Positions 1-38,983 of a DNA stretch of 38,983 nucleotides are shown here, one piece after another (position 1 is the stretch's first letter; every line of letters starts with the position of its first letter). Made by a program: the position numbers and the translations under genes. The DNA is from a virus. Location of the stretch: positions 1 to 38,983 of the IMG/VR virus record IMGVR_UViG_3300044647_001317; one strand, given 5' to 3'. A model generated the notes under the pieces. It had not been told where the DNA came from, did no database searches, and saw nothing but the letters and a program-made list of their open reading frames with translations.

Positions 1-127
1 ATCCGATCATCGCCCAGCCAGAATACGGAGTTGTCCATCTTGGCGGGGCTGCGACGGGCCGCGCATCCACGCTCCAGCAAGGCGCCCGGCACGCGCTCGA
101 AGGGAAAAGGCGACGCGCCGGTATTGG
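1..127. repeat. Terminal overlap of circular contig (left copy)
   Basis: The first 127 bases are identical to the last 127 bases (38857-38983). The repeat lies inside a coding gene that continues in frame across the joined ends. A length of exactly 127 matches a common assembler k-mer size, so it is most likely the overlap left when a circular or circularly permuted molecule is assembled, not a biological terminal repeat. P22-type phages package by headful and have permuted ends, which fits. Confidence 0.95.
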
Positions 128-740
128 CCCACACCTCGACGGTTTGCGTGCCGAACAGCCACACCTCGCGATGATCGACCAGCACGCGGAGCAGGCCGTC
201 CGGGCTCGACTCGGCACTGGCAAGGTCCAGCGCATCCCACGAGGCGAAGTCCAACAAGCCGGAAATCTGGAACTGCCCGGAGTCGTCGTTGACGGTGCCG
301 ACCGCATAGCCGTCGATGTAGGCGATGCTGGACAGGCCCGCGCTGGGATAGCCCGCCGCCGTGACCTTGGTGACGGTCGTTCCCACAATCACGAACAAGT
401 CAGGAACCACCAACAAGCCAATTTGGCCGCCGTTGTTGATTAGCGTCGCCTCGCCCGTGGGCGGGATTAAATCGCCGCTGCAGGCCGTCGTGGTGCCGTC
501 CGATTCCACGCGATAGAGGATCGTGCCGCTGAGAATGTAGGCTATGCTCTGAGCTTCTAGGCCCGCGCGGATCGTGTCGCCGCCGATGGTGCGCCATGCC
601 TTCTGGCCGGGCGTGCCGTACAGCACGACCTTGGTCCGGCTTCCCTCTGCGGTGGACGCCGCGTACAGGTTCACGACGCGAGCCGCGTTGACCGGGCGGG
701 AACGCTGCTGGGCAAAACCTAGGGCGAGAGGGCCGCGCAT
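1..740 (-). CDS. P22 gp10-like packaged DNA stabilization protein, N-terminal part (gene crosses contig ends)
   Basis: This is the first 740 bases of a gene that continues at 38856 and ends at 38175. Joined length is 1422 bases (473 residues), almost the same as the 472-residue P22 gp10 tail factor. In P22 this protein binds below gp4 on the portal and helps plug the channel after DNA packaging. The N-terminal part begins MRGPLALGFAQQRSRPVNA and contains the GVVWLFGTQTVEVW-like stretch (here EVWLFGTQTVEVWANTG) typical of the family. The ATG at 738-740 follows a weak AGGG about 9 bases upstream. The gp4-like gene lies just upstream, as in P22. The 89-base gap between them holds a hairpin. Family assignment is from recognition of length, motif and gene order. 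Confidence 0.88.
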   Translation of the reverse strand, partial: MRGPLALGFAQQRSRPVNAARVVNLYAASTAEGSRTKVVLYGTPGQKAWRTIGGDTIRAGLEAQSIAYILSGTILYRVESDGTTTACSGDLIPPTGEATLINNGGQIGLLVVPDLFVIVGTTVTKVTAAGYPSAGLSSIAYIDGYAVGTVNDDSGQFQISGLLDFASWDALDLASAESSPDGLLRVLVDHREVWLFGTQTVEVWANTGASPFPFERVPGALLERGCAARRSPAKMDNSVFWLGDDR

Positions 741-761
741 CAGCGTTGCCCTAATTTACCA

Positions 762-793
762 GCAGACTTTTTATTTCTGCGCGAAAAGTCTGC
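762..793. promoter_or_regulatory. Hairpin in the gp4-gp10 intergenic leader
   Basis: Perfect 10-base inverted repeat GCAGACTTTT / AAAAGTCTGC (762-771 and 784-793) with a 12-base loop, in the 89-bp gap before the gp10-type gene. No T-run follows on either strand, so it is not a standard intrinsic terminator. The octamer AAGTCTGC also recurs nearby (near 804-811), and TCTGCATGAA occurs twice (789-798, 820-829). It could act as an mRNA structure controlling gp10 translation or as a protein-binding site. Confidence 0.55.
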
Positions 794-829
794 ATGAAAT
801 ACTAAGTCTGCGACAATTCTCTGCATGAA

Positions 830-1234
830 TTATCCTTGCGAGAACGAGAAGCGACCAAACCGGCGAGGCCGCAGCGCAAGCTCGGGAGCCGACGTAATTG
901 GCACGTAGTAGTAGGCTTGCAGGGCCGTCATGGCGCGCTGGATTGCCAACTGGTCATCCGGGCTCAGGGCTACGCCGTAGGTCCCGGCAAGCTCGCGCTG
1001 CAGCATCAGGCCGACATTGCGCAACTGCCCATCCGGCACGTTTACGACGGTATCGAGCGAGGCGAGATCGGTGTGCGCGTAGCGGATGCCCTCGCTTTCA
1101 AAGCCCGCCAGAAGGTCGTTCAACTTGCGCAGTCCGTAATTGCCCTGCGTGTCGGTCATGGCCTCCTGGTCCGCCACAATACCCAAGTCCTGCATGGCGT
1201 AGGTAATCACGTCGCGTGCGGTTCGGCTGCTCAT
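830..1234 (-). CDS. P22 gp4-like tail accessory factor
   Basis: A 134-residue protein with the features of the P22 gp4 family: start MSSRTARDVITYAMQDLGI, followed by a mainly helical body with the LRKLNDLLAGFESEG stretch. In P22, gp4 (166 residues) forms a ring under the portal, is needed to complete the tail, and has been reported to have peptidoglycan-cleaving activity. I see no clear catalytic motif here, so only the structural role is supported. The ATG overlaps the stop of the upstream gene (ATGA at 1231-1234). The gp10-like gene follows, as in P22. Assignment rests on sequence style plus conserved gene order. Confidence 0.82.
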   Translation of the reverse strand: MSSRTARDVITYAMQDLGIVADQEAMTDTQGNYGLRKLNDLLAGFESEGIRYAHTDLASLDTVVNVPDGQLRNVGLMLQRELAGTYGVALSPDDQLAIQRAMTALQAYYYVPITSAPELALRPRRFGRFSFSQG

Positions 1235-1566
1235 GATCCGCTCCTGATGCCCTGTCGGACGTGAAGGCGCCCCGTCACCACCACGAGGCCGGATGACGTG
1301 ACCGCCTGGTGCAGGAAGTCGCCCTCAAGCTGGTATGTGTCGTCATAGGTCAGGGCGACCGTGAACGAGCCCGCCGCAGCCGAGACAATGGTGGTGGTCT
1401 TGGTCAGCGTCGGCGTCTCGCGCGCCGGGTCCCACGGCGGTTGTCCAACGCGCCACTGTACCGTGAGGCCGGACAGGCTCTGCACCGCGTTGTCGGGGTC
1501 GCGGGCGTACATGGGAAGCGTGCGCGTCTCGCCCGCCACGATGTCAAAGTTTTGGACGTTAGGCAT
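1231..1566 (-). CDS. Hypothetical virion-region protein, beta-rich
   Basis: A 111-residue protein predicted mostly beta-stranded, with the recognisable core LTVQWRVGQPPWDP and later GDFLHQAVTSSGLVVVTGRL. This alternating pattern resembles small phage tail or baseplate-type Ig-like or jelly-roll subunits that precede gp4-type genes in related phages, but I do not recognise a named family. It overlaps the preceding 56-residue gene by 8 bases and the gp4-like gene by 4. A structural or assembly role is inferred from position only. Confidence 0.75.
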   Translation of the reverse strand: MPNVQNFDIVAGETRTLPMYARDPDNAVQSLSGLTVQWRVGQPPWDPARETPTLTKTTTIVSAAAGSFTVALTYDDTYQLEGDFLHQAVTSSGLVVVTGRLHVRQGIRSGS

Positions 1567-1729
1567 GGGCTCGCACCACCTTCAGGCCGCGCATGTTGAG
1601 CGCCATCAGAAGCTCAACGGCGGTTGGCTCGTACAGGGGCCGCGTCGGCGCAAGGACCGCGTGCAAGGCGTCTTTGATGGCGTTGAGGCGTTCTTCCGCC
1701 TCGGTCTTGTCGCGCATCGTGTCGGTCAT
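1559..1729 (-). CDS. Small hypothetical protein (56 aa)
   Basis: A 56-residue helical, charged protein beginning MTDTMRDKTEAEERLNAIKD. Its ATG overlaps the stop of the upstream 118-residue gene (ATGA, 1726-1729), preceded by a GGAGG-type site, and its TAA lies 8 bases inside the next gene. The tight coupling on both sides and protein-like composition support a real gene. It sits between glycosyltransferase-like genes and the tail-completion genes. Function unknown. Confidence 0.7.
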   Translation of the reverse strand: MTDTMRDKTEAEERLNAIKDALHAVLAPTRPLYEPTAVELLMALNMRGLKVVRAHA

Positions 1730-2082
1730 GCGGCCTCCTTGCGCGGCCTTCCGGGGCGGCGCTTCTCGGCAAGGTCGGCCATCGTCTCCGCGCCCATTTC
1801 CCGCGCGACGGTCACGAAGTCCGGCGTGTCGCTCCAGCCGTCCGGCACATCATCGGCGCACATGAACACCCGGCTCTCGCCGTTCGGCCCGTAGCGATAG
1901 GACGGCCAAGCCTGATGGACGTAAACGGCAGCCGGTCCAGGTGCCTTGATGGCCTCGCGGCGCCGCACCGTGTCCATTGCGTTGTATATCGCGGCCACAA
2001 TCGCCTGCGGGCTCATGCGCGCCCGGTTGATGCGCTCATACGTGGCGATGCCCGCCTCTGTCATGGCGTTGCTAACTGTCAT
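1726..2082 (-). CDS. Hypothetical protein with basic C-terminal tail
   Basis: A 118-residue protein, MTVSNAMTEAGIATYERINR at the start and a basic Arg/Lys/Pro-rich end (RRPGRPRKEAA) that resembles an AT-hook (RPGRPRK), so contact with DNA is possible. The middle holds aromatic strands. The ATG overlaps the stop of the upstream glycosyltransferase-like gene by four bases. It is not recognised as a known virion protein. Coupling to virion genes argues for late expression. Confidence 0.75.
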   Translation of the reverse strand: MTVSNAMTEAGIATYERINRARMSPQAIVAAIYNAMDTVRRREAIKAPGPAAVYVHQAWPSYRYGPNGESRVFMCADDVPDGWSDTPDFVTVAREMGAETMADLAEKRRPGRPRKEAA

Positions 2083-2906
2083 GCGGCGATCCTCATGTAA
2101 TGGCGAGCGGCCCTGTACGCGCTTAGGTACACGGCATCCGGCTCACGCTCTGGCAAAGCCTTTGCAATTTCGATGGCTCCCGGCCGGCCCAGCTTGTCGC
2201 GCGCTTCCCAACTATCGAGGATGGCGCGGAGGCGGCCCAAAGGCAGGGTAATTCCAAGGTCGCGGCGGATTTGCTCGGCAAGCAGGACACGTTCGCCGCG
2301 CGTCGCGACGTAGAAGTCCCACCAGAAGCCCATGTCGCGCAGGCGCGGGTTGAACCGGCCCGGCTTGCTGGCAATGGTGATCGGCAGAATGGGCAGATAC
2401 TCGCCCGTCACGAAAGACCACGTCTCAGCGTAGGCCGTATCCGCAAACCAGAACGGGAAGCGGTCATCGATCATCTTGCCGCCGATGAGGTCGATCCATT
2501 CCCGCGAGCCGCCCAGCACCGTGGGCTGTCCGGGGTTGGCGGTATCGTGGAGCGCAAAGGCCAGAAGCTCGCGCGGGAACCGGCCTTCGGTCGCCAGCAT
2601 GGCGAGGCACTCGTCCCAAAGTGGCGTAGCAATGAAACCGTCGTCGGCTAGGGCAATGACGAAATCGGCGTCCACAACCGGAATGCAGCGGTTCCACACC
2701 TCTGCCACGCCAGCGGGTCGCGGGCCGGCAATAATGCGAGTCCCCGGATAGCCCCGGAAATACTGGACCGTGGCCGCGTCGTCGGCGTCGCATGACACGG
2801 TGACGGACACGTCGTGATTGTTGCTCGCCAAGGCGCGCGCTGTCTCAACCACCGCCGCCGCACGGCGTGGGTTGCCTCGCGTGCCGATGATGAGGCCGAT
2901 CTTCAC
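2079..2906 (-). CDS. Glycosyltransferase-like protein (GT-A type)
   Basis: A 275-residue protein that begins with a nucleotide-sugar-fold signature (KIGLIIGTRGNPRRAAAVVE), followed by a strand-helix pattern and an acidic cluster ADFVIALADDGF in the place where GT-A enzymes carry a DxD metal/nucleotide-sugar motif. The start chosen is GTG at 2906, which overlaps the upstream stop (GTGA) and lies just after a GGAGG site; an ATG at 2945 would give a longer overlap. It forms a pair with the glycosyltransferase-like gene upstream. Possible roles are modifying phage particle proteins or host surface sugars; neither is shown. Confidence 0.72.
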   Translation of the reverse strand: MKIGLIIGTRGNPRRAAAVVETARALASNNHDVSVTVSCDADDAATVQYFRGYPGTRIIAGPRPAGVAEVWNRCIPVVDADFVIALADDGFIATPLWDECLAMLATEGRFPRELLAFALHDTANPGQPTVLGGSREWIDLIGGKMIDDRFPFWFADTAYAETWSFVTGEYLPILPITIASKPGRFNPRLRDMGFWWDFYVATRGERVLLAEQIRRDLGITLPLGRLRAILDSWEARDKLGRPGAIEIAKALPEREPDAVYLSAYRAARHYMRIAA

Positions 2907-3577
2907 GCGGCCTCCTTCAACTGCGAGCGCATCCAAAAGCCCCAATTGCCGACATAGACACGGCCATCGGAGGCGACGTGCCGGAAGTCCATTTCGGCAA
3001 AGGCCATGATGGGAATACCAGCCTCACGGACGAGACGGCAGAACTCCACGTCTTCGCCCCAGAACACATTCCCACGCACCGCCGTCTGGAAGTACGCGCC
3101 GACCTGCCCATCAGGGCTGGTGAACTCGGGCACCGTGAGCGCCTCGAAAACCGCGCGGTTGATCCGGAGGAAGCCGGTCGGCACGACGCCGCACTCTATT
3201 AGCCCGTCGCTATCGGCCCAAATCTGCTCATGGGCGACCATCACAGGCCATTCAGGCGGGACCACCTTCTTGGGGTAGATGCCCGCCACAACGGGCCGCG
3301 TAGCCTCGCACAAGCGCACAAGGCTCTCGGGATCGAAGCCAACGTCGGCGTCGATGAAGATGAAGTCCGTGGCCGTTCCCCGGAGGAAATTGCCCGTCAA
3401 AATGTTGCGCGCGAGGTCCACATAACAGCAGCCGCGAAGCACATCGACGGCCTCGACCTGGATGCCCTTGGCGTCAAGCGCGAGAATGCCAGCGGCAACC
3501 GACCGCTGGCTTTCATCGGTGAAGGCGTCATAAGCCGGCACGGCGATACGCACGCTCCGTGCCGGCTCAACGCGCAT
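2903..3577 (-). CDS. Glycosyltransferase family 2-like protein
   Basis: A 224-residue protein with a GT-A-like layout: N-terminal strand IRIAVPAYD, a core reading DFIFIDADVGFDPESL that supplies a D-x-D metal-binding motif, and a later GEDVEFCRLVREAG segment resembling the acceptor/catalytic region (ED) of family 2 enzymes. The ATG at 3577 sits just inside the previous stop (TAG at 3579-3581). It is followed immediately by a second glycosyltransferase-like gene. Two such genes between coat and tail-completion genes is unusual for a P22-like map. Substrate unknown. Confidence 0.78.
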   Translation of the reverse strand: MRVEPARSVRIAVPAYDAFTDESQRSVAAGILALDAKGIQVEAVDVLRGCCYVDLARNILTGNFLRGTATDFIFIDADVGFDPESLVRLCEATRPVVAGIYPKKVVPPEWPVMVAHEQIWADSDGLIECGVVPTGFLRINRAVFEALTVPEFTSPDGQVGAYFQTAVRGNVFWGEDVEFCRLVREAGIPIMAFAEMDFRHVASDGRVYVGNWGFWMRSQLKEAA

Positions 3578-3578
3578 A

Positions 3579-3800
3579 CTAATTTGAGCCTTTAATAAGG
3601 CCCAGCGAGACGAGCGCACTGCGAAGCTCGTTCGCCAGCGCGCCGACCTGCGTGGTCGTGGCGCCAGTGGTAACAGCCGCCTGCGTCGTGGACGACGGCT
3701 GAACAACCGTCGTCACGCCGTAGAAGCTGATCTTGTCGGTAGCGTCCTGCCCCATGGTCGTGCCATCGGTGCGGGCGTCGGTGAGGTCGCGAACTGCCAT
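3579..3800 (-). CDS. Small virion-region protein of unknown function (73 aa)
   Basis: A 73-residue protein starting MAVRDLTDARTDGTTMGQ, Thr/Ala/Gln-rich in the middle and ending in an amphipathic helix (ALANELRSALVSLGLIKG). I recognise this style from small proteins that occur near head or tail genes of other phages, but no function is assigned to them. It is separated from the coat gene by a freestanding HNH endonuclease; without that insertion it would follow the coat gene directly. Confidence 0.75.
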   Translation of the reverse strand: MAVRDLTDARTDGTTMGQDATDKISFYGVTTVVQPSSTTQAAVTTGATTTQVGALANELRSALVSLGLIKGSN

Positions 3801-3810
3801 GATGATTCTC

Positions 3811-4434
3811 CTAGCTTAGATGTTTCCACACTTTGCCGCGTCGAATGTCGCTGACGTGGGAAGTGCTGACACTGTAACGCCGGGCCAGAACAACGCCGTC
3901 TTCGGCGCTGGCTCGGATTGCTTGAATAATCTCAGGCGAGAGACGGGCATTGCCGTGTTTCTCGCCGCGCGACAGGCCCCAACGATGGCGGCCCTTGCTG
4001 ATCTTGTCGTCGCTGTTGATCTGGTAATCACCAAGGAAGAGATGAGCCGGGTTAACGCAAGCCGGGTTGTCGCATCGATGGCAGACAAACTGATCGGGAG
4101 AAATCACCCCGAACAACTCTCGCCAGACAATACGATGAACGAGACGCGGCGTGCCCTCGACATTGATCATGCCGTAGCCCGTTTGATTCTTTGCGCCCGT
4201 CCACACCCAGCACGTTTCGCCCTTCTCAACGCGCTTCATCAGCCTTTCCATAAGAGGCAAGCCATGAAATTGCGCTTGCCTCTCAGCGACTGGGTTCCCG
4301 TACTTGCGCAGCCTTGCGTAGTGCGCGGCGCACATCCCGGAGCCCATAACTTTCTTCTCGCATTCCTTGATGCAGCAAACGGCCACGGCCGATACCTCTC
4401 TGTTCCATTCGGACCAAGGAAGTATACTAGCCAT
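3811..4434 (-). CDS. Freestanding HNH homing endonuclease with zinc-ribbon N-terminus
   Basis: A 207-residue protein with three parts: a Cys/His cluster (C20/C21, C25, C35, H38) like a small zinc ribbon, an HNH nuclease core around residues 75-140 (H100, CHRCD at 118-122, CVNPAHL at 126-132), and a C-terminal helix-turn-helix from about 160. Such proteins cut a specific DNA site and spread their own gene. It sits between the coat gene and the next small virion gene. Start: the ATG at 4434 has better spacing from the GAGGTGA ribosome site than the ATG at 4440. It is clearly related to the endonuclease at 16721-17290. Confidence 0.88.
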   Translation of the reverse strand: MASILPWSEWNREVSAVAVCCIKECEKKVMGSGMCAAHYARLRKYGNPVAERQAQFHGLPLMERLMKRVEKGETCWVWTGAKNQTGYGMINVEGTPRLVHRIVWRELFGVISPDQFVCHRCDNPACVNPAHLFLGDYQINSDDKISKGRHRWGLSRGEKHGNARLSPEIIQAIRASAEDGVVLARRYSVSTSHVSDIRRGKVWKHLS

Positions 4435-4464
4435 GACCATTCACCTCAATAGAATGCAGGAAAA

Positions 4465-5676
4465 TCAGGTGGTTCCGGACAGTCTCGTCGCCAAATCCGG
4501 ATAGATTGCTTTAACTCCGTAAAGCACATCGAGCCTGATCTTGTCCTCATCCATTTCGCCGTCGTAGTACTTGATAACGCGCATGCTAAAACCGTTCTGG
4601 CTTTCGCGAGCCTTGAACACCGCACCGTCCGGCATTTCCAGATCGGCCATCACGAGGGCGAAGGCGTTCTTGTGGAACACCAGATTCTGCGCGTACTGCG
4701 CCGAGCCGGTGCCCACCATCGTGATCGCGGCGCCGTCGGCCGGGACGCTATCGACGGTCTGGTACGGGCCGCTGGTGATGATCGCCGGAGCAATCGTCAG
4801 CGTGCAATCCGTGCCGGTCGCGGTGATGTCGTTCTGAATGACGAACTGCTGCAGGACGCCCGTGCTCTGCTTTGATACCGGGTTGACCGCATAAACGTCA
4901 GCGATGGTGAACACGTCGCCGGCCTTGAAGGTCGTCGAAGCCGTCCAGTCATCGGTGATGAGCGTCTGCGTGTTCGTGTCCTTGCTCGCGGCATAGGTCA
5001 CGTTCTGGTTCGCGCCGTTGATGAGGCCACCACCAGCCGCCGCGCCGTTGGTATGCGTGCGGATGTTCTGGTCCATCGCCGTCATGACGCCGCCGATCTC
5101 ACCGAGATCGCCACGGCGATAGGCGCCGCGTGCAACGTCCTGCATGAACAGGCCAGTCTGCGAGCCGATGAGGCCCCAGGAGTCGGCTGGAGACAGGACA
5201 GCATAGCGGTTGTCCTGCGGCACCGCGCCTTCATCCAGACGCCGGGGCGCCTTGGCGAAGTCCGCGAACGAGTCGACCGGCGAGGCTGGCGTGCCGACCC
5301 AGTTCCACACGCGGTTATAGAGGCCGGTGAGGTCGTAATCGATCTGGTTCGCCAGAGCGATGGCGGCCGGCTTGATGTACCGCTCGTTGTACTCCTCGAT
5401 GGACAGGGTGAGATCCTGCGTCGAGAAAGACCACGAAACGTGCTTGCGCTTGTCCATGCTGAGCGTGAACTTGCCTTCCGTCACGTCCTGATTGATGGCG
5501 ACGGCGCCATCCTGAGCCGTGAACTTGACGGGACGGCGGACGCTGATCGAGTCTCCGACCTTCACAAATTCGCGGGAGTAGTCGCGATAGACCTTCTTGC
5601 CCATCACGAGATTGTTTTCCAACTGAGCCAGCCCCACCTTCGCGATGATGCTGGGAGTGATGATAGTATTTGCCAT
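4465..5676 (-). CDS. Major capsid protein, P22 coat family
   Basis: A 403-residue coat protein, close to the 430 residues of P22 gp5. It opens MANTIITPSIIAKVGLAQLE, then carries the family stretches VYRDYSREFVKVGDSISVRRP and YIKPAAIALANQIDYDL, and a mid-region with a P22-like telokin/insertion layout. It builds the procapsid with the scaffold encoded directly upstream. A hairpin just before the ATG overlaps its ribosome site. This family call fixes the phage as P22-like in its head. Confidence 0.93.
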   Translation of the reverse strand: MANTIITPSIIAKVGLAQLENNLVMGKKVYRDYSREFVKVGDSISVRRPVKFTAQDGAVAINQDVTEGKFTLSMDKRKHVSWSFSTQDLTLSIEEYNERYIKPAAIALANQIDYDLTGLYNRVWNWVGTPASPVDSFADFAKAPRRLDEGAVPQDNRYAVLSPADSWGLIGSQTGLFMQDVARGAYRRGDLGEIGGVMTAMDQNIRTHTNGAAAGGGLINGANQNVTYAASKDTNTQTLITDDWTASTTFKAGDVFTIADVYAVNPVSKQSTGVLQQFVIQNDITATGTDCTLTIAPAIITSGPYQTVDSVPADGAAITMVGTGSAQYAQNLVFHKNAFALVMADLEMPDGAVFKARESQNGFSMRVIKYYDGEMDEDKIRLDVLYGVKAIYPDLATRLSGTT

Positions 5677-5681
5677 GATGA

Positions 5682-5698
5682 CCTAACCTTGGGTTAGG
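5682..5698 (-). promoter_or_regulatory. Hairpin overlapping the coat-gene ribosome binding site
   Basis: Perfect 7-base inverted repeat CCTAACC / GGTTAGG with a 3-base loop, ending 5 bases before the coat ATG (5674-5676). Read in the mRNA sense, the 3' arm GGTTAGG contains the AGG that serves as the only ribosome site. Folding would hide it. No T-run follows, so termination is unlikely. Translational control of the most abundant virion protein is an inference. Confidence 0.6.
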
Positions 5699-5725
5699 CC
5701 CCTCGAACTCTCGCCAACGCTTCCG

Positions 5726-6586
5726 TCAGCGCCTCTGGTCCAACTCACGTACCCACTTGAGCACGTCGTTATGACCCATGCGCTCGATCGATTGCGGTGC
5801 TGCCGCGCCCCCGGACACTGTTGCCGGCGGCGGCGGGGCCGATGAAGTTTTCGGCTTGGGCTTCGACGCGAAACGCATCTCGACCTTTGCCAGTTCTCTG
5901 CCAACCGCGACTGCACCTAGGCGTGAAAGCCTGAAAGCCTCGTCCTCATTGTCCGCCAGATACTTGACCAGCGCCGCCTTGTGGTCGGCGTTGAGAAGGT
6001 AGTCCGCAACCGCCGGGGTCATCGGGAAGTCATCGGAGCGCACCATGTCCAGCGCGTCGTCAAACCCCTGAATCGCCTTGCCTTGAGCCTTTGCTTCGCG
6101 CTCAAAGACCTTGACGGCCTCGATCCTGGCCCTCTCCTGATCCGCGACACTGGCCTGCTTCTGGAGGTTGCCGAGCGTGGACTGAATCCGCTGCTCCGCT
6201 TTCCATTCGGCCTTTGCCGCGACGAAATCCTCGTATCTGGTAAACTGCTCTGAACGGGGCTCGTCGCTCTGCTCGGCTGCCGGCGCGGTCTGCTGCGTCT
6301 GGCCCAGGGCCTTGGACAGCATCTCGCGCAGTTGCTCTGCTTCGCGCTTTGCCTCATGCTTTTCGCGGGTTAGCTCTGAAATTCTCTTTTGGAAGCCGCC
6401 GCCCGGTTTCTTCGACTGGGGCGCGTCGCCCTCGGCGTCAGATGGCTGCTCTTCCGCGGCTTCTTCAGCCGGGGCGGTGGTCGCTTCCGCCGTATCCTCG
6501 ACCGGAGCAGGCGCTTCCTGTGCAGGAACGGCGCCCGAAGTCTTTGCATCTTCCGCCACTATAGCGGCCAAGTCAATATCGCTCAT
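5726..6586 (-). CDS. Scaffolding protein (P22 gp8-like)
   Basis: A 286-residue, highly charged, Glu/Ala/Lys/Gln-rich protein predicted mostly helical, with an acidic Ala/Pro/Glu-rich N-terminus, coiled-coil segments around residues 60-95 and 120-160, and a basic helical C-terminus ending NDVLKWVRELDQRR. Length and composition match P22 gp8 (303 residues), whose basic C-terminal helix-turn-helix contacts the coat protein. It lies between the portal-side genes and the coat gene exactly as expected. The ATG overlaps the stop of the upstream sigma-like gene by four bases. Confidence 0.85.
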   Translation of the reverse strand: MSDIDLAAIVAEDAKTSGAVPAQEAPAPVEDTAEATTAPAEEAAEEQPSDAEGDAPQSKKPGGGFQKRISELTREKHEAKREAEQLREMLSKALGQTQQTAPAAEQSDEPRSEQFTRYEDFVAAKAEWKAEQRIQSTLGNLQKQASVADQERARIEAVKVFEREAKAQGKAIQGFDDALDMVRSDDFPMTPAVADYLLNADHKAALVKYLADNEDEAFRLSRLGAVAVGRELAKVEMRFASKPKPKTSSAPPPPATVSGGAAAPQSIERMGHNDVLKWVRELDQRR

Positions 6587-7134
6587 GCGGCAATCCTTTT
6601 AGTGCGGGCTGCGTCTGTCATCCGGCGAAACGCTTTCATCTCGATTTGGCGAACGCGCTCTGGGCCTATCCCGTATTCATCGGCGGTTTCAGCCAGCGTA
6701 TGAGCGCCGTTGCCGTTGAGGCCGTAGCGCATCTCAACGATTGAGCGCTCACGGGCTGGAAGGTTCGCTAGAAGCGTCGTCACCGTGTCGCGATCCAGTA
6801 TCGACTGCTCGCCGTTGCTGATGGCGCCGAATTGCTCAACGGTCAGATCAAGCTCGCACTCGGTCTTGAGTGCCGCGATGCGCTGCAGATGCTCCGGCCA
6901 AATCTCTTCCGGGCTCCGGTGAAGGGCCGTCGCTATGGAGAGAGCAGCCTCCCGCCATTCGCCTTTGGTCGTGATTGGCCGTTTCTTGAAGTTTACCAAC
7001 TCGCCAACGGTTGTTGGTTCAAGGCCGGCGGCGCGCGCAAGAGCGGCTGAATTCTCAATCCCGGCCGCTTTCATCGCCCGCAATATACGAGCGTTCTTAA
7101 CTTTGATCTGAAGCCTGATATCCGGCTCACTCAC
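6583..7134 (-). CDS. XRE helix-turn-helix / sigma-70 region 4 fusion protein
   Basis: A 183-residue protein. Residues about 12-85 look like an XRE-type helix-turn-helix (AALARAAGLEPTTVGELVNF, then a helix with SIATALHRSPEEIWP). Residues about 117-172 match sigma-70 region 4: LPARERSIVEMRYGLNGNG, then ETADEYGIGPERVRQIEMKAFRRM, the -35-element-binding helix-turn-helix. Regions 2 and 3 are absent, so it cannot act as a full sigma factor. A ribosome site GAGGTGA precedes the ATG. It lies between portal and scaffold, a place where P22 has no regulator. A role in late gene control, or in altering host promoter use, is inferred. Confidence 0.8.
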   Translation of the reverse strand: MSEPDIRLQIKVKNARILRAMKAAGIENSAALARAAGLEPTTVGELVNFKKRPITTKGEWREAALSIATALHRSPEEIWPEHLQRIAALKTECELDLTVEQFGAISNGEQSILDRDTVTTLLANLPARERSIVEMRYGLNGNGAHTLAETADEYGIGPERVRQIEMKAFRRMTDAARTKRIAA

Positions 7135-7148
7135 GAATCACCTCGTAG

Positions 7149-9275
7149 TTAAGCGGGCGCAACGGCCTCGCCAATCTCGATCACCGGGGGAAGCCCGGCC
7201 GTGTCGTCGTCGATCTCCACAACCGGCGGCAGGCCATCAGACATGCCTTCAAGCATTGGACCGCTCGGCGGCATCCCGCCCATTTCCGGGCCACCTTCCA
7301 TCGGAGGCGCCATGCCTTCAGGCGGCATCGGCGGCTGCTCTCCAGGCTCGCCCTGCTGCGTGAGCATCTGAAGCTGCGGCATGATCTGCTGAAGCTGCCC
7401 AAGCATCCCCTGCATCGAAAGCATCATCTGGCCGGTTTCAAGCCGGATCTGTTCCGTCTCCGCGATGATCTTGTCAGTCGCCGCCGCGTCCTTCATGGCC
7501 TTTGCCGCCTCGACGGGGTCCGGCTTCTGTTCGGCCTCGATCTTCTGGCCGTCCTTGTCGATGCCCATTGCCTCGCGGAGGCGACCGGCCAGCTTGTCGG
7601 CGCCCGGCAGGTCCATGTTCTCCACGATGATGTCGCCGCCGATGTCCGCGATCATGGGGAACGAGCGGACAAGCTCTGTCATGAAGGCCGTGGCCTCCTG
7701 GCGCTTCGTGGAGTAGCTCGGGCCGGTGGTGACGGTCACGTCGTACTCGCCCGCGCTGAGGTCGTTTAGGACGATCTCCATGCCGCTTTCGTCCATGTCT
7801 GGCTTGTTAATCTCGACCATCTTTGTCGAGCCGTCTTCGCCCAGCGTGCGGACGATGCGCGTCGAGTCGTAAATCTTGGGAATCAGATCGACTAAGATTT
7901 TGCCGCAATATTGCACGGCGATTGAAAGGTTATCGATGTACAGGTACGTTCCAACGTCGCCTTCCTGCTGGCGGGCCATGATGGCGCGGCCAGAGGTTTC
8001 GTTGCTGGGGGCGCCGAGCCCGGCTTTGTAGATGCCGGAGACGCCTTCAAGGTCGCTTACCGCAAGCTGAGACTGCACGTCTAGGCCCTGCGATGCGATA
8101 GGCGGTTCCGACCGCTTGGGCGGACCATTGGCGAGCGGGTCGCCCTTGTAGAACAGCGCGGCGTCGTTGCGGATGCCAGCCTGCGCCCACTGGTTCTCGT
8201 ACCCGCTGGCCTGATTGGCCGTCATGATGTACGGCGCCTTAGGCTGCATCGCCACGGCCTCAACCGCCGCTGTCCGCGTGTAGTTGTAGACGCGCTGCGG
8301 GTCCCTCATGTCGTGGATCATGCCCTTGCGAGTGGCGCGGCCATCGGCCCAAATCTCTTCGCCGGTCACGACGCAGATGGGAATGTACCGCCCGGCCCAA
8401 TCGGTCGGCCCCTGCAAGATGCCGCCGCCGCTCATCAGGCAGGACTTGACCTGCTGGACCACCACCTCGCGCTGCTGCGTTACCGGCGATTCGGGCGGCG
8501 TGTCGTCATCGTCGTAGGAGACGGCGCCGTCCTCGTGGAGGCGCAGCATCTTCTTGACCGGCTCGCGATACCAATACTCCGCGATCTTGACCGTATCGAG
8601 CGTGCGCCATGAAAACGCCTGATCCGCGACGTTGGTTGGCAGGCTCTCGGCAGGAACGTCTGGATATTGCTTCTGATACTGCTCCTTCGCCATGTCCTCA
8701 AAGACGAAGCCATAGCGCATATCGCTCTTGTCCGGCTCTTGCGCGAGCGGGTCGATCAGAATCTGGAACGGGTCATTGATTCGCTTGATGCGGATGTCCT
8801 GGTCGAAGCTGTCGTCGCCGCTGTACTGCGTGACGATGCGCCAGCCGCCAATGCCAGCCTGTGCCGCGTTTTCCGCCGCCTTCGTGTACGCCGCGCGGGC
8901 GACGCTCTGCTGCTCAATGTGCCGGATCAGGCCGTTGAAGATTTCTGCCGCCTCGACCGTCGCGCCGTCCTTGGCGGGTAGAACCTTCACGCTGGGCGGG
9001 TTCTGCCGCACCTCGCCGGTCAACTGCCGCACAAACCCAGGGCAGCGGTTCATGGTCAACGCTGGCCTGTTGGCGCTCTTGCGGTCGCTCAGGGCCTGCG
9101 AATCCCATTGCGCCTCGCCGCCGATATAGAAGCGTTGGCAGTCTCTACCCGACGAAACGTTGTCAAATTCCTGCTTCCACGCCTCGTCGGCATGGGCAAG
9201 GGCGCGAGACAGCAGGTCCGCCTTTGTGTCGCCTTGCGACGAGGGGCCGCCGCGTGTGGGAGTCGTGTCAGCCAT
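7149..9275 (-). CDS. Portal protein, P22 gp1 family
   Basis: A 708-residue portal (P22 gp1 is 725). The dodecameric portal is the DNA gateway and the docking point for terminase and gp4. Recognisable parts are the N-terminal stretch ending ALTMNRCPGFVRQLTGEVRQ, the stem-region GVSGIYKAGLGAPSNETSGR, and a C-terminal barrel-like helical region with Met/Gln/Pro/Gly-rich repeats. The ATG at 9275 is chosen over the one at 9293 because of a GAGG about 9 bases upstream. Large terminase lies upstream and scaffold downstream, as in P22. Confidence 0.92.
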   Translation of the reverse strand: MADTTPTRGGPSSQGDTKADLLSRALAHADEAWKQEFDNVSSGRDCQRFYIGGEAQWDSQALSDRKSANRPALTMNRCPGFVRQLTGEVRQNPPSVKVLPAKDGATVEAAEIFNGLIRHIEQQSVARAAYTKAAENAAQAGIGGWRIVTQYSGDDSFDQDIRIKRINDPFQILIDPLAQEPDKSDMRYGFVFEDMAKEQYQKQYPDVPAESLPTNVADQAFSWRTLDTVKIAEYWYREPVKKMLRLHEDGAVSYDDDDTPPESPVTQQREVVVQQVKSCLMSGGGILQGPTDWAGRYIPICVVTGEEIWADGRATRKGMIHDMRDPQRVYNYTRTAAVEAVAMQPKAPYIMTANQASGYENQWAQAGIRNDAALFYKGDPLANGPPKRSEPPIASQGLDVQSQLAVSDLEGVSGIYKAGLGAPSNETSGRAIMARQQEGDVGTYLYIDNLSIAVQYCGKILVDLIPKIYDSTRIVRTLGEDGSTKMVEINKPDMDESGMEIVLNDLSAGEYDVTVTTGPSYSTKRQEATAFMTELVRSFPMIADIGGDIIVENMDLPGADKLAGRLREAMGIDKDGQKIEAEQKPDPVEAAKAMKDAAATDKIIAETEQIRLETGQMMLSMQGMLGQLQQIMPQLQMLTQQGEPGEQPPMPPEGMAPPMEGGPEMGGMPPSGPMLEGMSDGLPPVVEIDDDTAGLPPVIEIGEAVAPA

Positions 9276-9340
9276 TGGAGCAGCCTCGCGCAATTTTTGG
9301 AAACCCGCTCCCGTGAGCGTCGGACATAATGTTGCTCATG

Positions 9341-10624
9341 CTAAGCGGCCATCCAACCGCCCGTAACGCGGGGCAGTTTTGCCTGTGCTTTTGTTTCGAC
9401 CTGCCAGCCCATCGCCAAATAGCGGAAAGCGTCGGCGGCATGGCTGGTCCAATCGTGCCGAGGCGCGGGCTTTAGAACCTTGCGCTCTTCGTCAAAGTCG
9501 GCCCGGTATTGCTTCAATGCCTCGATACCGTCCTTGCAGCGCACCGCGTCAAAGCGGACACGCGCGAGCGTCTCGCGAGCCGCCGCAATCCCGTCGTTGA
9601 GCCGGTGATCTGGCACCAGCACCGGGCGCAGGCCCAGCGCCTCCATCTGCTCTATGCGCGTGCGGCCTGAGCCCCATTCTTTGACCTTCGCGTCGTGTGG
9701 GACGTGGCAGACACCAAGGCGATAACTGCCCATTTCTGCCTTTTCCCGCACAATTTGACTGTAATGGTCGAGCCCAACGCCAGAGGCTTCGTAGAAGTCC
9801 ACGACGTTGATCCCGCCCGCGAGAATTTGGAAAAACCATATCGCCGTGGCATCACGAACTCCCAAGTCCCACGCGGTCAGCACGTCGGCCGTCGTGTCGA
9901 TTGGCACTCGGCAAATGCGGCCCGCTTCATCGGCGGCGGCCATCTCCTTGCCCCAATACGCGCCCTGGATCGCGGCATTAAACGAGCATTCAAACTCCTG
10001 CTCGTACTGCTCCGGGGTCATCAGCTTGCGCGCGGCGGTCAGTTCCTCGGCGTCCACAAGGCCGGTTTCGGAGGCCCGGAGCAGAACGGAATACCAGTCG
10101 GGATCATTCTGTGCGGCCTGCCAAGCCTTGTAGAAGTCGTTATGCCCGCGCGGCGTCCCGATGATGGTCAGGCTGCCTTTGCGGTCGGAAAGCGCAGGAC
10201 GAATGATCTCCGGGAGAACTCGGGGGCGCATGTCGGCAAATTCATCGAGTACGCAATCATCCAGGTAGATTCCGCGCATTCCGTCGGGATTATCCGCGCC
10301 ATAAAGCCGAACACGTCCACCGTTGGGGAGATCAACTCGTAGCTCGCTTTCATTGGCTTCCGCTCCTGGAATAGGCCGCGTGAACTCCTTGAGGTAGGAC
10401 CACGCCACGTCCTTGGCCTGCTTGAACAGAGGCGCGACATAGGCGCAGCGCGGGCTGGGCTTGTCGCAGGTCAGCGCCGACCGGATTAGCTGGTTCACGG
10501 TCGCCACGGTCTTGCCCGCCCGGCGATGGGCCACGATCACGCGCCACCGCTTGCTGCTCTCGTGGAACGGCAGGAAGGCTTGGCGCGGGCTGTAGGGGAT
10601 GACTATGCGCTGGGCTGTAGCCAT
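9341..10624 (-). CDS. Terminase large subunit
   Basis: A 427-residue DNA packaging ATPase/nuclease. Walker A AHRRAGKT (32-39), Walker B VLDEFA (125-130), coupling motif IIGTP (154-158), then a RuvC-like nuclease with D253/D258, D311 and the terminal DWTSHAADAF (D391, D398). It pumps DNA into the procapsid through the portal and cuts the concatemer. Its start lies 22 bases inside the small terminase gene. The arrangement small terminase, large terminase, portal is the usual one. Confidence 0.95.
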   Translation of the reverse strand: MATAQRIVIPYSPRQAFLPFHESSKRWRVIVAHRRAGKTVATVNQLIRSALTCDKPSPRCAYVAPLFKQAKDVAWSYLKEFTRPIPGAEANESELRVDLPNGGRVRLYGADNPDGMRGIYLDDCVLDEFADMRPRVLPEIIRPALSDRKGSLTIIGTPRGHNDFYKAWQAAQNDPDWYSVLLRASETGLVDAEELTAARKLMTPEQYEQEFECSFNAAIQGAYWGKEMAAADEAGRICRVPIDTTADVLTAWDLGVRDATAIWFFQILAGGINVVDFYEASGVGLDHYSQIVREKAEMGSYRLGVCHVPHDAKVKEWGSGRTRIEQMEALGLRPVLVPDHRLNDGIAAARETLARVRFDAVRCKDGIEALKQYRADFDEERKVLKPAPRHDWTSHAADAFRYLAMGWQVETKAQAKLPRVTGGWMAA

Positions 10625-10884
10625 TGGATCGCCAATAGAACAGGGCCGGTGCCGCCCTCACCCGTCTGCGGCTGCGGAGCCTTGCCGTGGCCGCGCTCGA
10701 ATATCTCTTTGATTGCCGCCACGCGCGCCGCGTCGCTGTCACTGGTCCGCATGACAACGGCCAGCCGTTCCATAGCTTCAGACGTGTAGGTCTGGGCAAG
10801 CGCCTTGATGTCGGCGGTTGCCTTGTTCAGCGAGCCCTTTTTCCGGCCGCCACGTCGCTCGCCGGGCTTTGAGCCGCGAGCCAT
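10603..10884 (-). CDS. Terminase small subunit
   Basis: A 93-residue DNA-recognition partner for the large terminase. The N-terminus is basic and Gly/Lys-rich (RGGRKKGSLNKATADIKALA), followed by two helices with HTH-like spacing (DAARVAAIKEIFERGHGKAPQ), a pattern I recognise from small-terminase or terminase-associated proteins of alphaproteobacterial phages. It is shorter than P22 gp3 (162 residues). Gene position directly before the large subunit with a 22-base overlap supports the call. A candidate promoter lies about 75-100 bases upstream. Confidence 0.8.
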   Translation of the reverse strand: MARGSKPGERRGGRKKGSLNKATADIKALAQTYTSEAMERLAVVMRTSDSDAARVAAIKEIFERGHGKAPQPQTGEGGTGPVLLAIQWLQPSA

Positions 10885-10956
10885 TGCTATTCTTTGCTAT
10901 TCTGGACGGCCGAAGCCATGTGCTGATGCTCGGTTGTGGAGCGGTCAGCCTAACCA

Positions 10957-10984
10957 GTTATCGAGTTGTGATTTACGATGTCAA
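10957..10984 (-). promoter_or_regulatory. Sigma-70-like promoter for the packaging/head operon
   Basis: On the minus strand, TTGACA (10984-10979, a perfect -35) is followed after 16 bases by GATAAC (10962-10957, four of six -10 bases). It sits in the only sizeable gap (88 bp) of the leftward run, and the -35 overlaps the last codons of the upstream gene. It would give a leader of about 65 bases before the small terminase ATG. Whether this is the late promoter is inference. Confidence 0.5.
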
Positions 10985-11278
10985 GCGAATTGATTGTGCC
11001 GCCCGTTCCCATTCGTTCTGGACAATCTCATACCCATCATAGCTGGAATAGAGCCCGGCCCCGCATGTGATTGGGCTACTCACGGCGCGCGCCAATCGAA
11101 TAAACCGGCGCCTTCTCCCAATCTTTAGGCCTGCGGTGTAGCCAAGGCACAGGCGGCGGCGCGTGACCGTCTCGCGGGCGAAGCCTAGATGGTTGGCAAT
11201 CTCGCCGTCTGAATATCCGGCTCCAGCCATACGGCGGAGCGTGGCGGTGTCGTCTGCGGTCCAAGTTCTGCCGTTCAA
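10973..11278 (-). CDS. Helix-turn-helix protein, GcrA/SANT-like N-terminus
   Basis: A 101-residue protein with an N-terminal DNA-binding domain: WTADDTATLRRMAGAGYSDG followed by EIANHLGFARETVTRRR, the trihelical pattern shared by GcrA-like and SANT-like domains. The rest is basic and unrecognised. The start is TTG at 11278, overlapping the preceding stop (TTGA), with a perfect GGGAGG 5 bases before it; other upstream starts have no such site. Position just before the packaging genes is compatible with a late regulator, but this is inference. Confidence 0.72.
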   Translation of the reverse strand: MNGRTWTADDTATLRRMAGAGYSDGEIANHLGFARETVTRRRLCLGYTAGLKIGRRRRFIRLARAVSSPITCGAGLYSSYDGYEIVQNEWERAAQSIRLTS

Positions 11279-11499
11279 GTGCGCCTCCCGTAGCTCCAAT
11301 TAGGATCGACAAGGATTTCCGGCTGCGGCACGTCGATCACCTCGCCTGTTGCGTCCATGACGACGACCCACATACGGTGGCCGTCAATGCCGCACTCCTT
11401 CCAGGCGTAGCACCAGCCGCGCCGGGACTCGTCTCTAACGCCCGGCGGCAGTTCTTCACTGATCACGGTCACAGGGATTGGCGGGTTAAGTTGGAGCAT
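11275..11499 (-). CDS. Small hypothetical protein (74 aa)
   Basis: A 74-residue protein beginning MLQLNPPIPVTVISEELPPG with a beta-rich middle (RMWVVVMDATGEVIDVPQPEIL). This resembles small phage proteins of unknown function that start with PIPV-type strands and include a conserved Trp/Tyr-rich region. Start at 11499 uses GGAAAG upstream; an ATG at 11532 in frame is possible. It overlaps the upstream gene by 14 bases and the downstream gene by 4. Confidence 0.72.
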   Translation of the reverse strand: MLQLNPPIPVTVISEELPPGVRDESRRGWCYAWKECGIDGHRMWVVVMDATGEVIDVPQPEILVDPNWSYGRRT

Positions 11500-11671
11500 G
11501 GATGCGCTTTCCGACGCGATAGATGCGTCCACGGTGGATTTCGCCGCGATAGAAAAAGAATTCCCAGCGCCACTCGCCGGGATATTCCCTCATTGGAGCC
11601 CATTGAGCGGGCTGCCAGTCTTCATCGGAGAGGCGTTTGACCCAATACCAGCCTGCGGGTCTGGCGCTCAT
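11486..11671 (-). CDS. Small aromatic-rich hypothetical protein (61 aa)
   Basis: A 61-residue protein rich in Trp and Arg, beginning MSARPAGWYWVKRLSDEDWQ and continuing with EWRWEFFFYRGEIHRGRIY. Such W-x-W-type small proteins are common in phage accessory regions. Its ATG overlaps the stop of the 41-residue gene upstream (ATGA, 11668-11671). No function recognised. Confidence 0.72.
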   Translation of the reverse strand: MSARPAGWYWVKRLSDEDWQPAQWAPMREYPGEWRWEFFFYRGEIHRGRIYRVGKRIHAPT

Positions 11672-11793
11672 GCCTTGGCCTCCTCTGCCTCTGTCTGTGA
11701 GAGGGCGGCGCGGGCACGGAGAGCGATGCACAATGAGCCGAGCGGTATCTTCGCTGCCGGGCACCATTTTGTCTTCGCTTCTTCCTCAGTCAT
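11668..11793 (-). CDS. Microprotein (41 aa)
   Basis: A 41-residue helical protein beginning MTEEEAKTKWCPAAKIPLGS. Its ATG overlaps the upstream stop (ATGA, 11790-11793) and its own TGA overlaps the next ATG (11668-11671). Tight four-base coupling on both sides is the main support. The start resembles small phage proteins carrying an EEEA-K-x-WCP motif, but no function is known. Confidence 0.65.
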   Translation of the reverse strand: MTEEEAKTKWCPAAKIPLGSLCIALRARAALSQTEAEEAKA

Positions 11794-12083
11794 CTCCGCT
11801 TCTCCTGTGGGTGGGTTTGGGTGTCCTGACCTTTGCCTGTGGCTGAGTCGGCGCCATCAGTACGAGAAAGATTGCCTGCCCATTCCAACGCGGCCCGCGC
11901 GTCGACAATCACCGAATATGGGGAATCCGCGTTGGCGCGCAGTCTGTCGAGGGCGTAGGCAATTGCCTGCTCATGGGTGGAAAACGGCGGCGGGCAACTG
12001 TGCCACTCGCCCGCGTGATTCAAATATTCCCAGCCGTGGCGCGCGTCGTAATGCGCCTTGGCAATTCGTGGCCGCCCCCTCAT
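11790..12083 (-). CDS. Hypothetical protein (97 aa)
   Basis: A 97-residue protein, MRGRPRIAKAHYDARHGWEY at the start, with a short helix (THEQAIAYALDRLRA) in the middle and a polar tail. The start ATG overlaps the stop of the DUF551-like gene (ATGA, 12080-12083). Part of the small-gene block between replication and packaging genes. No family recognised. Confidence 0.68.
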   Translation of the reverse strand: MRGRPRIAKAHYDARHGWEYLNHAGEWHSCPPPFSTHEQAIAYALDRLRANADSPYSVIVDARAALEWAGNLSRTDGADSATGKGQDTQTHPQEKRR

Positions 12084-12271
12084 TGCATCGACTCCTGTGT
12101 CGGAATCTCCGTCCAGCATGTCGGCTCCCGCAACTCATCAACGCAGAAACCGGCGTCAGGATGCCATTCGCAGATCGAAGCCATTGCCTGCAGCCCATGC
12201 TTCTCAGGGCAATAGACGATGATGGGCCTGTCGCGGGGAGCGGTTGCCATCGGGTGCCAGGGCGGGCTCAT
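12080..12271 (-). CDS. DUF551-like small protein
   Basis: A 63-residue protein opening MSPPWHPMATAPRDRPIIVY, the W-x-P-M-x-T-A-P-R-D signature seen in DUF551-type phage proteins, followed by Cys/Trp residues (EWHPDAGF, EPTCWTEIP). A clear GGGGAA ribosome site precedes the ATG at 12271. It follows the DUF1376 replication gene after 28 bases. The family has no known activity. Confidence 0.75.
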   Translation of the reverse strand: MSPPWHPMATAPRDRPIIVYCPEKHGLQAMASICEWHPDAGFCVDELREPTCWTEIPTQESMQ

Positions 12272-12299
12272 GCGTTCCCCATAAAGGTTTTGCTGGCGT

Positions 12300-13025
12300 T
12301 CATTGCATGGCCTCACTTCGCCACTCCGAGAGGATGGGTGCGGTGGCAGTCTCAAGCGCACGCCTTGCCTGCCAAGCCTTCAAAAGCTCGACGGGCAGCA
12401 GCGGATTGCGCCCAGAACTGTCTGGCGGTAGCCCCCAAGTCGGCAACCACTTGCCGCGCGCTGGATCGTTGACAGGCAACCACGGGCTGTAGCTATCCAG
12501 GCGCGTTGCCCACTTTGCGCTGTCCGGAAGCCGGGAGCGCGGCGGCCCGTCAGGGCTAGCCGACGCGCGCCCGGCGTCAACAATGGTCTCTCCATGAGGA
12601 TTATCTGAAGGTGAAGGTGGCGGGCATTCTCCGCGCATTGCCCGGCGCATGCGCGGCGCATTGCCCGGAGCATCTGATTGCTCCTTGTTCCACCTCGCCT
12701 CAGCCGCCCGCCTCGCCATTTCAGCACGTCGTTCGGCATTGCCTTGAGCATTTGCGAGTTCGTGTTCGACGCGGCCATGGCGCAGCACGCCGTCCTCCAA
12801 TTCAAAGAAGGCCAGCACGACGCCCTTGATCTTCTTCCAGTGTGCCAAGCTGTCAGCGCAGGCGATGCGCCAGAGTTGGGCGTCATCGGCTGGCAGGGGT
12901 GCGCCTGTAACCCAATAGTGCTTCAGGAGCATCAAGTATGCGCCGTGGTGGACTGCGCCAAGGTGGCCGGTGTCCTTGGCGTAGTCGCCCCAGTAGATCG
13001 GCATCCAGGTGTCAAACTTGGCCAT
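12300..13025 (-). CDS. DUF1376-type replication protein
   Basis: A 241-residue protein with the DUF1376 (YdaU-like) N-terminus: FDTWMPIYWGDYAKDTGHLG then AVHHGAYLMLLKHYW. This domain is found in phage replication-initiation proteins in the place of lambda O. A basic helix (ERRAEMARRAAEARWNK) follows at about residues 98-115, and the C-terminal half is Pro/Arg/Ser-rich. The ATG directly follows the stop of the upstream methyltransferase (TAGATG). With the DnaA-like protein and helicase upstream it likely forms the replication module. Origin position not identified. Confidence 0.82.
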   Translation of the reverse strand: MAKFDTWMPIYWGDYAKDTGHLGAVHHGAYLMLLKHYWVTGAPLPADDAQLWRIACADSLAHWKKIKGVVLAFFELEDGVLRHGRVEHELANAQGNAERRAEMARRAAEARWNKEQSDAPGNAPRMRRAMRGECPPPSPSDNPHGETIVDAGRASASPDGPPRSRLPDSAKWATRLDSYSPWLPVNDPARGKWLPTWGLPPDSSGRNPLLPVELLKAWQARRALETATAPILSEWRSEAMQ

Positions 13026-13916
13026 CTACGCCGCCATATCGTCAAACAGGGTCGCGGCGCTGGCCTCCACGTCGCCAAGAGTGCGGCACGCCTGATTGAA
13101 GTATTCGGCCTTCAACTCGACGCCGATGAAACGACGCTTTGCCTTGAGTGAGCAGTAACCCTCGCTGCCGATGCCCATAAACGGGCTCAGCACCACGTCG
13201 CCAGGGTTGGACCACATGACCAGCGCCCGGTCGATCACGTCGAGCTGTAGCGGGCACAGGTGGCGCTCGTCGTTGGCGTTGCGCGCGGCCTTGACGTTCA
13301 AAACGCGCGTCTGGTTGACGCTCATCCATACCGGCGAGGCCCATTCCTGCCACTGGTCCAGCGGGAAGTTTTCCGGCGTGTGATTGATCGGCTCGGCATT
13401 GTCGCCCGGCTTGACGAACGTCAGCAGGTAGTCGGGCATCCCTCCCCGGCTCTTGGCGCTGTCCTTCTGGAGTTGCTTGTAGAGCAGGCCGACGTGCTTC
13501 GTGCGCGTCATCTCGACGACCGGGCATTTCCAGATCGTCCGGCGTGAGTGCAGTATCCACCCGGCCTCTTCGTGGATGCGGATGATGTCGCCGCTGAAAT
13601 CCTTGATGCCAACCGCGCCGTCCTTCCACTTCGTGAGCGGCAGATCGGAGCAATGCACCGCAGTCAGGCGCCCTGGCTTGGTCACGCGCAGCTTCTCGCG
13701 GACCAGGAACGCATACTGGTCGCGGAACTGCTCATCGGTGCTGTTGCCCATGTCGCTGATCGATTCGGAGTAGACGAACAGGGAGCCGAACGGCGGCGAG
13801 TAAACCGAAAATCCTACGCTGTTGTCCGGCAACTGGCCGACCACGTCGACACAATCACCATGATACGCGGCGAACCTGTCGCCGTGCTTCTCGTTTAGGC
13901 AGCGGATCGTAGCCAT
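13026..13916 (-). CDS. DNA methyltransferase (N6-adenine / N4-cytosine type)
   Basis: A 296-residue methyltransferase. Catalytic motif SPPF (40-43) has the (D/N/S)PP(Y/W/F) form of amino-methyltransferases, and FMGIGSEG (246-253) is the AdoMet-binding FxGxG motif near the C-terminus, so the order is beta-class. DFSGDIIRIHEEAGW is typical of phage members. It could protect phage DNA from host restriction or regulate transcription; no partner restriction enzyme is present. The ATG follows GGGGAGGACA and lies 22 bases inside the helicase gene. Target sequence unknown. Confidence 0.9.
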   Translation of the reverse strand: MATIRCLNEKHGDRFAAYHGDCVDVVGQLPDNSVGFSVYSPPFGSLFVYSESISDMGNSTDEQFRDQYAFLVREKLRVTKPGRLTAVHCSDLPLTKWKDGAVGIKDFSGDIIRIHEEAGWILHSRRTIWKCPVVEMTRTKHVGLLYKQLQKDSAKSRGGMPDYLLTFVKPGDNAEPINHTPENFPLDQWQEWASPVWMSVNQTRVLNVKAARNANDERHLCPLQLDVIDRALVMWSNPGDVVLSPFMGIGSEGYCSLKAKRRFIGVELKAEYFNQACRTLGDVEASAATLFDDMAA

Positions 13917-15274
13917 GTCGGTGTCCTCCCCTCATGTTTCGGCAGATATTCGACCATGCGGCGCGTGGCCTGTGTCGTGGCGCGCTTCATCGCGGCGGCC
14001 ATCGCGCGCTTCATACTGGCGTGTTCGTCGGCCTTGCGGTCGATTACCCGCCCGATCTGATCCTCGCCCTCTGCGACGATGATATGAGCCTCTACGGGCT
14101 TCGTCTGGCCGAACCGCCAGCAGCGCCGCACGGCCTGATACCAAGCCTCATAGCTGAAGCTGCGGCCGACAAAGGCCATCCTGGCGCAGTGCTGCCAGTT
14201 GAGCCCCATGCCAGCCACGCTGGGCTTCGTGATGATGACGCGGGCCGATCCATCGGCGAACGCCGCGAGGTTCTCTTCCTTGCGCTCGATCTGCATCGAT
14301 CCCCGAACCTCGATGGCATCGGGGATACGCTCGGCAATCGCGTCGGCCTCATAGTCAGTGTCGCACCAGACGACCCACGGCTGGCTACTCGTATCGACCA
14401 GCCGGGCCGCCTCGTCCGCTCGCGCCGATGCCGTCTGCCGCTTCGTGGCGTGCATCGACGTGGCGGACATTTCCATCGCGAACAGGCTGCCGTCCATCGG
14501 CTTTACTTCGCCATACGCGGCCTTATGCCGGATGATTTTCAATTCGGGCAAGACGTAGCGCGTGCCGTCAAAACCTAAATCTTCCGGCGATTGCGCCATT
14601 CGCGACCACGACGCCATCCACTCCCAAAACGAATTCTCGGCGTGCTTCTTCAGCCGCCACGTCTGCGACGCGGTCGAAGCGTCGTTGATAAAGAACCGGG
14701 ACAGCATTTCGTTCCCGTTCATGGCGCCTAGAAATTCCGATTGCTGGCCAAGCTCCATGTGATCGTTCGGCGCCGGGGTCGCCGTCGCGGCCATCTTAAA
14801 GCGGTGGTCGCGGAAGGTTTCGATCAGGGCTCGAGTCGTCTTACCGCTGAAATTCTTGAGAATGCTGGCCTCGTCTAACGACACGACGCCGAAGGCATCG
14901 GGCTCGATCTTATCCATCCGGTCATAGTTGCAAATGTTGATGCCGGCGCGGGCCTCCGACTGGTCGCGGATCACGCGAGCGTCATACCCTCGCTTATGCG
15001 CCTCGCGCTCCATCTGCCGGGCAACCGCGAGCGGCGTCAGGATTAGCGCCCGGCCATTGCTGGCGCGCATCGCCTTGTCGGCCCATTCAAGCTGGCAGAA
15101 CGTCTTGCCGAGGCCGGTATCGAGATAGAGCCCGCAGCGGCCCTGCCTCAAAGCGAAGTCGACGCACGCGGCCTGGAAATCGAACAGCCCCGCATTGAGT
15201 GCCGGCGGCTCGATCCCCGTCGCATGAGCGCGCGGCCTCTTCGACGCCAGAAAGGCTTTATAGCCGTCTTTCAT
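13895..15274 (-). CDS. SNF2/DEAD-type helicase
   Basis: A 459-residue superfamily 2 helicase. Walker A DTGLGKT (52-58), motif II LDEAS (133-137), motif III ATATP (163-167), C-terminal VRRCWRFGQ arginine-finger motif VI (382-390). The layout is that of the compact phage SNF2-like helicases often found next to VRR-NUC nucleases. Start chosen at 15274, preceded by GGAGGGAGCACA; an earlier ATG at 15298 lacks this. Likely role: DNA remodelling in phage replication or recombination. Confidence 0.92.
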   Translation of the reverse strand: MKDGYKAFLASKRPRAHATGIEPPALNAGLFDFQAACVDFALRQGRCGLYLDTGLGKTFCQLEWADKAMRASNGRALILTPLAVARQMEREAHKRGYDARVIRDQSEARAGINICNYDRMDKIEPDAFGVVSLDEASILKNFSGKTTRALIETFRDHRFKMAATATPAPNDHMELGQQSEFLGAMNGNEMLSRFFINDASTASQTWRLKKHAENSFWEWMASWSRMAQSPEDLGFDGTRYVLPELKIIRHKAAYGEVKPMDGSLFAMEMSATSMHATKRQTASARADEAARLVDTSSQPWVVWCDTDYEADAIAERIPDAIEVRGSMQIERKEENLAAFADGSARVIITKPSVAGMGLNWQHCARMAFVGRSFSYEAWYQAVRRCWRFGQTKPVEAHIIVAEGEDQIGRVIDRKADEHASMKRAMAAAMKRATTQATRRMVEYLPKHEGRTPTWLRSAA

Positions 15275-15482
15275 TGTGCTCCCTCCGTAGCTCAGCATGT
15301 GCGGCGGCGGCGCCTAGCAAGTTCGCGATTCGGTCGAATAACCGCCGCTCCGGTGTGCCCTGTAGCGGCCTCACGCGCGGGCGGCGGCCTTTCACCTTGA
15401 GGCAGATGCCCCGCTCCTTGTGGGTGGCGCTGATCTTGGCGCAGGTTTCTGGCGAGCGCGGTTTTCCCTTCGGCCAAGCCAT
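15258..15482 (-). CDS. Small basic protein with NUMOD3-like start
   Basis: A 74-residue basic protein beginning MAWPKGKPRSPETCAKISAT, resembling the NUMOD3-type short DNA-binding motif (K-G-K-P-x-S-x-E-x-x-x-K-I-S) seen in homing endonucleases and phage proteins. The rest is Arg-rich. It starts one base inside the VRR-NUC stop (TGATG) and runs 17 bases into the helicase gene. Probably a DNA-contacting accessory of the nuclease-helicase pair; not shown. Confidence 0.65.
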   Translation of the reverse strand: MAWPKGKPRSPETCAKISATHKERGICLKVKGRRPRVRPLQGTPERRLFDRIANLLGAAAAHAELRREHNERRL

Positions 15483-15883
15483 CACGCCGTCCTCTGCTGG
15501 GCTAACGAAGCGTCCACGACGCGCGCGTGCATGGGGACGCCAGCGCGACGCAGGCACCTATCGACTTCCTCCAGCGACCGACACTCGACGTAGCGCGCGT
15601 TTGCAGCCCACAGGGCCTCGCAGGTCTCAATCTGTGGCTTGGAGAGTCGGCCCTTCTTGGCCTTCAACTCGATGCCGATGACCAGCGTGTTGAGGCCCAT
15701 AGGGTGTAGGACTTGCACGTCCGGCCAGCCTGCCTTGAGCCCCATCGCCTTGAGAAGCGCGCCACGAACCTTGCCGCCACCGCCCGCCGGAAACGCGGTC
15801 CACACCGTCGGCGGGCGCAAGGCCAGCCGTAGGAAGTTGGCGACCTGGATCTGCAATCGTTGCTCGGGGTTCTTGCGCGCCAT
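15482..15883 (-). CDS. VRR-NUC domain nuclease
   Basis: A 133-residue protein matching the VRR-NUC (PD-(D/E)XK) fold: N-terminal helix EQRLQIQVANFLRLAL, then WTAFPAGGGGKVRGALLKAM, the G-W-P-D acidic residue (AGWPDVQVLHP), and the E-x-K catalytic pair in IGIELKAKKGRLSKPQ. Phage members sit next to SNF2 helicases and resemble Holliday-junction or structure-specific nucleases. The ATG directly follows the upstream stop (TAGATG). Confidence 0.9.
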   Translation of the reverse strand: MARKNPEQRLQIQVANFLRLALRPPTVWTAFPAGGGGKVRGALLKAMGLKAGWPDVQVLHPMGLNTLVIGIELKAKKGRLSKPQIETCEALWAANARYVECRSLEEVDRCLRRAGVPMHARVVDASLAQQRTA

Positions 15884-16027
15884 CTATCGCCCCTTCGCAG
15901 CGGCGATGAGGGCCTGCGTCACGGCAGCCTTGAGAGCGGCGGCGGCATCCGCGCGATAGCCCTTGCTCGCCTTGCGCTTCCAGCGCCTCATGCGGCGGAC
16001 GTTGACCTCGGCTTCGCGGATGGTCAT
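15884..16027 (-). CDS. Small basic hypothetical protein (47 aa)
   Basis: A 47-residue Arg/Lys/Ala-rich helical protein starting MTIREAEVNVRRMRRWKRKA. Its ATG overlaps the stop of the GapR-like gene (ATGA, 16024-16027) and its TAG abuts the VRR-NUC ATG. Composition suggests nucleic acid contact. No known family. Confidence 0.65.
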   Translation of the reverse strand: MTIREAEVNVRRMRRWKRKASKGYRADAAAALKAAVTQALIAAAKGR

Positions 16028-16401
16028 GAGCGGGCCTCATCGCCCGGCTCGGAAATCTCATTTTTCCCGCCACCCGTCACAACTGCCAGCGCACCGCGCG
16101 GCACGTTGAAATGCTCGGACGCCTCACGCGCCGACATGCGCCCCGTATCTACCGCCTCCTTGGCCGTCGCCAGAGAGCCCATAGCGCGCTCGTAGGTGTC
16201 GATGGCGAGGTCCAGGCTATCTCGGTCCGCCTCGGACATCGCACGGCGCTGTAGGACCTTCCTAATGGCTTTCGTGTCGAAGTTCTGTTCCTTGGCTTTC
16301 TTCAAGATATCGGACTGGTGGCGCGTCTCGCCTTTGGCGCGCTCGCGGCTGGCCTCGATCTCCGAAATGATGCCGATGAGGGCTTTCTTGTCGATGTTCA
16401 T
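16024..16401 (-). CDS. GapR/DUF2312-like nucleoid-associated protein
   Basis: A 125-residue protein with the GapR (DUF2312) core: helix IEASRERAKGETRHQSDILK, the signature KEQNFDTKAIRKVLQRRAMS, and the following Asp/Tyr helix (LAIDTYERAMG). GapR is an alphaproteobacterial protein that binds overtwisted, AT-rich DNA near replication forks. Here the core is followed by a roughly 45-residue extension with a possible HTH (SAREASEHFNVPRGALAVVTG). In a phage it could aid replication or compete with host GapR. The ATG overlaps the upstream stop by four bases. Confidence 0.75.
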   Translation of the reverse strand: MNIDKKALIGIISEIEASRERAKGETRHQSDILKKAKEQNFDTKAIRKVLQRRAMSEADRDSLDLAIDTYERAMGSLATAKEAVDTGRMSAREASEHFNVPRGALAVVTGGGKNEISEPGDEARS

Positions 16402-16601
16402 GGCGTCGTCCCTGCTGCTGTCAAAGCCTCATCCACGCGGGCGCTGACTTCCGTTTTGGCGTCGAAGCCAAGATGCTCGGCAAGTTCGACTAGGAGATAG
16501 CGCGTGGCCCAGCGTTTCCCGCCGGGTGTTCCTGGGGCGGTCTTTTCGTATTCCACAAGGCGAACCGCCTCGGCGCGGAGGATGTCGGCGGGGCGGTTCA
16601 T
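16398..16601 (-). CDS. Small hypothetical protein (67 aa)
   Basis: A 67-residue helical protein, MNRPADILRAEAVRLVEYEK at the start and an acidic/basic helix-rich end. Its start overlaps the upstream 40-residue ORF by four bases (ATGA, 16598-16601) and its stop overlaps the GapR-like ATG. No known family. Confidence 0.68.
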   Translation of the reverse strand: MNRPADILRAEAVRLVEYEKTAPGTPGGKRWATRYLLVELAEHLGFDAKTEVSARVDEALTAAGTTP

Positions 16602-16720
16602 GCAGCCTCGCGGCGAATAAAAGAGGCGGTCGCGTCGGAGCCCACACGCTCAACAACGCGACCGCCAGTTGCCCAGCGAGGGAGGTGCCAATTAAGGCCG
16701 CTGGGAAAGATGGTAGGCAT
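16598..16720 (-). CDS. Microprotein (40 aa)
   Basis: A 40-residue ORF, MPTIFPSGLNWHLPRWATGG at the start, whose ATG directly follows the HNH endonuclease stop (TAGATG) and whose TGA overlaps the next ATG. Support comes from this junction pattern, which matches the rest of the operon. Function unknown. Confidence 0.55.
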   Translation of the reverse strand: MPTIFPSGLNWHLPRWATGGRVVERVGSDATASFIRREAA

Positions 16721-17290
16721 CTAAATGTGCCTCCAATGCCGGCGTGTGATGATGTTGTTAACGGTCGACTTAGGAATGCCGAACCTGTCGGAAATCTCCT
16801 TGATGGAACCAACAGAGGCGCGGATCGCCTTGACTGTGTCGACGCTCAGCTTTGCGTTACCGTTTTGCGACCCACGTCCGGTAATAGGCGCGAGATACCC
16901 GCGCCCCTTTCGCCACATGTCGAGCGCGTTGTCTCGGACGGTTCCGACGAAAAGATGCTCAGGGTTAACGCAACCCGGAACGTCGCACTTGTGGCAAACC
17001 AGCTTGTCGACCGGGATTCGTTGACCGCTGAACGCCTCCCAGGAAACGCGGTGAGCGCCCTTAAATGCACCGTTCACCTTGATCCGGCCGTAGCCATTCT
17101 CCTTGATGGAGCCGAGCCAAAGCCAACAACCACTATTGGGTTCGGGGATAGACAGCCTCAAGATGCGCTCTCGCAGGGACGCCGCACCGTGGGTAAGGGT
17201 CTGGCCGCGCGTGACCCAATTCAACGCGCGGCCAGTGCTGACGTGTTCGGATGCGCTATGCACGCCAGCGGGGGAAAGTGAGCCGCTCAT
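16721..17290 (-). CDS. HNH homing endonuclease
   Basis: A 189-residue protein with an HNH core: CWLWLGSIKENGYGRI, H80, CHKCD (99-103) and CVNPEHL (107-113), then a C-terminal helix-turn-helix (GNAKLSVDTVKAIRASVGS, FGIPKSTVNNIITRR). The two clusters match the 3811-4434 endonuclease block by block, so the two are paralogues. Its N-terminal 45 residues differ and carry no zinc ribbon. The ATG overlaps the preceding stop (ATGA, 17287-17290), so it has been tightly fitted into the replication operon. Confidence 0.87.
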   Translation of the reverse strand: MSGSLSPAGVHSASEHVSTGRALNWVTRGQTLTHGAASLRERILRLSIPEPNSGCWLWLGSIKENGYGRIKVNGAFKGAHRVSWEAFSGQRIPVDKLVCHKCDVPGCVNPEHLFVGTVRDNALDMWRKGRGYLAPITGRGSQNGNAKLSVDTVKAIRASVGSIKEISDRFGIPKSTVNNIITRRHWRHI

Positions 17291-17505
17291 GTATAAATGC
17301 GCTCGTGAGCGTCGAGGATCTGCTGGGCAGTCTGCCCGCTCCACGAGATGGCCCAGCCCTGCCGATCTGCAATCTCGCGGACGTTTTCTTCGGTATCGCC
17401 AAGGCGCGAGGCCACGACGCCGGGGTGGATGCCTTCCTCAAGCTCGGCTTGAGCCTCGGCCATGCCGTAGCCCTTCGCGCGGTAGCGCCATCCCCGGTTC
17501 GGCAT
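17287..17505 (-). CDS. Small HTH-like protein (72 aa)
   Basis: A 72-residue protein with a probable helix-turn-helix: YGMAEAQAELEEGIHPGVVA then SRLGDTEENVREIADRQGW. It overlaps the DnaA-like stop by one base (TAATG) and the HNH start by four. Could be a small DNA-binding partner of the DnaA-like protein; otherwise unrecognised. Confidence 0.7.
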   Translation of the reverse strand: MPNRGWRYRAKGYGMAEAQAELEEGIHPGVVASRLGDTEENVREIADRQGWAISWSGQTAQQILDAHERIYT

Positions 17506-18071
17506 TATTCGGCCCTCCGGTATTCCGGCCACTGAGCGTAGATGTCGGCCTTCGCCGCGCCGTACTTCTCGGCATATCCAAAGTAGTTGTTGATGACCGA
17601 CTGGCCGTAGGCGCGGGAGCTTTTCACCACGTCGAGGGAGACACCCATCGCCTTGGCAAGGTTGGTCTGCGTCGCCTTGGTGATTTCGAGGACTGTGACC
17701 ACGACGACATGCCGGGCGGCGATCACTTCCCGGTCGCGCGTCACGGTCGAGACTTGCTTGCCGGTCAACCGGAACCGGCGGGCGACGGTGTCGACCAAAT
17801 CGCGAAGATGCTCGGCAGGGACCGGATCGCGCGGCTTGAAGTCCTTGCCGGCGCCTCGGGCCTGAGCGGATCGGCGCGAGCCGTCCTGCCTGTTGTAGTT
17901 CGTCGCGTGTTGGCGCGTTGCCAGCACGACCGGCGGCAACTTCTCGACCACCGGCACAATCGGCTTGGGCAACCGCGCCAACGCCGCCGGGCTTGCCTGC
18001 TTGGACAGGAGCGACCGGACCCGCGCCTTCTCGGCCTGAAGCCACTCGAAATGCGTCAGGCCCTCGCTCAT
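17505..18071 (-). CDS. DnaA domain IV-like protein
   Basis: A 188-residue protein whose C-terminal part matches the DnaA DNA-binding domain IV (Bac_DnaA_C): ARRFRLTGKQVSTVTRDREV followed by IAARHVVVVTVLEITKA and a second helix with LAKAMGVSLDVVKSS. DnaA binds origin boxes through this fold. The AAA+ ATPase part is absent; the N-terminal 90 residues are Pro/Arg-rich and unrecognised. It likely recruits or replaces host DnaA at the phage origin, or acts as a regulator. The ATG at 18071 follows the microprotein stop (ATGA overlap). Confidence 0.75.
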   Translation of the reverse strand: MSEGLTHFEWLQAEKARVRSLLSKQASPAALARLPKPIVPVVEKLPPVVLATRQHATNYNRQDGSRRSAQARGAGKDFKPRDPVPAEHLRDLVDTVARRFRLTGKQVSTVTRDREVIAARHVVVVTVLEITKATQTNLAKAMGVSLDVVKSSRAYGQSVINNYFGYAEKYGAAKADIYAQWPEYRRAE

Positions 18072-18148
18072 CTCGTCACCACTCGGAACAGAGCCCACAT
18101 GAGAACAGCGAAGGCAGCCAGCACGGCGATCTCGGGGAGGTGGGTCAT
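18068..18148 (-). CDS. Single-span membrane microprotein (26 aa)
   Basis: A 26-residue ORF, MTHLPEIAVLAAFAVLMWAL at the start, with a hydrophobic helix from about residue 6 to 22 and a short basic tail (FRVVTR). Its ATG overlaps the cro stop (18145-18148) and its TGA overlaps the DnaA-like ATG (18068-18071). No other reading frame explains this stretch. It should be one of the first leftward products. A role as small membrane effector (for example superinfection exclusion) is possible but unproven. Confidence 0.6.
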   Translation of the reverse strand: MTHLPEIAVLAAFAVLMWALFRVVTR

Positions 18149-18354
18149 GCTGCGGCCCTCGCCATGAGCCAGTCGCGCGTGAGATTGCCGCCGTGGTCGT
18201 TGACCATTGCCCAAACGGCGGGCCGCTTGTTCGCGCTGATCCCGCGCTCGTACCAGTTCATGAGACGTTGCGGTGATGCGTTGAGAGCCGCAGCAACGGA
18301 GGCTTTGCCGTTGAGCTTGGCGGCAAGGAAGTCGAGGGCTTCACTGTCTGTCAT
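18145..18354 (-). CDS. Cro-like repressor (YdaS/Cro type)
   Basis: A 69-residue helix-turn-helix protein: KASVAAALNASPQRLMNWYE then RGISANKRPAVWAMVNDHGG. The A-x-A-L-x-x-S-P-Q-x-L-x-x-W order is that of Cro/YdaS proteins. It is transcribed divergently from the XRE repressor, as cro is from cI, and would start the leftward operon. Start at 18354; the ATG at 18390 would overlap the promoter. Operator binding is inferred. Confidence 0.8.
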   Translation of the reverse strand: MTDSEALDFLAAKLNGKASVAAALNASPQRLMNWYERGISANKRPAVWAMVNDHGGNLTRDWLMARAAA

Positions 18355-18362
18355 GATGCTGA

Positions 18363-18390
18363 ACCATAAACATACCGTTGAATATGTCAA
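18363..18390 (-). promoter_or_regulatory. Leftward early promoter (PR-like)
   Basis: On the minus strand, TTGACA (18390-18385, perfect -35) and TATGGT (18368-18363, four of six) are 16 bases apart. It points to cro at 18354. The -35 overlaps a 15-base palindrome and the spacer contains an operator-like 11-mer, as expected for a repressible phage early promoter. Confidence 0.6.
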
Positions 18391-18391
18391 C
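18369..18391. promoter_or_regulatory. Operator-like elements in the repressor-cro intergenic region
   Basis: AACATACCGTT at 18369-18379 and the palindrome GTTGA-ATATG-TCAAC at 18377-18391 sit between and over the promoter hexamers of cro. The 11-mer recurs, with one or two changes, twice upstream of the rightward operon (18866-18876 and 18899-18909). These are the best candidates for repressor/Cro binding sites. Confidence 0.6.
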
Positions 18392-18438
18392 AGTCCGTTT
18401 AGATGCAGTTAGCGGGCGCGTGTAGTAGCCGTGCGCCG

Positions 18439-18756
18439 ATGAAGATTGCCAAAAACGCCAGTTGGCAAACCCTCGTTGGCAACAGAATCGTGATGTTGCG
18501 CGAGGCAAAAGGCGTGCGCCAAGGGCAGCTTGCCAAGCTCATCGGGATATCGCCGCAGCGGCTCAGTAATTACGAGCGCGGGGAGCGGCCCCTGGATATC
18601 GAGTTGGCGATTCTCATATGTGACAGGCTGGCCGGCACCCTAGACTACCTTTACAGAGGCAACCATGCGGGCCTAGCTTTCGAGATAATTCGGCGGCTTG
18701 CAGCCGAAGAGGGCCGGTTGGCCGATCTTGGGGGAAACGATGATCTCAAAAACTAA
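18439..18756 (+). CDS. XRE-family repressor (CI-like)
   Basis: A 105-residue XRE repressor: WQTLVGNRIVMLREAKGVRQ then GQLAKLIGISPQRLSNYERG, the classic HTH_3 with recognition helix, followed by a helical tail (AGLAFEIIRRLAAEEGRLADL). It lacks the S24 peptidase domain of lambda CI, so it would not be cleaved by RecA. Start is the ATG at 18439; the upstream ATG at 18403 lies in the likely promoter. The gene is monocistronic and is followed by a terminator. It probably represses both early operons. Confidence 0.82.
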   Translation: MKIAKNASWQTLVGNRIVMLREAKGVRQGQLAKLIGISPQRLSNYERGERPLDIELAILICDRLAGTLDYLYRGNHAGLAFEIIRRLAAEEGRLADLGGNDDLKN

Positions 18757-18788
18757 GGCGTGCGCGCGTTCGTAACCTGTCTTTAGGG

Positions 18789-18801
18789 TAACGGATCGTT
18801 A
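18789..18801. promoter_or_regulatory. Palindrome TAACG-gat-CGTTA
   Basis: Perfect 13-base dyad between the repressor stop and its terminator. It has outer AAC/GTT bases like the operator-like 11-mers, but a different centre. May be a protein-binding site; nothing else is known. Confidence 0.35.
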
Positions 18802-18814
18802 TACGCGACGCAGT

Positions 18815-18839
18815 CCCTGCAGTCTTGGTGCAGGGTTTT
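18815..18839 (+). terminator. Intrinsic terminator after the repressor gene
   Basis: Seven-base GC-rich stem CCCTGCA / TGCAGGG (18815-18821, 18829-18835) with a 7-base loop, followed by TTTTA. It lies 59 bases after the repressor stop and separates it from the rightward early operon. Confidence 0.72.
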
Positions 18840-18865
18840 AGTGTGTTTCTCACGGATTCGTGATC

Positions 18866-18909
18866 AACATACCGTGTAGAATTGTTGTTGCAATTCTAAA
18901 CACACCGTT
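18866..18909. promoter_or_regulatory. Composite control site before the rightward early operon
   Basis: Two operator-like 11-mers, AACATACCGTG (18866-18876) and AACACACCGTT (18899-18909), flank a perfect inverted repeat of 8-base arms TAGAATTG / CAATTCTA with a TTGTTG centre (18877-18898). The three elements abut with no spare base. TAGAAT inside the dyad could be a -10, though no good -35 sits at the right distance. The array lies 38 bases before the first gene of the operon. Confidence 0.55.
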
Positions 18910-18946
18910 TATTGTTCCTCTCACCGGACACCCGGAGGAGGACAGA

Positions 18947-19216
18947 ATGACCGCAGTCACACAGACAGCCCAACAGCGTTTCACGCTGCCGCGCATCTTC
19001 TGGACGGATCATTTCGAGCGGTGCGCCGAACACCCCGGCGTTCGCGTCGTCGTCAAGGAAACGGCGAACTACGTGACCGTAGACCTCGATGCGGTCGCCT
19101 TGGCCGACCTCACGTCGGACGCCAAGCACTATGCAGACGAGGGGGTTGATGGGCCGCACACACGCCGCCTTTGCCGCTCTGCTCGCATGGTGCTTTGGGC
19201 ACTCGGCAACCCCTAA
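18947..19216 (+). CDS. Hypothetical protein, first gene of the rightward early operon
   Basis: An 89-residue protein starting MTAVTQTAQQRFTLPRIFWT. The middle is beta-rich (GVRVVVKETANYVTVDLDAV) and the end helical. A strong GGAGGAGGACAGA site precedes the ATG. It resembles small unknown proteins of alphaproteobacterial phages. First gene after the composite control site, so likely expressed early. Confidence 0.75.
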   Translation: MTAVTQTAQQRFTLPRIFWTDHFERCAEHPGVRVVVKETANYVTVDLDAVALADLTSDAKHYADEGVDGPHTRRLCRSARMVLWALGNP

Positions 19217-19241
19217 CCACACCCCGACAGGAGGACAGCAG
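19212..19241 (+). repeat. Repeated intergenic ribosome-binding leader, copy 1
   Basis: The stop-to-start spacer CCTAACCACACCCCGACAGG then AGGACAGCAG is nearly identical to 20483-20509. Both copies begin at the TAA of one gene and end at the ATG of the next. A shorter related leader (ACCCGGAGGAGGACAGA) precedes 18947. Confidence 0.7.
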
Positions 19242-19403
19242 ATGGACATCGACCGCGCCGAATATTTGGCAGGATACCTTGCAGGAACGGGAGCCGTTCC
19301 GGTTCGCATCTACTACGCGAACCACGAGCCGCACTATGCGCGCGGGCTGCAGGCTGGCTTTGCCGCTGCGTGGTGCGGCGTCGATCTGTCGGCGTGCGTC
19401 TGA
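19242..19403 (+). CDS. Small hypothetical protein (53 aa)
   Basis: A 53-residue protein, MDIDRAEYLAGYLAGTGAVP at the start, with conserved-looking Tyr/Gly-rich helix and a final AGFAAAWCGVDLSACV. The ATG follows the repeated GACAGGAGGACAG leader, and its stop overlaps the next ATG (TGATG). First gene of the leader-bracketed cassette. Unknown function. Confidence 0.68.
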   Translation: MDIDRAEYLAGYLAGTGAVPVRIYYANHEPHYARGLQAGFAAAWCGVDLSACV

Positions 19404-19639
19404 TGAGTGCCCCCGTCATTATGGAGACAGTGCCCGACACCGCCACGCGCAAGGTGCGGCAGGGCAAGCGGGTTATCGGCTTTATCACCTATTTTCCCGC
19501 GATCCCGTCAATCGGTCGCGTTGAAGGCTGGACCTTCATCCCGAACCGCAAGGACATCGCCAACCGCTACGCCGCGCCGTCACCCGTCTTTGACGATCCG
19601 AAGGCGGCGCTGCGTGACATCAACGAGAAGCTCGCTTGA
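19403..19639 (+). CDS. Small hypothetical protein (78 aa)
   Basis: A 78-residue protein opening MSAPVIMETVPDTATRKVRQ, with a beta-rich middle (GFITYFPAIPSIGRVEGWTF) and a charged helical end. It starts in the TGATG overlap with the upstream gene and ends in a TGATG overlap with the methyltransferase. Function unknown. Confidence 0.72.
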   Translation: MSAPVIMETVPDTATRKVRQGKRVIGFITYFPAIPSIGRVEGWTFIPNRKDIANRYAAPSPVFDDPKAALRDINEKLA

Positions 19640-20487
19640 TGCGCGTGCTGGACCTCTTCAGCGGCATTGGCGGATTCAGCCTCGGGCTTGAGCGCGCGGG
19701 AATGACCACGGTCGCGTTCTGCGAGATTGAAGAATACCCGCGCCGCGTGCTGGCAAAGCACTGGCCGCATGTCCCCATCCATCGTGACGTTAGAGAGTTG
19801 AAGGGCGCGGATGTCGGAGCAGTTGACGTTATTTGCGGCGGCTTCCCCTGCCAAGATATCTCCGTTGCTGGCAAAGGCGCGGGGCTCGCGGGTGAGCGCA
19901 GCGGCCTCTGGGTCGAGTACGCCCGTCTCGTTGGCGAGCTTCGCCCCCGCTACGTCATCGTGGAGAATGTCGCCGCGCTTCTCGGGCGAGGCATCGGAAC
20001 CGTTCTCGGGGACTTGGCCGCGCTCGGGTATGACGCGGAGTGGCACTGCATATCCGCAGCCAGTGTTGGCGCACCGCACCTCCGCGAGCGGATCTGGATT
20101 GTGGCCTACCCCGGCCGTGATGATGACGCGGGAGGATTGGACCCGAGAGCGTCTGGAAGAGAAGCGGGCCGAGGTGAAGGCCGCGACCTTGGCAAAGGGC
20201 AAGCACCATACAGGCAACGGCTTCGGATTGAACTTGGCGCAAGCCGTCCGTTTCTGGCCGACGCCGACGACGCAAGACGCATCGAACAACGGCCCGCCAT
20301 CACAGATGAGAAGGAACACCAAGCCGCTGAATGCGGAGGTTGGTGGAGCGTTGAACCCGACGTGGGTCGAGTGGCTCATGGGGTTCCCGCTCGGGTGGAC
20401 CGACTGCGGGGACTCGGCAACGCGGTCGTCCCGCAAATCCCGGAAATCATCGGCCGCGCGATCCTAGCGGCTGAAGCCAACGCCTAA
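19639..20487 (+). CDS. C5-cytosine DNA methyltransferase (Dcm-like)
   Basis: A 282-residue cytosine-5 methyltransferase. Motif I DLFSGIGGFS (5-14), catalytic PCQ in GGFPCQDIS (70-72), ENV (109-111), motif VIII LRERIW (148-153) and motif X GNAVVPQ (260-266). All are intact, so it should be active. The target-recognition region between motifs VIII and X is short (about 105 residues), Asp/Arg/Glu-rich and unusual. From 19811 to 20467 the same DNA has a second uninterrupted open frame. The start ATG follows TGA by overlap; the preceding TTG is less likely. Likely protects the phage DNA from restriction. Confidence 0.93.
   Translation: MRVLDLFSGIGGFSLGLERAGMTTVAFCEIEEYPRRVLAKHWPHVPIHRDVRELKGADVGAVDVICGGFPCQDISVAGKGAGLAGERSGLWVEYARLVGELRPRYVIVENVAALLGRGIGTVLGDLAALGYDAEWHCISAASVGAPHLRERIWIVAYPGRDDDAGGLDPRASGREAGRGEGRDLGKGQAPYRQRLRIELGASRPFLADADDARRIEQRPAITDEKEHQAAECGGWWSVEPDVGRVAHGVPARVDRLRGLGNAVVPQIPEIIGRAILAAEANA
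19811..20467 (+). CDS. Overlapping frame in the methyltransferase gene: LWPTP/NPxWVEWLMGFP-type protein
   Basis: A 218-residue frame, +1 relative to the methyltransferase, fully nested in it. It opens MSEQLTLFAAASPAKISPLL after an AAGGGCG site. It contains ATSSWRMSPRFSG and FSGTWPRSGMTRSGTAYPQP, a doubled W-P-T-P motif (LWPTPAV, FWPTPTTQDA) and NPTWVEWLMGFPLGWTDC. I recognise this order of motifs from proteins annotated next to, or as part of, phage cytosine methyltransferases. Gene callers often choose between the two frames; here both look like conserved families. Expression of this frame is not shown, so the call is tentative. Confidence 0.45.
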   Translation: MSEQLTLFAAASPAKISPLLAKARGSRVSAAASGSSTPVSLASFAPATSSWRMSPRFSGEASEPFSGTWPRSGMTRSGTAYPQPVLAHRTSASGSGLWPTPAVMMTREDWTRERLEEKRAEVKAATLAKGKHHTGNGFGLNLAQAVRFWPTPTTQDASNNGPPSQMRRNTKPLNAEVGGALNPTWVEWLMGFPLGWTDCGDSATRSSRKSRKSSAARS

Positions 20488-20509
20488 CCACACCCGACAG
20501 GAGGACAGA
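20483..20509 (+). repeat. Repeated intergenic ribosome-binding leader, copy 2
   Basis: Near-identical to 19212-19241 (one C fewer and a slightly shorter end). The two copies bracket the three-gene segment holding the methyltransferase. Confidence 0.7.
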
Positions 20510-20734
20510 ATGACCAACAAGACCTTCAGCGTAAAGCGCGAGAACCGCCCCGGCATCCACGTCACCGGGTTTCCGAAAGACGGGCACCCGTCGTTCATCA
20601 ACATCAAGTTTGGCGACACCGGGCAGAACGGCGAGTTCCAGGTCCTGCTCTACATGGCCGACGCCTGCGCCCTCGCCATCGCTCTGGAGAACGCCATCAA
20701 CCACGCCGAGCCGCGCGCCGTGGAGGCCGCGTGA
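20510..20734 (+). CDS. Small hypothetical protein (74 aa)
   Basis: A 74-residue protein, MTNKTFSVKRENRPGIHVTG at the start, with a strand FINIKFGDTGQNGEFQVLLY and a short helix ACALAIALENAIN. It begins after the second copy of the GACAGGAGGACAG leader and overlaps the next gene by one base (TGATG). No family recognised. Confidence 0.7.
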   Translation: MTNKTFSVKRENRPGIHVTGFPKDGHPSFINIKFGDTGQNGEFQVLLYMADACALAIALENAINHAEPRAVEAA

Positions 20735-21078
20735 TGGCAACCAAGCACAAGATGACGGCGTACTGCCCGTTCGGCCTTCAGCCTGACAGCCTGGAAGTGC
20801 TGATCGAGTACACCTACACGCCCGGCAGTCGCGCCACGCGCATTGACCCGGCCGACCCTGCGGAGGTCGATCTGATCTCTGCCAAGCTCGTCCACCACCA
20901 GATCAGCGACATGATGCAGATCATGCTTGAGGAATGGGCGGGCGAGTACTTGACCGCAGATGGCTACGAGGACGCCTGCAACGCAGCGTCCGACGACAAC
21001 ACCAGCGCCCGCGAGGATGCCGCCGACTTTCGCCGCCGTGCCGCCCGCGATGACGCCCTGACGGAGCGCGGCAAATGA
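20734..21078 (+). CDS. Hypothetical protein (114 aa)
   Basis: A 114-residue protein with a beta-rich N-terminus (YCPFGLQPDSLEVLIEYTYT, PGSRATRIDPADPAEVDL) and an acidic helical tail. The ATG overlaps the preceding stop. Its pattern, a short Cys-containing strand region then DPADPAE, occurs in other phage early proteins of unknown function. Confidence 0.72.
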   Translation: MATKHKMTAYCPFGLQPDSLEVLIEYTYTPGSRATRIDPADPAEVDLISAKLVHHQISDMMQIMLEEWAGEYLTADGYEDACNAASDDNTSAREDAADFRRRAARDDALTERGK

Positions 21079-21257
21079 CCGACAAAGACAAAATCATCCG
21101 CGCGCTGCGGCCCTTCGTGGAAGCCTACGCCCGCGCCGCCGACGTGATTGGCGACAGCGACCTCGACAACGAGCAGCCCCGGCACGTCACGGTCACGCTG
21201 GGCGACTGCCGCCGCGCCGCCAGCCTGCTTGGCATCTATCCGAAAGTGAAGGTCTGA
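21075..21257 (+). CDS. Small hypothetical protein (60 aa)
   Basis: A 60-residue helical protein, MTDKDKIIRALRPFVEAYAR at the start, then a strand region HVTVTLGDCRRAASLLGIYP. The ATG overlaps the upstream stop (ATGA). It resembles small phage proteins that end with a DCRRAA-type helix; function unknown. Confidence 0.7.
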   Translation: MTDKDKIIRALRPFVEAYARAADVIGDSDLDNEQPRHVTVTLGDCRRAASLLGIYPKVKV

Positions 21258-21258
21258 C

Positions 21259-21705
21259 ATGGACGCTCTCATCTACACACGCCCGGAACTGTCCTTTGCC
21301 CAAAAGGTCGCCCTGCTCCGTCGCCCGCTCCCGTCGCACGCCATCGAAGGCGGTAACTTCCGACAGTGGGCAACCGCCGTCTGCACGGCAGAGGTTCGCC
21401 ACCGGGAGCGCGACTATCTCCGCGTCGAGGCCGAGCTAGGCGTGACGGTGGATCGCTGGGACTTCCCGTCGAATGACGAGGTCGGCCAGTTCCCGCACGA
21501 GGCGCACGCAGGGGCCGCGCTGCTCTGGCTGTCACACCTTCAGGCCCACGAGAGCGAGAAGCGGACGCCGTGGTCGTTCGTGCCGTTCTGCGACTGGAAG
21601 CGCGAGACGCGGGCCGCGTGGCTGCAGAAGCGCCGCGAGTTGTGGGCCGGGTTTCTCAGAGCCGTGCGGAACTACAAGGCCGCGCGCAAGGAGGCGGGAC
21701 TGTGA
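21259..21705 (+). CDS. Hypothetical protein (148 aa)
   Basis: A 148-residue protein beginning MDALIYTRPELSFAQKVALL, with a long aromatic middle (VDRWDFPSNDEVGQFPHEAH) and a basic Trp/Arg-rich helix (DWKRETRAAWLQKRRELWAG). The ATG is 1 base after the preceding stop. No known family; part of the early block before the recombination genes. Confidence 0.72.
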   Translation: MDALIYTRPELSFAQKVALLRRPLPSHAIEGGNFRQWATAVCTAEVRHRERDYLRVEAELGVTVDRWDFPSNDEVGQFPHEAHAGAALLWLSHLQAHESEKRTPWSFVPFCDWKRETRAAWLQKRRELWAGFLRAVRNYKAARKEAGL

Positions 21706-21926
21706 GCAAGAAGAAGATGGATTACACGCTGGGCGTCGCGCTCGCCGGCCACGAGGTAAGCAAGGCCGCGACGACACTCCTGCGCAGGCTGCGTGGTGCA
21801 ATCGAGGCCGGTGACCTGACTTTGTCCGGAAGTGAGGACATGTCGAACGCCGTGCGAGACGGGCTCGTTGATTTGCAGAAAGCGGTCAATCTGTTTGATC
21901 ACTTTTCAAAAAACGGGGGGAAGTAG
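21702..21926 (+). CDS. Small hypothetical protein (74 aa), GTG start
   Basis: A 74-residue helical protein starting with GTG at 21702, which overlaps the upstream stop (GTGA) and follows AAGGAGG at the right distance. Amino acids: MSKKKMDYTLGVALAGHEVS, then a helical body with SNAVRDGLVDLQKAVNLFD. No family recognised. Confidence 0.7.
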   Translation: MSKKKMDYTLGVALAGHEVSKAATTLLRRLRGAIEAGDLTLSGSEDMSNAVRDGLVDLQKAVNLFDHFSKNGGK

Positions 21927-21928
21927 CC

Positions 21929-22048
21929 ATGACGATAGATGTTGGCCACGAGCGGCTTCTCGCCATCGGCGGGACCATTCACCCGCCTCTCTCTCGCCGC
22001 TCCTGGTGGCGGCGGGTGTGGCGCTGGATACGCGCTCGAATTCAATAA
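21929..22048 (+). CDS. Basic Trp-rich microprotein (39 aa)
   Basis: A 39-residue ORF, MTIDVGHERLLAIGGTIHPP at the start and RRSWWRRVWRWIRARIQ at the end. A GGGGGGAAG site lies just before the ATG and the next gene follows after 17 bases. The Arg/Trp C-terminus is amphipathic. Supported by ribosome site and gap-filling; expression unknown. Confidence 0.5.
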   Translation: MTIDVGHERLLAIGGTIHPPLSRRSWWRRVWRWIRARIQ

Positions 22049-22065
22049 CTGGAGGAGTGACTTTA

Positions 22066-22824
22066 ATGGATACCATCATGACCCACGAAATGGCGGCGAA
22101 AGTCGAAACCCCGCAGAGCCGTTCGCGCGAACTAGACAAACTCGCCGCCGCGCTCGCCAAGGCACAGGGCGAGATCGAGGGCGCGATCAAGGACAAGAGC
22201 AACCCGGCCTTCCGCAGCAAGTATGCCGACCTGGGCGCGGTTTGGGATGCCATCCGCGAGCCGTTCTCCAAGAATGGCTTGTCGGTCGTCCAGTTCCCCC
22301 GCCGCGATGGCAACTCGGTCGAAGTCGAGACGATCCTTCTGCACTCATCCGGCCAGTGGATGAGCGGCACTTTCTCGGTTCCGACCGCGAAGCAGGACGC
22401 GCACGGGTTCGGATCGGCAACGACCTATGCCCGCCGATTCTCCCTGTCCGCCGTATGCGGCGTCGCCCCGGTGGACGATGACGGCAACGCGGCTGCGGGC
22501 AAGGCGAACACGCACATTCCCACCAGCACTCACCCCAGCGACTTTGCAGACGAGGCGCGCCGGGACGGGCTCACCACTGAGACGCGCAGCACCTATCAAG
22601 TCGCCAAGGACAAGAAGAGCGAGGCGGCTGCGAAGCAGTGGGCGGACTTGGCAATTCAGACGCTCAACTTTGCGCAGTCCATTGCGGATCTGGACGGATG
22701 GTCGGATGAACCGAAAAACGCGGCGTACATGGACAGGCTGTCGGATAACTACCCCGACCAGCACCAGCGGGTGCAGGACGCGCTCGACAATGCCCGGCTG
22801 TCTCTTCGCGACAGGGCAGCATAA
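22066..22824 (+). CDS. ERF-family single-strand annealing protein
   Basis: A 252-residue protein of the ERF (P22 Erf-like) annealing family: KLAAALAKAQGEIEGAIKDK, then NPAFRSKYADLGAVWDAIRE and PFSKNGLSVVQFP, and the glycine-rich GSATTYARRFSLSAVCGVAP motif. It anneals complementary single strands in phage recombination and often circularises permuted ends, fitting a headful-packaging phage. A GGAGGAGTGA site precedes the ATG. NinB-like and HNH genes follow. Confidence 0.9.
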   Translation: MDTIMTHEMAAKVETPQSRSRELDKLAAALAKAQGEIEGAIKDKSNPAFRSKYADLGAVWDAIREPFSKNGLSVVQFPRRDGNSVEVETILLHSSGQWMSGTFSVPTAKQDAHGFGSATTYARRFSLSAVCGVAPVDDDGNAAAGKANTHIPTSTHPSDFADEARRDGLTTETRSTYQVAKDKKSEAAAKQWADLAIQTLNFAQSIADLDGWSDEPKNAAYMDRLSDNYPDQHQRVQDALDNARLSLRDRAA

Positions 22825-22826
22825 CG

Positions 22827-23288
22827 ATGGCAACGCGCTTCCTTGAATCGGAGGGCGACCGCCGTATGCTGATCCGCTTCCTGGAAGCGCAGCCTCTGCC
22901 GTTGACCGTCATCATGTCGAAAGGCGGGAAACGGACCCTGAAACAGAACGCGCTCAACCGGCTTTGGATGGGCGAGATTGCCGAGCAGTTGGGCGACCAG
23001 ACTTCCGAGGAAATCCGAGGATACTGCAAGCTCACGCTCGGCGTTCCCATCCTGCGGGCGGAAAACGAAGAGTTCCGTGAAGCATACGACGCCACGGTGC
23101 GGCCCCTGCCCTACGAACTAAAGCTAAAGCTGATGATGGAGCCGTTCGACTTCGCCGTCACACGCAAGATGAACACGAAGCAATTCACCACATATCTGGA
23201 CTGCGTCCACCGGCATTTCAGCGAGAAGGGAATTGCCCTCACCGATCCGGGCGACCTTCTTGCTTGCGCTCAGAGGCAGGCAGCATGA
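22827..23288 (+). CDS. NinB-like recombination protein
   Basis: A 153-residue NinB-type protein: RTLKQNALNRLWMGEIAEQL at about residues 37-56, a strand-rich core with KLTLGVPILRAENEEF, and MNTKQFTTYLDCVHRHFSEKG near the end. NinB-family proteins (lambda Orf) bind single-stranded DNA/SSB and help load recombinases. It directly follows the annealing protein and overlaps the HNH gene by four bases. Confidence 0.88.
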   Translation: MATRFLESEGDRRMLIRFLEAQPLPLTVIMSKGGKRTLKQNALNRLWMGEIAEQLGDQTSEEIRGYCKLTLGVPILRAENEEFREAYDATVRPLPYELKLKLMMEPFDFAVTRKMNTKQFTTYLDCVHRHFSEKGIALTDPGDLLACAQRQAA

Positions 23289-23629
23289 TCGACGTAGGCA
23301 CCACCCGCCGCAAGCCCATGGGCCAGATGCGCCGCCTCCGAATCTGGGAAGCGCACAAGGGCGTCTGCGTTTTGTGCAACCGGAAGATTGACGGTGTTCG
23401 CGAGGAATGGATTGTCGAGCATGTCCGCGCCCTGATGCTGGGCGGCGACGATACCGACGAGAATTGCGGACCCGCGCATGAGGATTGCAGACGGGTCAAA
23501 GACAAGGTGGACGTGGCCGCAGGCGCGAAGGCGAAGCGCATGAAGGCCAAGCATCTGGGTATCCGCAAGCCTCCCGCCTTCCGGTCAAAATGGAAGAAGA
23601 AGATCAGCGGAGAGGTGGTGCTGCGATGA
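23285..23629 (+). CDS. HNH nuclease, non-homing type
   Basis: A 114-residue HNH nuclease of a different subtype from the other two. CVLCNRKIDG (C-x-x-C), then VEHVRALMLGGDDTDENC (H and N of the HNH core) and GPAHEDCRRVKDKVD. A basic C-terminal tail follows. Such proteins occur in phage recombination modules, where P22/lambda carry NinG or Rap junction nucleases. Tight overlap on both sides. A recombination role is inferred from context. Confidence 0.87.
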   Translation: MIDVGTTRRKPMGQMRRLRIWEAHKGVCVLCNRKIDGVREEWIVEHVRALMLGGDDTDENCGPAHEDCRRVKDKVDVAAGAKAKRMKAKHLGIRKPPAFRSKWKKKISGEVVLR

Positions 23630-23778
23630 CCGCCGGGCCGTGGAAGGACCGCGAGGATTGGGAACGCTGGTGGCGTCAGAACAGCATAACCCACAACCGC
23701 CTCGCCGTCACAGACCCAGCCGAGTGGGAGAGGATCACGCAGGCTATCGAGAAGTTTCAGAGGGAGAATCCAAGATGA
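23626..23778 (+). CDS. Small hypothetical protein (50 aa)
   Basis: A 50-residue aromatic protein, MTAGPWKDREDWERWWRQNS at the start and a helical end (EWERITQAIEKFQREN). It overlaps the HNH stop (ATGA, 23626-23629) and the next start (23775-23778). Unknown function. Confidence 0.68.
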   Translation: MTAGPWKDREDWERWWRQNSITHNRLAVTDPAEWERITQAIEKFQRENPR

Positions 23779-24176
23779 CTGCATCATATGAGGTTGGCAG
23801 CGGTGAGCCGTGGCCTCCGCCGAAGGAAGCCAGAGTCAAACCCAAGGCAAGTTGGCGAGAAATCCCCCTGGAGCAGATCGACTGGGACATCCCCAGCGTT
23901 GGCAAGACGCGAGGCCCGAAGCGTGTCTTGTACGACCTCTCTCGGAAGCGAGGCGATGCCTCACAGCAGATCGGTGATTGGCACGACTGGACGCTGGGCA
24001 AGTTGGCTGATGTCGGGGAAAACACATGGCTGAGGGCACCCAGCGTCGGGCACGTTTGCACTCTCATCATCAAGGAGATTATCGACCGCGCCGCCGCCGG
24101 GGAAGATGTGACGGAGAAAGATGCCGGTGCACACTCCTACGTGCCGCAGCCGTGGCCAAGAAAGATTGAGACATGA
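23775..24176 (+). CDS. Hypothetical protein (133 aa)
   Basis: A 133-residue polar protein, MTASYEVGSGEPWPPPKEAR at the start, a core WDIPSVGKTRGPKRVLYDLS, and a helical end with LIIKEIIDRAAAGEDVTEKD. Starts in an ATGA overlap. Not recognised; last but one gene of the rightward operon. Confidence 0.7.
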   Translation: MTASYEVGSGEPWPPPKEARVKPKASWREIPLEQIDWDIPSVGKTRGPKRVLYDLSRKRGDASQQIGDWHDWTLGKLADVGENTWLRAPSVGHVCTLIIKEIIDRAAAGEDVTEKDAGAHSYVPQPWPRKIET

Positions 24177-24403
24177 GCGAGCCCGCCGTTCACTTCGTGG
24201 GCTTCAGGGGCGAAGAGTATTGGTCGGCCGTTCGTATCTGGGGCCGCCCAGACTTCACCCATGAATACGCAACGTGGTCAGTTCTAGGCGATTGCGCTCC
24301 AGACGATGTCGTCGTCTTTGGTCCGCACGCTTGGCGCATTCCAAAGAAGTGGCGCGGGCATACGCAGATAATGACGGCTCACGCAATCTCGTCCATAGCC
24401 TGA
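24173..24403 (+). CDS. Small hypothetical protein, end of rightward operon (76 aa)
   Basis: A 76-residue protein resembling small phage proteins with a VHFVGFRGEEYWSAVRIWG opening and a DDVVVFGPHAWRIPKKWRG end. The start overlaps the upstream stop by four bases. Its last 25 bases overlap the last gene of the leftward operon, tail to tail (24379-24403), and no terminator hairpin is seen between them. Confidence 0.75.
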   Translation: MSEPAVHFVGFRGEEYWSAVRIWGRPDFTHEYATWSVLGDCAPDDVVVFGPHAWRIPKKWRGHTQIMTAHAISSIA

Positions 24404-24597
24404 ATCAGGGCGCGCGGGATCTGCTGCGCCGCTATGTACTCGTCATCCGAGACGGTGGCCGCGACCATGACGTGCGCGTCGTCTTCTGCCACAAGGAAGC
24501 CAACCGTAGTGCAGATTTGAGCCTCCATCGGCTCCGTATGTTTGCACCACATGGCAACGGCAAGCGCGTCGTTCCACGTCACACGAACGATTTTCAT
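24379..24597 (-). CDS. Small hypothetical protein, end of leftward late operon (72 aa)
   Basis: A 72-residue protein: MKIVRVTWNDALAVAMWCKH, then VGFLVAEDDAHVMVAATVSD and a terminal helix (QIPRALIQAMDEIA). The T-V-G-F-L-V-x-E-D-D and I-P-R-A-L-I pattern is common among small phage proteins of unknown function. It overlaps the phosphoesterase stop by four bases (ATGA, 24594-24597) and the convergent rightward gene by 25. Confidence 0.78.
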   Translation of the reverse strand: MKIVRVTWNDALAVAMWCKHTEPMEAQICTTVGFLVAEDDAHVMVAATVSDDEYIAAQQIPRALIQAMDEIA

Positions 24598-25847
24598 GCT
24601 GCGGCCCTCGCGCTGAACATGCCGGGATTCACGGTGTGACGCTCCACCTCGCCATGCTCGCGGTGGAACACGATGGCTTTCATGGACTGCCGGGAGCGAT
24701 AGCCATTCGACGCTGCGTAGGCATCGGCTGGTGGCAGGACGCCCAAGGTTTCGACGTGGCAGCCGAGAAATTCTTTGATGGCCTCGTGGTGGACGTGGCC
24801 GGTCAGCCAGAGCCGGTACGATGTGCGCCCCCAGGCTTCCGGCTGGTCTGTTGCCATAATAGCCGGGAGTTGCTGCAGCTTGGCTTTGTCGCCGTGGTGC
24901 GTGCCGATGAGGACGCGGCCGAATTCGTAGTAATGGAAATGCTGCGGCGAGGTATCGACACTCACGCGCGGCTCGTTTTCGTACAGGCAGCCGAGCAGAA
25001 CGGTCATGAATGCCGCCGTCGCCGGATCGTGATTGCCCTTCTCGAAGATCACCCGAATATTGCCATGCCGGGCCAGCGCCGCCGCGATCATATGCCGGAC
25101 CATGCGAACGGCCACCCGGATCATCTTTGGGAACCGCCCGTCTGCGTCCAGCAGGTTCTTGTGCATCGGCGTGACGGCGGCATACGAATCGTAGTGAAGG
25201 AAATCGCCCAAAAATGCGATTAGCGCCTGCTCTGACGGCGGGCACACCTCAATCAGCCGTTGCGAAGCGTCCGCTAGAAGCTGCTCGCTCCGGCTCAGAT
25301 CGTAGCTCTCGCCGCCGGTTTCTTCGCTCCAAGCTAACATACCGACGTGGTGATCTCCCACCGGGTAGACGGCCAGCACGTCGGCGGACACGGCATGGCG
25401 GCCTCTGGCGACCGGCTTCGCGCGCTTCACCTCCGCCGCAATATCTTCCGCGCATTGCTTCCATAGCGCCTCGCGTTCGGCCTCGTCCGCCTTCTCCGAT
25501 ACCCATTGCTGGATGACGGCGCCGGTCTGGTCAAAGAGGCGGCTGGTTTTGGTAATCCGTTTCGGATCTGGAAGCTGGACGGTGTCGGCCTCCGGGCGCC
25601 CGGCAAGGCGGGTCTTGTCCCACCGCCCCCGCTCGTTGCCTTGGGCATCGTAAAGGACCGATTGACCACGCATCACCATACGCGGGCCGTCGCCCATGAA
25701 GCCCCGGCGCTCGGCTTCGTTGATGCGGTGCTGGAAGGTAGACCGCGAAATCCCGAGGGAGTCGGCCGCCGCGCGCTGGCTGCCAAAGCGGGCAAAGGCA
25801 TCGGCCGCCTGCTGGCAAGCCTCGTCCGAAAGGCTTGCCTGCGCCAT
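24594..25847 (-). CDS. HTH-metallophosphoesterase fusion protein
   Basis: A 417-residue protein. Residues about 8-40 form an HTH (FARFGSQRAAADSLGISRST). From about 160 it is a calcineurin-like phosphoesterase with all five motif blocks: GDHHVG (D165, H167), FLGDF (D215), GNHD (271-274), GTHHGD (315-320) and GHVHHE (350-354). These coordinate two metals for phosphodiester or phosphomonoester cleavage. Phage proteins of this HTH-MPE architecture are known to me as unannotated or putative phosphoesterases. The start overlaps the preceding stop by one base. Role unclear; DNA end or nucleotide processing is possible. Confidence 0.85.
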   Translation of the reverse strand: MAQASLSDEACQQAADAFARFGSQRAAADSLGISRSTFQHRINEAERRGFMGDGPRMVMRGQSVLYDAQGNERGRWDKTRLAGRPEADTVQLPDPKRITKTSRLFDQTGAVIQQWVSEKADEAEREALWKQCAEDIAAEVKRAKPVARGRHAVSADVLAVYPVGDHHVGMLAWSEETGGESYDLSRSEQLLADASQRLIEVCPPSEQALIAFLGDFLHYDSYAAVTPMHKNLLDADGRFPKMIRVAVRMVRHMIAAALARHGNIRVIFEKGNHDPATAAFMTVLLGCLYENEPRVSVDTSPQHFHYYEFGRVLIGTHHGDKAKLQQLPAIMATDQPEAWGRTSYRLWLTGHVHHEAIKEFLGCHVETLGVLPPADAYAASNGYRSRQSMKAIVFHREHGEVERHTVNPGMFSARAAA

Positions 25848-26149
25848 TAGGAGCGAACCTCGCCCGGCACCATGCAAAGCACAGTCGATCCGATGATGCA
25901 GGCGTGGCTTCGGCCATCCGGCGAGGGAATGGGCAGGATGGATCGAGGCTGCACGTCAAGCCACCGGCCCTCGTGCCAGACCTGCCACAGTCCGTCTATG
26001 TTGGCGCGGGCGCGGACCGGCTTGCAATCACGATCATCACAGCAGCTTGTCTCGGTGCCGGGTATCTTCCACTCGTGGTACTTGTCATGGGCGTAAGCGG
26101 CGGATGAACCTATGATAAGGAACAAAACCAGGATGGCCGCGCGGGTCAT
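25847..26149 (-). CDS. Secreted small protein with Cys motifs (100 aa)
   Basis: A 100-residue protein with a signal peptide (MTRAAILVLFLIIGSSAAYA, cut likely after AYA-H) and a mature part opening HDKYHEWKIPGTETSCCDDRDC. The SCC and DC cysteines could form disulphides outside the cytoplasm. This pattern is recognised in alphaproteobacteria and their prophages as an unnamed periplasmic family. The ATG overlaps the o-spanin stop. Part of the lysis block; a role at the cell envelope is inferred. Confidence 0.78.
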   Translation of the reverse strand: MTRAAILVLFLIIGSSAAYAHDKYHEWKIPGTETSCCDDRDCKPVRARANIDGLWQVWHEGRWLDVQPRSILPIPSPDGRSHACIIGSTVLCMVPGEVRS

Positions 26150-26325
26150 TTGCAGAGCCGCTGCCAAGCGGCGTTGTGGCCCCGGATTTGCGACTTCGTG
26201 GGCTCTGTATCGCCCGCCGCCGAATAAGTGATGGGCTGAAAGGCGGTGCAGGACGTATCGACCACCTGCCCGGCGCATCCGGCCAGCAGTAGGACGCTAA
26301 CGATTGTCGCGGTTAAACGCATCAT
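26146..26325 (-). CDS. Outer membrane spanin lipoprotein (Rz1-like)
   Basis: A 59-residue lipoprotein with a start MMRLTATIVSVLLLAGCAGQ whose lipobox LLAGC marks lipidation at Cys17. The mature part (CTAFQPITYSAAGDTEPTKS, QIRGHNAAWQRLC) matches small o-spanin-type proteins of alphaproteobacterial phages. Its first 29 bases lie inside the i-spanin gene in another frame, the classical Rz/Rz1 overlap. With the i-spanin it would fuse inner and outer membranes at lysis. The second Met (26322) may be the true start. Confidence 0.82.
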   Translation of the reverse strand: MMRLTATIVSVLLLAGCAGQVVDTSCTAFQPITYSAAGDTEPTKSQIRGHNAAWQRLCK

Positions 26326-26533
26326 TGGCTTCCTCGTCTTTCGAGATTGGCCGGGAGGCGTTGGCGCGGGCCTCGTTCGCGTCCTTTGTGCGCTGCAGCG
26401 CATCCACCGCAGCGGCGCCCCGCTCCGAGTTGCGGCCTATACCGATGAGCCGGAACACGGCCAGCAACAGAAGGCCGACAAAGGCCGCACCAAAGGCGAC
26501 CTTGGCCCATATCCCCGCTAGAAAAGTCGGCAT
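26297..26533 (-). CDS. Inner membrane spanin (Rz-like)
   Basis: A 78-residue protein with one N-terminal transmembrane helix (VAFGAAFVGLLLLAVFRLIG) followed by a charged helical periplasmic part (ALQRTKDANEARANASRPIS). This topology and the nested lipoprotein gene at its 3' end identify it as the i-spanin. It starts 3 bases after the 34-residue ORF stop, downstream of the endolysin. Confidence 0.82.
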   Translation of the reverse strand: MPTFLAGIWAKVAFGAAFVGLLLLAVFRLIGIGRNSERGAAAVDALQRTKDANEARANASRPISKDEEANDAFNRDNR

Positions 26534-26536
26534 GAC

Positions 26537-26641
26537 TTAGCTATACTTTCCGGGCTGCGGCGGTCCGAAAGGATGGCAAACACGGCTCCGGAGGCCAGCT
26601 AGGGTACCTACTACGTTTCCCGCCGCAGCATTTTTCCTCAT
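26537..26641 (-). CDS. Microprotein between endolysin and spanin (34 aa)
   Basis: A 34-residue basic ORF, MRKNAAAGNVVGTLAGLRSR at the start. Its ATG overlaps the endolysin stop (ATGA, 26638-26641) and the i-spanin ATG follows 3 bases after its stop. Junction pattern supports it. No membrane helix. Function unknown. Confidence 0.55.
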   Translation of the reverse strand: MRKNAAAGNVVGTLAGLRSRVCHPFGPPQPGKYS

Positions 26642-27423
26642 GGTGTGATCTCCCCCGACTTCACGCGCCGAAATACCCGCCGGATCAGGTAGACTGCCGC
26701 AAGCGTTATTCCGGCCGCTATCAGGGCCGTATAGACGTGTCCGTTGGACAGGGGCGATAGTAGGTCCCAAAGGCTTGCCCACGTACCTTGGGCAGATTTG
26801 GCGGCCTCTACGGCGCTGTTAACTGCCTCAATGGCGGGCTGCAGGTTGGAAATCGCCAGGGTGGCCGCACCAGCGCCGACACCGACGTTGGTCAAGACCG
26901 CCTTGGACGAGCTTGCGCCGGCCGGCTTGGCGACCGCCTGCGGCATGGCCCACGCGCGCTCGACATGGCCCACGGCGTCCGGCGTGAGGTATAGCGCCGT
27001 CTCGGCGGCCCGGCGGCGGGTCAAACCCGGCATTTCCACCAGCTTGCCGTCAACCGTCGCCTTGTTCCATAAGCCGAAGGCATTGGCAGCGGCTGACGTG
27101 TTGCCCGCCTTGTGCGCCCTCAACACAGAGGACGTGCGGAAGCCGCCAAGGCCGATATTGAAGGCCAGCGAAACCATCGCGTTAAACTGGTTCTGTGTCG
27201 TCGGGGCTCCGGCCAGTGCCGCCAGAACGCCCGTCTCGTATATTGCGATGTCGTGGTCGAACCGCTCCCACATTTGATCGACCGTGATCTGCATGCCCGG
27301 AGTGACCGGCGGTTGAGTGGAGCCGATGCCGATGGTCCACACGCCCGCTGGGCAGCGATAGGCGGTGAGCCTCTGGCCCTCAAACTCGGCAATGAGGCCG
27401 CGCCCCGCTTGGTTCCCTTTCAT
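26638..27423 (-). CDS. GH24 endolysin with C-terminal membrane segment
   Basis: A 261-residue phage lysozyme. The catalytic triad has the E-8aa-C-5aa-T form: E15, C24 and T30 in EFEGQRLTAYRCPAGVWT, as in P21-type lysozymes, and the GH24 helical domain follows to about residue 150 (TQNQFNAMVSLAFNIGLGG, PGLTRRRAAETALYL). The last 90 residues form an Ala/Ser/Val-rich linker and a transmembrane helix (YTALIAAGITLAAVYLIRRV). Family members usually end at about 150-180 residues. It cleaves peptidoglycan glycosidic bonds. The start ATG overlaps the upstream stop. Confidence 0.88.
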   Translation of the reverse strand: MKGNQAGRGLIAEFEGQRLTAYRCPAGVWTIGIGSTQPPVTPGMQITVDQMWERFDHDIAIYETGVLAALAGAPTTQNQFNAMVSLAFNIGLGGFRTSSVLRAHKAGNTSAAANAFGLWNKATVDGKLVEMPGLTRRRAAETALYLTPDAVGHVERAWAMPQAVAKPAGASSSKAVLTNVGVGAGAATLAISNLQPAIEAVNSAVEAAKSAQGTWASLWDLLSPLSNGHVYTALIAAGITLAAVYLIRRVFRRVKSGEITP

Positions 27424-27614
27424 AGGGTGTACCTTTCGTTTTCCCGGCGCTCCCGCTCGCGCATTTCCCGCATGAGAATATCCATGCCGTCCTGAACGAG
27501 GTTGCGCAGTTCGCCCATGCTCACCGGGAACGACAGGTCGCGCTCGCCGTCCCACACCTTGAGCCGAACCGGCTGGCCGTGTTCGCTGATGACGCGCGGG
27601 TGCGGTCTGCTCAC
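27420..27614 (-). CDS. Small hypothetical protein, GTG start (64 aa)
   Basis: A 64-residue protein starting with GTG at 27614 in a GTGA overlap with the upstream stop. Sequence MSRPHPRVISEHGQPVRLKV, then a helix with DGMDILMREMRERERRENER. A longer ATG-started form (27665) would overlap the upstream gene by 55 bases. It precedes the endolysin. Unknown function. Confidence 0.65.
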   Translation of the reverse strand: MSRPHPRVISEHGQPVRLKVWDGERDLSFPVSMGELRNLVQDGMDILMREMRERERRENERYTL

Positions 27615-27931
27615 GGGTTGCCTTTCGGAGGCGACGACTGCGGAAACGCCCAGAACCGCTGCCATAGGCCGTCGATCTTGCTGTCCTGCAAATCGTTCCG
27701 GCGATCGACGGCGTCTAGGCGCCCGGCATGAGAATTGAACCGGCTCTCGGTCGTGCCCTGCATCGTGCGCAGTTCGATTTGCATGGCGCGCACCGCCTCC
27801 GCCGTCTGGTCGATACCCTGCAACGTGCGATTGGACAGCAGAACAATTATTGCCACGCCGGCCGTCATGATCCAGCGATATGCCTGCACGCCGAGGGAGA
27901 GTTTCGATTTTGCGTCCAGCACTTCAGCCAT
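27611..27931 (-). CDS. Single-span membrane protein, possible holin-class lysis protein (106 aa)
   Basis: A 106-residue protein with one transmembrane helix (YRWIMTAGVAIIVLLSNRTL, about residues 18-37) and a following coiled-coil-like helix with repeated Asp/Arg/Gln (IDQTAEAVRAMQIELRTMQG). This topology, just before the endolysin, resembles small phage membrane proteins of the XhlA type or holin partners. With a membrane-tailed endolysin present, it may be the holin, but no holin family is recognised. Confidence 0.68.
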   Translation of the reverse strand: MAEVLDAKSKLSLGVQAYRWIMTAGVAIIVLLSNRTLQGIDQTAEAVRAMQIELRTMQGTTESRFNSHAGRLDAVDRRNDLQDSKIDGLWQRFWAFPQSSPPKGNP

Positions 27932-27940
27932 TGCCGCCTC

Positions 27941-28114
27941 CTACTCCGCGCTTGTCGCGGCGTGCTGCCTCCCGGTCTCCCGGTGCAGCTCGCTGATATG
28001 GTCGAGCATGTCAGCGACGTATCCGGCGAACAGGTGGCCGGCGCTCTCGTCGATCTCCATCCCGTCCATCGGGCGGACCCACCACAGGGGTTTGCCGTTG
28101 CTGCGATTGCTCAT
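27941..28114 (-). CDS. Small hypothetical protein (57 aa)
   Basis: A 57-residue protein, MSNRSNGKPLWWVRPMDGME at the start and a helix VADMLDHISELHRETGRQ. The ATG overlaps the esterase-like gene's stop (28111-28114) and it fills the gap before the membrane protein. No family known. Confidence 0.65.
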   Translation of the reverse strand: MSNRSNGKPLWWVRPMDGMEIDESAGHLFAGYVADMLDHISELHRETGRQHAATSAE

Positions 28115-30150
28115 GGCGTGCTGCCGCGTGAACGAACGGGAAGCGTGCTGACAGTCCCCTTGAGGATGCGGCCCGTGCGGCTCAAGGCCAGGGCACCGTG
28201 CGGATAGATCAGCCGCGCGCCCGTCGAAGCCCCTGACGCGGTGATCGTGAGTTCGTGGTAGCCCGTGCCTTCGTCGAAGAACCGCGTGATCTCGTCGATC
28301 GTGTAATAGTCCGCCGCCATGGCATCCGCATTCGAGCAGAGCGCAAAGCCTATGGCGCTGATCGGGTTATCGTCGTTCTCCATTGAGGAGTTCGGGCCGG
28401 GGTCGATCTCCGCCAGATAGGATGTCGGCGACAGTTCGGTCCAACTGACGATCTCGGGGCCGAGATGGTTGGTCTGCGAATACAGAACGTTCCCCAGCAC
28501 GCTGGCGACGCGGAGGCCCTGCTCGCGCTGGCCTGCGTAGTTCAAATGCACGTTGCTGTAGGGACGCGCGAGATCGTACCGCTCTGCGTTCTGGTGGGCA
28601 TTGGCGTCGCTGGCGATGTATTTGAGCTGCGCCTCGCGGACCGCCGTCACGCCCTTGTCGAAAGACGATCCGAGGTCGGACGACCCCAGCGGCGTGATGA
28701 AGATCGGCAACGTCGCGTCGTTGAGTTGGGCGGCGTCGCGGAACCACGCGAACAGATCCTCCAGCGCAGCCAGATAGGTGGCCGGCGTCGTGTCGCCGCT
28801 GGTCGCCATAGTCAGGGTGTCTTTCTCTCCTTGATCCCAGAGCAGTGCCGTCGGGGCGGGTTGACCTAACGCGACAGCAGCGTTGACGGCCGACACCAGC
28901 GCGGTTGCCAGTGGCCCTGGACCGCCTGCGGTGGTCCACCAGTAATTGTTTGGATCGGAACCGACGTTAGCCTCAAGCAACGCGCTCTCGCCGCTTGCCG
29001 CTTGCACCCACCAGACGGTATCAGTGATGCTGAGGTCGCTAAAACCCTGCTGAAGACCGGCGAGGCCGCCTTCGGTGATCAGCTTTACGCCGTTGCTCTG
29101 GCCGGCGTTGACGATGGTGATGTCGCGCGTCACCGGAGCAGCGGTTGACGGCGTGGCGGCCGAGCCTACGAGCACAATCGCAAGAAAGTCCGTTTGTGAG
29201 TACCGCTTGACCTGCACCACCTGCCCGGAGGCAAAACCCAAGGTAAGCTGCGTCGAGCTGAAGGTGCGCCACTGGTTCCCCGGCCCGCAGTAGACAGAGA
29301 ACGACCCCGTGCTGGTCGCGGCGATTTCCATCGTGGCGCCGATTGGCATGAACTGCGCATCTATATACGCGCTGGCGACTGTGACGCGGATGGTCTTGAG
29401 ACTGTCGCCGCCGTTCAGGTAATACGGGTCGGTCGTGGCCAGGGTATAAGGGGCGATCTGGTCGCTGAACTCGAACATCGCCGCATTCGAGATCGACTTA
29501 GCCATTGCGTCGTAGTGCGCGTCGTCGGCCACGACGGTTTGCGGATTGCGCGCCGAGTAGAATTCGGAGAACGTCGCCGCCGTCGCACCATATCCGGCAG
29601 TATAGAACAGACGAAGATTGCCGGTCGCTGTGTCGAAGCGCCCAACCTCCACCATCGCGCCGTCGACCCACGACTGTAGCGACAGTTCATTGTTAGACGT
29701 GACGCTCACCTGCCCGCGCTGCGTGCCGCTACGGTACAAGGCCAACTGCTGTTCGGCCCGCGTAATGTCGATGCCTTCCATCCGGTACTGCGTCGAGTTG
29801 TGCCGCCGGATGAAGTACGTGCGCCCGCTCTGGAGCAGGCCCGCCGGGATCTGCGCGCCGCCATTGGTCAAGACCGATCTGACGCCCTCGCCGCTAACGT
29901 CCAAGGTCACGTTGCCGGTGTTCACGGTCGGGCATAGGAACACCAAGATAGAGCCGACTGCGCCTGTGAAGTCGGCGTTTGATGCCGTGTACGCCAAGCC
30001 ATCCCCAGAGGCCGCGCCAGACAATCCATAGAGGCTCCCGGCCACGCCGGCCGGCGTTCCCCAGAACGCCACCCCGTCCGCATCGCTGGTCAATACCTCG
30101 TCTAGTTGACCACCGTTCGGGACAGTGTTGTAAGTTTGCGCGCGTATCAT
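28111..30150 (-). CDS. Tail protein with SGNH/SASA-type carbohydrate esterase domain
   Basis: A 679-residue protein. The N-terminal half looks like a fibre/adaptor with Gly/Asn/Thr-rich beta segments. From about residue 343 it has SASA-type esterase blocks: NAGQSNG (about 348-354, nucleophile Ser in GQSN), WDQGEKD (about 438-444), and NVHLNYAG (about 533-540, with the His). The Asp usually three residues before this His is a Ser, so the triad looks altered. Such domains remove O-acetyl groups from capsule or O-antigen. It overlaps the previous gene by 3 bases. Likely part of the receptor-degrading tail. Confidence 0.78.
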   Translation of the reverse strand: MIRAQTYNTVPNGGQLDEVLTSDADGVAFWGTPAGVAGSLYGLSGAASGDGLAYTASNADFTGAVGSILVFLCPTVNTGNVTLDVSGEGVRSVLTNGGAQIPAGLLQSGRTYFIRRHNSTQYRMEGIDITRAEQQLALYRSGTQRGQVSVTSNNELSLQSWVDGAMVEVGRFDTATGNLRLFYTAGYGATAATFSEFYSARNPQTVVADDAHYDAMAKSISNAAMFEFSDQIAPYTLATTDPYYLNGGDSLKTIRVTVASAYIDAQFMPIGATMEIAATSTGSFSVYCGPGNQWRTFSSTQLTLGFASGQVVQVKRYSQTDFLAIVLVGSAATPSTAAPVTRDITIVNAGQSNGVKLITEGGLAGLQQGFSDLSITDTVWWVQAASGESALLEANVGSDPNNYWWTTAGGPGPLATALVSAVNAAVALGQPAPTALLWDQGEKDTLTMATSGDTTPATYLAALEDLFAWFRDAAQLNDATLPIFITPLGSSDLGSSFDKGVTAVREAQLKYIASDANAHQNAERYDLARPYSNVHLNYAGQREQGLRVASVLGNVLYSQTNHLGPEIVSWTELSPTSYLAEIDPGPNSSMENDDNPISAIGFALCSNADAMAADYYTIDEITRFFDEGTGYHELTITASGASTGARLIYPHGALALSRTGRILKGTVSTLPVRSRGSTP

Positions 30151-30974
30151 CAGACCTGCGCCCCCACCGCCGTTGCCCATGCCTGAACTGCATTGTACCG
30201 CGCGAGCTGCTGCGCCTGACTGAGCGCGGCGCCCGTGGCCGCGTAGCCAATCGAGGCCGCACGGAAGCCCGCCGCCGTTCCGGCGTTGTTATAGGCGCCG
30301 AGAAAGATGCTATTCGCCGGCAACGAGGCCCCGACCGCAGCCGGGTCAACCGCGCGTGTCATGCTGACGCCGTTCTTGGAACCGTAGACATCGGTCACTG
30401 CGGCGCCGTTACGACCGCCTTGTGTGAGGCCGAGGCTACTCGCTGACGGCAGCGTAAATGTTGCCGCCGCGCTTCCCGCTTGAATAAACGCACTTCCCGC
30501 AGATCGAGGGCGCACGGTGATGGCGCGATTCGCGCTATTGAGTACGCCGGCCGCGTAGGTGTTCGCGCTCAACTCCGCGCGCTCGTAAACCTCCAGATGG
30601 ATCGAGGTGGCCGTCATCGCCGCAGCATGGGTGGACGGCACAAACCCCGTGTTGATGTACTGGGTTGAGCCGTTGAGGGCATAGTCGCGATCCGCCGTGA
30701 AGGTCGGAGCCGCTACCACCGTCGCAAGGCGAAGTTGCTTTAGCGACGTGAGAGCCTGCGCTTCGCTCTCCGCCCACAGGCCCCAATAGTCATCCGTCAG
30801 AGCCCACGCGCCGGAAGCCTTTTCGGTTCGGATAAAGGTGTTCAGGATCGCAACTCGCGCGTCGCTCACAGTGCCGCCATTGGCGACAACTGCCGCCGCA
30901 TAGGCAGCCGTCTCGCCTTCAACGCTCATTGAGACGGCGGCGACCGGAGCGCCATAGGTGCGGCGAAGAAGCAT
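30150..30974 (-). CDS. Tail-region protein of unknown function (274 aa)
   Basis: A 274-residue protein, beta-rich, starting MLLRRTYGAPVAAVSMSVEG. The core (ADRDYALNGSTQYINTGFVP, SIHLEVYERAELSANTYAAG) resembles LamG-like beta sandwich modules of phage tail proteins. The end has an SQAQQLARYNAVQAWATAVG helix common in such phage proteins. The start overlaps the upstream stop by three bases; the ATG at 30974 fits. Virion assignment is inferred from context. Confidence 0.72.
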   Translation of the reverse strand: MLLRRTYGAPVAAVSMSVEGETAAYAAAVVANGGTVSDARVAILNTFIRTEKASGAWALTDDYWGLWAESEAQALTSLKQLRLATVVAAPTFTADRDYALNGSTQYINTGFVPSTHAAAMTATSIHLEVYERAELSANTYAAGVLNSANRAITVRPRSAGSAFIQAGSAAATFTLPSASSLGLTQGGRNGAAVTDVYGSKNGVSMTRAVDPAAVGASLPANSIFLGAYNNAGTAAGFRAASIGYAATGAALSQAQQLARYNAVQAWATAVGAQV

Positions 30975-31297
30975 CAAGCGAAGCGGCCCACGCCGATAAT
31001 GGAGACGTTCGCGCCCGTGGTGGCCTTCCACTGCCCGTTCGCGCTTTTGATACCACCTAAGGGAACAAAGAACGGCACGAGATTGGAAACGCTCCCCGCC
31101 CCTCCAGCGAAGACACTGATCGACGTGGTCCCGTCAAGAATGGCGACGGCACCCGGCGACGTGGTGGCCGGGACGATCAGCACGCCTTCAAGAACATCGC
31201 CGGCAACCGTCGAGCCCGATGTCCCTAGACCGGCGGCAGTCTGGCTTGCCGCGACTGCTTTGTATTGATTGCCCACAAGTTCAACAGGCGTTGCCAT
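30974..31297 (-). CDS. Tail-region beta-rich protein (107 aa)
   Basis: A 107-residue protein, MATPVELVGNQYKAVAASQT at the start, full of small beta-type residues (VLEGVLIVPATTSPGAVAIL). Resembles small virion surface proteins and tail-associated subunits of similar phages. Next to the fibre genes, in an ATG/TGA overlap arrangement. Function unknown. Confidence 0.7.
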   Translation of the reverse strand: MATPVELVGNQYKAVAASQTAAGLGTSGSTVAGDVLEGVLIVPATTSPGAVAILDGTTSISVFAGGAGSVSNLVPFFVPLGGIKSANGQWKATTGANVSIIGVGRFA

Positions 31298-31306
31298 TGT
31301 TATCTC

Positions 31307-31654
31307 CTATGTTCCGTATCCGGCAGTGATTTGAATGTTGGCCGTGCCGGATTCACAGACAGCCGCGATCCACACAGCATCCGGCGCGACGTTGGGAGGC
31401 GTAAGAAGCACTTGGGTTCCGGCCATAATCTCCAGGCAATCCGTCGTCGCCTCTACATCGTCCTGCCCCATGCGGATAAAAACAGATACGAGGCTGTCGC
31501 CTGTGATAAGCACCCGGAGACGCTCGGGAGACGCGACCGCCTGCGTTCCGGGTATTAAGGCGCGAGCCGTCGTGGGAGTGACTGACAGCCGCTTTCCAAG
31601 CCCGCCGTTTAAAGGCTGGAAGGCCGTTACGTTGATAAAGGTTGCTTCGCTCAT
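31307..31654 (-). CDS. Tail-region beta-rich protein (115 aa)
   Basis: A 115-residue protein beginning MSEATFINVTAFQPLNGGLG, with strands RLRVLITGDSLVSVFIRMGQ and ending ANIQITAGYGT. The ATG at 31654 overlaps the preceding stop (ATGA). A GTG at 31666 would give four more residues. It resembles small tail-tip-type proteins; not recognised further. Confidence 0.68.
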   Translation of the reverse strand: MSEATFINVTAFQPLNGGLGKRLSVTPTTARALIPGTQAVASPERLRVLITGDSLVSVFIRMGQDDVEATTDCLEIMAGTQVLLTPPNVAPDAVWIAAVCESGTANIQITAGYGT

Positions 31655-32805
31655 CGACGCGACCACTCAAAGCCGACTGTGGAGACGGCGTAGGTATCGA
31701 GCGTAGCGGTTGCCCGCGCGGCAATCGTGCCGGTGGCGGAGGTGCGGATGCGTAGCTCTTTCTGTTCAGTCGCGGCCGCGCCTGAGTGGCTGTTCAGGTT
31801 GGCAAGCGGCGCAGCCGTGGCGCTCGGAGCCGCGTCGGTCTCGTCGGGGCAGCACACCAGCGCGAGGATGTTATCGGCGGCGTCCACCAGCGAGACGCGG
31901 ATCGTTGCCAGCGTCGAGAAGGCAAGCGGCACCTTCACCGCGTCTGTACGGCGCGACGTGGTGACGGTCGTGTTGATGTCGAGCGTCGGCGCGGTCCACA
32001 TGAGGTTAAGGCCGCCGCCTTCCGTCTCGTAGGTCTTGAACGCAACAATCGCGCCCGATGCCCGCTTGAACCAGCCAATCAGCCGCTTGTAGTTGTAGTT
32101 AGTCGGCATGGTTGGAGCGGTCGCAGACGTGGAAAACAGCACGTCCGTCACGTCGGTATCAGAGCGGTTTATCAGCCAGATGTAGTAATCGGTGTCCGAC
32201 GCGGAGCCGGTATCGAGTCCGCCCTGATTTGTGCCGACCGCCCAATTGGCATCAAGCCGCTTGGTCAGCGCGGCGGCCAGCACCATCATTCGGGCGCTGG
32301 TCGAGTCCATCGCACCGCCGACCGCAATATCTATGTCGTTGGTCGCGTCGGTGCCGTTGTTGGCGTAGGTCAAGCCCTGGATGGCAAGGCGCGGGACGAT
32401 GGGCGATGCCCAATAGGGGTCCGTGCCGTTGCTCGCCAAGTAATAGCCCGTCGTGCCGATGGGAAGGCGCGAGTATCCGGAGGCGTCGCGCGTGAGCAGA
32501 TCGCCGCGCGTGGTCAGCGTGTCCGCCGCGCCAAGGCCGCTCTGCGGGTCCACCGTCCACAGCGTGTTATCGCTGGCGTCCTTAAGGATCACCTTGTAGT
32601 CGCCGGTCCCAAGGTAGATCACGCCGAAGAGGCCGTTGGCATCTGCGACAACGGGGTTGGCGTTCGGCGTGGTTAGCCCCGCGTCCGAATAGGTGTCCTT
32701 CGGCGTCGTGGTGCCCGTCTCGTAGAAGTAGAGTTTTGCCGCCGGATACGACGTGCCGTTGCCGCTCATCGGGCTGTAGCGCGGGGGTGTGAAAAGAGCG
32801 GACAT
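31651..32805 (-). CDS. Tail fibre/spike-type protein with head-binding-like N-terminus
   Basis: A 384-residue protein. Its start (FTPPRYSPMSGNGTSYPAAK, then LYFYETGTTTPKDTYSDAGL) and the following VVADANGLFGVIYLGTGDYK match the adaptor domain shared by many phage tail fibres and spikes that attaches them to the tail. The rest is beta-rich and lacks a recognisable enzymatic motif. A GGGAG ribosome site precedes the ATG. As no P22 gp9-like endorhamnosidase is present, this and the esterase-like protein are the best receptor-binding candidates. Confidence 0.82.
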   Translation of the reverse strand: MSALFTPPRYSPMSGNGTSYPAAKLYFYETGTTTPKDTYSDAGLTTPNANPVVADANGLFGVIYLGTGDYKVILKDASDNTLWTVDPQSGLGAADTLTTRGDLLTRDASGYSRLPIGTTGYYLASNGTDPYWASPIVPRLAIQGLTYANNGTDATNDIDIAVGGAMDSTSARMMVLAAALTKRLDANWAVGTNQGGLDTGSASDTDYYIWLINRSDTDVTDVLFSTSATAPTMPTNYNYKRLIGWFKRASGAIVAFKTYETEGGGLNLMWTAPTLDINTTVTTSRRTDAVKVPLAFSTLATIRVSLVDAADNILALVCCPDETDAAPSATAAPLANLNSHSGAAATEQKELRIRTSATGTIAARATATLDTYAVSTVGFEWSRR

Positions 32806-32821
32806 CTGTTAGGCTCCCGCC

Positions 32822-33112
32822 ATGCGAATTGGTTGGATGGAGCTTTCACAGCTCGCGGTATCGGTCGCCGCTGCCTTCGCCTTCGACCAGTACCAAGCCG
32901 CGTATGATCCGCTGCCCACATGGCAGTCATGGATGCTTTGCGTGCTGTTCTTCGGCGTCGGGGCCGCGTGGGTGTGGACGCGCGTCATTGTCTGGCTCGC
33001 TGACTCAGCGCGTTTCCGCCGTCGCGGCCGGGCAATTCCTGCAACGCCTGCTGCGCCGCCGTTGAGCCGTACAGGGCGTTTAAGTTCGTGTTTCCGGCGA
33101 GTTGGTTGGTGA
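32822..33112 (+). CDS. Possible two-span membrane protein opposing the late genes (96 aa)
   Basis: A 96-residue frame that is the only one covering the 179-bp gap between the ejection-protein stop (32985) and the fibre start (32805). Two hydrophobic helices are predicted (LSQLAVSVAAAFAFDQ and SWMLCVLFFGVGAAWVWTRV). The ORF then runs antisense into the ejection gene; the overlapping tail is Arg/Pro-rich like a shadow. No clear ribosome site precedes the ATG. It could be real, a truncated remnant, or chance. Confidence 0.35.
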   Translation: MRIGWMELSQLAVSVAAAFAFDQYQAAYDPLPTWQSWMLCVLFFGVGAAWVWTRVIVWLADSARFRRRGRAIPATPAAPPLSRTGRLSSCFRRVGW

Positions 33113-34775
33113 GATAAGCGCGACCGGCCGGCGAATTATAGAGCCTGGAGATAAGCCACGGCGACGCCGCTCCCACCGCAGCCGCAGGCAAGCCGACACC
33201 CGACGCAGCGCCCATTGTAAACAGGCCGCCGCCGGTAAGAATGTTCTGCCACGCCAACCGCTCGGGAGTGCCGGAATTGGGCACCTTGTCGGCAATGTAG
33301 TCGCCAATGCGCGCAAGCTGGTTCAGGTCGCCCCGCCCGCGCGTGTAGCCCGTGCGATCTGAGCCCTTGACGGCGGTGGACAGCGCATTGAAAGGCACGT
33401 CACCCGCTGACCGTCCGGTCTGCGTGCCGCCCTGCATGGCGCGGTCAATCGTCATCAGGTTCGCGTAGTTGCGGCGGGCTTCCTGCCATTCAGCCCGCAA
33501 TGCGCCCGACGTGCTGCGCTCCATGACATCATCAAGGGATTCGACCAGCCCGCCCAGCGCCCGGCGAAGCGGAAGATTGTTCGTCTCCCGTATGCGCGTG
33601 GTGATGTCGCTGCGCATGGTCCGGTACACGTCGCCCGCGATCTGCGGGGCCGCGCCCGGTGTGTTCGCCGCCTGGATGAGCGGCTGCAGGTCGTCAAGGT
33701 AGGACTGGAAAACCGGGGCCACGTCCGTTTCGAGCCGGCGGCCATAATTCGCCGCGACGCGCTGCACGTCCTGCCCGAAACGCTGATCCACATTGACCGT
33801 CGTGCGGGCGGACAGGTCATCAAAAACCTGCCCAAGTCCCGTGAACACGCGCTGCATCGTATCGGGCGAAGCGTCATCGGCCACGGCGCCCGCACGTTGC
33901 ATGACGGCGCGATTGAACTGGCCGCGCTGCGTCTCAAATGCGCCCTGCATGGGCGTATTGGACAGCGGCATGCGCGCCATTGTTTCTTCAGCGCCGCGAA
34001 GGCTGCGGCTGCCGGTCATCTGAGCGGGCGTAAGCTGGATGCCTTCTTGCTGCGCCGCCGCAACTAGGCGCTGTTCCTGCGGCGTAAGCCGGTTGGTCAC
34101 AGGCGAGATAGCGCCACGCACACCAGCCGCCGCCAGAGGCACCGCCAGCGAGGCCCCAAGGCCGTACAGTGGGTTATCGGTTGCCCCGGTGACGCCACCG
34201 CCCACGCCGCCCGCAACCGTCTGTACGACGGGCTGAGAGGCCAGCACGTTGGCAACGCCCTGCGTCGCGGTTCCCGCCTGTGCGCCTCGCGCGACCATGC
34301 CAGCCGGCAAGGCGACTGCCAGCGCATTGCCGACGCCCCCGCCTGCACCGTATGCCGTGCGCTCACCCTGCGTCACAGGCTCGATGCGCGAGGTGCGCGA
34401 ATCCGTTAGAGGCGCGGTTGAGCCCTGAGACACGGCATCCGACACGCGGCCCGGCAAGGTGGCGACATAGTCGATCCCGCGCTTGATGGACTTGGAACCG
34501 CCAAGGGGATCGTTCACAGGCACGCCGGCCTGTCGCAGTCCCCAGGCTACGGCATCCACCGGAGCGCCGATAATCGTAGGCAGGAAGGCGTCGTTGACGC
34601 CCTGCGCTGCCAAGCCAACCTTGCGCGCGACCATCTGCCCGCCGCTGTAGCCCTGCGGTTCGTAGTCCTGCACGCCGCCCTGACTGCCCGACGTGTAACG
34701 GTCGAACAGATCACCACCAGCCGCAGGCGCGGCAGGGCTTGCCGGGACGCCGTAACGGTCGAACAGGTCGGCCAC
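32985..34775 (-). CDS. Ejection protein (P22 gp16 position)
   Basis: A 596-residue protein, close to P22 gp16 (609), in the same position after two other ejection-type genes. The start MADLFDRYGVPASPAAPAAG repeats LFDRY at residue 23, followed by Gly/Ala-rich hydrophobic segments and long amphipathic helices (about 225-460). A glycine/alanine-rich hydrophobic patch lies near the end. Ejection proteins leave the head with the DNA and cross the periplasm. Assigned by size, helical composition and order. Confidence 0.7.
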   Translation of the reverse strand: MADLFDRYGVPASPAAPAAGGDLFDRYTSGSQGGVQDYEPQGYSGGQMVARKVGLAAQGVNDAFLPTIIGAPVDAVAWGLRQAGVPVNDPLGGSKSIKRGIDYVATLPGRVSDAVSQGSTAPLTDSRTSRIEPVTQGERTAYGAGGGVGNALAVALPAGMVARGAQAGTATQGVANVLASQPVVQTVAGGVGGGVTGATDNPLYGLGASLAVPLAAAGVRGAISPVTNRLTPQEQRLVAAAQQEGIQLTPAQMTGSRSLRGAEETMARMPLSNTPMQGAFETQRGQFNRAVMQRAGAVADDASPDTMQRVFTGLGQVFDDLSARTTVNVDQRFGQDVQRVAANYGRRLETDVAPVFQSYLDDLQPLIQAANTPGAAPQIAGDVYRTMRSDITTRIRETNNLPLRRALGGLVESLDDVMERSTSGALRAEWQEARRNYANLMTIDRAMQGGTQTGRSAGDVPFNALSTAVKGSDRTGYTRGRGDLNQLARIGDYIADKVPNSGTPERLAWQNILTGGGLFTMGAASGVGLPAAAVGAASPWLISRLYNSPAGRAYLTNQLAGNTNLNALYGSTAAQQALQELPGRDGGNALSQRARQ

Positions 34776-36805
34776 TACTGCATCCCCGTCGGCTTCAGGC
34801 CAAGGCGGTTCACAACCTCATCAGTGGTGATGCCGCGTTTCTTGGCTGTGTCCTCGATCTCCGGCCAGCTAATCGGGCTGTTGTCTGGCCCCAAATAGGT
34901 GCCGGGCTTCGCGCCTTGCGGGGGCTGCGCGCCCTGCGGCGGCGTGATGCCAAGCTGCCGCTCGGTCGATGACACGCCGTTATTCAGAATGTTCAGCACC
35001 TTGTCGACGGACGACGTAACGTCGTTCTCCGAAGTCATGATTGACTTCCACGTCGACGGGTCCGGGATCGTGCGGCGGATGATGTCGAGATCGGGACCAT
35101 TCAGCACGCCCAACTGAAACAAGGCGTCGCCCTTCGCCAGCAAGGCAAAATTGTTGTACGAGGCGTTCAGCGGCGTGTTGGCGCCCGCCAGAGAGCGAGC
35201 GCGCTCCGCTGGAGTCGCCTTTGCCCATTCCGTCTTGAAGTCGTTCGCCGCTGCCGTGATCTTGTCGGCTTCAACGCGAGCCGACCGCAGCTTCGCCATT
35301 TCGGTTGCAGACGGCTGGCCGGTTGGCTTGACGCCCGTCAACGGGATGGAGCCGGGATTTGCAGGAACAGTAACGGCGGGAGCCGCAGGCGCGGGAACGC
35401 CAGCCGGGGCGCCAGCGGACGGCATCGGAGCGGGTGCCGCCATGCCGGGCGACGGTCCGGTGATAGGCTGAGGCGGTTGCCCCGGCCTTCCCCCGAAAAT
35501 GCCGGACGGCGTCATGAATATGATTTGCTTCGTTTCGGGGTCGGCAACGGTCTTACCCGCCGCCAGTTCCGCCGCCTGCTGCGGCGTCAGAGTGCCGTTG
35601 GCGATCAGCATGTTAAGCGCCTGAGCCTCAGTGCCAGTGCCGGTAAACGGGCCGGCGCCCGGCTCCTTCGGCTTCGGGATGGGGATCAACCCAACCGGGT
35701 TTCTGTTGCTGTCGTAGACAACAAAGTTGCCTTCCTGGACTTTGAACAGCCCGGTCTTCCTGTCCCGGCCAAGGCTGGTGCCCGGCGGGAGGTTGGGCGT
35801 AATCATCCGCATGACTTCGCGCGGAACAGATCCACCGTCAGAGGTCGGAATGGGAGTGCCGGACGCATCGGCGGGGGGAGCGGTGTCGCCTTGGGCGATG
35901 CCGGGAGGCGCGGCGCCGCCCGTGATCGCCTGCGCGTATCGCTCGGGCGGAAGCACCTTGTTGGCGCCATGCTCGGCACCGTGAACGCCACGCGCGAACT
36001 TGGCCGCCGTCATGGGGTCGTTCAGGTCGAGCGGCTGGTTGGGATCAAGGCCGCCGATGCTGGCGACGTTGCGAGCCCACTGCCCCGGATCGTTTGCGCC
36101 GTCACCAACGGGAGCCCAACGCGCTCCGATCTGCATCAGCGTCATGGGCTGGCCGTTGTTGAACTTGGCCGGGTACGCCTTGACGTTGTTGACCGCCAAG
36201 CGGATGCCGTCGTCTAGCGAGGCGGGCTGCTGAAAGCCGCTGTTGGGGCCACCGCCGACCGGGCGAACGTTGCCGATGTTGTACGGGTTGACGCCACCAC
36301 CACCACCAGCCGAAGGCGGGGCCGCACCACCACCGCCCGAAGGCACGAGGTCAAAGCCTTCCTGCTTGTCCTTCCAATAGTTCTCAAACGTGCGGGTCTG
36401 GTTGAGTATCTGCCTCAGCCGACCGTCTACCGCGCGGTCGTACTGCGGCGGCATGTCAATCTGGTAGCCGAGACGTTGGCCCTCTGCCAACGCAGCCTGA
36501 TACGCAGCCGGGCGTTCGGCTTCCGGCAGGCTCAGCACGCCCATAGCGGCCTTGGCCGTCCACTCCGACGCTTCCTTGACCTTGGCGCGGCGGCCCGCGT
36601 CCATCTTCTCCAGCATCCCGGAAATGCCCATAGCGACGTTCGGGCGCTTTCTGGCGATGTTCTCGATAGCGGCTTGGTCGCCTTTCATCGCAGCCGGAAC
36701 TAGCTCGTTTACTTCCTTATCTATGCCGCGTTCTTCTTCCTGAACGCGAAGCTGTGAGCCGAGCGCAAACGAGCGAGCGAGGTCCGGGTAAAGAACGCCG
36801 CTCAC
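34775..36805 (-). CDS. Ejection/internal virion protein with lysozyme-like module
   Basis: A 676-residue protein in the P22 gp20 position. Residues about 172-290 contain NPYNIGNVRP, then GFQQPASLDDGIRLAVNNVK, MTLMQIGARWAPVGDGANDP and FARGVHGAEHG, which match a module I know from phage internal/structural proteins (N-x-G-N-x-R ... R-W-A-P ... E-x-G) thought to act on peptidoglycan. Flanks are helical; the middle is Pro/Gly/Ala-rich. It overlaps the gp7-like gene by four bases and the gp16-like gene by one. Confidence 0.72.
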   Translation of the reverse strand: MSGVLYPDLARSFALGSQLRVQEEERGIDKEVNELVPAAMKGDQAAIENIARKRPNVAMGISGMLEKMDAGRRAKVKEASEWTAKAAMGVLSLPEAERPAAYQAALAEGQRLGYQIDMPPQYDRAVDGRLRQILNQTRTFENYWKDKQEGFDLVPSGGGGAAPPSAGGGGGVNPYNIGNVRPVGGGPNSGFQQPASLDDGIRLAVNNVKAYPAKFNNGQPMTLMQIGARWAPVGDGANDPGQWARNVASIGGLDPNQPLDLNDPMTAAKFARGVHGAEHGANKVLPPERYAQAITGGAAPPGIAQGDTAPPADASGTPIPTSDGGSVPREVMRMITPNLPPGTSLGRDRKTGLFKVQEGNFVVYDSNRNPVGLIPIPKPKEPGAGPFTGTGTEAQALNMLIANGTLTPQQAAELAAGKTVADPETKQIIFMTPSGIFGGRPGQPPQPITGPSPGMAAPAPMPSAGAPAGVPAPAAPAVTVPANPGSIPLTGVKPTGQPSATEMAKLRSARVEADKITAAANDFKTEWAKATPAERARSLAGANTPLNASYNNFALLAKGDALFQLGVLNGPDLDIIRRTIPDPSTWKSIMTSENDVTSSVDKVLNILNNGVSSTERQLGITPPQGAQPPQGAKPGTYLGPDNSPISWPEIEDTAKKRGITTDEVVNRLGLKPTGMQ

Positions 36806-37464
36806 TTAAACCACCCCTTGTAGCCGATCACGCCGGCCGCGTTCTCGACGCCCTTGCTGATCCCGCTTGCAAGCGCGTTGGCGCCTGCCGAATAAGCGGA
36901 GCCGCGCGCCACGCCACCCCGGAAGATGTTGTCCGCCGCGTTGCCGGTCAGGTTCGCCGCCGTGTTGTTACCACTGGACGCCGCTTGCCCGCCAAGTCCG
37001 GAAACCGCGAGCAGGTTGTCCATGTAGTTCCCGTATTCCTCGGAGGCGATGCCCTGCCCGAAGGCGGTGATTGCCTTCTGTTGCGCGCCCGAGCGGAGAA
37101 GGCCACGCGAGGCTGCCGAGCGGTCCAGCGCCTTCGAGCCCTCATCCATGCGGAACTGGTAGCCGGGCGAAGTCTCGAAATCGGCAAGCGCCTGCTGTTG
37201 CGTTTCCTTCGCGCCTGCAGGGTCAAGCCCATAGGTGTTATAATTTCCGCCATCCGTTTTGAGCGTGCCCAAGCCAAGAAGGTTCGTCACCTTGCCGATG
37301 GCACCGCCGCCCGCCGCAACCCAGGGAGACAGAGCCGCACGGGCTCGCGTCGCCTCTTCCTGCTGCATCTGTGCGGCACGGTTGGCCGCGCTCGCAGCCA
37401 TGTTGCCGCCAGCCTGCGCGCCTTGCTGAGCAATAACACCCGATAGAGCGGAGAAAATCGCCAT
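36802..37464 (-). CDS. DNA transfer/ejection protein (P22 gp7 position)
   Basis: A 220-residue protein, near the 229 residues of P22 gp7. Ala/Gly/Gln-rich with the stretch DFETSPGYQFRMDEGSKALD and SRGLLRSGAQQKAITAFGQG, a motif I recognise from gp7-like DNA transfer proteins of other podoviruses. These are ejected first and help form a channel. The ATG directly follows the GNAT stop. Confidence 0.82.
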   Translation of the reverse strand: MAIFSALSGVIAQQGAQAGGNMAASAANRAAQMQQEEATRARAALSPWVAAGGGAIGKVTNLLGLGTLKTDGGNYNTYGLDPAGAKETQQQALADFETSPGYQFRMDEGSKALDRSAASRGLLRSGAQQKAITAFGQGIASEEYGNYMDNLLAVSGLGGQAASSGNNTAANLTGNAADNIFRGGVARGSAYSAGANALASGISKGVENAAGVIGYKGWFK

Positions 37465-37908
37465 TTATAGCGCCTTGCAGAACGTATGCTCGGCAACCGA
37501 ATAACCCGCCCGCTTATAGACTTGGGCGAGTGCTTCGTGGCGAAGCCCATGCTCCGCGACCATGCCGAAGAATTGTACGTTGCGCGCCTTGGCGGCGGAT
37601 TCGAGGTGCCTAAGCAACTCGGCGCCAACACCTTTACGGTGGGCTGGTTTGCAGTATAGCCAAAGCTCCTGCCCGATGGAAACGTTTTTGTTCCAGTAAG
37701 CGGGAGCCGAAACAGCGGCGGCCATCCCGACCGCCTCGCCGTTCTTGTCAACGACAAGCAGGATACCCCGCTCCATCATGGCGGTTGCGGTTTCCGCGAA
37801 CGAGTCCACGCAGAATTGCGCGCGGGCTGCCCATCCAGCTTCTTCGAAAAATGCCTCGCCCATCTCGACTATAGCGGGCATGTCTTTAAGTTCAGCAGGA
37901 CGGATCAT
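37465..37908 (-). CDS. GNAT-family acetyltransferase
   Basis: A 147-residue GNAT protein: start IRPAELKDMPAIVEMGEAFF, then strand LVVDKNGEAVGMAAAV, strand IGQELWLYCKPAHRKGVGAE with the R/Q-x-x-G-x-G/A acetyl-CoA motif (HRKGVGAELL), and the C-terminal YKRAGYSVAEHTFCK. It sits between the tail-completion genes and ejection genes, near the place of P22 gp14. Possible target is a virion or host protein. No structural role is visible. Confidence 0.88.
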   Translation of the reverse strand: MIRPAELKDMPAIVEMGEAFFEEAGWAARAQFCVDSFAETATAMMERGILLVVDKNGEAVGMAAAVSAPAYWNKNVSIGQELWLYCKPAHRKGVGAELLRHLESAAKARNVQFFGMVAEHGLRHEALAQVYKRAGYSVAEHTFCKAL

Positions 37909-38178
37909 CTAAATCACCTTCCAGTCAGTACCGTTGCCTACGGCCTGCACGATGTTGGAGCCGCCGCCCGCCAGCGTGTCGCCTATGGTGGTGGTGCTGG
38001 CGTCGATGCAGATCACCGTGTCGCCCAGCGTCGGCGTCATGGTGGCAATCTTCGCGTAGGTGTAGGTCGTGCGCTTGACGACGCCGGTTCCGATCAACTG
38101 CAGATAGGCAATCAGCCATTGGCTAGGCGTGCCGTCCTGGTTGACGATGCGGGTTTTGGAATTGAATGGCGCGGTCAT
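37909..38178 (-). CDS. Small virion-region protein (89 aa), in the needle gene position
   Basis: An 89-residue beta-rich protein, MTAPFNSKTRIVNQDGTPSQ at the start, with LGDTVICIDASTTTIGDTLA. It directly follows gp10, where P22 has the 233-residue needle gp26. No coiled-coil repeats characteristic of needles are visible, so it is not an obvious replacement. The T-P-S-Q-W-L-I-A-Y-L pattern is frequent in small phage proteins of unknown function. Confidence 0.72.
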   Translation of the reverse strand: MTAPFNSKTRIVNQDGTPSQWLIAYLQLIGTGVVKRTTYTYAKIATMTPTLGDTVICIDASTTTIGDTLAGGGSNIVQAVGNGTDWKVI

Positions 38179-38983
38179 CGCGGCAACGGCTTGATTTTGG
38201 TCCGCATCCCGTAGAAGGCACGGCGCACCGGGTCCGATATGGAAATCTCAACCGTCCGCTGCCGGAAGGCGCCGAGCCGGTCCCACATGGCGCGAATATA
38301 GCGGACACCCTGCCGGCCAAGGCTCGCGCGCCGTTCGTGGCTCCAACTGAAGCCGCCGTTGTCGCTGTAGCGCATCATGACCTCGGGGTCGGCCCCCTGC
38401 CCAGAGATCGCGCCGACGCCCAGCTCGCACTCAAGCTCGAAGTCCACCATGATTGCCCGCAGCGTCTCGGCATAGAATGGCAGGCCGACAATCACGGACC
38501 GGATGGGCTCGCCCAAGTCGGTGTAGGTATCGAGGTCTAGTTCCGCGACCTTGCCAGCCTGCAAGCCTGCAAGCGTCTTGCCGAAGGCGCTGAAGATGCA
38601 CTGCACGTCCCACTTGGCAGGCTCAATGGACGTGCCCGACTGCCGCTCATGCCAGATGGGCGCCCCAGCCGCTGCGGAGGCCGCAGGATCGAAAACAAAG
38701 GTCCGGTTGAGGCTCGGCAGGGTCAGGACGTAGAAGTGATGTCCAGCCTGGAAATACGTCATCCCGTAGGCGTCCGACACGGTGCCGACGCGAAGCACTT
38801 CCTCGATGGCGTGTGTCGAGATACGCGCGGGCTGGTAGCCTTCGGCGCGGTACACAATCCGATCATCGCCCAGCCAGAATACGGAGTTGTCCATCTTGGC
38901 GGGGCTGCGACGGGCCGCGCATCCACGCTCCAGCAAGGCGCCCGGCACGCGCTCGAAGGGAAAAGGCGACGCGCCGGTATTGG
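38175..38983 (-). CDS. P22 gp10-like packaged DNA stabilization protein, C-terminal part
   Basis: C-terminal part of the gene whose start is at base 740 on the other contig end; bases 38857-38983 duplicate 1-127. It encodes the second half of the protein, including the region reading AGHHFYVLTLPSLNRTFVFD that is typical of P22 gp10-type tail factors. The stop overlaps the start of the following 89-residue gene by four bases (38175-38178), which indicates translational coupling. No homologue of the P22 needle gp26, which follows gp10 in P22, is found next. Confidence 0.88.
   Translation of the reverse strand, partial: NTGASPFPFERVPGALLERGCAARRSPAKMDNSVFWLGDDRIVYRAEGYQPARISTHAIEEVLRVGTVSDAYGMTYFQAGHHFYVLTLPSLNRTFVFDPAASAAAGAPIWHERQSGTSIEPAKWDVQCIFSAFGKTLAGLQAGKVAELDLDTYTDLGEPIRSVIVGLPFYAETLRAIMVDFELECELGVGAISGQGADPEVMMRYSDNGGFSWSHERRASLGRQGVRYIRAMWDRLGAFRQRTVEISISDPVRRAFYGMRTKIKPLPR
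38857..38983. repeat. Terminal overlap of circular contig (right copy)
   Basis: Exact copy of bases 1-127. Removing one copy closes the map to about 38,856 bp and restores the gp10-type gene. Read-through of a single intact frame across the join is direct evidence that the ends are adjacent in the real molecule. Confidence 0.95.

Follow-up and report, generated by a model that had tools for sequence, protein, structure and literature searches.

M.EcoHK31I, which recognises YGGCCR, and M.AquI (CYCGRG) are both two-polypeptide C5-cytosine methyltransferases, and the gene for the small subunit of M.EcoHK31I lies within the large-subunit gene in another reading frame. Phage methyltransferases with multiple targets are also described in the literature. 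In M.EcoHK31I, motifs I-VIII and X are found on the large subunit, to which the predicted target-recognition domain (TRD) has also been assigned, and motif IX is found on the small polypeptide; M.AquI is split after motif VIII, with motifs IX and X both on its small subunit (PMC3404938). When M.SssI and M.HhaI are cut after motif VIII, ahead of the recognition domain, the fragments come together again as active enzymes (PMC3404938, PMC3439449); these artificial splits are engineered and non-overprinted, unlike the pair described here.

The window analysed here, a viral DNA stretch of 38,983 nt, holds a C5-cytosine methyltransferase gene, alpha, with a second gene, beta, nested within it in the +1 frame (Table 1). 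Alpha is clearly homologous to M.HhaI and M.HaeIII over motifs I-VIII, whereas these enzymes are single chains with motifs ordered I-X and without a nested gene. The division of motifs in the window (I-VIII and X versus IX) is the same as in M.EcoHK31I, as is the out-of-frame nesting of the small-subunit gene within that of the large subunit, and the window therefore likely belongs to the EcoHK31I-type split enzymes, likened by motif division and not by sequence alignment. Unlike in M.AquI, motif X remains on alpha. The window may depart from M.EcoHK31I in the location of the recognition region, which codon-position rates put mainly in beta, both frames being variable there. M.EcoHK31I is part of a restriction-modification system, whereas no restriction partner was seen among the genes nearest the window's methyltransferase. 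A search of the open-licence literature found no papers on this phage overlap. The PHROG families of alpha (PHROG_363) and beta (PHROG_1008) are both named 'DNA methyltransferase', and the description of the latter gives this generic name only, with neither subunit role nor overlap. What is new is that the EcoHK31I-like arrangement constitutes a large, old and mostly unannotated phage family; published relatives make the kind itself known.

We propose, with high confidence, that the two genes encode the overprinted subunits of a heterodimeric DNA cytosine-5 methyltransferase, predicted to be an obligate pair working like M.EcoHK31I. Alpha would provide AdoMet binding and catalysis through motifs I-VIII, together with motif X, and beta, whose translation would begin at a separate start codon within alpha, would contribute the target-recognition region, motif IX and an extra N-terminal domain without known family. 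One mRNA would yield both proteins, and the assembled, active enzyme would methylate phage DNA, most likely for evasion of host restriction. The sequences themselves show the dual coding, the complementary motifs and the fused or re-split versions in relatives; expression of both chains, their physical association, the activity, a recognition site and the biological role are predictions.

Table 1. Coordinates of the proposed overlapping subunit genes and their features in the window
Feature	Position	Strand	Basis
Proposed alpha subunit, C5-cytosine methyltransferase, 282 aa; motifs I-VIII and X	19639..20487	+	ATG; Pfam, PHROG, M.HhaI alignment
Proposed beta subunit, 218 aa, +1 frame inside alpha, ATG start	19811..20467	+	PHROG_1008, homologues, constraint
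Shine-Dalgarno-like GAAGG, 6 nt 5' of beta ATG	19800..19804	+	Sequence; homologue starts
Alpha-only 5' part, internal control; alpha third-position substitution rate ~0.34	19639..19810	+	
Alpha motif IV Pro-Cys-Gln, catalytic cysteine; invariant in family alignment	19846..19854	+	Translation, alignment
Beta constrained core, about residues 28-200	19894..20412	+	Codon-position substitution rates
Alpha motif VIII region (LRERIW), final block 5' of the variable region	20080..20097	+	
Beta first WPTP; start of the putative modular target-recognition region	20102..20113	+	
Variable region; alpha frame poorly conserved, constraint tilts to beta frame	20113..20334	+	Substitutions peak at beta third positions
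Beta second WPTP module	20255..20266	+	
Beta assigned motif IX, LNPTWVEWLMGFPLGW; alpha-frame reading of the same bases within VEPDVGRVAHGVPARVDRL	20351..20398	+	
Alpha motif X, LGNAVVPQ	20413..20436	+	Translation, alignment, M.HhaI profile

Division of the conserved motifs between the two chains

Alpha, for which a TTG at 19636 is an alternative start, matches PHROG_363 along its length (E = 1.7e-89) and Pfam DNA_methylase over residues 1-157 only (E = 2.3e-43). It carries PCQ, ENV and motif X, and alignment of the alpha family profile with M.HhaI covers 12-179 (motifs I-VIII) and, weakly, 296-319 (motif X), with nothing between VIII and X, where motif IX and the TRD are absent. The original prediction had credited this frame with all core motifs, among which motif IX is in fact missing, and had placed the overlap over motifs VIII to X, whereas it starts just upstream of motif IV (PCQ). 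The peptides it quoted, a doubled WPTP and NPTWVEWLMGFPLGWTDC, are indeed present in beta, and the low-complexity look of alpha's recognition region would be explained by the recognition half being encoded in beta. It had been suggested that beta might assist or modulate the methyltransferase; an indispensable subunit that supplies the target-recognition/motif IX half of the enzyme is the likelier role.

Beta, which matches PHROG_1008 (E = 5e-29) and no family in Pfam or NCBIfam, is laid out as an N-terminal domain followed by the variable target-recognition region and motif IX, to which we assign NPTWVEWLMGFPLGW, the motif absent from alpha. The 5' neighbour of motif IX is a variable region in which (W/L)PTP modules recur and which probably behaves as the target-recognition region: WPTP occurs at beta residues 98-101 and 149-152, homologous betas usually carry two (W/L)PTP units and up to five, and several relatives show tandem duplications there. 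By analogy with multi-target phage methyltransferases, we infer that these units could be recognition modules.

The C-terminal block of beta, LNPxWVEWLMGFPxGW, matches an in-frame segment of single-chain methyltransferases of mycobacteriophages (hhalign, 96.8%). An AlphaFold2 model of beta alone was poor (mean pLDDT 63.5) and gave no useful structural match in Foldseek; a subunit dependent on its partner could be expected to model poorly, though this does not count as evidence for one. Searched against the PDB sequences of solved structures, the beta profile gave no hit, and the small-domain assignment is therefore based on sequence, on the order of the motifs and on the fusions. A profile of the C-terminal IX-X part of the single chains gave only weak matches in the PDB, among them plant DRM2 (E about 1.1) where the IX-X part of DRM2 is expected, an alignment whose relevance is suggestive only. 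The QLTLF at the start of beta was considered as a sliding-clamp-binding motif and rejected, as QLxLF occurs in 20 of 126 homologues and is dictated by the codons of alpha VDVI.

Fused and re-split relatives

The loci are in large majority purely nested in the +1 frame (245 of 283), and 30 more combine nested and in-frame parts. In mycobacteriophage single chains, the beta-type block stands in frame directly 5' of QLRxxGNGVVPQQ (motif X); in one of these chains the Pfam DNA_methylase alignment extends to position 313 of the 324 in the profile, and the AlphaFold2 model of another is confident in both the catalytic domain and the IX-X end and matches M.HhaI structures. A different order is found in three Alteromonas and Vibrio plasmids (L317, L319, L320), where motifs I-VIII and X are followed in frame by a C-terminal beta-like TRD/IX domain. 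The match of this domain is strong in Vibrio (E = 1e-6, Z = 10,000), where traces of the beta N-terminal part are seen as well, and weak but consistent in the Alteromonas proteins (0.006 and 0.03); in the two fusion plasmids checked, the nested +1 frame is closed by many stops. No further fused alpha-beta chains were matched in viral contigs. Finally, in Arthrobacter and some Mycobacterium phages (L001, L006, L194, L197, L198), members of this family are split in the manner of M.AquI, after motif VIII, with IX and X on a second ORF. The simplest reading of these varied architectures is a single enzyme whose parts are allotted to chains in different ways.

A subunit role for beta is to be weighed against the reading in which it is a separate modulator, or a phage anti-restriction or regulatory protein, that overlaps the methyltransferase by happenstance. 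Such a protein could account for the N-terminal domain without known family and for the mycobacteriophages (L173-L202) in which the N-terminal half of beta persists as a nested +1 ORF, yet the TRD/IX half is fused in frame to alpha. Against it count the motif absent from alpha that beta supplies, the two distinct modes of fusion between alpha and beta-like parts, and the location of nearly all betas found within alpha genes; we consider this reading improbable, and retain that of a heterodimer with overprinted subunits.

Both reading frames of the overlap are under selection

The gene is GC-rich, and the length of the +1 ORF in the window alone therefore proves nothing: shuffling of alpha's synonymous codons gave ORFs as long or longer in 11.5% of trials (P = 0.115), and permutation of codon order gave P = 0.074. 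Across 129 distinct homologues, the +1 ORF has a mean length of 249 aa where 120 aa are expected; no excess is seen in the +2 frame (65 observed, 70 expected). A homologous +1-frame beta is present in 80/80 viral loci retrieved with alpha as query, and thus chosen by alpha alone and not by beta, as well as in every alpha-selected phage inspected, which include phages of Sulfitobacter, Mycobacterium, Synechococcus, Salmonella, Microcystis, Lacticaseibacillus and Porphyromonas hosts and environmental phages; phages with the pair include some whose alpha is only about 33% identical to that of the window. In all 126 homologues examined for it, the expected zone contains a start codon in the beta frame, SD-preceded in 108, compared with 21 SD-preceded starts in the +2 frame, a comparison confounded by the +2 frame being open less often. 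The record of Paenibacillus phage Shelly annotates beta as 'g55 internal gene'.

To separate the two frames, the protein of one was held fixed while synonymous codons were shuffled, 60 times per homologue. Beta similarity exceeded that of all 60 alpha-preserving shuffles in 131/131 homologues, and conversely alpha similarity exceeded that of all 60 beta-fixing shuffles, again in 131/131. The rate at alpha third positions, measured over 49 independent pairs, is 0.46 in the alpha-only part, drops to 0.21 within the overlap, reaches 0.18 in the motif IX/pre-X stretch and is back to 0.45 past the beta core (sign tests, P < 1e-7). Mapped along the gene, alpha third positions are free 5' of beta, progressively lower from about 19894, lowest at 19984-20028, still low at 20335-20412 and less restrained from 20413 onwards. 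Within the variable region, substitutions are fastest at alpha first positions, equivalent to beta third (P about 5e-4, 49 independent pairs), a sign that selection there acts on the beta frame; the preference is modest and both frames diverge quickly. The first 25 residues of beta and its tail past GWTD are weakly constrained, and the exact beta start is therefore uncertain.

The overlap is thus genuine, with selection acting on each of its frames. The original prediction of a true overprinted pair is borne out by the presence of beta in the alpha-selected loci and by the constraint on both frames, and the refutation test that accompanied it (relatives that break one frame, or constraint in a single frame) was run and did not refute dual coding. 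The ATG with a Shine-Dalgarno-like site before it is likewise found as described, and the other option that the prediction offered, that one frame explains records of the other, is rejected.

Programmed frameshifting, by which N-terminal alpha would be linked to beta in one long enzyme with beta not an independent protein, finds some echo in the relatives split after motif VIII and in the single-chain forms. A full enzyme would, however, need two shifts, one into beta for TRD-IX and one back into alpha for X, and start codons with SD-like sites are common among homologues. Furthermore, beta is already constrained at 19894-20112, upstream of any useful shift site and well before the end of motif VIII, so that its own initiation, and not frameshifting alone, best explains it; we regard this alternative as very unlikely. 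Least credible of all, to the point of being negligible, is that alpha alone is functional and that the +1 ORF arises passively from GC-rich codon usage and the conserved motifs of alpha: the non-significant ORF length in the window and the codon-forced QLTLF start would suit it, but it is refuted by the shuffle test and by synonymous sites in alpha that are depressed exactly along beta and recover past its core, and the fusions keep beta-like domains outside the overlap.

Distribution and genomic setting

When genomes of bacteria and archaea were scanned with a profile, 80 loci were recovered, nearly all nested +1, in many phyla and including an archaeal MAG, and a Methanomethylovorans plasmid carries an alpha/beta pair. 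In one class, beta was found in 15 of 289 sampled genomes, mostly nested. We lean towards the view that the heterodimeric enzyme descends as an ancient overprinted pair, with recognition and catalysis in two frames, modules duplicated within the overlap and an architecture repeatedly changed (nested, re-split, fused in two orders), and that it is spread over phages and replicons of Proteobacteria, Actinobacteria, Firmicutes, Bacteroidota, Cyanobacteria and Archaea.

Beta is mostly unannotated, and phage methyltransferases of this type may therefore be cloned, named or called inactive as single genes with half of the enzyme missing. Because the limits of this same-strand overprinting are finely mapped and fused relatives serve as natural controls, the pair is also suited to the study of how overlapping genes remain functional together, and the many C5-methyltransferases that the family offers in naturally split form could interest designers of targeted methylation tools. 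As functional proxies, the m5C enzymes with relaxed specificity from Paracoccus and Sinorhizobium prophages were considered and rejected, being about 700 aa long and of a different group.

Both frames of one E. coli prophage copy are interrupted by a stop, the two lying close together, and the annotation lists this copy as a pseudogene. One Roseovarius MAG chromosome has five methyltransferase loci with identical scores (L205-L209), which represent either a multicopy prophage or an assembly artefact.

The window's methyltransferase sits in an early replication/recombination region; an ERF-family single-strand annealing protein is encoded at 22069-22821 (E = 8e-21), about 1.6 kb downstream. An exact 127-nt terminal direct repeat (1-127 = 38857-38983) suggests that the genome is complete, circular or terminally redundant. 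The methyltransferase is flanked by near-identical leaders, CCTAACCACACCC(C)GACAGGAGGACAG, at 19213-19243 and 20483-20510, which lie 5' of genes starting at 19243 and 20510 and differ solely by one inserted C.
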